Below are positions 1 to 64,000 of a stretch of 64,000 bases of DNA, one piece after another. A program made the position numbers and the translations under genes. Origin of the DNA: Mercurialis annua (lineage: Eukaryota > Streptophyta > Magnoliopsida > Malpighiales > Euphorbiaceae); contig NC_065575.1 of assembly GCF_937616625.2 (NCBI RefSeq), forward strand, positions 23,050,001 through 23,114,000, written 5' to 3'. The notes below the pieces were generated by a model, which was given only the letters and a program-made list of their open reading frames with translations, searched no databases and was not told where the DNA came from. The number at the start of each line of letters is the position of its first letter. Position 1 is the first letter of the stretch.

Positions 1-54
1 AACACATAGCAAGCAATTGGCCTTGGTTTGAAACCAAAGCTCTGATACCAAGTT
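1..54 (-). mobile_element. E1 internal-region edge with PBS
   Basis: This is the start of the internal region of a minus-strand LTR retrotransposon whose remainder lies left of the window. Positions 39-50 read GCTCTGATACCA, the complement of the TGGTATCAGAGC primer-binding site for plant initiator tRNA-Met. It lies four bases from the LTR edge at 55. The match covers 12 bases. No coding sequence can be judged from 54 bases. Confidence 0.85.
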
Positions 55-651
55 TGTCACGACCCATTTTCATGAATCGCAACCGGCGCTAGGGTATGGG
101 TAATGTAGTACCGAAACCCGTAGCTAGCCTATCATTTAACACATAAATACATAAACCTGCAGAAAACCAATGCTCGGGGGCAACCGAGACTTCAGCCTAA
201 ATCTAGCAGATATAATATTCAACAGATAATATAACATGCTTATCCAATTCTGAGTCTAAAAATAGGCATAACATAAATAATCCGAAATAATTACATAACA
301 TGCCAGAGCAATATAACTAGTCAGACCAATCCGACAAACAACTGTAATAAAAATAAAGACGTCTAGTCAACTACTGCGGTCTAAGAATAAAATAGTTTGA
401 CAGTTTATCAAAATAGATGGAACCTCCGAGGAAAAGTAAATGCGGAGATCACCAGACTCTCTCAGATCATAACCCTGGGAAAAATTGGGAAAACAACGGG
501 GTCAGATATACTGAGATGAGTTCATACCACTATTTACATTTATTAAGTGGAAAACCTTTAAAACGTTTAAAACATTTAATAACGATATTATAGATAATAG
601 TTGGAACCCTGATCCACAATTCTAAATAATAATCATAATCCAATAGGTCTG

Positions 652-770
652 GTCCCGAGAGCTGAGCTACACCGAGTTACCACTGACCACACTTATACCA
701 GAGTCCCGAGAGCTGAGCTACACCGAGTTACTCTACCTGGTCCCGAGAGCTATGCTCACACCGAGTTACC
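652..770. repeat. Triplicated CCCGAGAGCT block in E1
   Basis: There are three copies of a block starting TCCCGAGAGCTGAGC and ending CACCGAGTTAC, with unequal spacers. The third copy has diverged in the middle. The same LTR position carries a 55-bp tandem repeat in E5 and GAGATACGTCTC repeats in E7, so this is a local hotspot of duplication. Confidence 0.7.
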
Positions 771-818
771 ACATTTCCATATATACCTTACCCAGATCAA
801 TACCGGTGCGCACGCAGT

Positions 819-837
819 CCTAATGATGCCCATTAGG
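819..837 (-). other. Conserved LTR hairpin 1, E1
   Basis: CCTAATG-ATGCC-CATTAGG forms a seven-pair stem with a five-base loop. It follows the conserved ACCGGTGCGCACGCAGT and precedes GTAGCATGTTCC. The stem sequence differs from the other LTR copies, but pairing is kept by matched changes. Confidence 0.75.
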
Positions 838-2573
838 TAGCATGTTCCAACTAAGAGCCATAATATAAAAACAGTTCGAAATATACGTACAGTATATATA
901 TTTAATATTAAAATATCAATTTACTTAATAAAGCGGTAAATAGTAAATACAAACTCACAGCTTGCTAATCCGCGTGAAATACCGGCAAGCAACTAACTCT
1001 GGTTCGCCTCTGAAGCACGAACAGTAGACGAGTCTAGACAAATAAAATAATTATTAAAATCAGACCCTAACTCTAAAGAGTACTAGACACCACATAGGAC
1101 TAGCACAAATAACACGTCGGAATAAATAATCCAAGGCACACACAAATAATACCCATTAGGTAATAAAACCCAATTAATATAAGTCTATTGAGTTCTCGCT
1201 TATAATTCAATTTAAAAATATTATTTAATAATTTTAAATAATAAATAATTTCCAAATAGTGGGTTAGCCGAGTTACCAATAACTACCAAGCTAACCTCAC
1301 TTGTCGGGTGACCCAAGTCTAACCCGATTCAAAACGTTTATCAAATATAAACCCGAGTCTATATTTATAAAATAATTCCATAAAATAATATACCATTTTA
1401 AAAGCGGAACTCAATAACTTCAATTTCAAGTAACCCAAGTTACACCCCAAAAATCTAACCATTTTAAGTTTATAAAAGTTTAGGGACTAAATTGCACTTT
1501 AGCCAATTAGGGACTAAACAGTACTTTTTCCAATTAGGGACTAAATTGTACTTTAGCCAATTTGGTATCCAAACTCAATTTAATTGCTTTTGTTTATAAT
1601 TAAAATAAAATATGAAGTTACTAACCAAAAACTTAGGTTAAATAAGTTTTAAAACGTTTAGGGGTCAAATTGTAATTTAGCCAATTTATACCAAATCGAA
1701 ATTCAAAGTTAAATATAAATTCCCGAGTATTTATATTAACTCGATTTATAATTGATTATTGTTTTCGATATTTAATTAGTAAATCAAAATAAAATTCAAG
1801 TTATTAGGTAAAGTTAAACTTAAATGATTAATTTATTTTGATCAAAACAATTGCATGATTGAAATGTTCATTTGTCCATCTCTTTCCTTTTAAACAAAAG
1901 CAATCCCCGCCATCACCTACAATTCCATAACTGAACATGATTTCTAAACCTTAATTCATTCAATTATAAAGCTAGCACATCAAGCTTTATCAAGAACAAT
2001 CTGAAACTTAATCTATCAATTAAAACCAAAATCAAACTTCAACACCAATAACAAAACCGTAGCAATTCATACAAAAAAAAAAGAAATGGCAGGATCATGG
2101 CGTGACAACGGATAGATTTAACACCACACTATCAAATCGTTTATGAGCCATCACATCCCTAAAGATTTAGCACATTGAAACACAACAAGATCAAGCCAAA
2201 TGAAAAGAAATGGTTCGGCAGAAACCATAATCTCAAGAACAGTTTATAGCATTTCTAAAACGGAAACCGTACGGCGAATGGAAACGAGGTCGATCACGTA
2301 CCGTTCAACGAAAACGAGGTGGGGAATCGAAGGTATATGAGTCTAGAACGTCTGAGATCAAACGGTTTTGATTTCGATCTAGAAACGAGCAAGAACGAAT
2401 CAGAAAACCGAAAGGCATTTCAAAATGAAAACTGAAATTTAACGAAACCAGAAAACTTACTGAACAGCGACCTTTGGAGGACGATAACAGCTTCGATATT
2501 CAGCGAATGGACAAGAGGAAAACGGCTAGGGTTTGTTTGCAGCGTGATGAAGGTTTTCTGTTTAGAAGTCGAC

Positions 2574-2581
2574 TTTAAATA
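2574..2581 (-). promoter_or_regulatory. Possible TATA box of E1 LTR
   Basis: TATTTAAA on the minus strand lies about 360 bp from the U3 end. This is the same distance as the better TATATAAA box in the related E7 LTR. The match is weak and rests mainly on position. Confidence 0.35.
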
Positions 2582-2645
2582 TCGAGAGGAGATGGGTCGA
2601 AAATGAGTACGAAGTGGGCTGGACGCAAGGTTCAAAAGCTGCTAT

Positions 2646-2770
2646 GATTCCCGAACGGGAATGGCCTTTCAGGCCATGATTCCCGTTCGGGAATGCCTGG
2701 TCTCGAACGAGACCAGGCCCAAAAAAAAAGAGATTCCCGTTCGGGAATTCCAATTCCCGAACGGGAATGA
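2646..2770. repeat. Palindromic ATTCCCGTTCGGGAAT array in E1
   Basis: The 16-base near-palindrome ATTCCCGTTCGGGAAT, or its complement, occurs four times. Two further inverted pairs, GGCCTTTCAGGCC and CTGGTCTCGAACGAGACCAG, lie among them. The array sits in U3, upstream of the possible TATA box. It is GC-rich against an AT-rich background and gives rise to the short frame at 2562-2753, which I do not regard as a gene. Confidence 0.8.
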
Positions 2771-2940
2771 ATGAATTCTATTTTTTTTTTATTTTTGAAT
2801 TAAATATATAATTGGTTAAACCAATAAACCACACCCAAACCAAACAACTCGAACCAAGCCACTAATATCGAGATTACTTCAAAACGACCGGGAAAAATGT
2901 CGGAATTTAAATGTAAAAAAAATGTAAAATTTTACGGGAT

Positions 2941-5900
2941 AAATCGCTAAAAAAGTGAAATGTTTGGATTTGTTTTGTAACGTTTTAAACGTTTGGATTG
3001 GTTTCGTAACGTTTTAAACTTTTGGTTTAATCGCTAAAAGTGTAAAAAGTGCAGATTTGTTTCATAATGTTTAAAATGTTTGGCTTAAATTGCTAAAAAG
3101 GTGAAATTGTTAAATTAGTTTCGTAACAGTTTTAAACGTTTGGCTTAAATCGCAAAAAAGGTGAAATGTTTGGTTTTGTTTCGTAACGTTTGTAAACGTT
3201 TGGCTTAAATCGCTAAAAATAAGAAACGTTTGGATTTGTTTCGTAACAGTTTTGAAAGTTTTGCTTAATTCGCTAAAATATGTAACGTTTGTCTTTGTTT
3301 CGTAACATTTGGCTTAAATTGCTAAAAAGATGGAATGTTTGGTTTTATTTCATAACGTTTGTAAACGTTTGGCTTAAATCGCTAAGAAGGTGAAACGTTT
3401 GGATTTGTTTCGTAACAGTTTTAAAAGTTTTGCTTAAATCGCTAAAAAGGTACAACGTTTGGCTTTGTTTCGTAACGTTTGTAAACTTTTGGATTAAATC
3501 GCTAAAAAGGTGAAACGTTTGGATTTGTTTTGTAACGTTTTAAATATTTGGATTGGCTTCGTAACGTTTTAAACGTTTGGCTTAAATAGCGAAAAAGGTG
3601 AACTTGGATTTTTTTTGAAACATTTGTAAACGTTTGGCTTGAATCGCTAAAAAGGTGAACCATTTGATTTTGTTACATAACGTTTGTAAACGTTTGGCTT
3701 ATATTACTAAAAAAGGTGAAACGTTTGGATTTGTTTCGTAACATTTTAAACTTTTGGATTGATTTAGTAATGCTTTAAAAGTTTGGATTAAATCGTTAAA
3801 AAGGTGAAGCATTTGGCTTTGTTTCGTAACGTTTGTAAACTTTTGGCTTAAATCGCTAAAAAGGTGAAACATTTAGGTTTTTCGTAAAGTTTTATACGTT
3901 TGAATTAGTTTTGCAATGTTTTAAACGTTTGGCTTAAATCGCTAAAAAGGGGAAACGTTTGGATTTTTTTCGTAGCGTTTGTAAACGTTTGGCTTAAATG
4001 GCCAAAAAGGTGAAAGGTTTAGATTAGTTTCGTAACGTTTGTAAATGTTTGGCTTAAATCGCTAAAATTGTGAAATGTTTGGATTTGTTTCGTAACGTTT
4101 GTAAACGTTTGGCTTAAATTGCTAAAAAGGCGAAACGTTTGGATTTGTTTAGTAACGTTTTAAACGTTTAGATTGGTTCCTAATGTCTTAAATGTTTGGT
4201 TTAAATCGCTTAAAAGGTGAAACGTTTGGATTTGTTTCGTAATGTTTGTAAACATTTGTCTTAAATCACTAAAAAGGTGAAACATTTGATTTTGTTTCGT
4301 AACATTTGTAAACCTTTAGCTTAAAACGATAAAAATGTGAACATTTGGATTTGTTTTGTAACGTTTTTAAACGTTTGGATTGGTTTTGTAACGTTTTAAA
4401 CTTTTGGGTTAAATCGCTAAAAACGTGAAACGTTTGGATTTGTTTCGTAATTTTTGTAAACGTTTGGCTTAGATCGGTAAAAAATGGGAAACGTTAGGAT
4501 TTGTTTCGTAACGTTTGTAAACATTTGGCTTAAATCGCTAAAAAGGAAAAACGTTTGGATTTGTTTTGTAACGTTTGTAAACGTTTGGCTTCAATCGCTA
4601 AAAAGGTGAAACGTTTGGTTTTGTTTCTAACGTTTAAACTTTTGGCTTTAATTGCCTTAAAGGGAAAACGTTTTCTTTTGTTTCATAATGTATGTAAACA
4701 TTTGTCTTAACTCGGTAAAAAGGTGAAATGTTTGGATTTGATTCGTAACGTTTTAAACATTTGGATTTGTTTTGTAACGTTTTAAACGTTTGGATTGGTT
4801 TCATAATGTTTCTAAACGTTTGGCTTAAATCGCTAAAAATGGGAAACGTTTGGATTTATTTCGTAAAGTTTTAAACGTTTGGATTGGTTTCATAACGTTT
4901 TAAACTTCTGGATAAATCGCTAAAAATATGAAACATTTGGGTTTGTTTCGTAACGTTTTAAATGTTTGGCTTAAATTGCTAAAAAGGTGAAATGTTTGGA
5001 TTAGTTTCGTAACGTTTGTAAATGTTGGCTTTAATTGCTAAAAAAGGTGAAATGTTTGGCTTTGTTTCGTAACGTTTGTAAACCTTTGGCTTAAATTGCT
5101 AAAAAAAGGGGAACGTTTGGTTTTGTTAATTTATAATCGTTTGGCTTAAATAGCTAAAAAGATGAAACATTTGGATTTGTTTTGTAATGTTTTAAACATT
5201 TGGATTGGCTTCGTAACATTTTAAAAGTTTGGCTTAAATCGCTAAAAAGGTGAAACATTTGGATTTGTTTTGTAACATTTGTAAACGTTTGGCTTTAATC
5301 GCTAAAAAGGTGAACATTTGGTTTTGTTTCGTAACGTTTGTAAACGTTTGGCTTAAATCGCTAAACAGGTGAAAAGTTTGGATTTGTTTCGTAACACTTT
5401 AAACGTTTGGATTTATTTCGTAGCGTTTTAAACATTTGGCTTAAATCGCTAAAAAGGTGAAGCGTTTGGATTTGTTTCGTAACGTTTGTAAACTTTTGGC
5501 TTTAACTGCTAAAAAGGTGAAAGATTTGGTTTGTTTCGTAACGTTTGTAAATGTTTGGCTTAAATCGCTAAAAATGGAAAACGTATGGATTTGTTTCGTA
5601 ACGTTTGCAAACGTTTGGCTGAAATCGCTAAAAAGGTTAAATTTTTGGGTTTTTTTCGTAACGTTTAAACGTTTGAATTGGTTTCGTAATGTCTTAAATG
5701 TTTGGCTTAAATCATTGAAAAGGGGAAACATTTGGATTTGTTTCGTAACGTTTGTAAACATTTGTCTTAAATCGCAAAAACGGTGAAACGTTATGTTTTG
5801 TTCCGTAACATTTGTAAACGTTTGGCTTAAATTTATAAAAAAGTGAAACATTTGGATTTTTTGTAATGTTTTAAACGTTTGGATTTGTTTCGTAACTTTT

Positions 5901-7175
5901 GAAACCATTGGCTGAAATCGCTAAAAAGGCGAAACGTTTGGATTTGTTTCGTAACGTTTGTAAACGTTTGGCTTAAATTGTTAAAAAGGTGAAACATTTG
6001 GATTTGTTTCGTAACGTTTAAACGTTTGGCTTAAATCGCCAAAAATGGGAAACGTTTGGATTTATTTCGTAACGTTTGTAAACTTTTGCCTTCAATCGCT
6101 AAAAAGCTGAAACGTTTGGTTTTGTTTCGTAAAGTTTGCAAATGTTTGGCTTCAATCACTAAATAGGTGAAACGTTTGGATTTGTTTCTTAACGTTTTAA
6201 ACATTTGGATTGATTTCGTACCGTTTTAAACGTTTTGCTTAAATCGCTAAAAAGGTGAAACATTTGGATTTGTTTCGCAACGTTTTAAATGTTTGTCTTG
6301 AATCGCTAAAACGGTGAAACGTTTGGATTTGTTTCTTAACGTTTTAAACGTTTGGATTGGTTTAATAACGTTTTAAACTTTTGGCTTAAATTGCTAAAAA
6401 TATGAAATGTTTGGATTTGATTCGTAACGTTTATAAACGTTTTGATTAAATCGCTAAAAAGGTGAAACGTTAGGATTTGTTTCGTAACGTTTGTAAACGT
6501 TTGGCTTCAATCTCTAAAAAGGTGAACCATTTGGATTTGTTTCATAATGTTTGTAAACGTTTGGCTTAAATTGCTAAAAATGTGAAATGTTTGGATTTGT
6601 TTTGTAACATTTAGATTTATTTTGTAACGTTTTAAATGTTTTGCTTAAATCGCTAAAAATTTTAAACGTTTGGATTTGTTTCGTAGCGTTTTAAATGTTT
6701 GGATTTGTATTTTTTTTAACTTTTTAAACTTTTAGATTGGTTTTGTAACGTTTTAAATGTTTGGCTTAAATCGCTAAAAATATGAAACGTTTGGAGTTGT
6801 TTCGTAGCGTTTGTAAACATTTGGCTTCAATCGCTAAAAATGTGAAATGTTTGAATTTGTTCTGTAACGTTTGTAAACGTTTGGCTTAAATCGCTAAAAA
6901 GGTGAAACGTTTGGATTTGTTACGTAACGTTTGTAAACGTTTGGCTTAAATCCTTTAAAAGGCGAAACGTTTGGTTTTGTTTCGTAACGTTTGTAAACGT
7001 TTGGCTTAAATTGCTAAAAGGTGAAACATTTGGATTTGTTTCGTAACGTTTTTAACGTTTGGATTGGTTACGTAACTGTTTTAAACGTTTAGCCTAAATC
7101 CCTAAAAAGGGGAAACGTTTGGATTTTTTCGTAACATTTGTAAACGTTTTGCTTAAATTGCAAAAAGGTGAAACT
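2941..7175 (+). repeat. 60-bp satellite array, forward
   Basis: This is a tandem array of 60-bp monomers containing GGTGAAACGTTTGG, then TTTCGTAACGTTTG, then GGCTTAAATCGCTAAAAA. A 90-bp variant inserts one more 30-bp unit containing TTTTAAACGTTTGGATTGG. Monomers diverge by point changes, very often CG to TG or CA within AACGTT. The frames at 5441-5908 (minus) and 5457-5786 (plus) are by-products of a period divisible by three. No gene is seen. Confidence 0.97.
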
Positions 7176-7655
7176 TTTCACCTTTTTAGCGATTTAAGCC
7201 CAACGTTTTTTTGCGATTTAAGCCAAATGTTTAAAACTTTATGAAACAAATCCAAATGTTTCACCTTTTTAGCGATTTAAGCCAAATGTTTACAAATGTT
7301 ACGAAACAAATCTAAACGTTACGAAACCAATCCAAACGTTTAAAACGTTGCGGAACAAATCCAAACATTTTCCCGTTTTAGCTATTTAAGCCAAACATTT
7401 AAAATGTTACAAAACAAATCCAAATGTTTCACCATTTTGCCAAATGTTACGAAACTAAACCAAACGTTTCACCTTTTTAGCGATTTAAGCCAAACGTTCA
7501 CAAACGTTACGAAACCAATTCAAATGTTTAAAATGTTACAAAACCAGTCTAAACGTTTAAAACAAATCCAAACGTTTCACCTTTTTAGCGATTTAAGCCA
7601 AAAGTTTAAAACGTTATGAAACAAACTAAACACTTTACCTTTTTAGCAATTTAAG
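7176..7655 (-). repeat. Inverted satellite module 1
   Basis: Monomers switch to the opposite strand here. The left junction is a near-perfect palindrome, GGTGAAACTTTTCACC. Monomers return to forward at about 7656. The module contains irregular pieces, such as a truncated 'TTTTTTGCGATTTAAGCC' unit, that recur in the later modules, so the modules are copies and not independent flips. Confidence 0.85.
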
Positions 7656-9864
7656 CCAAACGTTTGGATTTGTTTCGCAATGTTTATTTACGTTTGGCTT
7701 ATATCGATAAAAAGATGAAACGTTTGGATTTGTTTTGTAACGTTTGTAAACGTTTGGCTTAAATCGCTAAAAAGGTGAAACGTTTGACTTTGTTTGGTAA
7801 GGTTTGTAAACGTTTGGCTTAAATCGCTAAAAAGGTGAAACGTTTGGATTTTTTTCGTAACGTTTGTAAACGTTTGGCTTAAATCGCTAAAAACGGGAAA
7901 CATTTGGATTGGTTTGTAAACGTTTGGCTTAAATCGCTAAAAATGTTAAACGTTTGGATTTGTTTCGTAACATTTTAAATGTTTGGATTGGTTTCGTAAG
8001 GTTTGTAAACGTTTCACCTTTTTAGCGATTTAAGCCAAACATTTAAATGTTTGGCTTAAATCGCTAACATTGGGAAACCTTAGGATTTGTTTCGTAACAT
8101 TTTAAACGTTTGGTTTATATTGCTAAAAACGTTTTAAATGTTTGGATTAAATCGCTAAAAAGGTGAAACGTTTGGATTTGTTTCGTAACGTTTTAAAAGT
8201 TTGGATTGGTTTTGTAACGTTTTAAACCTTTGACTTAAATCGCTAAAAAGGTTAAACGTTTGGATTTCTTTCGTAATGTTTGTAAACGTTTTGGCTTATA
8301 TAGTTAAAAATGTGAAACGTTTAGATTTGTTTCGTAACTTTTGTAAATGTTTGGCTTAAATCGCTAAATATGTAAAACATTTGGATTTGTTTCGTAACGT
8401 TTGTAAACATTTGGCTTAAATCACTAAAACGGTGAAACGTTTGGATTGGTTTCGTATCGTTTTAAACGTTTAGCTTAAATCGCTAAAAAGGGGAAACGTT
8501 TGGTTTTGTTTTGTAACGATTGGCTTAAATTGCTAAAAAAGTGAAATGTTTGGATTTTTTTAGTAACGTTTTAAACATTTGAATTAGTTTCGCAATGTTT
8601 GTAAACGTTTGGCTTAAATTGCAAAAAAGGGGAAACGTTTGGTTTTGTTTCGTGACGTTTGTAAACATTTGGCTTAAATTGCTTAATAGGTGAAACGTTT
8701 CGATTTGTTTCGTAACGTTATAAATGTTTGAATTTGTTTCGTAACGTTTGTAAAAGTTTGGATTTTTTTCATAACGTTTTAAACGTTTGGATTGGTTTCG
8801 TAACATTTGTAAATATTTGGCTAAATCACTTAAAATGTGTAACGTTTGGATTTGTTTCGTAACGTTTGTTAACTTTTGGGTTGGTTTCGTAATGTTTTAA
8901 ATGTTTGGCTTAAATCGCTAAAAAATGTGAAACGTTTCGATCTATTTCGTAGCATTTGTAAACGTTTCACTTAAATCGCAAAAAAGGTGAAACGTTTGGA
9001 ATTGTTTTGTAAAGATTTTGGTTTCGTAACGTTTGTAAACGTTTTGCTTAAATCTCTAAAAAAGGGAAACGTTTGGTTTACTTTCGTAACATTTGTAAAC
9101 TTTTGGCTTAAATCGCTAAAAAGGTGAAACATTTGGATTTGTTTCGTAACGTTTGTAAACGTTTGGCTTTAATAGCTAAAAATGTGAAACATTTGGATTT
9201 GTTTCGTAAAGTTTGTAATCATTTGGCTTAAATCGTTAAAAAGGCGAAATGTTTGGATTTGTTTCGTAATGTTTGTAAATGTTTGGCTTAAATAGCTAAA
9301 AAGGTGAAACATATGGATTTGTTTCGTAACGTTTGTAAATGTTTGGCTTAAATCGCTAAAAATATGAAACGTTTGGATTTGTTTCTTAACGTTTTAAACG
9401 TTTGGATTGGTTTTGTAACGTTTGTAAAAGTTTGGCTAAATTGCTAAAAAGGTGAAACGTTTGGAGTTGTTTCGTAACGTTTTAAACGTTTGGATTAGTT
9501 TCGTAACATTTGTAAACGTTTGGCTTATATCGCTAAAAAGGTGAAACGTTTGGATATGTTTCGTATCGTTTTCAATGTTTGGATTTGTTTCGTAACGTTT
9601 GTAAATGTTTGGCTTAAATCGCTAAAAAGGTGAACCGTTTGGATTTGTTTCGTAACGTTTGTAACTGTTTGGCATAAATCGCTAAAAAGGTGAAACGTTT
9701 GGATTTGTTTCGTAAAGTTTGTAAACATTTGGCTTCAATCGTTAAAAAGGTGAATTGTTTGGATTGGTTTCGCAACGTTATAAACGTTTGGATTGGTTTT
9801 ATAACGTTTTAAATGTTTGGCTTACATTTCTAAAAAGGTGAAACGTTTGGTTTTGCTTCATACA
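7656..9864 (+). repeat. 60-bp satellite array, forward
   Basis: This continues the forward array up to the E2 insertion. A micro-inversion of one monomer at about 8012-8042 makes a long stem (AAACGTTTCACC ... AAACATTTAAATGTTTGG). The stretch from about 8540 onward matches the satellite on both sides of E6 (32840-33163 plus 41701-42580), which marks a higher-order duplication. Confidence 0.95.
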
Positions 9865-11721
9865 TGTCACGACCCAATTTCAAGAATCGTGATCGGCGCA
9901 AGGGTATGGGTATGGTCGTACCAAAACCCGTAGCAAGCCTTGCAGAAAACAAATAAACATTTAAACCTGTAGAAAACTGCTCGAGGGCAACCGAGACTCC
10001 AACCTAAGTCTAGCAATTAATATTACAATTCTAATATAAATAACTTGAACACCTGAAATGCTCAACAACATGCCTTATATATAATAATAAAATATCCTAG
10101 AGTAAACATGCCAATAATAAAGAATCGATCAAATTGACAATTCTAAAGTGTAATAACAAATGTAATATATAAACTAGTTCTGCTGCGGTCTAAGAGTTCA
10201 AAAACGGTAACTAGTTTAAATAATATAAAAACCTCTGAGGAATCAAAAGAATCGGAGTGGATCGGCTTTCAAATCATAAACCTGAAAAATTTGGAAAAAC
10301 AACGGGGTTAGATATACTGAGGTGAGTTCGCAATACTATTTACATTTATTAAGTTTAAAACTCTTAAATAAAAACATTTTATACTAATATGGTATGATTA
10401 TGGAAAATAGTATTGAAATGATCCCAGCGTAAGTATGACATAGCATAGTGATAAACCCATAGTGGACGGAAACAAATCCTCGTCATATATACCAGCGTAA
10501 GCAAGACATTAGTCTGCAGATTCCCAGAGTACTTACCGGTGCACACAGTCTCGATACAAGCCTATCGAGCAGCTCGTTTCAATCCAGATCCATAATCCGT
10601 AAAAATAGTTCAAAAGCATTTATGATATTAAAATATGATGCGGTACTTGATAAAGCAGTAAATAGCACTACAAGTTCACTACTTGCTTATCCACGTGATC
10701 TTGGCAAACAACTAACCATGGTTCGACTCCTGAGCGCGGGTAGTCGAAGAGTCTAAAATAATAAATAAGTTAATATCCGAACAACCCCTAACTCTAAGAT
10801 TACTAGACACCACATAGGACTAGCACAATTAATAAGTCAGATAAAATCACAGAGAAACACAATTCTCAAATAAATTATAATGCCGTAATAATTCAAGACT
10901 ACTGAGTTCGCACTTAAATCCAATCCGAAAATATTATTAAAATAAATGATAAATAAATAATTCCATTTCTCAAATATTGGGTTAGCCGAATTTCTTAAAA
11001 CTATCAAGCTATAGCCACATGTCGGGCGACCCAAGTCTAACCCGACCCAACCAAATAAAACCAGAATTATAAACCACAGTTTATAATTTAGTATTTAATA
11101 AAATATTAATTAATATCAAAGTAGAACTCAATAGCTTAAAGCCCAAGTAATTATGATTATTGGCAAAATATCTCAAATAATTATATAGCAAAATAAAGCT
11201 AAAATATAACTTTAATCCCAAAGGCATTCTAAACCAAAAATCTTAATTATCGATTAAATAATAATTAATAATAATAATTAATTTAAATTTATATATACTC
11301 AAATATTATTTTTAGGTCTTAAAAATAATATAATTAATTTGACAAACTTTCAAATTAAATAAAATCCCCAATTCTTATTTAATATAGTCAATATATAAAA
11401 TCACATATAAACTATGATAAAATTAATATTAATTTAAATTTAAAATATTAATGCCCAAAGTAGTTTCAAATTATAAATAATATTATTATTTAAATCGCCA
11501 ATTAATAAGTTGAAACCAATTTTGCAAATTGAAATCAAAAATCAATTAAAACAGTTAAAAGATAAGTTTAGGAATCAATAAATTTAAGACACAAAAACTC
11601 AATGACCAAAATTGACCATTACCCAAAAACAATTCAAAATGGCCAATCATCCCTTGCCATGTCATCATCTTCCTTAATATACAAAACAAGTTAACAACCC
11701 AACATGTACAGAGGAAAAACG
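9865..11721 (-). mobile_element. E2 truncated LTR, subfamily A
   Basis: The element begins with the U5 end TGTCACGACCC and shares subfamily A landmarks with E1: the CTCGAGGGCAACCGAGACT block, CTGCGGTCTAAGAG and an ACGGGGT...ATACTGAG block. It then stops near ACATGTACAGAGG and passes into satellite at about 11722 without the expected U3 end. Roughly 0.8-1 kb of U3, including any promoter, is missing. No target duplication is seen. It is a degraded copy. Confidence 0.8.
10550..10569 (-). other. Conserved LTR hairpin 1, E2
   Basis: CTCGATA-CAAGCC-TATCGAG makes a seven-pair stem with a six-base loop, placed between ACCGGTGCACACAGT and GCAGCTCG. Four of the seven stem pairs differ from E1, all by paired change. 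Confidence 0.75.
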
Positions 11722-13852
11722 AAAATCGCTAAAAAGGTGAAACGTTTGGTTTTGTTTCGTAATATTTGTAAACGTTTGGCTTAAATCGCTAAAAAGGTGA
11801 AACATTTGGATTTGTTTCGTAACGTTTTAAACGTTTGGGTTTATTTTGTAACGTTTTAAACATTTGGCTTAAATCGCTAAAAAGGTGAAGCGTTTGGATT
11901 TTTTTCGTAACGTTTGTAAACGTTTGGCTTAAATCGCTAAAATGGTGAAACATTTAGATTTTTTTCGTAAAGTTTTAAACATTTGGATTAGTTTTGTAAC
12001 ATTTTAAATGTTTGGCTTAAATCGCTAAAAAAGTGAAACCTTTGGATTTGTTTCGTAACGTTTGTAAACTTTTGACTTTAATTGCTAAAAAGGTGAAAGA
12101 TTTGGATTTGTTTCGTAACGTTTGTAAACGTTTGGCTTAAATCGGTAAAAATGCAAAACGTATGGATTTGTTTCGTAAGGTTTGTAAACGTTTGGCTAAA
12201 ATCGCTAAAAAGGTGAAACGTTTGGGTTTGTTTCGTAACGTTTAAATGTTTGGATTGGTTTTGTAATGTCTTAAAGGTTTGGCTTAAATCGCTGAAAAGG
12301 TGAAACGTTTGGATTTGTTTCATAACGTTTGTAAACATTTGTCTTAAATCGCTAAAAAGGTGAAACGTTATGTTTTGTTCCGTAACATTTGTAAACGTTA
12401 GGCTTAAATTTATAAAAAGGTGAAACGTTTGGTTTTGTTTTGTAACGTTTTAAACGTTTGGTTTTGTTTCATAACGTTTTAAACGTTTGGCTGAAATCGT
12501 TAAAAAGGCTAAACGTTTGGATTTTTTTCGTAACGTTTGTAAACGTTTGGCTTAAATTGCAAAAAGGTGAAACATTTGGATTTGTTTCGTAACGTTTGTA
12601 AACATTTGGATTAAATCGCCAAAAATGGGAAACGTTTGGATTTATTTCTTAACGCTTGTAAACTTTGTGCTTCAATCGTTAAAAAGGTGAAACGTTTGGT
12701 TTTGTTTCCTAAATTTTGCAAATGTTTGGCTTCAATCACTGAAAAGGTAAACGTTTGGATTTGTTTCTTAACGTTTTAAAAATTTGCATTGATTTTGTAC
12801 CGTTTTAAACGTTTTGCATAAATCGCTAAAAAGGTGAAACATTTGGATTTGTTTCGCAATGTTTTAAACATTTGTCTTGAATCACTAAAAAGGTGAAACA
12901 TTTGGATTTGTTTCGTAACGTTTTAAACGTTTGGATTGGTTTCATAACGTTTTTAAACTTTTGGCTTAAATCGCTAAAAATATGAAATGTTTGGATTTGA
13001 TTCGTAACGTTTGTAAACATTTTGCTTAAATCGCTAAAAAGGTGAAACGTTAGGATTTATTTCGTAATGTTTTGAACGTTTAGATTTATTGTGTAACGTT
13101 TTAAACATTTTGCTTAAATCACTAAAAAGGTGAAACATTAGGATTTTTTTGTACATTTTAAATGTTTTGCTTAAATTGATAAAAAGGGTAAGCGTTTGGA
13201 TTTGTTTCTTAACGTATGTAAACGTTTGGCTTAAATCCTTAAAAAGGGGAAACATTTGGATTTGTTTCGTAACGTTTTAAACGTTTGGATTGGTTTTGTA
13301 ACGTTTTAAATGTTTGGCTTAAATCGCTAAAAATGTGAATCGTTTGGATTTGTTTCGTAACGTTTTAAATGTTTGGATTTTTATTTTTTTGTAACGTTTT
13401 AAACGTTTAGATTGGTTTTGTAACGTTTTAAACGTTTGGCTTAAATCGCTAAAAATGTGAAATGTTTGGAGTTGTTTCGTAACGTTTGTAAACATTTGTC
13501 TTCAATCGCTAAAAATGCGAAACGTTTGAATTTGTTTTGTAGCGTTCATAAACGTTTGGCTTAAATCGCTAAAAAGGCGAAACGTTTGGATTTGTTTCGT
13601 AACGTTTGTAAACGTTTGGCTTAAATCCTGAAAAAGGGGAAACGTTTGGTTTTGTTTCGAAACGTTCGTAAACGTTTGGCTTAAATCGCTAAAAGGTTAA
13701 ACATTTGGATTTTTGTTCGTAACGTTTTTAACGTTTGAATTGGTTACGTAACGTTTTAAATGTTGGCTTAAATCCCTAAAAAGGTGAAACGTTTGGATTT
13801 TTTTTGTAACATTTGTAAATGTTTTGCTTAAATTGCAAAAAAGGTGAAACGT
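11722..13852 (+). repeat. 60-bp satellite array, forward
   Basis: Forward monomers follow directly on the broken end of E2. The mix of 60- and 90-bp units closely follows the order seen at 5400-7170, including the same odd units (for example a '...TTATGTTTTGTTCCG...' monomer near 12370, matching 5790). This segment is therefore a higher-order copy of that one. Confidence 0.95.
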
Positions 13853-14215
13853 TTCACCTTTTTTGCAATTTAAGCCAAACGTTTGTTTTGCGATATAAGC
13901 CAAACGTTTAAAACATTACGAAACAAATCCAAATGTTTCACCTTTTTAGCGATTTAAGCCAAACGTTTACAAATGTTACGAAACATATCCAAACGTTATG
14001 AAACCAATCCAAACGTTTAAAACGTTATAAAACAAATCCAAATGTTTCCCGTTTTTAGCGATTTAAGCCAAATATTTAAAACGTTACAAAATGAATCCAA
14101 ACAAATAAATTTAAATGTTTAATCTTTTTGCCAAATGTTACGAAGTAAAACCAAACGTTTCACCTTTTTAACGATTTAAGCCAAACGTTCACAAACGTTA
14201 CAAAACCAATCCAAA
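13853..14215 (-). repeat. Inverted satellite module 2
   Basis: This is the second strand-switched module. The left junction GGTGAAACGTTTCACC is a perfect palindrome with no spacer. The contents match module 1 at 7176. Confidence 0.85.
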
Positions 14216-14366
14216 CTTTTGGCTTAAATCGCTAAAAAGGAGAAACGTTTGGATTTGTTTTGTAACGTTTGCAAACGTTTAGCTTAAATCACTAAAAAGG
14301 GGAAACGTTTGGATTGGTTTGTAAACGTTTGGCTTAAATCGCTAAAAAGGTTTTACGTTCGGATTT
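14216..14366 (+). repeat. 60-bp satellite array, forward, left flank of E3
   Basis: Two to three forward monomers end in GATTT (14362-14366), which is one copy of the E3 target duplication. Confidence 0.9.
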
Positions 14367-14902
14367 TGTCACGACCCAATTTATTGAGCCGAGACCGGTG
14401 CTAGGGAACGGGAGTGGTAGCTCCAGAACCCGTAGCAAGCCTAAAACCACTGTAAATTTTTCGCGATTAAAACATATTATTATATATAATACATTATCAG
14501 AAAGCTTCTTTAAATAATATAATTCAATTATTAAAATATCGTATTCCTTTTCTGAAAACATTCGCGAAACAATTCTTAGAAACCAGGGTCTTACCGAGAG
14601 ATATCTCATATCCAGCACCGCCCTGTTTCTGATCATAAACATCACCAATTCCACTTACGGCAATTGGTATCAAATTCAAACGGATAAACGCCATCTTTCT
14701 AAACAACTCATTTATAAAATTTATATCAGAGTTCACATTTTAAATACCGTTTGAAATCAAATCATAAATCTTATTTTGACACCTACTGACTACTGCAGCT
14801 CTAAGGACTCGTACTTTGTGCAAGTCAGAAGACTTTCAACACAAAGGAGATAGTCTGTCTGATCTGACTCCGATCACCTGAAATAAAACACTGTGAGGGA
14901 GT

Positions 14903-14922
14903 CAGTATTTTGGGAAATACTG
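14903..14922 (-). other. Conserved LTR hairpin 2, E3
   Basis: CAGTATTT-TGGG-AAATACTG is a perfect eight-pair stem with a four-base loop, followed by AGTGAG. The equivalent stems in E6 and E5 have other sequences but still pair. Confidence 0.7.
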
Positions 14923-15260
14923 AGTGAGCTTGCAAGTTGCTAACGGTATTAATATAAAAATATAACATCGCATCTCAAGAAAACAATAATATAAAACATA
15001 TAAACAGGTATTTGATCCGTACAAAACTAATATCCTAGCATGCGACACATCTCTCGAATAATCATATATCATTCAACCCAATCGTAAATTTCAAGTTGTG
15101 AGTCCAACTCACTGGTGGGCCTAGCCCACTAGATACGGGGACTTCCAGGCTACACCGTATCCGAGTTCACTCTCGTATCGAATTCATATCATATCATACA
15201 TATCCAATCATTTCTCAAATGCAAACACACTAGACTGACTCAATACTGGTGATCACACAG

Positions 15261-15279
15261 CCTATTGACACCCAATAGG
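15261..15279 (-). other. Conserved LTR hairpin 1, E3
   Basis: CCTATTG-ACACC-CAATAGG is a seven-pair stem with a five-base loop. It is preceded by GGTGATCACACAG and followed by TAGCTAGTTTC. Confidence 0.75.
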
Positions 15280-15821
15280 TAGCTAGTTTCTTCGGATCGC
15301 ATACTAGTTCTCGTATATAGAAACTAATAAAACATATAACATTTCAATCAATTATATATAATGCGATGCGTGTAAATAGTATATAGATCTATATAAAATA
15401 ACTTTAATATATAATACGTGAAAGTAAAGTGCAACTCACAGTGACCGCTATCCAAAACTGCATTATCGTCAAGCAGTCACGTAGGTTCCACACGTCATTC
15501 AATTTTGTAGCTATTCCAACTCGTCAGCCTGGTAGCTTATCGGTAGGTCAATTACTTATCTGAATCACCTGTACGTTTAATTCATAAACGTAAACTTAGT
15601 ACTTAAATCCTAAGTTATCGACTTAGATTAACACTATCGTATTCCAAATACGATTCTTAGCTTTGATCGTGTTCTGACACTTAGTCGAGATACTTGTTAT
15701 ATTTCCTGTTTATTGCTTTTCAATCATATGTTCCTTATTCCCATTTCAAGGTCCGACCTAGTTGAAGTTGGAAAACTAGGTCAAAATGAGGCGGAAATAA
15801 TCAAACTGTTGGCTGTCTCAG

Positions 15822-15885
15822 TGCGCCCGCACACTTTTGTGTGCGCCCACACACATTTGTGTGCGGTCGTTCGCGCAACCCCGAA
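15822..15885. repeat. GTGTGCG inverted-repeat cluster in E3
   Basis: Short inverted units such as GTGCGCCCGCACAC and TTGTGTGCGCCCACACACA stand next to each other. They occupy the same leader position as the GTACACG arrays of E4 and E6 but differ in sequence. GC content is high compared with the surroundings. Confidence 0.7.
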
Positions 15886-16187
15886 ATTGATTTCCGGGCA
15901 TTCCGTTTTCGCCCAAAACATTAAAACGACATCAAAACGTCGAATTCAACATTAACACGCTAATTCCTCTAAAACAGCCAACTAAAATTCAAATTCCGCA
16001 CCAATTATCGATCTCTTACCTTGATTCAGAGATTAGGATGGATAGAGCCTTCGATTTTGAAAAGATAGACGCGAAAATCGCTTGAAACGGACTCTGAACG
16101 GTGAAACCGTGAAGTAACGACGGGAAGGATCGATGAATTGTGCGTAGCCTCTGGATCCTTCTTCCTCCTTCTGATTCATACCTTCTC

Positions 16188-16197
16188 ATATATATAT
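16188..16197 (-). promoter_or_regulatory. Possible TATA box of E3 LTR
   Basis: An alternating AT run, ATATATATAT, lies about 620 bp from the U3 end and 125 bp downstream, in element sense, of the AT inverted repeat. GC-richer leader sequence follows. E4 and E5 have the same arrangement. Confidence 0.45.
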
Positions 16198-16320
16198 CAT
16201 GGCTAATGTACTCTTTTAATCCTTCATTTCTTAACTTAAACCAATTCTCTTTCAAACTTTCTAATTTAACCAATCGGTTAACTCTTCACTTTAACTCAAT
16301 TACTTACGTATTACTTACGT

Positions 16321-16344
16321 ATTATTTATATCTAAATAAATAAT
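16321..16344 (-). promoter_or_regulatory. Conserved AT inverted repeat in E3
   Basis: ATTATTTAT-ATCTAA-ATAAATAAT is a nine-pair inverted repeat. Read on the element strand it contains TATAAATA, a good TATA-box match. The stem is kept in E4, E5 and both E6 LTRs while the loop varies. It could be the core promoter or an upstream element. Confidence 0.5.
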
Positions 16345-16815
16345 ACTAACCCAAGATTATTATTTTCGTCAATAATCTTCTAATTGTTATTCTCAAGGCT
16401 TAATTGACCAATTTTCATTTTAGCCCTTGAACTTTTCAAAAATTACATATTAGCCCAAAATGCATCCGCGTCCAAATTTTAAAAGGTCTCCGATTGACCC
16501 GAAACTTTTACCACATATACTATAAAACATTTCGCGGACCTTGGCGAAATAATTTTCACTTCGGGATTTATATGGCTAAATTACCATTTTAGTCCCTGTA
16601 CTTTATTTTGCGACTTTCTTAACATTTTTCTTTCCTAAACTTCAATTCCGACTTTAAAACTGAAATATAATATTAATTCTCTCGCAATAATCTTTTCGAA
16701 ACCGTCCTACTAGAATTTCATATTTATCTTAATTTCTCGAAAATTCTTCAGATATTGCCACTCCAGCGACTCAACACTAGACAAGTGGACCAATTAGACA
16801 ATTTAGGGTATTACA

Positions 16816-18655
16816 GATTTGTTTCGTAACGTTTTAAATGTTTGGATTGGTTTTGTAAAGTTTTTAAACGTTTCACCTTTTTAGGGATTTAAGCCAAACA
16901 TTTAAATGTTTGGCTTAAATCGCTAAAATTGGGAAAACTTAGGATTTGTTTCGTAACATTTTGAACTTTGGAATTTGTTTCGTAACGTTTAAAATGTTTG
17001 GTTTAAATTGCTAAAAACATTTTAAATGTTTGGATTGAATCGCTAAAAAGGTGAAACGTTTGGATTTGTTTCGTAACGTTTGGCTTAAATCGCTAAAAAA
17101 GTGAAACGTTTGGATTTGTTTCGTAACATTTGTAAAAGTTTGGTTTAAACTACTAAAAAATTGAAGCGTTTGGTTTTTTTCTTAACGTTTGTAAACATTT
17201 GGCTTAAATCGTTAAAAAGGGGAAACGTTTGGTTTTGTTTTGTAACATTTGTAAACGTTTGGCTTAAATCGCTAAAAGGGTGAAACATTTGGATTTGTTT
17301 CGTAACGTTTTAAATGTTTGGATTTGTTTTGTAACGTTTTAAATTTTTGGCTTAAATCGCTAAAAAGGTGAAATGTTTGGATTTGTTTCATAACGTTTGT
17401 AAACGTTTTGGTTTAAATAACTAAAAATGTAAAACGTTTGGATTTGTTTCGTAACATTTTAATCGTTTGGATTTGTTTCGTAACGTTTTGACCGTTTATA
17501 TTTATTTCATAACGTTTTAAACATTTCGCTTAAATCACTAAAAAGGTGAAATTTTAGGATTTGTTTCATAACGTTTTAAATGTTTGGCTTAAATTGAGAA
17601 ACTGGGTAAACGTTTGGATTTGTTTCTAAATGTTTTAAACATTTGGCTTAAATCGCTAAAAAGATGAAACATTTGGATTGTTTCGTAACGTTTGTAAACG
17701 TTTGACTTAAATCCCTAAAAAAGGTGAAACGTTTGGTTTTGTTTCGTAACGTTTGTATACGTTTGGCTTAAATCGCTAAAAAGGTGAAATGTTTGGATTT
17801 TTTTGGTAGCGTTTTAAACGTTTGGATTGGTTTCGTAATGTTTTAAACGTTTGGCTTAAATTGCTATAAAAGGTGAAACGTTTGGATTTGTTTCGTAACG
17901 TTTTAAACGTTTGGATTGGTTTTGTAATGTTTTAATTTTTTTGGCTTAAATCGCTAAAAAGGTGAAACGTTTGGATTTGTTTCGTAACGTTTGTAAACGT
18001 TTTGGTTTAAATCGCTAAAAATGTGAAACGTTTGGATTTGTTTCGTAACATTTTAAACATTTGAATTTGTTTCGTAACATTTTAAATGTTTATATTTGTT
18101 TCGTAATATTTTAAACGTTTCGCTTAAATCACTAATAAGGTGAAACTTTAGGATTTGTTTCGTAACGTTTTAAATGTTTGGCTTAAATTGATAAAAAGGG
18201 TAAACGTTTGGATTTGTTCCTTAATGTTTTAAACATTTGGCTTAAATCGCTAAAAAATGAAACGTTTGGATTTGTTTCGTAACGTTTGTAAACGTTAGAC
18301 TTAAATCCATAAAAAAGGTGAAACGTTTGGTTTTGTTTCGTAACGTTTGTATACGTTTGGCTTAAATCGCTAAAACGGTTAAACGTTTGGATTTGTTTCA
18401 TAACGTTTTAAACGTTTGGATTGATTTCATAGCGTTTTAAACGTTTGGATTTGTTTCGTAACATTTTAAATTTTTGTATTGGTTTCGTAACATTTTAAAC
18501 ATTTGGCTTAAATCGTTGTTTCATAACGTTTGTAAACGCTTGGATTGGTTTGTAAACGTTTGTAAACGTTTGGCTTAAATCGCTAAAAGGTGAAACATTT
18601 GGATTTTTTTCGTAACGTTTGTAAATAATTGGCTTAAATTGCAAAAAAGGTGAAA
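16816..18655 (+). repeat. 60-bp satellite array, forward
   Basis: The forward array resumes with the second GATTT copy. A micro-inversion at about 16868-16905 is homologous to the one at 8012. Units from about 17330-17800 and 17890-18370 repeat each other in order, which shows a local tandem duplication of about 0.56 kb. Confidence 0.93.
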
Positions 18656-18872
18656 CGTTTCCCCTTTTTAGCGATTTAAGCCAAACTTTGTTTAGCGATT
18701 TAAACTAAACGTTTAAAACATTACGAAACAAATCCAAATGTTTCACCTTTTTAGCGATTTAAGCCAAACATTTACAAATGTTACGAAACAAATCCAAACG
18801 TTTAAAATGTTATGAAACAAATACAAACATTTAAAATGTTATGAAACAAATACAAACGTTTAAAACGTTATC
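18656..18872 (-). repeat. Inverted satellite module 3, left part
   Basis: The strand switch occurs at GGTGAAACGTTTCCCC. Contents match modules 1 and 2 until a non-satellite insert at about 18873. Confidence 0.8.
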
Positions 18873-19022
18873 GTCTACCAATTTTGCCATATCACCCCTT
18901 ATTTTTTTCGATTAAAATCTTATTCCTGATGTAGGTCTGCTTGTTTTGGCTTAGATTAACCTAAGTTAAATGAAATCTCCACCGCCCGACTTCCGCTTAA
19001 AGAATCCAAAATGAAACTTCAT
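18873..19022. other. Non-satellite insert of about 150 bp
   Basis: About 150 bp unlike the satellite or any LTR in this window. It includes GCCATATCACCCC and CTCCACCGCCCGACTTCC. There is no clear terminal inverted repeat, no evident target duplication and no open frame. It is absent from the equivalent place in the other inverted modules. Its origin is unknown. Confidence 0.7.
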
Positions 19023-19135
19023 ACCTTTTTAGCGATTTAAGCCAAATATTTAAAAATGTTACAAAATAATTCCAAACAAACGCATCCAAATGTTTCCCTT
19101 TTTTATCGATTTAAGCCAAACGATACGAAATGTTA
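19023..19135 (-). repeat. Inverted satellite module 3, right part
   Basis: Reversed monomers resume after the insert and end at a rough junction (CGATACGAAATGTTACTAAAA's left half), after which the array is forward again. Confidence 0.75.
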
Positions 19136-22100
19136 CTAAAAAGGTGAAACGTTTGGATTTGTTTTGAACGTTTGTAAACATTTGGCTTAAATCACTTAAA
19201 AGGTGAAATGTTTGGATTTGTTTCGTAACATTTGTAAACGTTTGGCTTAAATCACTAAAAAGGGGAAACATTTGGATTGGTTTGTAAACGTTTGGTTTAA
19301 TTCGCTAAAAATGGGAAACGTTTGGATTTTTTTCGTAACGTTTTAAACGTTTGGATTGGTTTCTTAAGGTTTGTATACCTTTGAATTTGTTTTGGATTGT
19401 TTTCGTAACGTTTGTAAATGTTTCACCTTTTAGTGATTTAAGCCAAACATTTGAATGTTTTGCTTAAATCGCTAAAAATGGGAAACCTTATGATTTTTTT
19501 CTTAATGTTTTAAAAGTTAGAATTTGTTTCGTAACGTTTAAAACATTTGGCTTAAATTGTTAAAAACGTTTTAAACGTTTGACTTAAATTGCTAAAAATG
19601 TGAAATGTTTGGATTTGTTTCGTAACGTTTGTAAACATTTGGCTTAAATCGCTAAAAATTTAAAACGTTTGGATTTGTTTCATAACGTTTTAAACGTTTG
19701 GATTGGTTTTGTAATGTTTTAAACTTTTGGCATAAATCGTTAAAAAGGTGAAACATTTGAATTTGTTTCGTAATGTTTGTTAACGTTTGGCTCAAATTGC
19801 TAAAAAGGGGAAATGTTTGGTTTTGTTGCATAACGTTTGTAAACGTTTGGCTTAAATCGCTAAAAAGTTGAAACGTTTGGAATTGTTTGGTAACGTAATA
19901 AACGTTTGAATTGGTTTTGTAACGTTTTAAACTTTTGGCTTAAATCACTAAAAAGGTGAAACATTTGGATTAGTTTCGTAACATTTGTAAACGTTTCGGC
20001 TTAAATAGCTAAAAATGTGAAACATTTGGATTTGTTTCGTAACATTTGTAAATATTTGGCTTAAATCGCTAAAAATGTGAAACATTTGGATTTGTTTCGT
20101 AACGTTTGTAAATGTTTGGCTTAAATCGCTAAAAATGTGAAACGTTTGGTTTTGTTTCGTAACGTTTGTAAATGTTTGGCTTAAATCGCTAAAAAGGTGA
20201 AATGTTTGGATTTGTTTCGTAACGTTTTAAACGTTTGTCTTCAATCGCTAAAAAGGGGAAACGATTGGTTTTGTTTTGTAAAGTTTGTAAACGTTTGGCT
20301 TAAATTACTAAAAAGGTGAAACGTTTGGATTTTTTTTCTAACGTTATAAACATTTGAATTGGTTTAGTAACGTTTGTAAACGTTTGGCTTATATCGCAAA
20401 AAAGGAGAAACGTTTGGTTTTTTTTCGTGACGTTTGTAAACGTTTGGCTCAAATCGTTTAAAAGGGGAAACGTTTGGATTTGTTTCGTAATGTTTTAAAC
20501 GTTTAAATTTGTTTCTTAACGTTTATAAAAGTTTGGATTTGTTTCATAACGTTTTAAACGTTTGAATTGGTTTCGTAACGTTTGGCTTAAATCGATAAAA
20601 ATGTGAAACGTTTGGATTTGTTTTGTAACGTTTGTAAACGTTTAGCTTAAATCGCTAAAAAGGTGAAATGTTTGGATTTGTTTCGTAACGTTTGTAAACG
20701 TTTGGCTTAAATTGCTAAAAAAGAGAAACATTTGGATTGGTTTGTAAATGTTTAGCTTAAATCGCTAAAAAGATGAAATATTTTGATTTGTTTCGTAATG
20801 TTTTAAATTTTTGGATTGATTTCCTAATGTTTTTAAACCTTTGGATTTGTTTTGGATTGGTTTCCTAACTTTTGTAAACGTTTCACCTTATTAGCGATTT
20901 TAGCCAAACATTTAAAAGTTTGGCTTAAATCGTTAAAAATGGGAAACCGTAGGATTTCTTTCGTAACATTTTAAACGTTTAATTTGTTTCTTAACCTTTT
21001 AAACGTTTGTCTTAAATTGCTAAAAACGTTTTAAAGGTTTTGCTTAAATCGCTGAAAAGGTGAAACGTTTGGATTTGTTTCGTAACGTTTGTAAACGTTT
21101 GGCTTAAATAACTATAAATGTGAAACGTTTGGATTTGTTTCATAACGTTTTAACATTTGGATTGGTTTTGTAACGTCTTAATCTTTTGGCTTAAATCACT
21201 AAAAAGGTGAAATATTTGGATTTGTTTCGTAACGTTAATAAACGTTTGGCTTAAATCGCTAAAAATGGGAAACATTTGGATTTGTTTTGTAACGTTTTAA
21301 ACGTTTTGCTTAAATCGCTAAAAAGGTGAAACGTTTGGATTTGTTTCGTAACGTAATAAACGTTTGGCTTGAATCGCTAAAAAGGTGAAACCTTTGAATT
21401 TGTTTCGTAACGTTTTAAACGTTTGGATTGGCTTCATAAAGTTTTAAACTTTTGGCTTAAATCGCTAAAAATGTTAAATTATTGGATTTGTTTCGTTACG
21501 TTTGTAAAAGTTTTGCTTAAATCGCTAAAAGGGTGAAACATTAGGATTTATTTTGTAACTTTTTGAACGTTTAGATTTATTTTGTAACTTTTTAAATGTT
21601 TTGCTTAATTCGCTAAAAAGATGAATCTTTAGGATTTGTTTCGTATCGTTTTAAATGTTTAGCTTAAATTGATAAAAAGGGTAAACGTTTGGATTTGTTT
21701 CTTAACGTATGTAAACGTTTGGCTTAAATCGATAAAAAGGGGAAACGTTTGGATTTGTTTTGTAATGTTTCAAACGTTCGGATTGGTTTTGTAACGTTTT
21801 AAATGTTTGGCTTAAATCACTAAAAATGTGAAACGTTTGGATTTGTTTCGTAACATTTTAAACGTTTGGATTTTTATTTGTATTTTTTTGTAACGTTTTA
21901 AACGTTTAGATTGGTTTTGTATCATTTTAAACTTTTGGCTTAAATAACTAAAAATGTGAAATTTTTGGATTTGTTTCGTAACGTTTGTAAACATTTAGCT
22001 TCAATCACTAATAATGTGAAATGTTTGGATTTGTTTCGTAACGTTTGTAAACGTTTGGCTTAAATTGCTAAAAAGGTGAAACGTTTTGATTTTTTTCGTA

Positions 22101-22355
22101 ACGTTTGTAAACGTTTGGCTTAAATCCCTAAAAAGGTGAAACTTTTGGTTTGGTTTTAAAACGTTTGTAAACGTTTGGCTTAAATCGCTAAAAAGGTGAA
22201 ACGTTTGTATTTGTTTCATAGCGTTTTAAACAATTGGATTGGTTATGTAACGGTTTAACTGTTTGGCCTAAATTCCTAAAAAGGGGAAACGTTTGGATTT
22301 TTTCATAACGTTTGTAAACATTTTGCTTAAATTGCAAAAAAGGTGAAACTTTTCA
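19136..22355 (+). repeat. 60-bp satellite array, forward
   Basis: Forward 60- and 90-bp monomers, with a micro-inversion at about 19415-19455 and another at 20882-20925. The order of unusual monomers again follows the 8000-9800 and 5400-7170 segments. No gene is seen. Confidence 0.95.
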
Positions 22356-22790
22356 CCTTTTTAGCGATTTAAGCCAAACATTTTTTTGCGATTTAAGCCA
22401 AATGTTTAAAACTTTACGAAACAAATCCAAATGTTTCACCTTTTTAACGATTTAAGCCAAACGTTTACAAATGTTACAAAACAAATCCAAACGTTACGAA
22501 ACCAATCCAAACGTTTAAAACGTTGCGGAACAAATCCAAACATTTTCCCGTTTTAGCTATTTAAGCCAAACATTTAAAACGTTACAAAACAAATCCAAAC
22601 AAACATATTCAAATGTTTCACCTTTTTGCCAAATGTTACGAAACTAAACCAAACGTTTCACCTTTTTTGCGATTTAAGCCAAACGTTCCCAAGCGTTACG
22701 AAACCAATTCAAACGTTTAAAACGTTACGAAACCAGTCTAAACGTTTAAAACAAATCCAAATGTTTCACCTTTTAAGTGATTTAAACGTT
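22356..22790 (-). repeat. Inverted satellite module 4
   Basis: The left junction GGTGAAACTTTTCACC is the same as that of module 1. The contents are nearly a copy of module 1, so the two blocks share recent ancestry. Confidence 0.87.
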
Positions 22791-24070
22791 TGGCTTAAAT
22801 CGCTAAAAATGTGAAATGTTTGGAGTTGTTTCGTAACGTTTGTAAACATTTGGCTTCAATCGCTAAAAATGCGAAACGTTTGAATTTGTTTTGTAACGTT
22901 TGTAAACTTTTGGCTTAAATCGCTAAAAAGGGGAAATGTTTGGATTTGTTTCGTAACGTTTCTAAACGTTTGGCTTAAATAACTAAAAAGGTTAAACGTT
23001 TGTATTTGTTTCGTAACGTTTTAAATGTTTGGATTGGTTTCGTAAGGTTTGTAAATGTTTCACCTTTTTAGCGATTTAAGCCAAACATTTAAATGTTTGG
23101 CTTAAATCGCTAAAATTGGGAAACCTTAGGATTTGTTTCGTAACGTTTTAAACGTTTGAAGTTGTTTCGTAACGTTTGGTTTATATTCCTAAAAACGTTT
23201 TAAATGTTTGGATTGAATCGCTAAAAAGGTGAAACGTTTGGATTTGTTTCGTAACGTTTGTAAACATTTGGCTTAAATCGCAAAAAATGTGAAACGTTTG
23301 GATTTGTTTTGTAACGTTCTAATAGTTTGGATTGGTTTTGTAACATTTTAAACCTTTGGCTTAAATCGCTAAAAAGGTGAAACGTTTGGATTTGTTTCGT
23401 AACGTTTGTTAACGTTTTGGCTTATATAGCTAAAAATGTGAAACATTTTGATTTGTTTCGTAACTTTTGTAAATGTTTGGCTTAAATTGCTAAAAATGTG
23501 AAACGTTTGGATTTGTTTCGTAACGTTTGTAAACATTTGGCTTAAATCGCTAAAAAGGTGCAACGTTTGGATTGGTTTCGTAACGTTTTAAACGTTTGGC
23601 TTAAATCGCAAAAAAGGGGAAACGTTTGGTTTTATTTTATAACGTTTGGCTTAAATTGCTAAAAAAGTGAAATGTTTGGATTTTTTTAGTAAAGTTTTAA
23701 ACATTTGAATTGATTTCGTAACGTTTGTAAACGGTTTGCTTAAATTGCTAAAAAGGGGAAACATTTGATTTTGTTTCTTGACGTTTGTAAACGTTTGGCT
23801 TAAATTGCTTAAAAGGCGAAACGTTTGGATTTGTTTCGTTACGTTACAAATTTTTGAATTTGTTTCGTAACATTTGTAAAAGTTTGGATTTGTTTCATAA
23901 CGTTTTAAACGTTTAGATTGGTTTCGTAACATTTCTAAACGTTTGGCTAAATCACTAAAAATGTGTAACGTTTGGATTTGTTTCGTAACGTTTGTTAACT
24001 TTTGGGTTGGTTTCGTAACGTTTTAAATGTTTGGCTTAAATCGCTAAAAAAGCTGAAACGTTTCGATTTA
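22791..24070 (+). repeat. 60-bp satellite array, forward
   Basis: Forward array, closely matching 7900-8940 in monomer order, including the micro-inversion at 23055-23095. Confidence 0.95.
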
Positions 24071-24123
24071 AGCCTGTCACCTTTTTAGCGATTTAAGCCA
24101 AACGTTTTTTTGCGATTTAAGCC
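24071..24123 (-). repeat. Inverted satellite module 5, left fragment
   Basis: Reversed satellite ending in AAGCC, one copy of the E4 target duplication. Its other half continues at 26035. Joined across E4, the two halves read like module 4 at 22357-22400. Confidence 0.85.
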
Positions 24124-24535
24124 TTTCACGACCCAATCTCAGGGCCGAGACCGGTGCTAGGGAATGGGAGTGGTTGCTCCGAAACCCGTAGCAAGCCTAA
24201 AAACGTAAAATAATTTTTCGCGAAACATAAACGTCATGCATGACATACATAAACACGTGTCATGCAGAAACACATGCCAGGCACACATATCTTCTGGCAA
24301 TCACAAACATCACAACGCAACCAGCGTAAAACATACTAATTAATCGATCAAGCAACCCAATCATTAATATCAAATTGTGAGTCCAACTCACTGGTGGCCC
24401 AGCCACTAGATACGGGGACTCCAGACTACACCGTAGCCGAGTGCTCACTCGTATCAAAATCATATACCCAATCGTAAGTTTCATAATCATCATCAGCTCC
24501 CAGCTGAGTCACATTAAAACTGGTGATCACACAGC

Positions 24536-24554
24536 CCTATTGTCGCCCAATATG
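24536..24554 (-). other. Conserved LTR hairpin 1, E4 (one mismatch)
   Basis: CCTATTG-TCGCC-CAATATG. One stem base (G to T) breaks the next-to-last outer pair seen in E3, E5 and E6. The flanking GTGATCACACAG and GTAGCACGTTCC are kept. Confidence 0.7.
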
Positions 24555-25080
24555 TAGCACGTTCCATCGGATCAATACTGGTTTCAAATCAAGCATATGC
24601 AATTCATAAAAAGAATTCGCATCGAAATCATGCAAAACAAACATAAAGCAATATAAAATATTTGCTTAAATAAATACTTTAAAAGCAAATCGTATAAACT
24701 CACAGAAAACGCTTATCCAAAAATATGTCGGGGCTTTAGAACGTCAAGCTTCCCGAACTACTGGTCCATCTGCTTCTTGCCTCGCCGGATCTAAAACAAT
24801 TTTAAAACATTTGACTTGTATTAGAATCCTACTCTAAGATTGACTCTAGACTCGAGACTCGACACGCTGAACCTTTATTAATCGTCGTGCTTCTCACGTA
24901 TACTCCGATAACGGTATCAAACTCGTTTACGGATCGTAAATCGCTTCTAATTCAATTCCCATTTAACCCCATTAGGTTAACTATTCACATTAATCGATTA
25001 ACTACTATTCGATTTCCGATTCAGTACGCGAATTCAATTAATTCAATCGAGGTACGAAGAATCGGGGTGCGAGAATCGTA

Positions 25081-25252
25081 GGGTGCACGCTCGTGTATGG
25101 GGGTACACGATCGTGCACCTTGATGGTAAACGTTCGTGTACCTTGGTACACGGTCGTGTACCATGTATTGGTGCACGTTCGTGTACTTTGGTACACGTTC
25201 GTGCACCATTGATGGTACACGTTCGTGTACCACAAGTGCTGTCGTGCACGAT
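25081..25252. repeat. GTACACG palindrome array in E4
   Basis: About seven tandem hairpin units of the type GGTACACGTTCGTGTACC (eight-pair stem, two-base loop), separated by short spacers. Individual units differ (for example GGTACACGATCGTGCACC). The array gives open frames on both strands (such as 25021-25353 and 25083-25376) made of simple repeated peptides, which I do not call genes. It lies about 360-530 bp downstream of the TATATA run in element sense. Confidence 0.85.
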
Positions 25253-25612
25253 CCCCCGGAATCAATTTCCGGGGTTTCCGACCTGCTATATACGTAAAAA
25301 CGCTCCAAACTTAACCAAAACGCATATTCTAAGCTCAAAACGCTATATATCAATCCTATACTCGATAAAACGATAAAATCGTTTCGTGGCCTAAAACTTT
25401 GAATCGATATAACTCAAAATATATTCGTTTAAACGAGAAAACGTCAAGCTTACAGTGATACGCCACTGAAATACGATCGTTTTGAGCTATTAAACGTCGG
25501 AAACGGACGAGAAACGAAAACCGCGCGACGAACCGTAATCGATCGCCGTTTTTGATCGAGAGAAGGAAGAAGATGATGAAGGTTCTATAACCTTCATAAG
25601 AAAGGTTTAACT

Positions 25613-25627
25613 TATATATATATATAT
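25613..25627 (-). promoter_or_regulatory. Possible TATA box of E4 LTR
   Basis: An alternating TA run of 15 bases, about 405 bp from the U3 end and 95 bp downstream of the AT inverted repeat in element sense. It could equally be a microsatellite. Confidence 0.45.
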
Positions 25628-25722
25628 GCTGGTTAATTTTCCATTTGGTCCTTGAAACTTTTCAAAAGTTTCAATTTAGTCCAAGACCTATTCAATTAAT
25701 CTTTCTATTAATTGATATACGT

Positions 25723-25746
25723 ATTATTTATATCCGAATAAATAAT
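25723..25746 (-). promoter_or_regulatory. Conserved AT inverted repeat in E4
   Basis: ATTATTTAT-ATCCGA-ATAAATAAT. The nine-pair stem is identical to that in E3, E5 and E6 while the loop differs. It contains TATAAATA on the element strand. Confidence 0.5.
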
Positions 25747-26034
25747 ATTAACTCAAAATATATATTTCCATCGGAAATCCTCAAATTTCTATTTTCCGGG
25801 CTTAATTGGCTAATTTGCACTTTAACCCCTAAACTTTTCAAAATTTACAATTTAGCCCCAAAATGCCTCCACATCCAAATTTTCAAAATTAACTCCTTAA
25901 ATCCCGCTAATTGACTCATTAAATTTTATTCTAAATTCTCGATATAATTAAATTAAATTCTCCTTAATTTAATTTATCGGAAATCACGACACGTGACACT
26001 ACTTAATTACCTTAAAATATTTTGGGGTATTACA

Positions 26035-26450
26035 AAGCCAAATGTTTAAAACTTTACGAAACAAATCCAAATGTTTCACCTTTTTAGCGATTTAAGCCAA
26101 ACGTTTACAAATGTTACGAAACAAATCCAAACGTTACGAAACCAATCTAAACGTTTAAAACGATGCGGAACAAATCCAAACGTTTCACCGTATTAGCTAT
26201 TTAAGCCAAACATTTAAAACGTTACAAAACAAATCCAACAAAACAAATTCAAATGTTTCACCTTTTTGCCAAACGTTACGAAACTAAGCCAAACGTTCAC
26301 AAACGTTACGAAACCAATTAAAACGTTTAAAATGTTACGAAACCAGTCTAAACATTTAAAACAAATCCAAATGTTTCACCTTTTAAGCCAAAAGTTTAAA
26401 ATGTTATGAAACAAACCAAACGTTTTACCTTTTTAGCAATTTAAGCCATA
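26035..26450 (-). repeat. Inverted satellite module 5, right part
   Basis: Reversed satellite starting with the second AAGCC. It follows module 4 from about 22393 onward. Confidence 0.85.
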
Positions 26451-27328
26451 CCTTTGGAATTGTTTTGTAACGTTTGTTTATGTTTGGCTTAAATCGCTAA
26501 AAAGGTGAAACGTTTGGATTTGTTTTGTAACATTTGTAAATGTTTAGCTTAAATCGCTAAAAAGGTGTAATGTTTGGATTTGTTTCGTAACATTTGTAAA
26601 CGTTTGGCTTAAATCGCTAAAAAGGGGAAATGTTTGGATTGGTTTCTAAACGTTTGCCTTAAATCGCTAAAAAGATTAAACGTTTGGATTTATTTCGTAA
26701 TGTTTTAAATGTTTGAATTGGTTTGGTAAGGTTTGTAAACGTTTCACCTTTTTAGCGATTTAAGCCAAACATTTAAATGTTTGGCTTAAATCGCTAAAAT
26801 TGGGAAACCTTAGGATTTGTTTCGTAACGTTTGGTTTATATTGCTAAAAATGTTTTAAATGTTTGGATTGAATCGCTAAAAAGGTGAAACGTTTGGATTT
26901 GTTTCGTAATGTTTGTAAACATTTGGCTTAAATCGCTAAAAATGTGAAACGTTTGGATTTGTTTTATAACGTTTTAAAAGTTTGGATTGGTTTTGTAACA
27001 TTTTAAACCTTTGTCTTAAATCGCTAAAAAGGTTAAACGTTTGGATTTGTTTCGTAACGTTTGTAAACGTTTTGGCTTATATAGCTAAAAATGTGAAACG
27101 TTTGGATTTGTTTCGTAACTTTTGTAAATGTTTGGCTTAAATCGCTAAAAATGTGAAACGTTTGGATTTGTTTCGTAACGTTTGTAAACATTTGGCTTAA
27201 ATCGCTAAAAAGGTGCAACGTTTGGATTGGTTTCGTATCGTTTTAAACATTTGGCTTAAATCACTAAAAAGGGGAAACGTTTGGTTTTGTTTTATAACGT
27301 TTGGCTTAAATTGCTAAAAAACTGAAAT
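26451..27328 (+). repeat. 60-bp satellite array, forward
   Basis: Forward monomers closely matching 22900-23670, including the micro-inversion at 26740-26780. The array breaks off in mid-monomer at the E5 junction. Confidence 0.93.
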
Positions 27329-29072
27329 ATTTTTTTTTTCTTCTTTTACTGTGTTTCTTGATCCTCGTATACACCTCATTCTAGTATTTTTGATCTTATC
27401 TCTTGATCTAAGGTTGACAAATAATCCTTCAAATTTTGTCGATGCGAAATACTCTCGGTTATGAGTAAATCCTTATATCAAACTCTTAATGATATTTGAC
27501 TTATCAGCAAGGTTAATTTTTTAATTTTAATTTTTTTTGTATTTATATCAAGTCCATCCACTTAATTCCTTTCGTCGACAGCCTTACGGAATCCCATTTC
27601 CTCTTATATTTTCACTTCAATCGTCATGTAATGTATCTTTCTCATAGCCTATCGTCCCACATTTTACTCCCTTCCTTCGTTTACTCTAATCGGGTATTAA
27701 GCGTTAAACGCGTATTATCCAATTCTTCTCAATACCACTCGTGACCCGTATTCTTTTCGGGTCTTTACGTTTTTTTTTTCATTATACGCTTCTTACTTTC
27801 ACTTCCTCTTACCCTTGTGTAAGTATGATCATAGGTATCTCATCGACACCTCTTATTACTCATCTCGATCGATTCGATAACTTTTTATTATTATTTAGGC
27901 TCAATTCTTTTATTGGGGTGCATTTTATCACATGCGTTCATATTTTTATTATTGTCGCAGGGCTTTACATCGGAGTTCTCTTTCAAAACAAAGCAAAATT
28001 TCCAATCATCTTTGATTGGTTTGGCCGGCCATTTCAAACTTTTCATTTGATTTCAAATCGCTTTGAAAACTTTAGTACAATTGTGGCTCAGAGTGATGAC
28101 ATCTCTCATGACTAAAGAGTTGCTCGATAAAATCACGTTTTTTTCATCGTTGTACAAATATGATGCATGACCTATATTTTGAAAAATATTTTTCGTACAT
28201 AAATTGTATGCATTGCTAACGTGATTATGATTGGCCATATGCAATGTTTGAGCACAATTGCACTGCTAAAAACATAAGATCTTCACACCATTCGCAAAAC
28301 CGTAAGTCCCTCCAGATTACACACTTTGCGACATATTGGCTTTTAATATCATTTATTGGAGTTTATTATGATTTTGATATTGGAAGTTTCGCCGTCCGTT
28401 AACCCTTACCTAAGTATTTCACAACTAAAAATATTCCTCTCCAACACTTCTAATCAAACATCCCGCTCAATACCTTCTAATGTCCATCTATCTTTACGAT
28501 CCATCTTCTCGACCACATACTTGTATCTCGTAGCCCTTAGTCATACATATCGATTCTTCACAACAATATTTATTCACTAATCGCTTACCATCCTTCGTGA
28601 TAGATAAAACGTAATATTAGGAATTATGTTTGACGATATATGTATTTTATGTGTTTTGTGTATTTTTCGTTCAATTGTTATATTATAAACTATGCATAGG
28701 ATAAATACTAATAAACAAACTTTATCATAATCTATTTCTATAGGCATTGCCTACACGATATACTATATATCTTATGCACGCCATATCGATCAAACACAAT
28801 TACGATCAATCATATACCAAAACAAGGCAATTAACCATATAAAATATGCAACGCACAGTTTATACTATTCACGTGAACACTTAAGAAATCTCACACACAC
28901 GTGTTCTACTCGGCCATAGAGAGTATATAGCATCAAACAAAATTCAATCAAACACATATAGTCAATAAGGCTCGACTCTATACGCTGCAGTAGTTCCTAG
29001 GTACTTAAGGTCAACCAAACACTTTTCATAGACTGACAGTGGTAACTGGACCAACTGCTCTGATACCAACTT
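27329..29072 (-). mobile_element. E5 internal region, truncated, non-coding
   Basis: About 1.74 kb lies downstream, in element sense, of the E5 LTR. It ends abruptly in a T-rich stretch joined to satellite at about 27329, so the distal interior and the 3' LTR are lost. No gag, protease, reverse transcriptase or integrase motif was recognised. The longest frame (27741-28115, plus strand) is antisense to the element and has no domain. Two short blocks match the E6 interior: 28093-28123 and 28985-29002. The interior therefore appears to come from a non-autonomous family. Confidence 0.8.
29057..29068 (-). other. E5 primer-binding site
   Basis: GCTCTGATACCA on the plus strand is the complement of TGGTATCAGAGC, which matches the 3' end of plant initiator tRNA-Met. 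It lies four bases inside the LTR and fixes the element's orientation as minus. Confidence 0.9.
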
Positions 29073-29458
29073 TGTCACGACCGGATTTCTCGAGCCGCGA
29101 CCGGCGCTAAGGAATGGGAATTATAGTTCCGAATCCCGTAGAAAGCCTGAGATTCACTAAAACTTTTTCGCAATTATGTTATAACACGGAAGAATTTAAT
29201 TACGAAAACATTACTAGTCATTTTATAAACACTGATTACACAAATCCAACATCGTTGAAATATTTGTTTTATACACAACAGCAGTCATAAATATTTTCCA
29301 AAACTAAAATATTGTCCTAGGTCATGACTGGTCACACAATGTAATACTGCAGCGATCACGGAAGTCGGACTGTACATGGCAAGACAGAGTCCCGGCAAAA
29401 CGATAGACTTCTAGTCACTCCAAGTCTAGGTACCTGAAATGTTTAAAAACCACGGGGT

Positions 29459-29470
29459 CAGCTTAAGCTG
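29459..29470 (-). other. Conserved LTR hairpin 2, E5
   Basis: CAGCTTAAGCTG is a perfect 12-base palindrome set in the conserved frame GGGGT...AGTGAG. E3 and E6 have different stem bases at this place. Confidence 0.65.
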
Positions 29471-29702
29471 AGTGAGATATACCTTACTAACGGTATTATC
29501 ACAAAATAGCATCGCAAGTGAAAATCATTTATTCAAGCAAATATAATATTATCATATTATAAACAAAGATTTGATCCGATAGAAACCTTAGTCTTAAACT
29601 CTTAACCTTTCATAACATGTATCGTATTCATATCAAATCATTTTGATCCGAGTGGTACGATCCCGAGATAGTTCGACCGAGTTACCGCTACCACGTGGCA
29701 TA

Positions 29703-29867
29703 GTCCCGAGATAGTTCAACCGAGTTACTCATGCCACTGCTTAATCCCAAGGTGTGAGTCCCGAGATAGTTCAACCGAGTTACTCATGCCACTGCTTAAT
29801 CCCAAGGTGTGAGTCCCGAGATAGTTCAACCGAGTTACTCATTAGATACGGGTTCCGAGATAGTTCG
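29703..29867. repeat. 55-bp tandem repeat in E5 LTR
   Basis: Units start at 29703, 29758 and 29813 with GTCCCGAGATAGTTCAACCG. The first two full units appear identical and the third is partial. Diverged single copies flank the array at about 29657 and 29851. The identity of units means recent duplication. Confidence 0.85.
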
Positions 29868-30001
29868 ACCGAGTTACCTCGTATCTACAAAATTTTAATC
29901 CTCCTTTCCGATACCCAAACATAATTAGCGTATATTGAGCTCATGTCAAACAATTCTAAGTATAGACATCTATACTCTTACAAACACCAGTGATCACACG
30001 G

Positions 30002-30020
30002 CCTATTGACGCACAATAGG
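30002..30020 (-). other. Conserved LTR hairpin 1, E5
   Basis: CCTATTG-ACGCA-CAATAGG, a seven-pair stem with a five-base loop, between GTGATCACACG and TAGCTCGTTTC. Confidence 0.75.
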
Positions 30021-31768
30021 TAGCTCGTTTCTTCGGATCACACATCATTTTCAAGCATAGAACAAATAGCAACAAAACGATATACAAAATTTCATACATA
30101 GAACAAAAAACAACAAAACACTACACAATTCGATCCAGCACCAAATATGGAATTCATTCTCGAATATATAATAAACCAATACACAATTGAATTGTCAAAC
30201 ATAAATTATCAATGCATATATATACATATCTATATATAAATATATGTATATATACTTATATAATAAGTCATATTCCGTGTGTCTCATGGTAGAATAACCA
30301 TTTAGTTTATACAATTGCAAATCACAACAATTATTATATAATGCGAAGTACTTTTTTATACTTATAAATAAAATATTTAATAATGTAATTATAGCGTAAT
30401 AATACGCGAGAGAAAAGTATACTAACTACTTGCTATCCACACGCTGCAATAACAGCATAGCGATGTCGTGTTCTATACGTTCCGGTTCCCGTTGGTAGTC
30501 GCCTCTCTAGGCCTACGCAAAGCCGATAATAGCTCGAATTAATGAAAATCTAGCAATAATAAATTTATCCAAAACTAGATTTCTAGCCAACTTCGGCTAT
30601 CGAAATCGTTTACTTAAAACAATCTGACCCCTAAACAAATTACATTCTTAAAGTTTAGAATGTCGTCTACAACTTTTACTGAGGTCTCGGACTAAGATTA
30701 GCACTCGAAGGTGTCGGAAACTAGCCCATAAATTATTTCCTTGGGGCTGTTTTAAAACTGCAGGGCTGACTGCACAACAAAATGTTCTTCTCTAAATGAA
30801 CATCTTAGAGGCAGAATTAGAAAAACCTTAAACTTAGAAAATTATAGAAAAAATCATAAAGTTTCTTTACCAACAAATTGAGCTCAATTTTGAGTTACAC
30901 AACTCAAGATATGACCCTCGCACTAAGGCTGTTTTGCACAATAATTTTGTGCAAAACGTCAAACTAGTTTGCGTCGAGACTAAAACCTTAGTCGATATCA
31001 TGATTTTATATCAACACAATCCAGACCCCCATACACACCAATAGACACTTTAAATCCATGATTAAAATATTTTCAAACTCATTTGAACATGGTTTTCATA
31101 CCTAGGCCAAATACTATCATTATTTTCCATCCAAGGTTTTATTCAACATACTCAGTCAAATTCAACTCCAATTCAGCCCTAATGACTCTTAATCAGAGCA
31201 TGTAATTATCATTTGAACTCTTATACACCTAACATTTATCATGGTCAAATACTTTAGTCAATTTCCTATCCAATATTTCATTCATAACAACACCAAATTT
31301 CTAAGCTATCAAACATCATCAACTCATGAAATTGCCAACTCCTAAACCATAAAACTTATCCAATTTATCCATCAACAATTAATAAATTTCCAGAAAGTAA
31401 TCCTTACTTTTATTGATAATAAAATCCGAATGGTTTTAGCTCCAAGAATCACCATTAAAATTCACCATGTAAGCTCACAATTTCACTACAATGATCAAAC
31501 ATTCATATCACCCTTATAATCATCAAAACCGAAACTAATAACTATGAAACTCTAACTATAAAATGAGATTCTTACCTCAAATTGAATCCATAATCCAGTA
31601 GAGGATCCTTTCCTCGTTCCGTGGCCGCAAGAATCACTCGATTCGGATCAAAAACGAAGAAGTTATGGTAATTTGAAAATTTATTAATGTTCTTCAATGG
31701 AGGATGGGGAAAAACGAATTTGGCTAGCTGAAATGAGGGTTTTGCTGATGTTAAATCATAAGGAGGTG

Positions 31769-31777
31769 ATATATATA
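31769..31777 (-). promoter_or_regulatory. Possible TATA box of E5 LTR
   Basis: ATATATATA lies about 600 bp from the U3 end and about 125 bp downstream, in element sense, of the AT inverted repeat. The spacing matches E3. Confidence 0.45.
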
Positions 31778-31902
31778 ATATTGGAAAAATGTCTCCTTTG
31801 ATCCTTGAAGTTGCCACCTCCTTACACTTAAATTCCTAAGCTTTTCTTTTGCTCAATTTAGCCCAAAAATCACTTAATCGTTTAATCTCGACAAAATTTT
31901 GT

Positions 31903-31926
31903 ATTATTTATGTCCAAATAAATAAT
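31903..31926 (-). promoter_or_regulatory. Conserved AT inverted repeat in E5
   Basis: ATTATTTAT-GTCCAA-ATAAATAAT. The stem is the same as in subfamily B. The TATA match is weaker (CATAAATA). Confidence 0.5.
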
Positions 31927-32380
31927 ACTCTTCCGTCAACTTATTATTTAAACTCCGCTAATCGATTTTGTCAAATTTTGGCTAAAACTCTCAATTTTCC
32001 AATTTGAGCGAAAACGACGATTTCCGTCATTTTTCTGTCCATTTTTTCATTTATGAATATTGATATCCAAATTATCAATATTATTTTCTTAATTATTGAT
32101 TCCCGTCAATAATTTATTTATTTAATATTTTTCGGGCAGTAAAATTCCATTTTCTAATTTCTCGGGGACTTAATCTTATTTTTAATTCCAGCTTTACCTG
32201 TGTCCCGTTTAATTATTTTAAGCATTATAAATATTGAAATTCCTTCTTTAAATTTCAATATCGACATATCCTCGTCCTTAATTACTTAATTCCTTCGCTA
32301 ACTCCCTTTTCTAGTCGCTCTGACTACTAATTTAAATTGCGTTGCTCACTTCGGCAACGTCAAACGTACGGGGTATTACA

Positions 32381-32455
32381 CCTAAAAAGGGGAAACGTTT
32401 GGATTTTTTCGTAATGTTTGTAAACGTTTTCTTAAATTGCAAAAAAGGTGAAACT
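32381..32455 (+). repeat. 60-bp satellite array, forward, right flank of E5
   Basis: About one forward monomer, equivalent to 22273-22355 in the module 4 context. Confidence 0.9.
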
Positions 32456-32830
32456 TTTCACCTTTTTAGCGATTTAAGCCAAACATTTTTTTTCGATTTA
32501 AGCCGAATGTTTAAAACTTTACGAAACAAATCCAAATGTTTCACCTTTTTAGCGATTTAAGCCAAATGTTTACAAATGTTACGAAACAAATCCAAACGTT
32601 ACGAAACCAATCCAAACGTTTAAAACGTTGCGGAACAAATCCAAACGTTTCCCCGTTTTAGCTATTTAAGCCAAACATTTAAAACGTTACAAAACAAATC
32701 CAAACAAACAAATTCAAATGTTTCACCTTTTTGCCAAACGTTACGAAACTAAACCAAACGTTTCACCTTTTTAGCGATTTAAGCCAAACGTTCACAAACG
32801 TTACGAAACCAATTCAAACGTTTAAATTGC
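32456..32830 (-). repeat. Inverted satellite module 6
   Basis: The left junction GGTGAAACTTTTCACC and the internal order are the same as modules 1 and 4. The right end is a deviant unit (GTTTAAATTGCGATTTAGCC). Confidence 0.85.
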
Positions 32831-33163
32831 GATTTAGCCAAATGTTTGTATTTTTTTAGTAACGTTTTAAAAATTTGAATTGGTTTCGTAACGTTTGTAA
32901 ACGTTTGGCTTAAATTGCTAAAAAGGGGTAAGTTTGGTTTTGTTTCATGACGTTTGTAAACATTTGGCTGAAATTGCTTAAAAGGTGAAACGTTTGGATT
33001 TGTTTCGTAACGTTATAAATGTTTGAATTTGTTTCGTAAAGTTTGTAAAAGTTTGGATTTGTTTCATAACGTTTTAAACGTTTGGATTGGTTTCATAACG
33101 TTTGTAAACATTTGGCTAAATCACTTAAAATGTGTAACGTTTGGATTTGTTTCGTAACGTTTG
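32831..33163 (+). repeat. 60-bp satellite array, forward, left flank of E6
   Basis: Forward monomers matching 8545-8867. They end in GTTTG (33159-33163), one copy of the E6 target duplication. Confidence 0.92.
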
Positions 33164-33720
33164 TGTCACGACCCAATTTATTGAGCCGAGACCGGCGCTA
33201 GGGAACGGGAGTGGTAGCTCCGGAACCCGTAGCAAGCCTAAAACCACTATGAATTTTTCGCGAATTAAATATATTATATAAAATATTTTCAGAAAACCCT
33301 TTTAAACTTTATTATTATAAATACTAAAACATCTTTACTACTTTCTGAAAATCATCGCGAATTATTATTATAGACTAGGGCCTTACCGAGCGACACCTCA
33401 TGTCCAGCTCTGCCCTGTCTCTAATCATAATCGTAACCAATTCCACTTTATGGCAATTGGTTAAAGAAATCAAACGGTTAAAATACGATCTTCATTAATA
33501 AATAGTTATATACGTATACTTTTATATCAAATCAGAGTTGCCCATTTAAATATACCGTTTGAATTTAAACCTGACATTACATATAGACATCTACCGACTA
33601 CTGCAACTCTACGAGGAAAACATCCTTTGACATACTCTTTCACTATCATAGACTTCCGGAAGAAGGAAAGGAAGTCCGTCCTTTAAATCGCTTTGACCTG
33701 AAAGAAAGACTGTGAGGGGT

Positions 33721-33740
33721 CAGTATATGGGGATATACTG
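33721..33740 (-). other. Conserved LTR hairpin 2, E6 3' LTR
   Basis: CAGTATAT-GGGG-ATATACTG, an eight-pair stem with a GGGG loop (CCCC on the element strand), followed by AGTGAG. The only LTR difference I found lies in its first base. Confidence 0.7.
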
Positions 33741-34062
33741 AGTGAGTTTATACATTTACTAATAAGTATCCATATAAAACATAAAGCGTAAAACAATGCA
33801 ATAACGTTCAAACCTCGTGCAGCCAAGTACAGGATCCGAATGAAACCTTAATCCTCAAACATACTAATAATCAATCAATCAACCCAATCATAAATATCAA
33901 TTGCGAGTCCAACTCGCTGGTGGCCCAGCCACTAGATACGGGGACTTCCAGGCTACACCGTAGCCGAGTTCACTCTGCGTATCGAAATCATAACCCAATC
34001 GTAAATTTCATACTCATCATCAGCTCCCAGCTGAGTTATATCAAAACTGGTGATCACACAGT

Positions 34063-34081
34063 CCTATTGTCGCCCAATAGG
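34063..34081 (-). other. Conserved LTR hairpin 1, E6 3' LTR
   Basis: CCTATTG-TCGCC-CAATAGG, between GTGATCACACAGT and TAGCACGTTCC. Confidence 0.75.
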
Positions 34082-34594
34082 TAGCACGTTCCATCGGATC
34101 AATACTGGTTTTAAATCAAGCATATGCAATTCATAAAAAGAATTCGCATCGCAATCATGCAAAACAACATAAAGCAATATAAAATATTTGCTTAAATAAA
34201 TACTTTAAAAGCAAATCGTATAAACTCACAGTGACCGCTTATCCAAAAATACTCTGGTACTCAAAAACGCCTAGCTTCCCGAGCTCCTGGTCCAGCGGCT
34301 CCTTGCCTCGCCGGATCTAAAACTATTTTAAAAAAATAATTGACTCACGTCAGAATCCTATTCTAAGATTGACTCTAGACTCGAGATATTACACGCTAAA
34401 TTCATTAACCGTCGTGCTTTCCACGTATATCCCGATAAACGGTTTTTAACTCGTTTATAGATCGAACATCATTTCTAAATCAATTCCCTTTTTAACCTCG
34501 TTAGGTTAACCATTCACATTAATCGATTAGCTACTATTCGAATACGCGTATTCAATTAATTCAATCGAGGTACGAAGAATAGGGGTGCGAGAAT

Positions 34595-34740
34595 CGGAGG
34601 GTGCACGTTCGTGTAGGGAGGTACACGTTCGTGTACCTTGGTACACGTTCGTGTACCATATGATGGTACACGTTCGTGTACCATATGATGGTACACGTTC
34701 GTGTACCACAGTACACGATCGTGTACAGTCGTGCACGATC
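34595..34740. repeat. GTACACG palindrome array in E6 3' LTR
   Basis: Four to five GGTACACGTTCGTGTACC hairpin units, two of them separated by the identical spacer ATATGAT, ending in GTACACGATCGTGTAC. Fewer units are present than in E4, so copy number changes between LTRs of one subfamily. Confidence 0.85.
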
Positions 34741-35223
34741 CCCCGGAATCGATTTCCGGGGTTTCCGACCTGCTATATACGTAAAAACGCTCCAAACTCA
34801 GCCAAAACGCGTATTCTAAGCTCAAAACGCTATATATCAATCCTATACTCGATAAAACGATAAAATCGTTTCGTGGCCTAAAACTTTGAATCGATATAAC
34901 TTAAAATATATTCGTTTAAACGGTAAAACGTCAAGCTTACCGTGATTACCCGTCGAAATACGATCGTTTGGAGTTATAGAACGTCGGAAATGGGCGAGAA
35001 ACGAAGATCGAGCGACGGAACGGCGTTATCTCCATTTTCCTCTCGCTCTCTCTTTTTGATTCCACTGCTCCCATTTCTGGACAATCCTTCGTCTGGAAGG
35101 TTTCATATCTTTTGGCTAAATGTCACTTTTAGTCCTTAAACTCTTTAACTTAAACCAATTCTCTATTAAACTTTCTATTTTAACTTAACAATTACTTATT
35201 AACTTTAACTCAATTACGTACGT

Positions 35224-35247
35224 ATTATTTATACCTAAATAAATAAT
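35224..35247 (-). promoter_or_regulatory. Conserved AT inverted repeat in E6 3' LTR
   Basis: ATTATTTAT-ACCTAA-ATAAATAAT, containing TATAAATA (35226-35233) on the element strand. E6 lacks the clear TATATA run that E3-E5 have further downstream, so here this is the best TATA candidate. Confidence 0.5.
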
Positions 35248-35644
35248 ACGATTCCAAAATTATTATTTTCTATTAATAATCTTTTAATCGCTATTTTCTG
35301 GCTTAATTGGCTAATTTACACTTTAGCCCTTAAACTTTCAAAATTTACAATTTAGTCCTAAACACATCCGCGTCCAAATTTTAAAAGGTCTCCAATTGAC
35401 CCGAAACGTTTATCACAAATACTATAAAATATTTCGCGGACCTTGGCGAACTAATTCTTATCTCGGGATTTATAATTTATTTTATATTAATTTTCTAACC
35501 CTTTTCCTTTAATCCCAATAATCTGTTCAATAAAAATTACTTTAAATTCCCGATATCATTAAATTAAATCCCTCTTGACTTAATTTATCAAAATTCACGA
35601 CACGTGGCACGACTTAATTATTCTAAAATATTTGGGGTATTACA

Positions 35645-35657
35645 TTCACCCCCCCTT
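35645..35657 (-). other. E6 polypurine tract
   Basis: On the element strand this reads AAGGGGGGGTGAA directly before TGTAATACCCC of the 3' LTR. It is the primer for plus-strand DNA synthesis. Immediately before it, 35663-35680 reads AAATTCGAGGACGAATTT, the usual end of plant Ty3/gypsy polyproteins (KFEDEF when translated). This remnant shows the element derives from a coding Ty3/gypsy ancestor. Confidence 0.9.
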
Positions 35658-38600
35658 AAAATAAATTCGTCCTCGAATTTAAAACTTTTGCCACGTATCT
35701 AAGGTAACTAATACAAATATTCCTAACTCATATCTCCTTCTATTATTCACGTGTACTCTTCTTACGAACTAACTCGTTCATGGAACTATTACCATAGATT
35801 CCTTTTTCATCCGTAACTTTCATACTTGTATACTGATGCTCTTTACTGGTTTTTCGTCATACGATAATTCTTGGGTTATCTCTACCGCTTGCAATTGAAT
35901 CGTTAGAGAATTATCTCCACCGCTTGACCTTTCTCGGAATAACTTGATAAATTTTCTGATAGCTGGGTCGTGTTCAAACGTCATTGTCATCCGCTACATT
36001 GCACGCTTACCTCCTTTTTCATGTATTTGACGTCATTTGGATATAACTATCACTTATCCTTCTAGCTTTCTTGTAGTAATTCTCTTATTACTTTGCTTGC
36101 AGGTTCCGGTACTTAATCTCTTATGGATACTACAAATTGTCGTCCTCATAATCTCTCATGTTTTTTTTTTTTTTTTGAACTTCTGTGTTTTGTTGTTTCT
36201 TAACGACTTACTACTTACTTGCATGTAGCAAGGTTCCTTGCTTGCATTACTTGAATTACTTATCCAAGTAATTACCTCATATTTAGTTCTACTAACCTTA
36301 CTCTTGTATTCATTATCTTGTGGTTATTTATCTTCTTATGATGTATGATTTCACTCTAGTTGATCGTAGAGTGAAGGATTCTTTGTCCTTATTTCTATCA
36401 ATTCTTTACTCTGTTGATTTGCTAATCTTCGTGGTCCTGTACCACGCATCGAATTACTCTCGAGTTACTTTATGGTGTGTATATTAAAACTCGTTTAAAT
36501 ACCTGTATCCTTATCCACATCCTTATGGAAGTGGTTTTACTTAGGCTAGCGGAAAACCTCTTCAGAACGTTCGTCTTTATTGTGCTGTCCGTATACGTTT
36601 TCTCAAACTTGTATCATCTAAATTCTTATTTCCTTTTCACACTTCATGATTTCCTAATCTCATGAAGTTCAGTGCACCCTTGGCATTACTTGATATGTTT
36701 AGCTTTTGCCTTCATTTGAGATTCTATTTCAAATTTCCAACTTTGTATATTAGTTTGGTAGCCTATTCTTGTCAATAGCTACAAGCATTCTTCATGCTTC
36801 TTTGACCTACCTCTCGGGGTATCGTTATTCTCTCATATTCTTTCAACAGTTTCTTATCTTAATCATCTTTTGTTTTCATTAGACGTTCCTTATCTAATGA
36901 CACTTAACGTTAATCCGATCCTAATCTTCACATTGCTATACTCTTATGTCGTTACTGATCTTGTAAATTCTTAAACATTCCTAGTTCGATCCTTCATTAG
37001 CTCTTCGTTCTAAGAGGACACTAGACTTAACTAGTCAATCCTACTATCCAACTCTCTATCATTTCGTCTTTGGATACGATGTCCTCTTTTGTAATTAGCT
37101 AGTATACCTTGAACTTCAATCAATATCCTTGAATTACAACTTCACTCTCGACATTCTGCTCTTAACTGTTCATGTTCTTCTTCTTTTAACTTTTTCATTA
37201 TATATATCTTTCTATCCATTTGCTCGTTTATATCCAATGGGAGGTATTCCTATAACCGTGTGCTTAATCCATCGTAACATTCCTCATTCGTCGTCATTTC
37301 TCGTATCAAACTTCAGGATCTGTTTGTCTTTATTGACTATATAGTTTTCTTTCTCTTTTACTCATTTCATAGCTTAACTCCCTTTTGTACATCGTTGTCT
37401 CGCTTTCTTCGTTTATCATAAAATCCTTGTCTAGGCATCTCTGTTCGTAACATATTACATATCCTAAGTGTTACTTACTTCAATCTATCCGCCAGTCCTA
37501 AAATATGGAGCTCTTAATTCGTATATGCCTAGTACCATCTTCATCATGAAACATGTGCCCTTCTTTCACATGCAGCGTTCATGTCTTCCTTTGAAAGTCA
37601 TCATTATCAACATTGCATAGCTATCGTACTATGCTCTTCGCGCTTCATCTTTCTTATCCTCATCTCGTGACCTTATACTTCGTGTACCTGTCTTTATCCT
37701 TTAATTTGTTGGTCAGAATGTACAACCGCACAGCTTTTTACATGGATCTCTAACTTCTTAACATAGTTCACACAATCACATGTACAATCCATCCTTTAAC
37801 TTTATTAATCCTATTTATCTCCCCATTCTCATTTACTACATATCTTACGTCTTTACTTCTTATATTCCCATAGTATGTTGGCTAGATTGGTTATTTCTAG
37901 CCGTACAAGTCTCCTATGAAGAGTCTTATGAAGCTGTCGCTTAGTTCTCCGTTCGACGATCACAACGGTCAACTCTTAATCAACCTTCTTAGGAATATCA
38001 TATTCCAATATTGAACCAATCCAACGGTTCAATCAAAAGACATATTGGTTTAACAATCTTCTGACATCGCGTAAAACTTGCGTTATCCATACATAGAGAT
38101 TGTCTTTATATCTTTAATGTTCAACCAATAATAGCTTTCTAAGTTCAATCATCCTCTTCCACACTTCTATCGTCTTGTAACATATAGAGTTCTAATCACC
38201 TCGTTCAAGATAAAGACATCTTAGTTCACTAGTCAATGAATTTCACTTCATCATCCAAGCGTATCTTCCCAAAGCATAACTTCTTGTTCGTGTTCTCGTA
38301 CATGTTCTTTGTACCTTCGAGAATTGCTGGTAGGTAGATCTCGAACATTTCCCCTTCGTTACAGAGTTCTAGTCTAGGTCTACTCACATCAAAACAATTA
38401 TGGTTGCAACCATTTCGAAATCTTTGAAATCCAAAGAAATTAACTCTTTTACAAAATTCATATTTAAATTCTTTAAGTTTTAGTATAATTGTGCACTAGG
38501 GTGATGACGTCTCTCATCCCCAAAGAGTTGCCATAACTCACTCCTTATCTGAGCATAATGCATATGATGCATGTCCTACTAATGTATGAATTCAGTTCTA

Positions 38601-39203
38601 TTCTTTTCATTTAATGTGTATGTAGTGATGCAATTCTATTCATGTCATGGCAATAGTATATTACTATATCGGATCTAGGCACAATTATACTTTCAAAATC
38701 ATTAAAACAGTTAATCTTTGTAAATCACAAATCTTTCACCTTGTAAGTTCTCTAAACCTTAAACTCTGTAACTTGGGAAATTCTTCCATTCCCCTGAATC
38801 CACGTTTCATTATCGATCATCTAGTAGCGCTTATATTGCATAACTTTAATGGTATCACAATACCATACGATACTTAACATGCTAGCCTCGTCATCGCGTT
38901 GCATAATGTCGACTGTCCACCTCGTACGTGATCATATGCAACGATCACATACTATATCGATCATTCTTACGTAAACAGAATACTTTCGCATACGTATATC
39001 GCCTAACAATCCTATCGATCATACTAACAGACTCAAATCGTAGGGAGGAGAGTTAAAATCTTAAGATCAAACGAAAACTGATCAAGACATGACTCGAATC
39101 CCTATGTGCTGCAGTAGTTCCTAGGTAGACTCACACACAAAAACAGTGGTATCCTGAACCAACTGTTTGAAATCACATATTAGCAGAGGTAACCGGACCA
39201 ACT
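35658..39203 (-). mobile_element. E6 internal region, non-coding
   Basis: About 3.5 kb, T-rich on the plus strand and A-rich in element sense, including a run of 17-18 T at about 36161. The frames at 36037-36228, 36477-36665, 37129-37344 and 38647-38877 are short and antisense to the element, with low-complexity hydrophobic translations that reflect base bias. I saw no zinc knuckle, aspartic protease, reverse transcriptase (YxDD) or integrase motif. Two short blocks are shared with the E5 interior: 38501-38532 and 39109-39126. The first lies about 0.7 kb and the second about 80 bp downstream of the primer-binding site, which suits packaging or dimerisation signals. Confidence 0.85.
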
Positions 39204-39215
39204 GCTCTGATACCA
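39204..39215 (-). other. E6 primer-binding site
   Basis: GCTCTGATACCA on the plus strand gives TGGTATCAGAGC on the element strand. This is complementary to 12 bases at the 3' end of plant initiator tRNA-Met. Four bases separate it from the 5' LTR. Confidence 0.92.
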
Positions 39216-40118
39216 CAATTGTCACGACCCAATTTATTGAGCCGAGACCGGCGCTAGGGAACGGGAGTGGTAGCTCCGGAACCCGTAGCAAGCCTAAAAC
39301 CACTATGAATTTTTCGCGAATTAAATATATTATATAAAATATTTTCAGAAAACCCTTTTAAACTTTATTATTATAAATACTAAAACATCTTTACTACTTT
39401 CTGAAAATCATCGCGAATTATTATTATAGACTAGGGCCTTACCGAGCGACACCTCATGTCCAGCTCTGCCCTGTCTCTAATCATAATCGTAACCAATTCC
39501 ACTTTATGGCAATTGGTTAAAGAAATCAAACGGTTAAAATACGATCTTCATTAATAAATAGTTATATACGTATACTTTTATATCAAATCAGAGTTGCCCA
39601 TTTAAATATACCGTTTGAATTTAAACCTGACATTACATATAGACATCTACCGACTACTGCAACTCTACGAGGAAAACATCCTTTGACATACTCTTTCACT
39701 ATCATAGACTTCCGGAAGAAGGAAAGGAAGTCCGTCCTTTAAATCGCTTTGACCTGAAAGAAAGACTGTGAGGGGTTAGTATATGGGGATATACTGAGTG
39801 AGTTTATACATTTACTAATAAGTATCCATATAAAACATAAAGCGTAAAACAATGCAATAACGTTCAAACCTCGTGCAGCCAAGTACAGGATCCGAATGAA
39901 ACCTTAATCCTCAAACATACTAATAATCAATCAATCAACCCAATCATAAATATCAATTGCGAGTCCAACTCGCTGGTGGCCCAGCCACTAGATACGGGGA
40001 CTTCCAGGCTACACCGTAGCCGAGTTCACTCTGCGTATCGAAATCATAACCCAATCGTAAATTTCATACTCATCATCAGCTCCCAGCTGAGTTATATCAA
40101 AACTGGTGATCACACAGT

Positions 40119-40137
40119 CCTATTGTCGCCCAATAGG
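40119..40137 (-). other. Conserved LTR hairpin 1, E6 5' LTR
   Basis: Same sequence as the copy at 34063: CCTATTG-TCGCC-CAATAGG. Confidence 0.75.
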
Positions 40138-40650
40138 TAGCACGTTCCATCGGATCAATACTGGTTTTAAATCAAGCATATGCAATTCATAAAAAGAATT
40201 CGCATCGCAATCATGCAAAACAACATAAAGCAATATAAAATATTTGCTTAAATAAATACTTTAAAAGCAAATCGTATAAACTCACAGTGACCGCTTATCC
40301 AAAAATACTCTGGTACTCAAAAACGCCTAGCTTCCCGAGCTCCTGGTCCAGCGGCTCCTTGCCTCGCCGGATCTAAAACTATTTTAAAAAAATAATTGAC
40401 TCACGTCAGAATCCTATTCTAAGATTGACTCTAGACTCGAGATATTACACGCTAAATTCATTAACCGTCGTGCTTTCCACGTATATCCCGATAAACGGTT
40501 TTTAACTCGTTTATAGATCGAACATCATTTCTAAATCAATTCCCTTTTTAACCTCGTTAGGTTAACCATTCACATTAATCGATTAGCTACTATTCGAATA
40601 CGCGTATTCAATTAATTCAATCGAGGTACGAAGAATAGGGGTGCGAGAAT

Positions 40651-40796
40651 CGGAGGGTGCACGTTCGTGTAGGGAGGTACACGTTCGTGTACCTTGGTAC
40701 ACGTTCGTGTACCATATGATGGTACACGTTCGTGTACCATATGATGGTACACGTTCGTGTACCACAGTACACGATCGTGTACAGTCGTGCACGATC
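40651..40796. repeat. GTACACG palindrome array in E6 5' LTR
   Basis: Same array as at 34595-34740, unchanged. In element sense it lies about 0.9-1.05 kb from the LTR start, inside the presumed RNA leader. Confidence 0.85.
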
Positions 40797-41279
40797 CCCC
40801 GGAATCGATTTCCGGGGTTTCCGACCTGCTATATACGTAAAAACGCTCCAAACTCAGCCAAAACGCGTATTCTAAGCTCAAAACGCTATATATCAATCCT
40901 ATACTCGATAAAACGATAAAATCGTTTCGTGGCCTAAAACTTTGAATCGATATAACTTAAAATATATTCGTTTAAACGGTAAAACGTCAAGCTTACCGTG
41001 ATTACCCGTCGAAATACGATCGTTTGGAGTTATAGAACGTCGGAAATGGGCGAGAAACGAAGATCGAGCGACGGAACGGCGTTATCTCCATTTTCCTCTC
41101 GCTCTCTCTTTTTGATTCCACTGCTCCCATTTCTGGACAATCCTTCGTCTGGAAGGTTTCATATCTTTTGGCTAAATGTCACTTTTAGTCCTTAAACTCT
41201 TTAACTTAAACCAATTCTCTATTAAACTTTCTATTTTAACTTAACAATTACTTATTAACTTTAACTCAATTACGTACGT

Positions 41280-41303
41280 ATTATTTATACCTAAATAAAT
41301 AAT
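41280..41303 (-). promoter_or_regulatory. Conserved AT inverted repeat in E6 5' LTR
   Basis: Same as 35224-35247. The TATAAATA at 41282-41289 is about 411 bp from the LTR start. If it works as a TATA box, transcription would begin near 41250 and run leftward. Confidence 0.5.
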
Positions 41304-41700
41304 ACGATTCCAAAATTATTATTTTCTATTAATAATCTTTTAATCGCTATTTTCTGGCTTAATTGGCTAATTTACACTTTAGCCCTTAAACTTTCAAAAT
41401 TTACAATTTAGTCCTAAACACATCCGCGTCCAAATTTTAAAAGGTCTCCAATTGACCCGAAACGTTTATCACAAATACTATAAAATATTTCGCGGACCTT
41501 GGCGAACTAATTCTTATCTCGGGATTTATAATTTATTTTATATTAATTTTCTAACCCTTTTCCTTTAATCCCAATAATCTGTTCAATAAAAATTACTTTA
41601 AATTCCCGATATCATTAAATTAAATCCCTCTTGACTTAATTTATCAAAATTCACGACACGTGGCACGACTTAATTATTCTAAAATATTTGGGGTATTACA

Positions 41701-42585
41701 GTTTGTTAACTTTTGGGCTAGTTTCATAATGTTTTAAATGTTTGGCTTAAATCACTAAAAAGGTGAAACGTTTCGATCTATTTCGTAGCATTTGTAAACG
41801 TTTCACTTAAATCGCAAAAAAGGTGAAACGTTTGGAATTGTTTTATAAAGATTTTGGTTTCTTAACGTTTGTAAACGTTTGGCTTAAATCTCTAAAAAGG
41901 GAAAACGTTTGGTTTACTTTCGTAACATTTGTAAACTTTTGGCTTAAATCCCTAAAAAGGTGAAACATTTGGATTTGTTTCGTAACGTTTGTAAACCACT
42001 GGCTTTAATCGCTAAAAATGTGAAACGTTTGGATTTGTTTTGTAAAGTTTGTAAACATTTGGCTTAAATTGTTAAAAAGGCAAAATGTTTGGATTTGTTT
42101 CGTAATGTTTGTAAATGTTTGGCTTAAATCGCTAAAAAGGTGAAACCTATGGATTTGTTTCGTAACGTTTGTAAATGTTTAGCTTAAATCGCTAAAAATG
42201 TGAAACGTTTGGATTTGTTTCTTAACATTTTAAACGTTTGGATTGGTTTTGTAACGTCTGTAAAAGTTTGGCTAAATTGCTAAAAAGGTGACACGTTTGG
42301 ATTTGTTTCGTAACGTTTTAAACGTTTAGATTAGTTTCGTAACATTTGTAAACGTTTGGCTTAAATCGCTAAAAAGGTGAAACGTTTGGATATGTTTCGT
42401 ATCATTTTAAACGTTTGGATTTGTTTCGTAACATTTGTAAATGTTTGGCTTAAATCGCTAAAAAGGTGAACCGTATGGATTTGTTTTGTAACGTTTGTAA
42501 ACGTTTGGCTTAAATCGCTAAAAAGGTGAAACGTTTGGATTTGTTTCGTAACGTTTGGCTTAAATCGCTAAAAAGGTGAAACGTT
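41701..42585 (+). repeat. 60-bp satellite array, forward, right flank of E6
   Basis: Forward monomers starting with the second GTTTG, matching 8868-9740. They end at the strand switch GTGAAACGTTGTTTACAAAA. Confidence 0.93.
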
Positions 42586-45500
42586 GTTTACAAAAGTTAG
42601 GAAACAAAACCAAACGTTTCCCCTTTTTAACAATTTAAGCCAAACGTTTACCAACGTTACGAAATAAATCCAAACGTTTCATCTTTTTAGTGATTTAAGC
42701 CAAACGTTTAAAACGTTACGAAACAAATCCAAACGTTTCACCTTTTTAACGATTTAAGCCAAACGTTTAAAACGTTCCGAAACAAATTCTAACGTTTAAA
42801 ACTTTACAAAACAAATCTAAACGTTCACATTTTTAGCGATTTAAGCCAAACGTTTAAAACGTTACTAAACAAATCCAAACGTTTAAAACGTAATGTTTCA
42901 AATCAGAACGTTGCACTTTTTGTTTCTCAACGTTAGTAAACGTTTGGCTTAAATTGCTAAAAATGGGAAACGTTTGGATTTATTTCGTAACGAGAAAAGA
43001 CGTTTCACCTTTTTAGCGATTGAAGCCAAACGTTTACAAACGTTACGAAACAAATCCAAACGTATCACCTTTTAATCAATATAAGCCAAGAGTTTAAAAC
43101 GTTACAACACAAAATCCAAACGTTTCACATTTTTAGCGATTTAAGCCAATTGTTTACAAACATTACGAAACCAATTCAAACGTTTAAAAAGTTGCAAAAC
43201 AAATCCAAATGTTTCACCTTTTTAGCAATTTAAGCCAAACGTTTACAAATGTAACGAAACAAATCTAAACATTTCACATTTTTTGCAATTTCAACCAAAT
43301 GTTTACGAACGTTACGAAACAAATCCAAATGTTTCACATTTTTAGCGATTTAAGCCAAACGGTTACGAACTTTACGAAACAAATCAAAACATTTAAACTT
43401 TTTAGCGATTTAAGTCAAATGTTTACAAACCTTAGAAACAAATCCAAACGTTTCCCCTTTTTAGGAATTTAAGCCAAACGTTTAAAACGTTATGAAACAA
43501 ATCCAAACGTTTAAAACGTTACGAAACAAAACCAAACGTTTTACCTTTTTAGCGATTTAATCCAAAAGTTTAAAAAATTACAAAACCAATCCAAACGTTT
43601 AAAACGTTACTAAACAAATCCAAACGTTTCACCTTTTTATCGATTTAAGCCAAACGTTTACAAACCTTTCCCTTTTTAGCAATTCAAGCCAACAGTTTGC
43701 AAACGTTACGAATTAAATCCAAACGTTTCATATTTTTAGCGATTTAAGCCAAATATTTACTAACGTTACGAAATATATCAACACGTTTCCCCTTTCTAGC
43801 GATTTAAGCCAAACGCATAAAACGTCACGAAACAAATCCAAACGTTTCGCCTTTTTGGCGATTTAAGCGAAACGTTTACAAACGTTAAGAAACAAATCCA
43901 AAGGTTTCCCCTTTTTAGCGATTTAAGCCAAACGTTTACAAACGTTACGAAACAAATCCAAACATTTCACCTTTTCAGCGATTGATGCCAAATGTTTATA
44001 AACGTTACGAAACAAATCCAAACATTTCACCTTTTTAGATATTTAAGCCAAACGTTTACAAACGTTACGAAACAAATCCAAACGTTTCCCCTTTTTAGCA
44101 ATTTATGCCAAACGTTTACAAACGTTACGATATGAATCCAAATGTTTAAAACGTTACAAAACAAAGCCAAACGTTTCACCTTTTTAGTGATATAAGCCAA
44201 AAGTTTAAAACATTACAAAACCAATCCAAATGTTTAATACGGTATGAAACAAATCCAAACCTTTCACCTTTTTAGCGATTTAAGCCGCTATGAAAAAAAT
44301 GCAAACGTTGCACCTTTTTAGCGATCTAATCAAAAGATTTAAAACGTTACGAAACCAAGTCAAACGTTTCAAATTTTTAGCGATTTAAGCTAAACATTTA
44401 CAAACATTATAATACAAATCCAAACGTTTCCCCTTTTTAGCGATTTAAGCCAAAAGTTTAAAACGTTACAAAACTAATCCAAACGTTTAAAACATTATGA
44501 AACAAATCCAAACCTTCCACCTCTTTTAGCGATTTAAGACAAACGTTTACAAACGTTACGAAACCAAAAACGTTACGAAAGAAATACAAACGTTTCACCT
44601 TTTTAGCGATTTAAGCCAATCGTTGACAAACGTTACGAAACAAATCGAAACGTTCACATTTTTAGCATTTTAAGTCAAAAGTTTAAAACGTTACAAAATC
44701 AATCCAAACGTTTTAAACATTACGAAACAAATCCAAACGTTTCAAACGTTAAGAAACAAATCCAAACGTTTCACATTTTTAGAGATTGAATCCAAACATG
44801 TACAGATGTTACAAAAAAAACCAAATGTTTCACCATTGTAACTGTTTAAGCCAAACGTTTACAAACATTACGAAACAAATCCAAACATTTCATATTTTTA
44901 GCAATTTAAGCCAAATGTTTACAAACGTTACGAAACAAATCCAAACGTTTCACCTTTTGAGCAATTTAAGCCCAACTTTTAGAAACGTTACGAAACAAAT
45001 CCAAACGATTAAAACGTTAAGAAACCTATCCAATTGTATAAAACGTACGAACTCACCTTTTAATGACTGAAGTCAAACGTTTACAAACATTACAAAACCA
45101 ATCCAAACAATTAAGCTGTTACGACACAAATCCAAACGTTTCACCTTTTTAGCGATTTAAGCCAAACGTTTACAAACGTTATGAAACGTTTTACTTTTTT
45201 AGCGATTTAAGCCATACGTTAACAAACGTTACGAAAGAAATCCAAGCGTTTCACCTTTTTAGGGATTTAAGCCAAACGTTTACAAACCTTACGAAACAAA
45301 TCCAAACGTTTCAACTTTTTAGAAATTTATGCCAAACGTTCGTAAACGTTATGAAAGAAAACCAAATGTTTCCCCTTTTTAGCGATTTAAGCAAAACGTT
45401 ACGAAACAAATCCAAACGTTTCACTCTTTTAGCGATTTAAGCCAAATATTTAAAACGTTACAAAAAAAAATCCAAACGTTTCACATTTTTAGGGATTTAA

Positions 45501-48500
45501 GCCAAACGTTTACAAATGTTACAAAACATTTTCACTTTTTAGCGATTTAAGGAAACGTTTACAAACGTTACGAAAACAAATCCAAACATTTCACTTTTTT
45601 ACCGATTTAAGCCAAAAGTTTAAACGTTACAAAACCAATCCAAACGTTTAAAACGTTACGAAACAAATCCACACGTTTCGCCTTTTTAACGATTTAAGCC
45701 AAACGTTTACAAATGTTACGAAAAATCCAAATGTTTCACCTTTTTAGCGATTTAAACCAAACCTTTAAAACGTTTCGAAATCAATCCAAACGTTCAAAAT
45801 GTTACAAAACAAATCTAAACGTTTCCCATTTTTAGAGATTTAAGCCAAACGTTTACAAGTTTTACGAAACAAAACCAAACGTTTTACCATTTTAGCAATT
45901 TAAGCGAAACGTTTACAAACGTTACGAAACAAATCCAAACGTTTCACCTTATGAGCAATTTACTTTTAGAAACGTTACGAAACAAATCCAAACGTTTAAA
46001 ACATTAAGAAACCTATCCAAATGTTTAAAACGTACGACACAAATCCAAATATCTCACCTTTTAGTGACTGAAGTCAAACGTTTACAAACATTACAAAACC
46101 AATCCAAACAATTAAGATGTTACGACACAAATCCAAACGTTTCACCTTTTTAGCGATTTAAGCTAAACGCTTACAAACGTTATGAAACGTTTTACTTTTT
46201 TTAGCGATTTAAGCAATACGTTTAGAAACGTTACGAAACAAATCCAAGAATTTCACCTTTTTAGCGATTTAAGCCAAACGTTTACAAACCTTACGAAGCA
46301 AATCCAAACGTTTCACCTTTTTAGAAATTTATGCCAAACGTTCGTAAACGTTATGAAAGAAAACCAAATTTATCACCTTTTTAGCGATTTAAGCCAAACG
46401 TTTACGAACTTTACGAAAAAAAATCCAACAGTTTGACCTTATTAACGATTTAAGCCAAACGATTACAAACGTTACGAAACATATCCAAACGTTTCACTCT
46501 TTTAGCGATTTAAGCCAAATATTTAAAACGTTACAAAAAAAATCCAAACGTTTCACATTTTTAGCGATTTAAGCCAAACGTTTACAAATGTTACGAAACA
46601 TTTTCACTTTTTAGCGATTTAAGCCAAATGTTTACAAACGTTACGAAAACAAATCCAAACATTTCACTTTTTTACCGATTTAAGACAAAAGTTTAAACGT
46701 TACAAAACCAATCCAAACGTTTAAAACGTTACGAAACAAATCCACATGTTTCGCCTTTTTAACGATTTAAGCCAAACGTTTACAAACGTTACGAAAAATC
46801 CAAATGTTTCACCTTTTTAGCGATTTAAACCAAACCTTTAAAACGTTACGAAATCAATCCAAACGTTCAAAATGTTACAAAACAAATCTAAACGTTTCCC
46901 ATTTTTAGAGATTTAAGCCAAACGTTTACAAACTTTACGAAACAAAACCAAACGTTTTACCTTTTTAGCGATTTAAGCCAAACGTTTACAAACGTTACGA
47001 AACAAATCCAAATGTTTTCCACTTTTTTGTGATTTAAGCCAAACGAAACAATTCCAAAAGTTTAAACCGTTAGGAAACAAATCCAAATGTTTTAAACCTT
47101 TTTAGTGATTTAAGCCAAACGTTTACAAACGTTACGAAACAAATCCAAATGTTTCATATTTGTAGCGATTTATGCCAGACGTTTACAAGCGTTACGAAAC
47201 AAATCCAAACGTTTCGCCTTTTTATGATTTAAGCCAAACGAAACAAATTCAAACATTTAAAATGTTTGGAAATAAATCGAATGCTTTAAACCTTTTTAGC
47301 GATTTAAGCCAAACATTTACAAATGTTACAAAACCAATCCAAACGTATTAAACATTACAAAATAAAGCCAAACGTTTATCCTTGGCTTAAATCCCTATAA
47401 ACGTGAAACATTTCGATTTGTTTCGTAAAGTTTGTAAACGTTTGGTTTTGTTTCGTAACATTTCCCCTTATTAGAGATTTAACCCAAACGTTTACAAAAC
47501 ATTTACAAACGTTTCACCTTTTTAGCGATTTAAGCCAAACGTTTAAAACTTTACGAAATAAATACACATGTGTCAAACGTTACGAAAAAAATCCAAACAT
47601 TTAAAAAATGTTATGAAGCCAATCCAAATGTTTAAAACATTACGAAACAAATCCAAATGTTTCGCATTTTTAGCGATTTAAGCCAAACGTTTACAAACGT
47701 TACAAAACAAATCCAAATGTTTCCCCTTTTTAGCAATTTAAGCCAAACGTTTACAAACATTACGAAACAAAACCAAACGTTTCCCCTTTTTTTCTATTTA
47801 AGCCAAACATTTACAAACATTACGAAACAAATCCAAACGTTTCCCCTTTTTAGCAATTTATGCCAAATGTTTAAAAAACATTACGAAACAAAACCAAACC
47901 AAACGTTTCACCTTTTTAGCGATTTGAGCAAAACGTTTGGTTTTGTTTCGTAACGTTTGGCTTAAATCGCTAAAAAAGTGAAACGTTGTTTACAAAAGTT
48001 ACGAAACATAACCAAATGTTTCCCCTTTTTAGCAATTTAAGCCAAACGTTTACAAACGTTACAAAACAAATCCAGACGTTTCATCTTTTTAGTGATTTAA
48101 CCCAAACATTTAAAACGTTACGAAACAAATCCAAACGTTTCAACTTTTTAGCGATTTAAGCCAAACGTTGACAAAAGTTACAAAACAAATCAAAACGTTT
48201 CACCTTTTTAGCATTTTAAGCCAAAAGTTTAAAACGTTATGAAATCAATCCAAACGTTTTAAACATTACGAAACAAATCCAAACGTTTCAAACATTAAGA
48301 AACAAATCCAAACGTTTCGCATTTTTAGCGATTGAAGCCAAACATATACAAACGTTATAAAAAAAACCAAACGTTTCACCTTTGTAGCTGTTAAAGCCAA
48401 ACGTTTACAAATGTTACGAAACAAATCCAAACATTTCACATTTTTAGCGATTTAAGCCAAACGTTTACAAACGTTACGAAACAAATCCAAACGTTTCATC

Positions 48501-50306
48501 TTTTAGCAATTTAAGCCCAACTTTTAGAAACGTTACGAAACAAATCCAAACGTTTAAAACGTTAAGAAACCTATCCAAACGTTTAAAACGTACGACACAA
48601 ATCCAAATCTCACCTTTTAGTGATTGGAGCCAAACGTTTACACACATTACAAAACCAATCCAACAATTAAGATGTTACGAAACAAATCCAAACGTTTCCC
48701 CTTTTTAGCGATTTAAGCCAAACGTTTACAAACGTTTCGAAACCAATCCATACGTTTTACTTTTTTAGCGATTTAAGCCATACGTTTACATATGTTACGA
48801 AACAAATCCAAGAGTTTCACCTTTTTAGCGATTTAAGCCAAACGTTTACAAATGTTACGAAACGTTTTCACTTTTTAGCTATTTAAGCCAAACTTTTACA
48901 AACGTTACGAAACAAATCCAAACGTTTCACTTTTTTACCGATTTAAGCCAAAAGTTTAAAACATTACAAAACCAATCCAAACGTTTAAAACGTTACGAAA
49001 TCAATCCAAACTTTTAATATGTTACAAAATAAATCTAACGTTTCCCATTTTTAGAGATTTAAGCCAAACGTTTACAAACTTTACGAAATAAAACCAAACG
49101 TTTTACCTTTTTAGAGATTTAAACCAAACGTTAACAAACGTTACAAAACAAATCCAAATATTCCCCCTTTTTAGTGATTTAAGCCAAACGAAACAATTCC
49201 AAATGATTAAACCGTTAGGAATCAAATCCAAACGTTTTAAACCTTTTTAGCGATTTAAGCCAAACGTTTACAAACGTTACGAAACAAATTCAAATGTTTC
49301 ATATTTGTAGCGATTTATGCCAGATTTTTACAATCGTTACGAAACAAATCCAAACATTTCGCCTTTTTAGGATTTAAACCTAACAAAACAAATTCAAACA
49401 TTTAAAATGTTTGGAAATAAATCGAACGCATTAAACATTTTTAATGATTTAAGCCAAACAATTACAAATGTTACAAAATAAATCCAAACGTTTTAAACGT
49501 TATAAAATCAATCCAAACATTTATCTTTGGCTTAAATAACTAAAAAAGTGAAACATTTGGATTTGTTTCGTAAAGTTTGTAAAAGTTTGGTTTTGTTTCG
49601 TAACATTTCCCCTTATTAGAGATTTAACCCAAACGTTTACAAAACATTTACAAACGTTACGAAACAAATCCAAACGTTTATAACGTTACGAAACAAATCC
49701 AAATGTTTCACCTTTTTAGCGATTTAAGCCAAACGTTTAAAACTTTACGAAATAAATCCACACGTGTAAAACGTTACGAAACAAATCCAAACGTATAAAA
49801 AAATGTTATGAAACCAATCCAAACGTTTAGAACATTACGAAACAAATCCAAACGTTTCGCATTTTTAGAGATTTAAGCCAAACATTTACAAACGTTACAA
49901 AACAAATCCAAATGTTTCCCCTTTTTAGCAATTTAAGCCAAACGTTTACAAACATTATGAAACAAAACCAAATGTTTCATCTTTTTTGCTATTTAAACCA
50001 AACATTTACAAACGTTATGAAACCAATCCAAACGTTTCCCCTTTTTAGCAATTTATGCCAAATATTTACAAACATTACGAAACAAAACCAAACGTTTCAC
50101 CTTTTTAGCTATTTGAACAAAACGTTTGGTTTTGTTCGTAACGTTTGGCTTAAATCGCTAAAAAGGTGAAACGTTGTTTACAAAAGTTACAAAACAAAAC
50201 CAAACATTCCCCTTTTTAGCAATTTAAGCCAAACGTTTACAAACGTTACGGAACAAATCCAAAGGTTTCATCTTTTTAGTGATTTAAGCCAAACGTTTAA
50301 AACGTT

Positions 50307-50653
50307 ACGAAACCAATCCAAACGTTTAAAACGTTGCGAAAGAAATCTAAATGTTTCACCTTTTTAGCAATTTAAGCAAAACGTTACAAATGTTACGAAA
50401 CAAATCTAAACGTTTCGCATTTTTTGCAATTTGAGCCAAATGTTTACGAACATTACAAAACAAATCCAAATGTTTCACATTTTTAGCGATTTAAGCCAAA
50501 CGGTTACGAACGTTACGAAACAAATCAAAACATTTAACCCTTTTAGCGATTTAAGCCAAATGTTTACGAATGTTAGAAACAAATCAAAACGTTTCCCCTT
50601 TTTAGCAATTTAAGCCAAACGTTTAAAACGTTACGAAACAAATCCAAACGTTT
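50307..50653 (-). repeat. 347-bp duplicated satellite segment, copy 1
   Basis: Nearly identical to 51081-51427, 774 bp away; I found one mismatch (near 50531). The neighbouring higher-order units have the segment once only, at the place corresponding to the second copy, so this first copy is the addition. Confidence 0.8.
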
Positions 50654-51080
50654 CCCCTTTTTAGCAATTTAAGCCAAACGTCTAAAACGTTCCGAAACAA
50701 ATCCTAACGTTTAAAACATTACAAAATAAATCCAAACGTTTCACATTTTTAGCGATTTAAGCCAAACGTTTAAAACGTTACTAAACAAATCCAAACGTTT
50801 AAAACGTAATGTTTTAAATCAGAACGTTGCACTTTTTGTTTCTCAACGTTTCTAAACGTTTGGCTTAAACTGCTAAAAATGGGAAACGTTTGGATTTATT
50901 TCGTAACAAGAAAAGACGTTTCACCTTTTTAGCGATTGAAGCCAAACGTTTACAAACGTCACTAAACAAATCCGAACGTTTCACCTTTTTATCAATTTAA
51001 GCCAAAAGGTTAAAACGTTACAACACAAAATCCAAACGTTTCACATTTTTAGTGATTTAAGCTAATTGTTTACAAACATT

Positions 51081-51427
51081 ACGAAACCAATCCAAACGTT
51101 TAAAACGTTGCGAAAGAAATCTAAATGTTTCACCTTTTTAGCAATTTAAGCAAAACGTTACAAATGTTACGAAACAAATCTAAACGTTTCGCATTTTTTG
51201 CAATTTGAGCCAAATGTTTACGAACATTACAAAACAAATCCAAATGTTTCACATTTTTAGCGATTTAAGCCAAACGGTTACGAACGTTACGAAACAAATC
51301 AAAAAATTTAACCCTTTTAGCGATTTAAGCCAAATGTTTACGAATGTTAGAAACAAATCAAAACGTTTCCCCTTTTTAGCAATTTAAGCCAAACGTTTAA
51401 AACGTTACGAAACAAATCCAAACGTTT
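51081..51427 (-). repeat. 347-bp duplicated satellite segment, copy 2
   Basis: Equivalent by position to about 43160-43500 and 61931-62280 in the flanking higher-order units. It appears to be the source of copy 1. Confidence 0.8.
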
Positions 51428-54400
51428 AAAACGTTACGAAACAAAACCAAACATTTTACCTTTTTAGCGATTTAATCCAAAAGTTTAAAACGTTACAAAA
51501 CCAATCCAAACGTTTAAAACATTACTAAACAAATCCAAACATTTCACCTTTTTTAGCGATTTAGGCCAAACGTTTACAAACCTTTCCCTTTTTAGCAATT
51601 CAAGCCAACAGTTTGCAAACGTTACGAATTAAATCCAAACATTTCACATTTTTAGCGATTTAAGCCAAATATTTACTAACGTTACGAAATATATCAAAAC
51701 GTTTCCCCTTTCTAGCGATTTAAGCCAAACGCATAAAACGTCACGAAACAAATCCAAACGTTTCGCCTTTTTGGCGATTTAAGCGAAACGTTTACAAACG
51801 TTAAGAAACAAATCCAAACATTTCACCTTTTCAGCGATTGATGCCAAATGTTTATAAACGTTACGAAACAAATCCAAACATTTCACCTTTTTAGATATTT
51901 AAGCCAAACGTTTACAAACGTTACGAAACAAATCCAAACGTTTCCCCTTTTTAGCAATTTATGCCAAATGTTTACAAACGTTACGATATGAATCCAAATG
52001 TTTAAAACGTTGCAAAACAAAGCCAAACGTTTCACCTTTTTAGTGATATAAGCCAAAAGTTTAAAACATTACAAAACCAATCCAAATGTTTAATACGGTA
52101 CGAAACAAGTCCAAACCTTTCACCTTTTTAGCGATTTAAGCCGCTACGGAAAAAATGCAAACGTTGCACCTTTTTAGCGATCTAATCTAAACATTTAAAA
52201 CGTTACGAAACCAAGTCAAACGTTTCAAATTTTTAGCGATTTAAGCTAAACCTTTACTAACATTATAATACAAATCCAAACGTTTCCCCTTTTTAGCGAT
52301 TTAAGCCAAAAGTTTAAAACGTTACAAAACTAATCCAAACGTTTAAAACATTATGAAACAAATCCAACCCTTCCACCTCTTTTAGCGATTTAAGACAAAC
52401 GTTTACAAACGTTACGAAACCAAAAACGTTACGAAAGAAATACAAACGTTTCACCTTTTTAGCGATTTAAGCCAAACGTTGACAAACGTTACGAAACAAA
52501 TCAAAACGTTTCACATTTTTAGCATTTTAAGTCAAAAGTTTAAAACGTTACAAAATCAATCCAAACGTTTTAAACATTACGAAACAAATCCAAACGTTTC
52601 AAACGTTAAGAAACAAATCCAAACGTTTCACATTTTTAGAGATTGAATCCAAACATGTGCAGATGTTAAAAAAAAAACCAAATGTTTCACCTTTGTAACT
52701 GTTTAAGCCAAACGTTTACAAACGTTACGAAACAAATCAAAACATTTCATATTTTTATCAATTTAAGCCAAACGTTTACAAACGTTACGAAACAAATCCA
52801 AACGTTTCACCTTTTGAGCAATTTAAGCCCAACTTTTAGAAACGTTACGAAACAAATCCAAACGATTAAAATGTTAAGAAACCTATCCAAATGTTTAAAA
52901 CGTACGAACTCACCTTTTAATGACTGAAGTCAAACGTTTACAAACATTACAAAACCAATCCAAACAATTAAGATGTTACGACACAAATCCAAACGTTTCA
53001 CCTTTTTAGCGATTTAAGCCAAACGTTTAAAAACATTATGAAACGTTTTACCTTTTTAGCGATTTAAGCCATACGTTAACAAACGTTACGAAAGAAATCC
53101 AAGCGTTTCACCTTTTTAGCGATTTAAGCCAAACGTTTACAAACCTTACGAAACAAATCCAAACGTTTCAACTTTTTAGAAATTTATGCCAAACGTTCGT
53201 AAACGTTATGAAAGAAAACCAAATGTTTCCCCTTTTTAGCGATTTAAGCCAAACATTTACGAACGTTACGAAAAAAAATCCAACAGTTTGACCTTTTTAA
53301 CGATTTAAGCCAAACGTTACGAAACAAATCCAAACGTTTCACTCTTTTAGCGATTTAAGCCAAATATTTAAAACGTTACAAAAAAAAATCCAAACGTTTC
53401 ACATTTTTAGCGATTTAAGCCAAACGTTTACAAATGTTACAAAACATTTTCACTTTTTAGCGATTTAAGCAAACGTTTACAAACGTTACGAAAACAAATC
53501 CAAACATTTCACTTTTTTACCGATTTAAGCCAAAAGTTTAAACGTTACAAAACCAATCCACGTTTAAAACGTTACGAAACAAATCCACACGTTTCGCCTT
53601 TTTAACGATTTAAGCCAAACGTTTACAAACGTTACGAAAAATCCAAATGTTTCACCTTTTTAGGGATTTAAACCAAACCTTTAAAACGTTTATAAATCAA
53701 TCCAAACGTTCAAAATGTTACAAAACAAATCTAAACGTTTCCCATTTTTAGAGATTTAAGCCAAACGTTTACAAGTTTTACGAAACAAAACCAAATGTTT
53801 TACCTTTTTAGCGATTTAAGCCAAACGTTTACAAACGTTACGAAACAAATCCAAACGTTTCACCTTATGAGCAATTTAAGCCCAACTTTTAGAAACGTTA
53901 TGAAACAAATCCAAACGTTTAAAACGTTAAGAAACCTATCCAAATGTTTAAAACGTACGACACAAATCCAAATATCTCACCTTTTAGTGACTGAAGTCAA
54001 ACGTTTACAAACATTACAAAACCAATCCAAACAATTAAGATGTTACGACACAAATCCAAACGTTTCACCTTTTTAGCGATTTAAGCCAAACGTTTTACTT
54101 TTTTTATCGATTTAAGCCATACGTTTACAAACGTTACGAAACAAATCCAAGCGTTTCACCTTTTTAGCGATTTAAGCCAAACGTTTACAAACCATACGAA
54201 ACAAATCCAAACATTTCACCTTTTTAGAAATTTATGCCAAACGTTCGTAAACGTTATGAAAGAAAACTAAATTTTTCACCTTTTTAGCGATTTAAGCCAA
54301 ACGTTTACGAACTTTACGAAAAAAAATCCAACAGTTTGACCTTTTTAACGATTTAAGCCAAACGATTACAAACGTTACGAAACAAATCCAAACGTTTCAC

Positions 54401-56018
54401 TCTTTTAGCGATTTAAGCCAAATATTTAAAACGTTACAAAAAAAATCCAAACGTTTCACATTTTTAGCGATTTAAGCCAAACGTTTACAAATATTACGAA
54501 ACATTTTCACTTTTTAGCGATTTAAGCCAAATATTTACAAACGTTACGAAAATAAATCCAAACATTTCACTTTTTTACCGATTTAAGCCAAAAGTTTAAA
54601 CGTTACAAAACCAATCCAAACGTTTAAAACGTTACGAAACAAATCCACACGTTTCGCCTTTTTAACGATTTAAGCCAAACGTTTACAAACGTTACGAAAA
54701 TTCCAAATGTTTCACCTTTTTAGCGATTTAAACCAAACCTTTAAAACGTTACGAAATCAATCCAAACGTTCAAAATGTTACTAAACAAATCTAAACGTTT
54801 CCCATTTTTAGAGATTTAAGCCAAACGTTTACAAACTTTACGAAACAAAACCAAACGTTTTACCTTTTTAGCGATTTAAGCCAAACGTTTACAAACGTTA
54901 CGAAACAAATCCAAATGTTTCCCCTTTTTCGTGATTTAAGCCAAACGAAACAATTCCAAAAGTTTAAACCGTTAGGAAACAAATCCAAATGTTTTAAACC
55001 TTTTTAGCGATTTAAGCCAAACGTTTACAAACGTTACGAAACAAATCCAAATGTTTCATATTTGTAGCGATTTATGCCAGACGTTTACAAGCGTTACGAA
55101 ACAAATCCAAACGTTTCGCCTTTTTATGATTTAAGCCAAACGAAACAAATTCAAACATTTAAAATATTTGGAAATAAATTGAATGCTTTAAACCTTTTTA
55201 GTGATTTAAGCCAAACATTTACAAATATTACAAAACTAATCCAAACGTATTAAACGTTACAAAATCAAGCCAAACGTTTATCATTGGCTTAAATCCCTAT
55301 AAACGTGAAACATTTGGATTTGTTTCGTAAAGTTTGTAAACGTTTGGTTTTGTTTCGTAACATTTCCCCTTATTAGAGATTTAACCCAAACGTTTACAAA
55401 ACATTTACAAACGTTTCTCCTTTTTAGCGATTTAAGCCAAACGTTTAAAACTTTACGAAATAAATACACATGTGTCAAACGTTACGAAAAAAATCCAAAC
55501 GTTTAAAAAATGTTATGAAACCAATCCAAATGTTTAAAACATTACGAAACAAATTCAAACGTTTCGCATTTTTAGCGATTTAAGCCAAACGTTTACAAAC
55601 GTTACAAAACAAATCCAAATGTTTCCCCTTTTTAGCAATTTAAGCCAAACGTTTACAAACATTACGAAACAAAACCAAACGTTTCACCTTTGTTGCTATT
55701 TAAGCCAAACATTTACAAACGTTACGAAACAAATCCAAACGTTTCCCCCTTTTTAGCAATTTATGCCGAATGTAATATCCCGTATTTTTTAAAAACTATT
55801 TTTTAAAAAAAATTAATTTTAATTTTTGCATTCCGTCAAGGTTTAAGTAATTTATCATTATTATTATTAATATATATTTTATTAAATTTTATTTAAGTCG
55901 TTCGTTGATTCGGCCGTGATTCGATTCATATTTGGTTTGTATTATTAAATCTTAAAAGAAAAAAAAATAAATTCCTATGACATTGTTCCAAGCAAATTAG
56001 CCATGCAAATGAGCCATA

Positions 56019-56073
56019 CATATGTTATCACGTTGGCCATATGTTATCACGTTGGCCATATGTTATCACGTTG
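56019..56073 (+). repeat. 19-bp tandem repeat in E7 U3
   Basis: Three copies of CATATGTTATCACGTTGGC, the last incomplete, end about 60 bp upstream of the TATA box. The position suggests a duplicated promoter element. E1 carries its palindrome array at about the same distance. Confidence 0.85.
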
Positions 56074-56133
56074 TTCTTTTCATGCTTCAATATAAGAAGC
56101 AGTGTCCCTTATTTTTCTTTCATTTGTTTTCCT

Positions 56134-56142
56134 CTATATAAA
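56134..56142 (+). promoter_or_regulatory. TATA box of E7 LTR
   Basis: CTATATAAACC is a textbook plant TATA box. It starts about 364 bp from the LTR start and is followed by a pyrimidine-rich leader. It would define the end of U3. Confidence 0.7.
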
Positions 56143-57862
56143 CCTATCAGTTGCAGTTCACGTTTTTTTTGCTTCTTAACCTAAAATTTTCCTATCAATT
56201 AATATGAAACCTCAGCCGCCACACTTTCAAAACATTTTGAAACTTCATCAATCACCATTCATTGCAATCATTCCAATCCGGTAAGTATCACGCTTTGTTT
56301 CTTTTATTGCTTCGATATCGTCAAAATACGGTTCTTGATTTCTAGCTTATTATTTTAGATATAATTTGATTGTTGTTCGACGATTCACATCGACTCAACG
56401 ATATCTTCGAATCTCCCGTATAAGAATCGATAAAGGTACATAAATATTACTCAGTTCATCGTCGTTTCGGTTCGCGGTGTTCATGCATTGTTATCTGCAT
56501 ATTCTTGAATTGTTACTGCCAATATTTGTTTTGGATTTTAACTATCAATTTTACTTGTTTAATCATGTTGTGGATTGGTAGTTAATCATTGGTTTAAATT
56601 TGTGGTCGTTTCGAACCGCCGTTTGATGGTTGTTATTGCCGCCGTGAGTTTCCATGTTACAGTAACATGTTCTTAAATCTTTTTCTTGATAATTAGGTTA
56701 TGTTTTAAGGTTAAGTGTTGCGATTAAACAATAAGAATTATGTTATAGATTTAGGTATTAAGTTTATGATTGAAGTTTGATTATGGTTGTTGATTAAGGC
56801 TTATGGTTCTGCTAGTGATTTGATTAATTCATTCAATTATAGGGTTGGCGGGAATAAAGGAAGAAGGTGACTAATTGGCCAAATTGGTCACTAAAGTTGT
56901 TTAGTTTAACTCAATTAATTATAGTTATTTGTTTTTAATTTATGATTTTCGTTTCGATTTTAAATAGACAACTAGAAAACGATAATTATTTTATTATCTA
57001 AATTAATATAATTACTCGAGTAATTATATTTAATTTTGATTTATATGTTATTTTAGCTAATTTTCGATTTAGCCCCTAAAAGTTTCTAAAAAACTTATTC
57101 AAGTTAAGTTTTATCTATTGGTTTTATCTCGAGGATAACTTTTGGATTTATTTGAATTACAAATTAGTAAATTGAGAACGAGTAATTAATTTGATTTCGA
57201 ATATCAAATTGGCTAAATTACAATTTAGTCCTTAAACTTTTATAAACTTAAAATGGTTAAATTTTAGTTGTAACTTGGGTTACTTGGATTTGAAGTTATT
57301 GAACTCTATTTTAAAAATAGGATAATTATTTTATCAAGTATTTTAATTTATAAACTCGGGTTTATAAATTTAATAAACTTTTGAACTGGGTTAGACTTTG
57401 GTCGCCCAGCAAGTGGGAAGAAGTTTGGTAGTTTTTAACAACTCTGCTGACTCACTGATATGGATTTTAACTTGGGTTAATTTAAGTTATTTGTACGAAT
57501 CATTCTAAATATGTTTATATGATTTGTACTCTATAACTTTGGTTATATTTGGAATGTATTTAATATAAGTGTTTATTAAATGTGGCTTGGTATTGTGCTG
57601 TACTAGTTCTATGTGGTGTCTAGTACTCTCTAGAGTTAGGGTCTGATTTTAATTATGATTTTAATATTTTGTTTAGACCTGTCGACTGTTCGTACTTCAG
57701 AGGCGAACCAGAGTTAAATTACTTGTCAATTTCACGTGGAATAGCAAGCAGTGAGTTTATATCTCTATTTACCTCTTTATTAAGAAAATATTATATTTTG
57801 TATATGTATAAACAGCTTTCGAACTGTTTTTCGGCATTGTGGATTTGTTTTGGAACGTGCTA

Positions 57863-57881
57863 CTCGATGGGCATCATCGGG
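57863..57881 (+). other. Conserved LTR hairpin 1, E7
   Basis: CTCGATG-GGCAT-CATCGGG on the element strand: seven pairs, one of them a U-G wobble in RNA, with a five-base loop. It is preceded by GGAACGTGCTA and followed by ACTGCGTGCGCACCGG, as in the other LTRs. Confidence 0.75.
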
Positions 57882-57924
57882 ACTGCGTGCGCACCGGTAA
57901 TGATTATGGTATTGAGGTAGGTTT

Positions 57925-58025
57925 GAGATACGTCTCACCTTAGTGAGGGCACCGGTGGAAGATACGTCTCCTGGGCTCACTATTTATTAAGTGTTAGTCG
58001 GGGATCGGTTATTGAGATACGTCTC
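57925..58025 (+). repeat. GAGATACGTCTC repeats in E7
   Basis: Three copies of a GAGA-TACG-TCTC hairpin (57925-57936, about 57959-57970 with one change, 58014-58025). They occupy the position of the CCCGAG repeats in E1 and E5. Confidence 0.75.
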
Positions 58026-58640
58026 ACCGACACGACAATAGATTTAGAATTGTGGTTTAGGGTTTCATTGATAATCCATAATGAAAATATTTTATTAAAC
58101 GTTTTAAAGGTTTTTAACTTAATAAATGTAAATGGTTATATAAACTATACTCAATAAATCTGACCCCGTTGTTTTCCCAAATTTTCCAAATTTATGATTT
58201 GAGCATTGGTCGATCTCGGTTTCTTCATTCTCGGAGGTTCTTTATTTTATTTTTAGAATAAAAGAGTCGAACTGTTTTAAACTCTTAGACCGCAGTAGTA
58301 GTATTAGATTTTTATGTTTTAGTCTTTTACTTATATTTTTAGACTGTTGTTTGTTGGTAATTACTTTATTGCTTTTGGCATGATTACAGTATTTATGGTA
58401 TTTATATTATATTTCCATACTGTTGGAGTTATAATTTGAGATAAGTATACTTTGAATATATGTTGCTTATTGTACTGCTAGACTAGGCTGAAGTCTCGGT
58501 TGCCCCCGAGCATGTGGTTTTCTGCAGGTACATTGTTTTAAATGATATAAGTTGGTTATCCGCAAGGCTAGCTACGAGTTTTGGTACAACCATACCCATA
58601 CCCTAGCGCCGGTCGCGATTCATGAAAATGGGTCGTGACA

Positions 58641-61600
58641 GTTTACAAACATTACGAAACAAAACCAAACGTTTCACCTTTTTAGCGATTTGAGCAAAAC
58701 GTTTGGTTTTGTTTCGTAACGTTTGGCTTAAATCGCTAAAAAGATGAAACGTTGTTTACAAAAGTTACGAAACATAACCAAATGTTTCCCCTTTTTAGCA
58801 ATTTAAGCCAAACGTTTACAAACGTTACGAAACAAATCCAAACGTTTCATCTTTTTAGTGATTTAACCCAAACATTTAAAACGTTACGAAACAAATCCAA
58901 ACGTATCAACTTTTTAGCGATTTAAGCCAAACGTTGACGAAAGTTACAAAACAAATCGAAACGTTTCACCTTTTTAGCATTTTAAGCCAAAAGTTTAAAA
59001 CGTTACGAAATCAATCCAAACGTTTTAAACATTACGAAACAAATCCAAACGTTTCAAACATTAAGAAACAAATCCAAACGTTTCGCATTTTTAGCGATTG
59101 AAGCCAAACATATACAAACGTTATAAAAAAAACCAAAAGTTTCACCTTTGTAGCTGTTAAAGCCAAACGTCTACAAATGTTACGAAACAAATCCAAACAT
59201 TTCACATTTTTAGCGATTTAAGCCAAACGTTTACAAACGTTACGAAACAAATCCAAACGTTTCATCTTTTAGCAATTTAAGCCCGACTTTTAGAAACGTT
59301 ACGAAACAAATCCAAACGTTTAAAACATTAAGAAACCTATCCAAACGTTTAAAACGTACGACAAAAATCCAAATATCTCACCTTTTAGTGATTGAAGCCA
59401 AACGTTTACAAACATTACAAAACCAATCCAAACAATTAAGATGTTACGAAACAAATTCAAACGTTTCACCTTTTTAGCGATTTAAGCCAAACGTTTACAA
59501 ACGTTTCGAAACCAATCCATACGTTTTACTTTTTTAGCGATTTAAGCCATACGTTTACATATGTTACGAAACAAATCCAAGAGTTTCACCTTTTTAGCGA
59601 TTTAAGCCAAACGTTTACAAACCTTACGAAACAAATCCAAACGTTTCCCCTTTTTAGAAATTTATGCCAAACGTTCGTAAACGTAATGAAAGAAAACCAA
59701 ACGTTTTCCCTTTTTAGCGATTTGAGCCAAACGTTTACGAACATTACGAAAAAAAATCCAACAGTTTGACCTTTTTAACGATTTAAGCCAAACGTTTACA
59801 AACGTTACGAAACAAATCTAAACGTTTCACTCTTTTAGCGATTTAAGCCAAATATTTAAAACGTTACAAAAAATTCCAAACGTTTCATATTTTTAGCGAT
59901 TTAAGCCAAACGTTTACAAATGTTACGAAACGTTTTCACTTTTTAGCGATTTAAGCCAAACTTTTACAAACGTTACGAAACAAATCCAAACGTTTCACTT
60001 TTTTACCGATTTAAGCCAAAAGTTTAAAACGTTACAAAACCAATCCAAACGTTTAAAACGTTACTAAAAAAAATCCACACCTTTCGCCTTTTAGCGATTT
60101 AAGTCAAACGTTTACAAACGTTACGAAAAATCCAAACGTTTCACCTTTTTAGCGATTTAAACCAAACATTTAAAATGTTACAAAATCAATCCAAACTTTT
60201 AAAATGTTACAAAATAAATCTAACGTTTCCCATTTTTAGAGATTTAAGCCAAACGTTTACAAACTTTACGAAACAAAACCAAACGTTTTACCTTTTTAGA
60301 GATTTAAGCCAAACGTTTACAAACGTTACAAAACAAATCCAAATATTTCCCCTTTTTAGTGATTTAAGCCAAACGAAACAATTCCAAATGTTTAAACCGT
60401 TAGGAATCAAATCCAAACGTTTTAAACCTTTTTAGCGATTTAAGCCAAACGTTTACAAACGTTACGAAACAAATCCAAATGTTTCATATTTGTAGCGATT
60501 TATGCCAGATTTTTACAATCGTTACGAAACAAATCCAAACGTTTCGCCTTTTTAGGATTTAAGCCTAACGAAACAAATTCAAACATTTAAAATGTTTGGA
60601 AATAAATCGAACGCTTTAAACCTTTTTAGTGATTTAAGCCAAACATTTACAAATGTTACAAAATAAATCCAAATGTTTTAAACGTTACGAAATCAATCCA
60701 AACATTTATCTTTGGCTTAAATAACTAAAAACGTGAAACATTTGGATTTATTTCGTAAAGTTTGTAAAAGTTTGGTTTTGTTTCGTAACATTTCCCCTTA
60801 TTAGAGATTTAACCCAAACATTTACAAAACATTTACAAACGTTACGAAACAAATCCAAACGTTTATAACGTTACGAAACAAATCCAAATGTTTCACCTTT
60901 TTAGCGATTTAAGCCAAACGTTTAAAACTTTACGAAATAAATCCACACGTGTAAAACGTTATGAAACAAATCCAAACGTTTAAAAAAATGTTATGAAACC
61001 AATCCAAACGTTTAGAACATTACGAAACAAATCCAAACGTTTCGCATTTTTAGCGATTTAAGCCAAACGTTTACAAACGTTACAAAACAAATCCAAATGT
61101 TTCCCCTTTTTAGCAATTTAAGCCAAACGTTTACAAACATTATGAAACAAAACCAAATGTTTCATCTTTTTTGCTATTTAAGCCAAACATTTACAAACGT
61201 TATGAAACCAATCCAAACGTTTCCCCTTCTTAGCAATTTATGCCAAATGTTTACAAACATTACGAAACAAAACCAAACGTTTCACCTTTTTAGCTATTTG
61301 AGCAAAACGTTTGGTTTTGTTTCGTAACGTTTGGCTTAAATCGCTAAAAAGGTGAAACGTTGTTTACAAAAGTTACAATACAAAACCAAACATTCCCCTT
61401 TTTAGCAATTTAAGCCAAACGTTACGGAACAAATCCAAAGGTTTCATCTTTTTAGTGATTTAAGCCAAACGTTTAAAACGTTACGAAACAAATCCAAACG
61501 TTTCACCTTTTTAGCAATTTAAGCCAAACGTCTAAAACGTTCCGAAACAAATCCTAACGTTTAAAACATTACAAAATAAATCCAAACGTTTCATATTTTT

Positions 61601-64000
61601 AGCGATTTAAGCCAAACGTTTAAAACGTTACTAAACAAATCCAAACGTTTAAAACGTAATGTTTTAAATCAGAACGTTGCACTTTTTGTTTGTCAACGTT
61701 TCTAAACGTTTGGCTTAAACTGCTAAAAATGGGAAACGTTTGGATTTATTTCGTAACAAGAAAAGATGTTTCACCTTTTTAGCGATTGAAGCCAAACGTT
61801 TACAAACGTTACGAAACAAATCCGAACGTTTCACCTTTTTATCAATTTAAGCCAAAAGGTTAAAACGTTACAACACAAAATCCAAACGTTTCACATTTTT
61901 AGTGATTTAAGCTAATTGTTTACAAACATTACGAAACCAATCCAAACGTTTAAAACGTTGCGAAAGAAATCTAAATGTTTCACCTTTTTAGCAATTTAAG
62001 CAAAACGTTACAAATGTTACGAAACAAATCTAAACGTTTCGCATTTTTTGCAATTTGAGCCAAATGTTTATGAACATTACAAAACAAATCCAAATGTTTC
62101 ACATTTTTAGCGATTTAAGCCAAACGGTTACGAACGTTACGAAACAAATCAAAACATTTAACCCTTTTAGCGATTTAAGCCAAATGTTTACGAATGTTAG
62201 AAACAAATCAAAAAGTTTCCCCTTTTTAGCAATTTAAGCCAAACGTTTAAAACGTTACGAAACAAATCCAAACGTTTAAAACATTACGAAACAAAACCAA
62301 ACATTTTACCTTTTTAGCAATTTAATCCAAAAGTTTAAAACGTTACAAAACCAATCCAAACGTTTAAAACATTACTAAACAAATCCAAACATTTCACCTT
62401 TTTTAGCGATTTAAGCCAAACGTTTATAAATGTTTTCCCTTTTTAGCAATTTATGCCAACAGTTTACAAACGTTGCGAAATAAATCCAAACGTTTCACAT
62501 TTTTAGCGATTTAAGCAAAATATTTACTAACGTTACGAAATAAATCCAAACGTTTCCCCTTTCTAGCGATTTAAGCCAAACACTTAAAACGTCACGAAAA
62601 AATCCAAACGTTTCGCCTTTTTGGCGATTTAAGCCAAACGTTTACAAAAGTTAAGAAACAAATCCAAAGGTTTCCCCTTTTTAGCGATTTAAGCCAAACA
62701 TTTACAAACGTTACGAAACAAATCCAAACATTTCACCTTTTCAGCGATTGATGCCAAATTTTATAAACCTTACGAAACGAATCCAAACATTTCACCTTTT
62801 TAGAGATTTAAGCCAAACGTTTACAAACGTTACGAAACGAACCCAGTTTAAAACGTTACGAAACAAAGCCAAACGTTTCACCTTTTTAGTGATATAAGCC
62901 AAAAGTTTAAAACGTTACAAAACCAATCCAAACATTTAATACGGTATGAAACAAATCCAAACGTTTCACCTTTTTAGCGATTTAAGCCGCTACGAAAAAA
63001 ATGCAAACGTTTCACCTTTTTAGCGTTCTAATCTAAACATTTAAAACATTACGAAACCAAGTCAAACGTTTCAAATTTTCAGTGATTTAAGCCAAACGTT
63101 TAAAAACATTAAAATACAAATCCAAACGTTTCCCCTTTTTAGCGATTTAAGCCAAAAGTTTAAAACGTTACAAAACTAATCTAAACGTTTAAAACATTAC
63201 GAAACAAATCCAAACGTTCCACCTTTTTAGCGATTTAATAAAAACGTTTACAAACGTTACAAAACCAAAAACGTTACGAAACCAAAAACGTTACGAAAGA
63301 AATCCTAACGTTTCACCTTTTTTAGCGATTTAAGCCAAACGTTGACAAACGTTACGAAACAAATTGAAACGTTTCACCTTTTTAGCATTTTAAGCCAAAA
63401 GTTTAATACGTTAAGAAATCAATCCAAACGTTTTGAACATTACGAAACAAATCTAAATGTTTCAAACGTTAAGAAACAAATCCAAACGTTTCACATTTTA
63501 GCGATTGAAGCCAAACATATACAAACGTTACAAAAAAAAAACAAACGTTTCACCTTTATAGATATTTAAGCCAAACGTTTACAAACGTTACGAAACAAAT
63601 CCAAACGTTTTCCATTTTTAGCGATTTAAGCCAAACGTTTACAAACGTTACAAAAAAAACCAAACGTTTACAAACGAAACAAATCCAAACGTTTCACATT
63701 TTAGCGATTTAAGCCAAATGTTTACAAACGTTACGAAACAAATCCAAACGTTTCACCTTTTTAGCAATTTAAGCCCAACTATTAGAAACGTTACGAAACA
63801 AATACAGACGTTTAAAACGTTAAGAAACCTATCCAAACGTTTAAAACGTACGACACAAATCCAAACATCTCACCTTTTAGTGATTGAAGCCAAACGTTTT
63901 CAAATGTTACGAAACCAATCCAAACAATTAAGATGTTACGAAACAAATCCAAACGTTTCACTTTTTTTAGCAATTTAAGCCATAAGTTTACAAACGTTAC
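58641..64000 (-). repeat. 60-bp satellite array, reversed
   Basis: Reversed monomers continue the higher-order pattern to the window end. 58641-61366 matches 47880-50172 with about 430 bp more material, and 61367 onward matches 42586 onward. Forward islands recur at about 58700-58745, 60710-60790, 61310-61360 and 61695-61760. No gene is seen. Confidence 0.95.

Follow-up and report, generated by a model that had tools for sequence, protein, structure and literature searches.

Is the short hairpin that recurs in the LTRs of this stretch of Mercurialis annua DNA (64,000 nucleotides, hereafter the window) maintained as folded RNA, and if so, what could it be for? The original prediction had placed such a hairpin at eight positions, and all eight were confirmed. 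The hairpin under study, here called H1, lies at 34063-34081 in the 3′ LTR of element E6 and recurs in the 5′ LTR of the same element at 40119-40137. Further copies were found in E1 (819-837), E2 (10550-10569), E3 (15261-15279), E4 (24536-24554) and E5 (30002-30020), all of these and the E6 pair on the minus strand, and in E7 (57863-57881) on the plus strand. Seven Watson-Crick pairs are formed in six of the eight (E1, E2, E3, E5 and both E6 LTRs), E4 has one mismatch, and E7 contains one T·G pair on the sense strand; the loop is 6 nt long in E2 and reads TGCGT in E5. The conserved flanks of the hairpin were as described. The stems had been given for the plus strand, and their letters hold; the RNA strand was corrected on the basis of LTR ends, primer binding site (PBS) and polypurine tract, according to which the sense strand is minus for E1 to E6 and plus for E7.

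The carriers of H1 are true LTR insertions, set in a satellite array with units of ~30/60 bp. E6 is complete in outline: its 3′ and 5′ LTRs in the sense direction (33164-35644 and 39220-41700, minus strand) were delimited by their termini and by pairing with each other, show 99.96% identity over 2400 aligned bases and are flanked on both sides by the 5-bp target duplication GTTTG/GTTTG. A PBS-like site is located at 39204-39215 and a polypurine tract at 35649-35657, so that, among the features checked for a Ty3/gypsy element, paired LTRs, 5-bp duplication, PBS and polypurine tract are present in E6. The PBS presumably fits the plant initiator-Met tRNA, and the lineage, judged from the LTR ends, is putatively that of the Tekay-type chromoviruses. 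No tRNA genes were found. E3 and E4 are solo LTRs with the duplications GATTT and AAGCC, respectively. E7 is likewise a solo LTR (55771-58640), with flanks (CCGAA/GTTTA) that do not match, unlike those of E3 and E4. The satellite, with half-units of ~29/30 bp at 59/60-bp spacing, occupies the gaps between the elements (2900-9850, 42400-64000 and others) and flips its orientation along the window. Tandem near-perfect palindromes of the GGTACACGTTCGTGTACC type were seen upstream within the E6 LTRs (34611-34740 and 40667-40796); they are perhaps a promoter or a protein-binding array.

Across the 451-Mb genome, a 34-nt piece spanning H1 gave 383 matches (190 + 193; reversed control 0/0), and a pattern leaving stem pairs 2-7 free gave 4236 (2198 + 2038; control 0/0). 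Among the first 100 places listed for the latter, the stems CCTAATG/CATTAGG, CCTATTG/CAATAGG, CTCGATG/CATCGGG, CTCGATG/CATCGAG, CTTAATG/CATTAAG and others were present. Bacterial and archaeal contigs gave no matches. A single match in a viral contig (L095) was rejected as a chance match in DNA of 61% GC.

Selection on the pairing of H1 was analysed in 70 distinct copies, which remained after 24 of 94 regex matches had been dropped as not being H1 and which were aligned and placed on a tree. As a null, columns were simulated on this tree, each with its own number of changes preserved. In this sample, for part of which the search pattern dictated stem pair 1, 98.0% of the H1 cells were paired, compared with 73.9 ± 6.4% in the simulations, none of which (0/3000) reached the observed value. 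Further pair types numbered 11 against 6.8 under the same tree-preserving null (1/3000), and shifting the partner by 1-4 columns lowered pairing to 18-53%. The claim that two-sided stem changes keep the pairing thus stands beyond the null, both for cells and for pair types. On the sense strand, 15 G·U wobbles were counted as against one A·C, which points to RNA. The covariation check that the original prediction had named as its refutation spoke against it: in a blind ranking of the R-scape kind (G-test covariation with average-product correction, 70 copies, 204 columns), the hairpin was not picked out. Three of the seven pairs had uncorrected p values of 0.0035, 0.015 and 0.025, the other four ranged from 0.24 to 1, and the best H1 pair ranked 35 of 20706. 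The pairs do not reach the top because lineage-level changes are few and subfamily-specific columns co-vary everywhere; for H1, the directional pairing test is sharper than the blind ranking. Selection on folded RNA is therefore backed by pairing beyond the null and by the G·U wobbles, but not by the blind covariation ranking.

H1 belongs to a larger folded RNA domain on the sense strand, which is conserved within the LTRs and several hundred bases long. The hairpin as first found is real, but of this domain, ~400-735 nt in length, it represents no more than the smallest part. In E6, the domain extends over 532 nt from GTGAGT to CAG|G (33698-34229, minus strand), a putative intron for which splicing is predicted; the other LTR carries identical letters at +6056 (39754-40285, minus strand), save for the branch-like site described below. 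From 80 extracts 53 distinct domains were obtained, with seven further places lacking H1 excluded; the copies came from the window and from C1, a contig of which mostly the first 17 Mb were sampled, so that sampling within this one genome is biased. The domain is closed by a long helix, P1, whose 5′ strand opens with GTGAGT (34198-34229, copy 40254-40285) and whose 3′ strand lies at 33742-33766 (copy 39798-39822), both on the minus strand; the strands paired in E6 are GTGAGTTTATAC and GTATAAACTCAC, separated by over 400 nt. Among the 17 copies left after pruning, the highest-scoring local helix covered 27-49 aligned columns, including mismatches and bulges, and its mean score was 41.1 versus 32.3 when arms were swapped between copies (0/5000 reached the observed value); over 30 sets of shuffled arms the maximum was 30.1. 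Three of the 17 scores (L088, L057 and E5) were 24-28 and did not exceed the highest shuffled mean; two of these copies had a helix that did not involve GTGAGT. H1 is followed by a self-complementary octamer, in E6 GTGATCAC at 34050-34057 (copy 40106-40113, minus strand). It is self-complementary in 65 of the 70 copies and takes four forms: GTGATCAC (44), GTGCGCAC (19), GTGCAC (1) and ATGATCAT (1). Among eight folded copies the energy was lower for the sense strand in seven, whereas dinucleotide-shuffled z-scores were lower for the antisense strand in six, and the strand of the domain thus rests on the wobbles and not on energies.

Another hairpin, the module AACTCGG-N(8-13)-CTCGGGA, is present either as a single unit or as an array, with three units in E1 (653-767, namely 653-678, 704-729 and 741-767) and five in E5 (29661-29875), all on the minus strand. 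Its core is near-constant, and its outer stem varies yet remains complementary. The outer-stem score was 7.93 compared with a maximum of 7.25 over 10000 swaps in 38 instances (pruned from 57 with a good core among 75 raw ones), one of which (L049) is really an H1 and several of which, of the E1 type, score 2-4; the score was 7.93 with G·U and 6.83 with A·C. The exact core pattern was found at 3869 places genome-wide (control 0), and the 100 places listed often formed clusters on the same strand, mostly at 39-61 nt spacing. E6-like copies have one related module, in E6 closed by GATACG/CGTATC (33935-33983, copy 39991-40039), together with hairpins such as GTGGC-TGG-GCCAC (33920-33932, copy 39976-39988) and GCGAGT-TGG-ACTCGC (33903-33917, copy 39959-39973), again on the minus strand. 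Their loops are mostly GGT or TGG, the exceptions being AGT (L059), TAG (E3) and TGA (L058). In nine such copies, pruned from 13, 206 of 210 cells were paired, double changes affected 3 of 24 pairs, and G·U wobbles outnumbered A·C by 10 to 2. One further locus (L094:900-1560) contains four well-formed modules and the end hairpin PE, with no H1 recognised by the pattern, which indicates that modules and H1 can come apart.

PE has the form TCAG..CTGA. In E6 it occupies 33720-33741 (minus strand), with a branch-point-like CTGAC at 33719-33723, and in E5 it reads TCAGC..GCTGA, then CC (29455-29471, minus strand); in the E4 copy it was not found. Its inner stem differs by subfamily (TATTT/AAATA, TATAT/ATATA or AAATAT/ATATTT). 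The PE pattern, which fixes TCAG/CTGAC, was present at 5209 places genome-wide (control 0). Of 25 forms tested, the 15 long ones, comprising three stem types, had 5.07 inner pairs compared with 0.61 after shuffling, and the ten short ones had 0-1 extra pairs.

The borders of the domain are splice-site-like, with GTGAGT at the start and, after the domain, CTGAC, pyrimidines and YAG|G. In the 53 distinct copies the donor-like site was GTGAGT in 44, ATGAGT in three and another sequence in two, and was not found in range in four, a tally in which L065 is entered with a later GTGAAT, although the P1 analysis shows GTGAGT. The exon side of GTGAGT is mostly not the usual AG. In 52 of the 53 copies YAG|G follows 25-31 nt past the point where the branch-like site starts, and the letters between the two are 73% pyrimidines as against 50% in the loci; the constancy of CTGAC gives no independent evidence, since it was fixed by the extraction pattern. 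Where both ends were found, they enclose 398-735 nt. The branch-like site also holds the sole mismatch between the E6 LTRs over their 2400 aligned bases (33719-33723 versus 39775-39779), reading CTGAC in one LTR and CTAAC in the other in the sense direction. GT donor, branch-like site, pyrimidine tract and AG acceptor, the sequence features checked for a spliceosomal intron, are all present, and the domain resembles a structured intron within the LTR. Its letters have plant-intron syntax, and if it is an intron, P1 would hold both of its ends together.

The carriers of the domain are a group of plant Ty3/gypsy retrotransposons that includes coding and non-coding members. The coding features checked for such elements, gag, protease, RT, RNase H and integrase, are present in one copy (L013). 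Two others (L011 and L014) have no ORF of at least 130 aa, and in the window outside the satellite, E6 included, there is no ORF of at least 150 aa. The internal region of E6 has ~100 bp near the PBS in common with L013, and their LTRs match over the terminal 100 bp and over a block of ~1.1 kb, 84-87% identical, which contains the domain; short repeated matches lie beside this block. Non-coding E6 and coding L013 thus have mainly their cis-acting ends and the domain block in common. The domain, its pairing and strand, its splice-like borders and its occurrence in coding as well as non-coding elements are all computational results.

Conserved hairpins and a self-complementary site, the sequence features checked for a retroviral-type packaging or dimer signal, are present in the sense RNA, and among the functions that the original prediction had listed (packaging, dimerisation, translation or 3′-end formation), packaging or dimerisation is the one that we would favour. 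We tentatively propose, at somewhat less than an even chance, that the domain is a packaging and dimerisation signal, placed within an LTR leader intron whose splicing would be regulated, and kept only by unspliced RNA. P1 closes the domain, with H1, the octamer and the hairpin row inside and PE after it. Unspliced genomic RNA would retain the domain and be packaged, the octamer would start RNA dimers and the hairpin row would bind Gag, while spliced RNA, lacking the domain, would serve for translation only. For this scheme we infer a transcription start upstream of the domain, splicing, dimerisation and Gag binding. In its favour stand the pairing results for H1, the module outer stems, P1 and PE, the excess of G·U over A·C wobbles, the octamer, the splice-like borders and the regions common to E6 and L013. 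It is weakened by the sampling of a single genome, the blind covariation ranking, the three low P1 scores, the antisense z-scores, the loop exceptions, and the results for TATA-like strings and spliced copies given below.

A fairly unlikely alternative is that the domain acts as a packaging, translation or stability element within unspliced RNA, its splice-like borders having arisen by chance or as by-products of pairing. It could then belong to the 5′ leader, acting by internal entry or shunt, or, with a downstream start, to the RNA 3′ end. TATA-like strings in 13 copies indeed gave no consistent site that would place the transcription start upstream of the domain, and the constancy of CTGAC is partly due to search selection. 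Furthermore, no spliced, reintegrated genomic copies were found in the two subfamilies searched, for which a positive control was not obtained; this outcome would follow from the exclusion of spliced RNA from packaging, and just as well from a lack of splicing. What argues against this alternative is the placing of YAG|G at 25-31 nt together with the pyrimidine tract in 52 of 53 copies, with letters that differ by subfamily.

We regard it as unlikely that the domain is a structured intron only, in which the fold would hide or join splice sites and adjust the splicing or export of the RNA, with no part in packaging. P1 starting with GTGAGT and PE ending in the branch-like CTGAC are in agreement with this possibility, and so are five E7-like copies in which the P1 partner no longer fits, four of them retaining GTGAGT and one having ATGAGT (copies with ACTCAT opposite GTGAGT still pair by G·U and are outside this count). 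It leaves the constant module cores, the array copies and the octamer unexplained, however, and the search of two subfamilies for spliced genomic copies, which found none, lends it no support. Quite improbable, finally, are inverted repeats acting at the DNA level, whether palindromes bound by proteins or by-products of replication, in that part of the LTR which holds the promoter: LTRs do carry promoters, the octamer is a DNA palindrome, tandem perfect palindromes lie near 34611-34740 in the same LTR, independent changes in H1 are few and z-scores are lower for the antisense strand in six of eight copies, but one-strand wobbles that are G·U rather than A·C, a helix whose arms lie ~450 nt from each other and a constant core surrounded by many different stems would not be expected of DNA sites.

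The proposed packaging and dimerisation signal within an LTR intron has partial counterparts in known systems. In the 5′ leader of retroviruses, the packaging and dimer-initiation region lies behind the splice donor. The LTR domain resembles it in its row of hairpins, its self-complementary site and its location past a splice-donor-like sequence, such that only unspliced RNA would retain it; it differs in lying inside the LTR, in its long closing helix, in its arrays with constant cores and variable outer stems and in being known from sequence alone. No Rfam family matched the hairpin or the domain: the whole window gave no matches at the gathering score, and with E up to 1 none fell inside the E5 or E6 domain. 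Three weak matches in 29400-34350 at E up to 1 lay outside the domains, all below the cut-offs, and were rejected.

Within a limited library, no title or abstract start described such an LTR domain, and short sequence pieces used as queries returned unrelated titles only; the available parts of PMC3735527, PMC4974528, PMC3601003 and PMC7730604 describe no folded intron in an LTR. PMC3735527 reports for BARE of barley distinct RNA pools for translation and packaging, with part of the transcripts spliced. As a plant LTR element that divides its RNA between these two fates, BARE is similar to what we propose, but it is Copia-type and has its 104-nt intron within gag and not within an LTR (PMC3735527). 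Palindromes have been proposed to start genomic RNA dimers in Ty1 (PMC4974528), and the octamer may be likened to these sites, although Ty1 is a yeast element and the palindromes are unrelated in sequence and position. PMC3601003 ascribes conservation in LTR R regions to stem-loops, a tie between LTR conservation and stem-loops that is also seen here; plant Ty3/gypsy LTRs could not be modelled there, and the present case thus lies outside that study. Spliced retrotransposon RNAs are reported from sunflower (PMC7730604).

Little is known of how plant LTR retrotransposons pick out their own RNA to be packaged, or of how this machinery is borrowed by non-coding elements. In a wider form of our proposal, which we consider possible if rather doubtful, a folded intron inside each LTR would be the packaging mark, splicing would strip it from mRNA, only unspliced RNA with the dimerising octamer and the tandem hairpins that bind Gag would be replicated, and non-coding elements would persist by virtue of the domain. 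If true, this would mean that non-coding elements such as E6 keep the domain and have little else in common with coding ones. A strand-specific RNA domain that is common to coding and non-coding elements, and whose motifs occur thousands of times in this one genome, is an object that can be probed, and it could also help to find LTRs too diverged for ordinary alignment.
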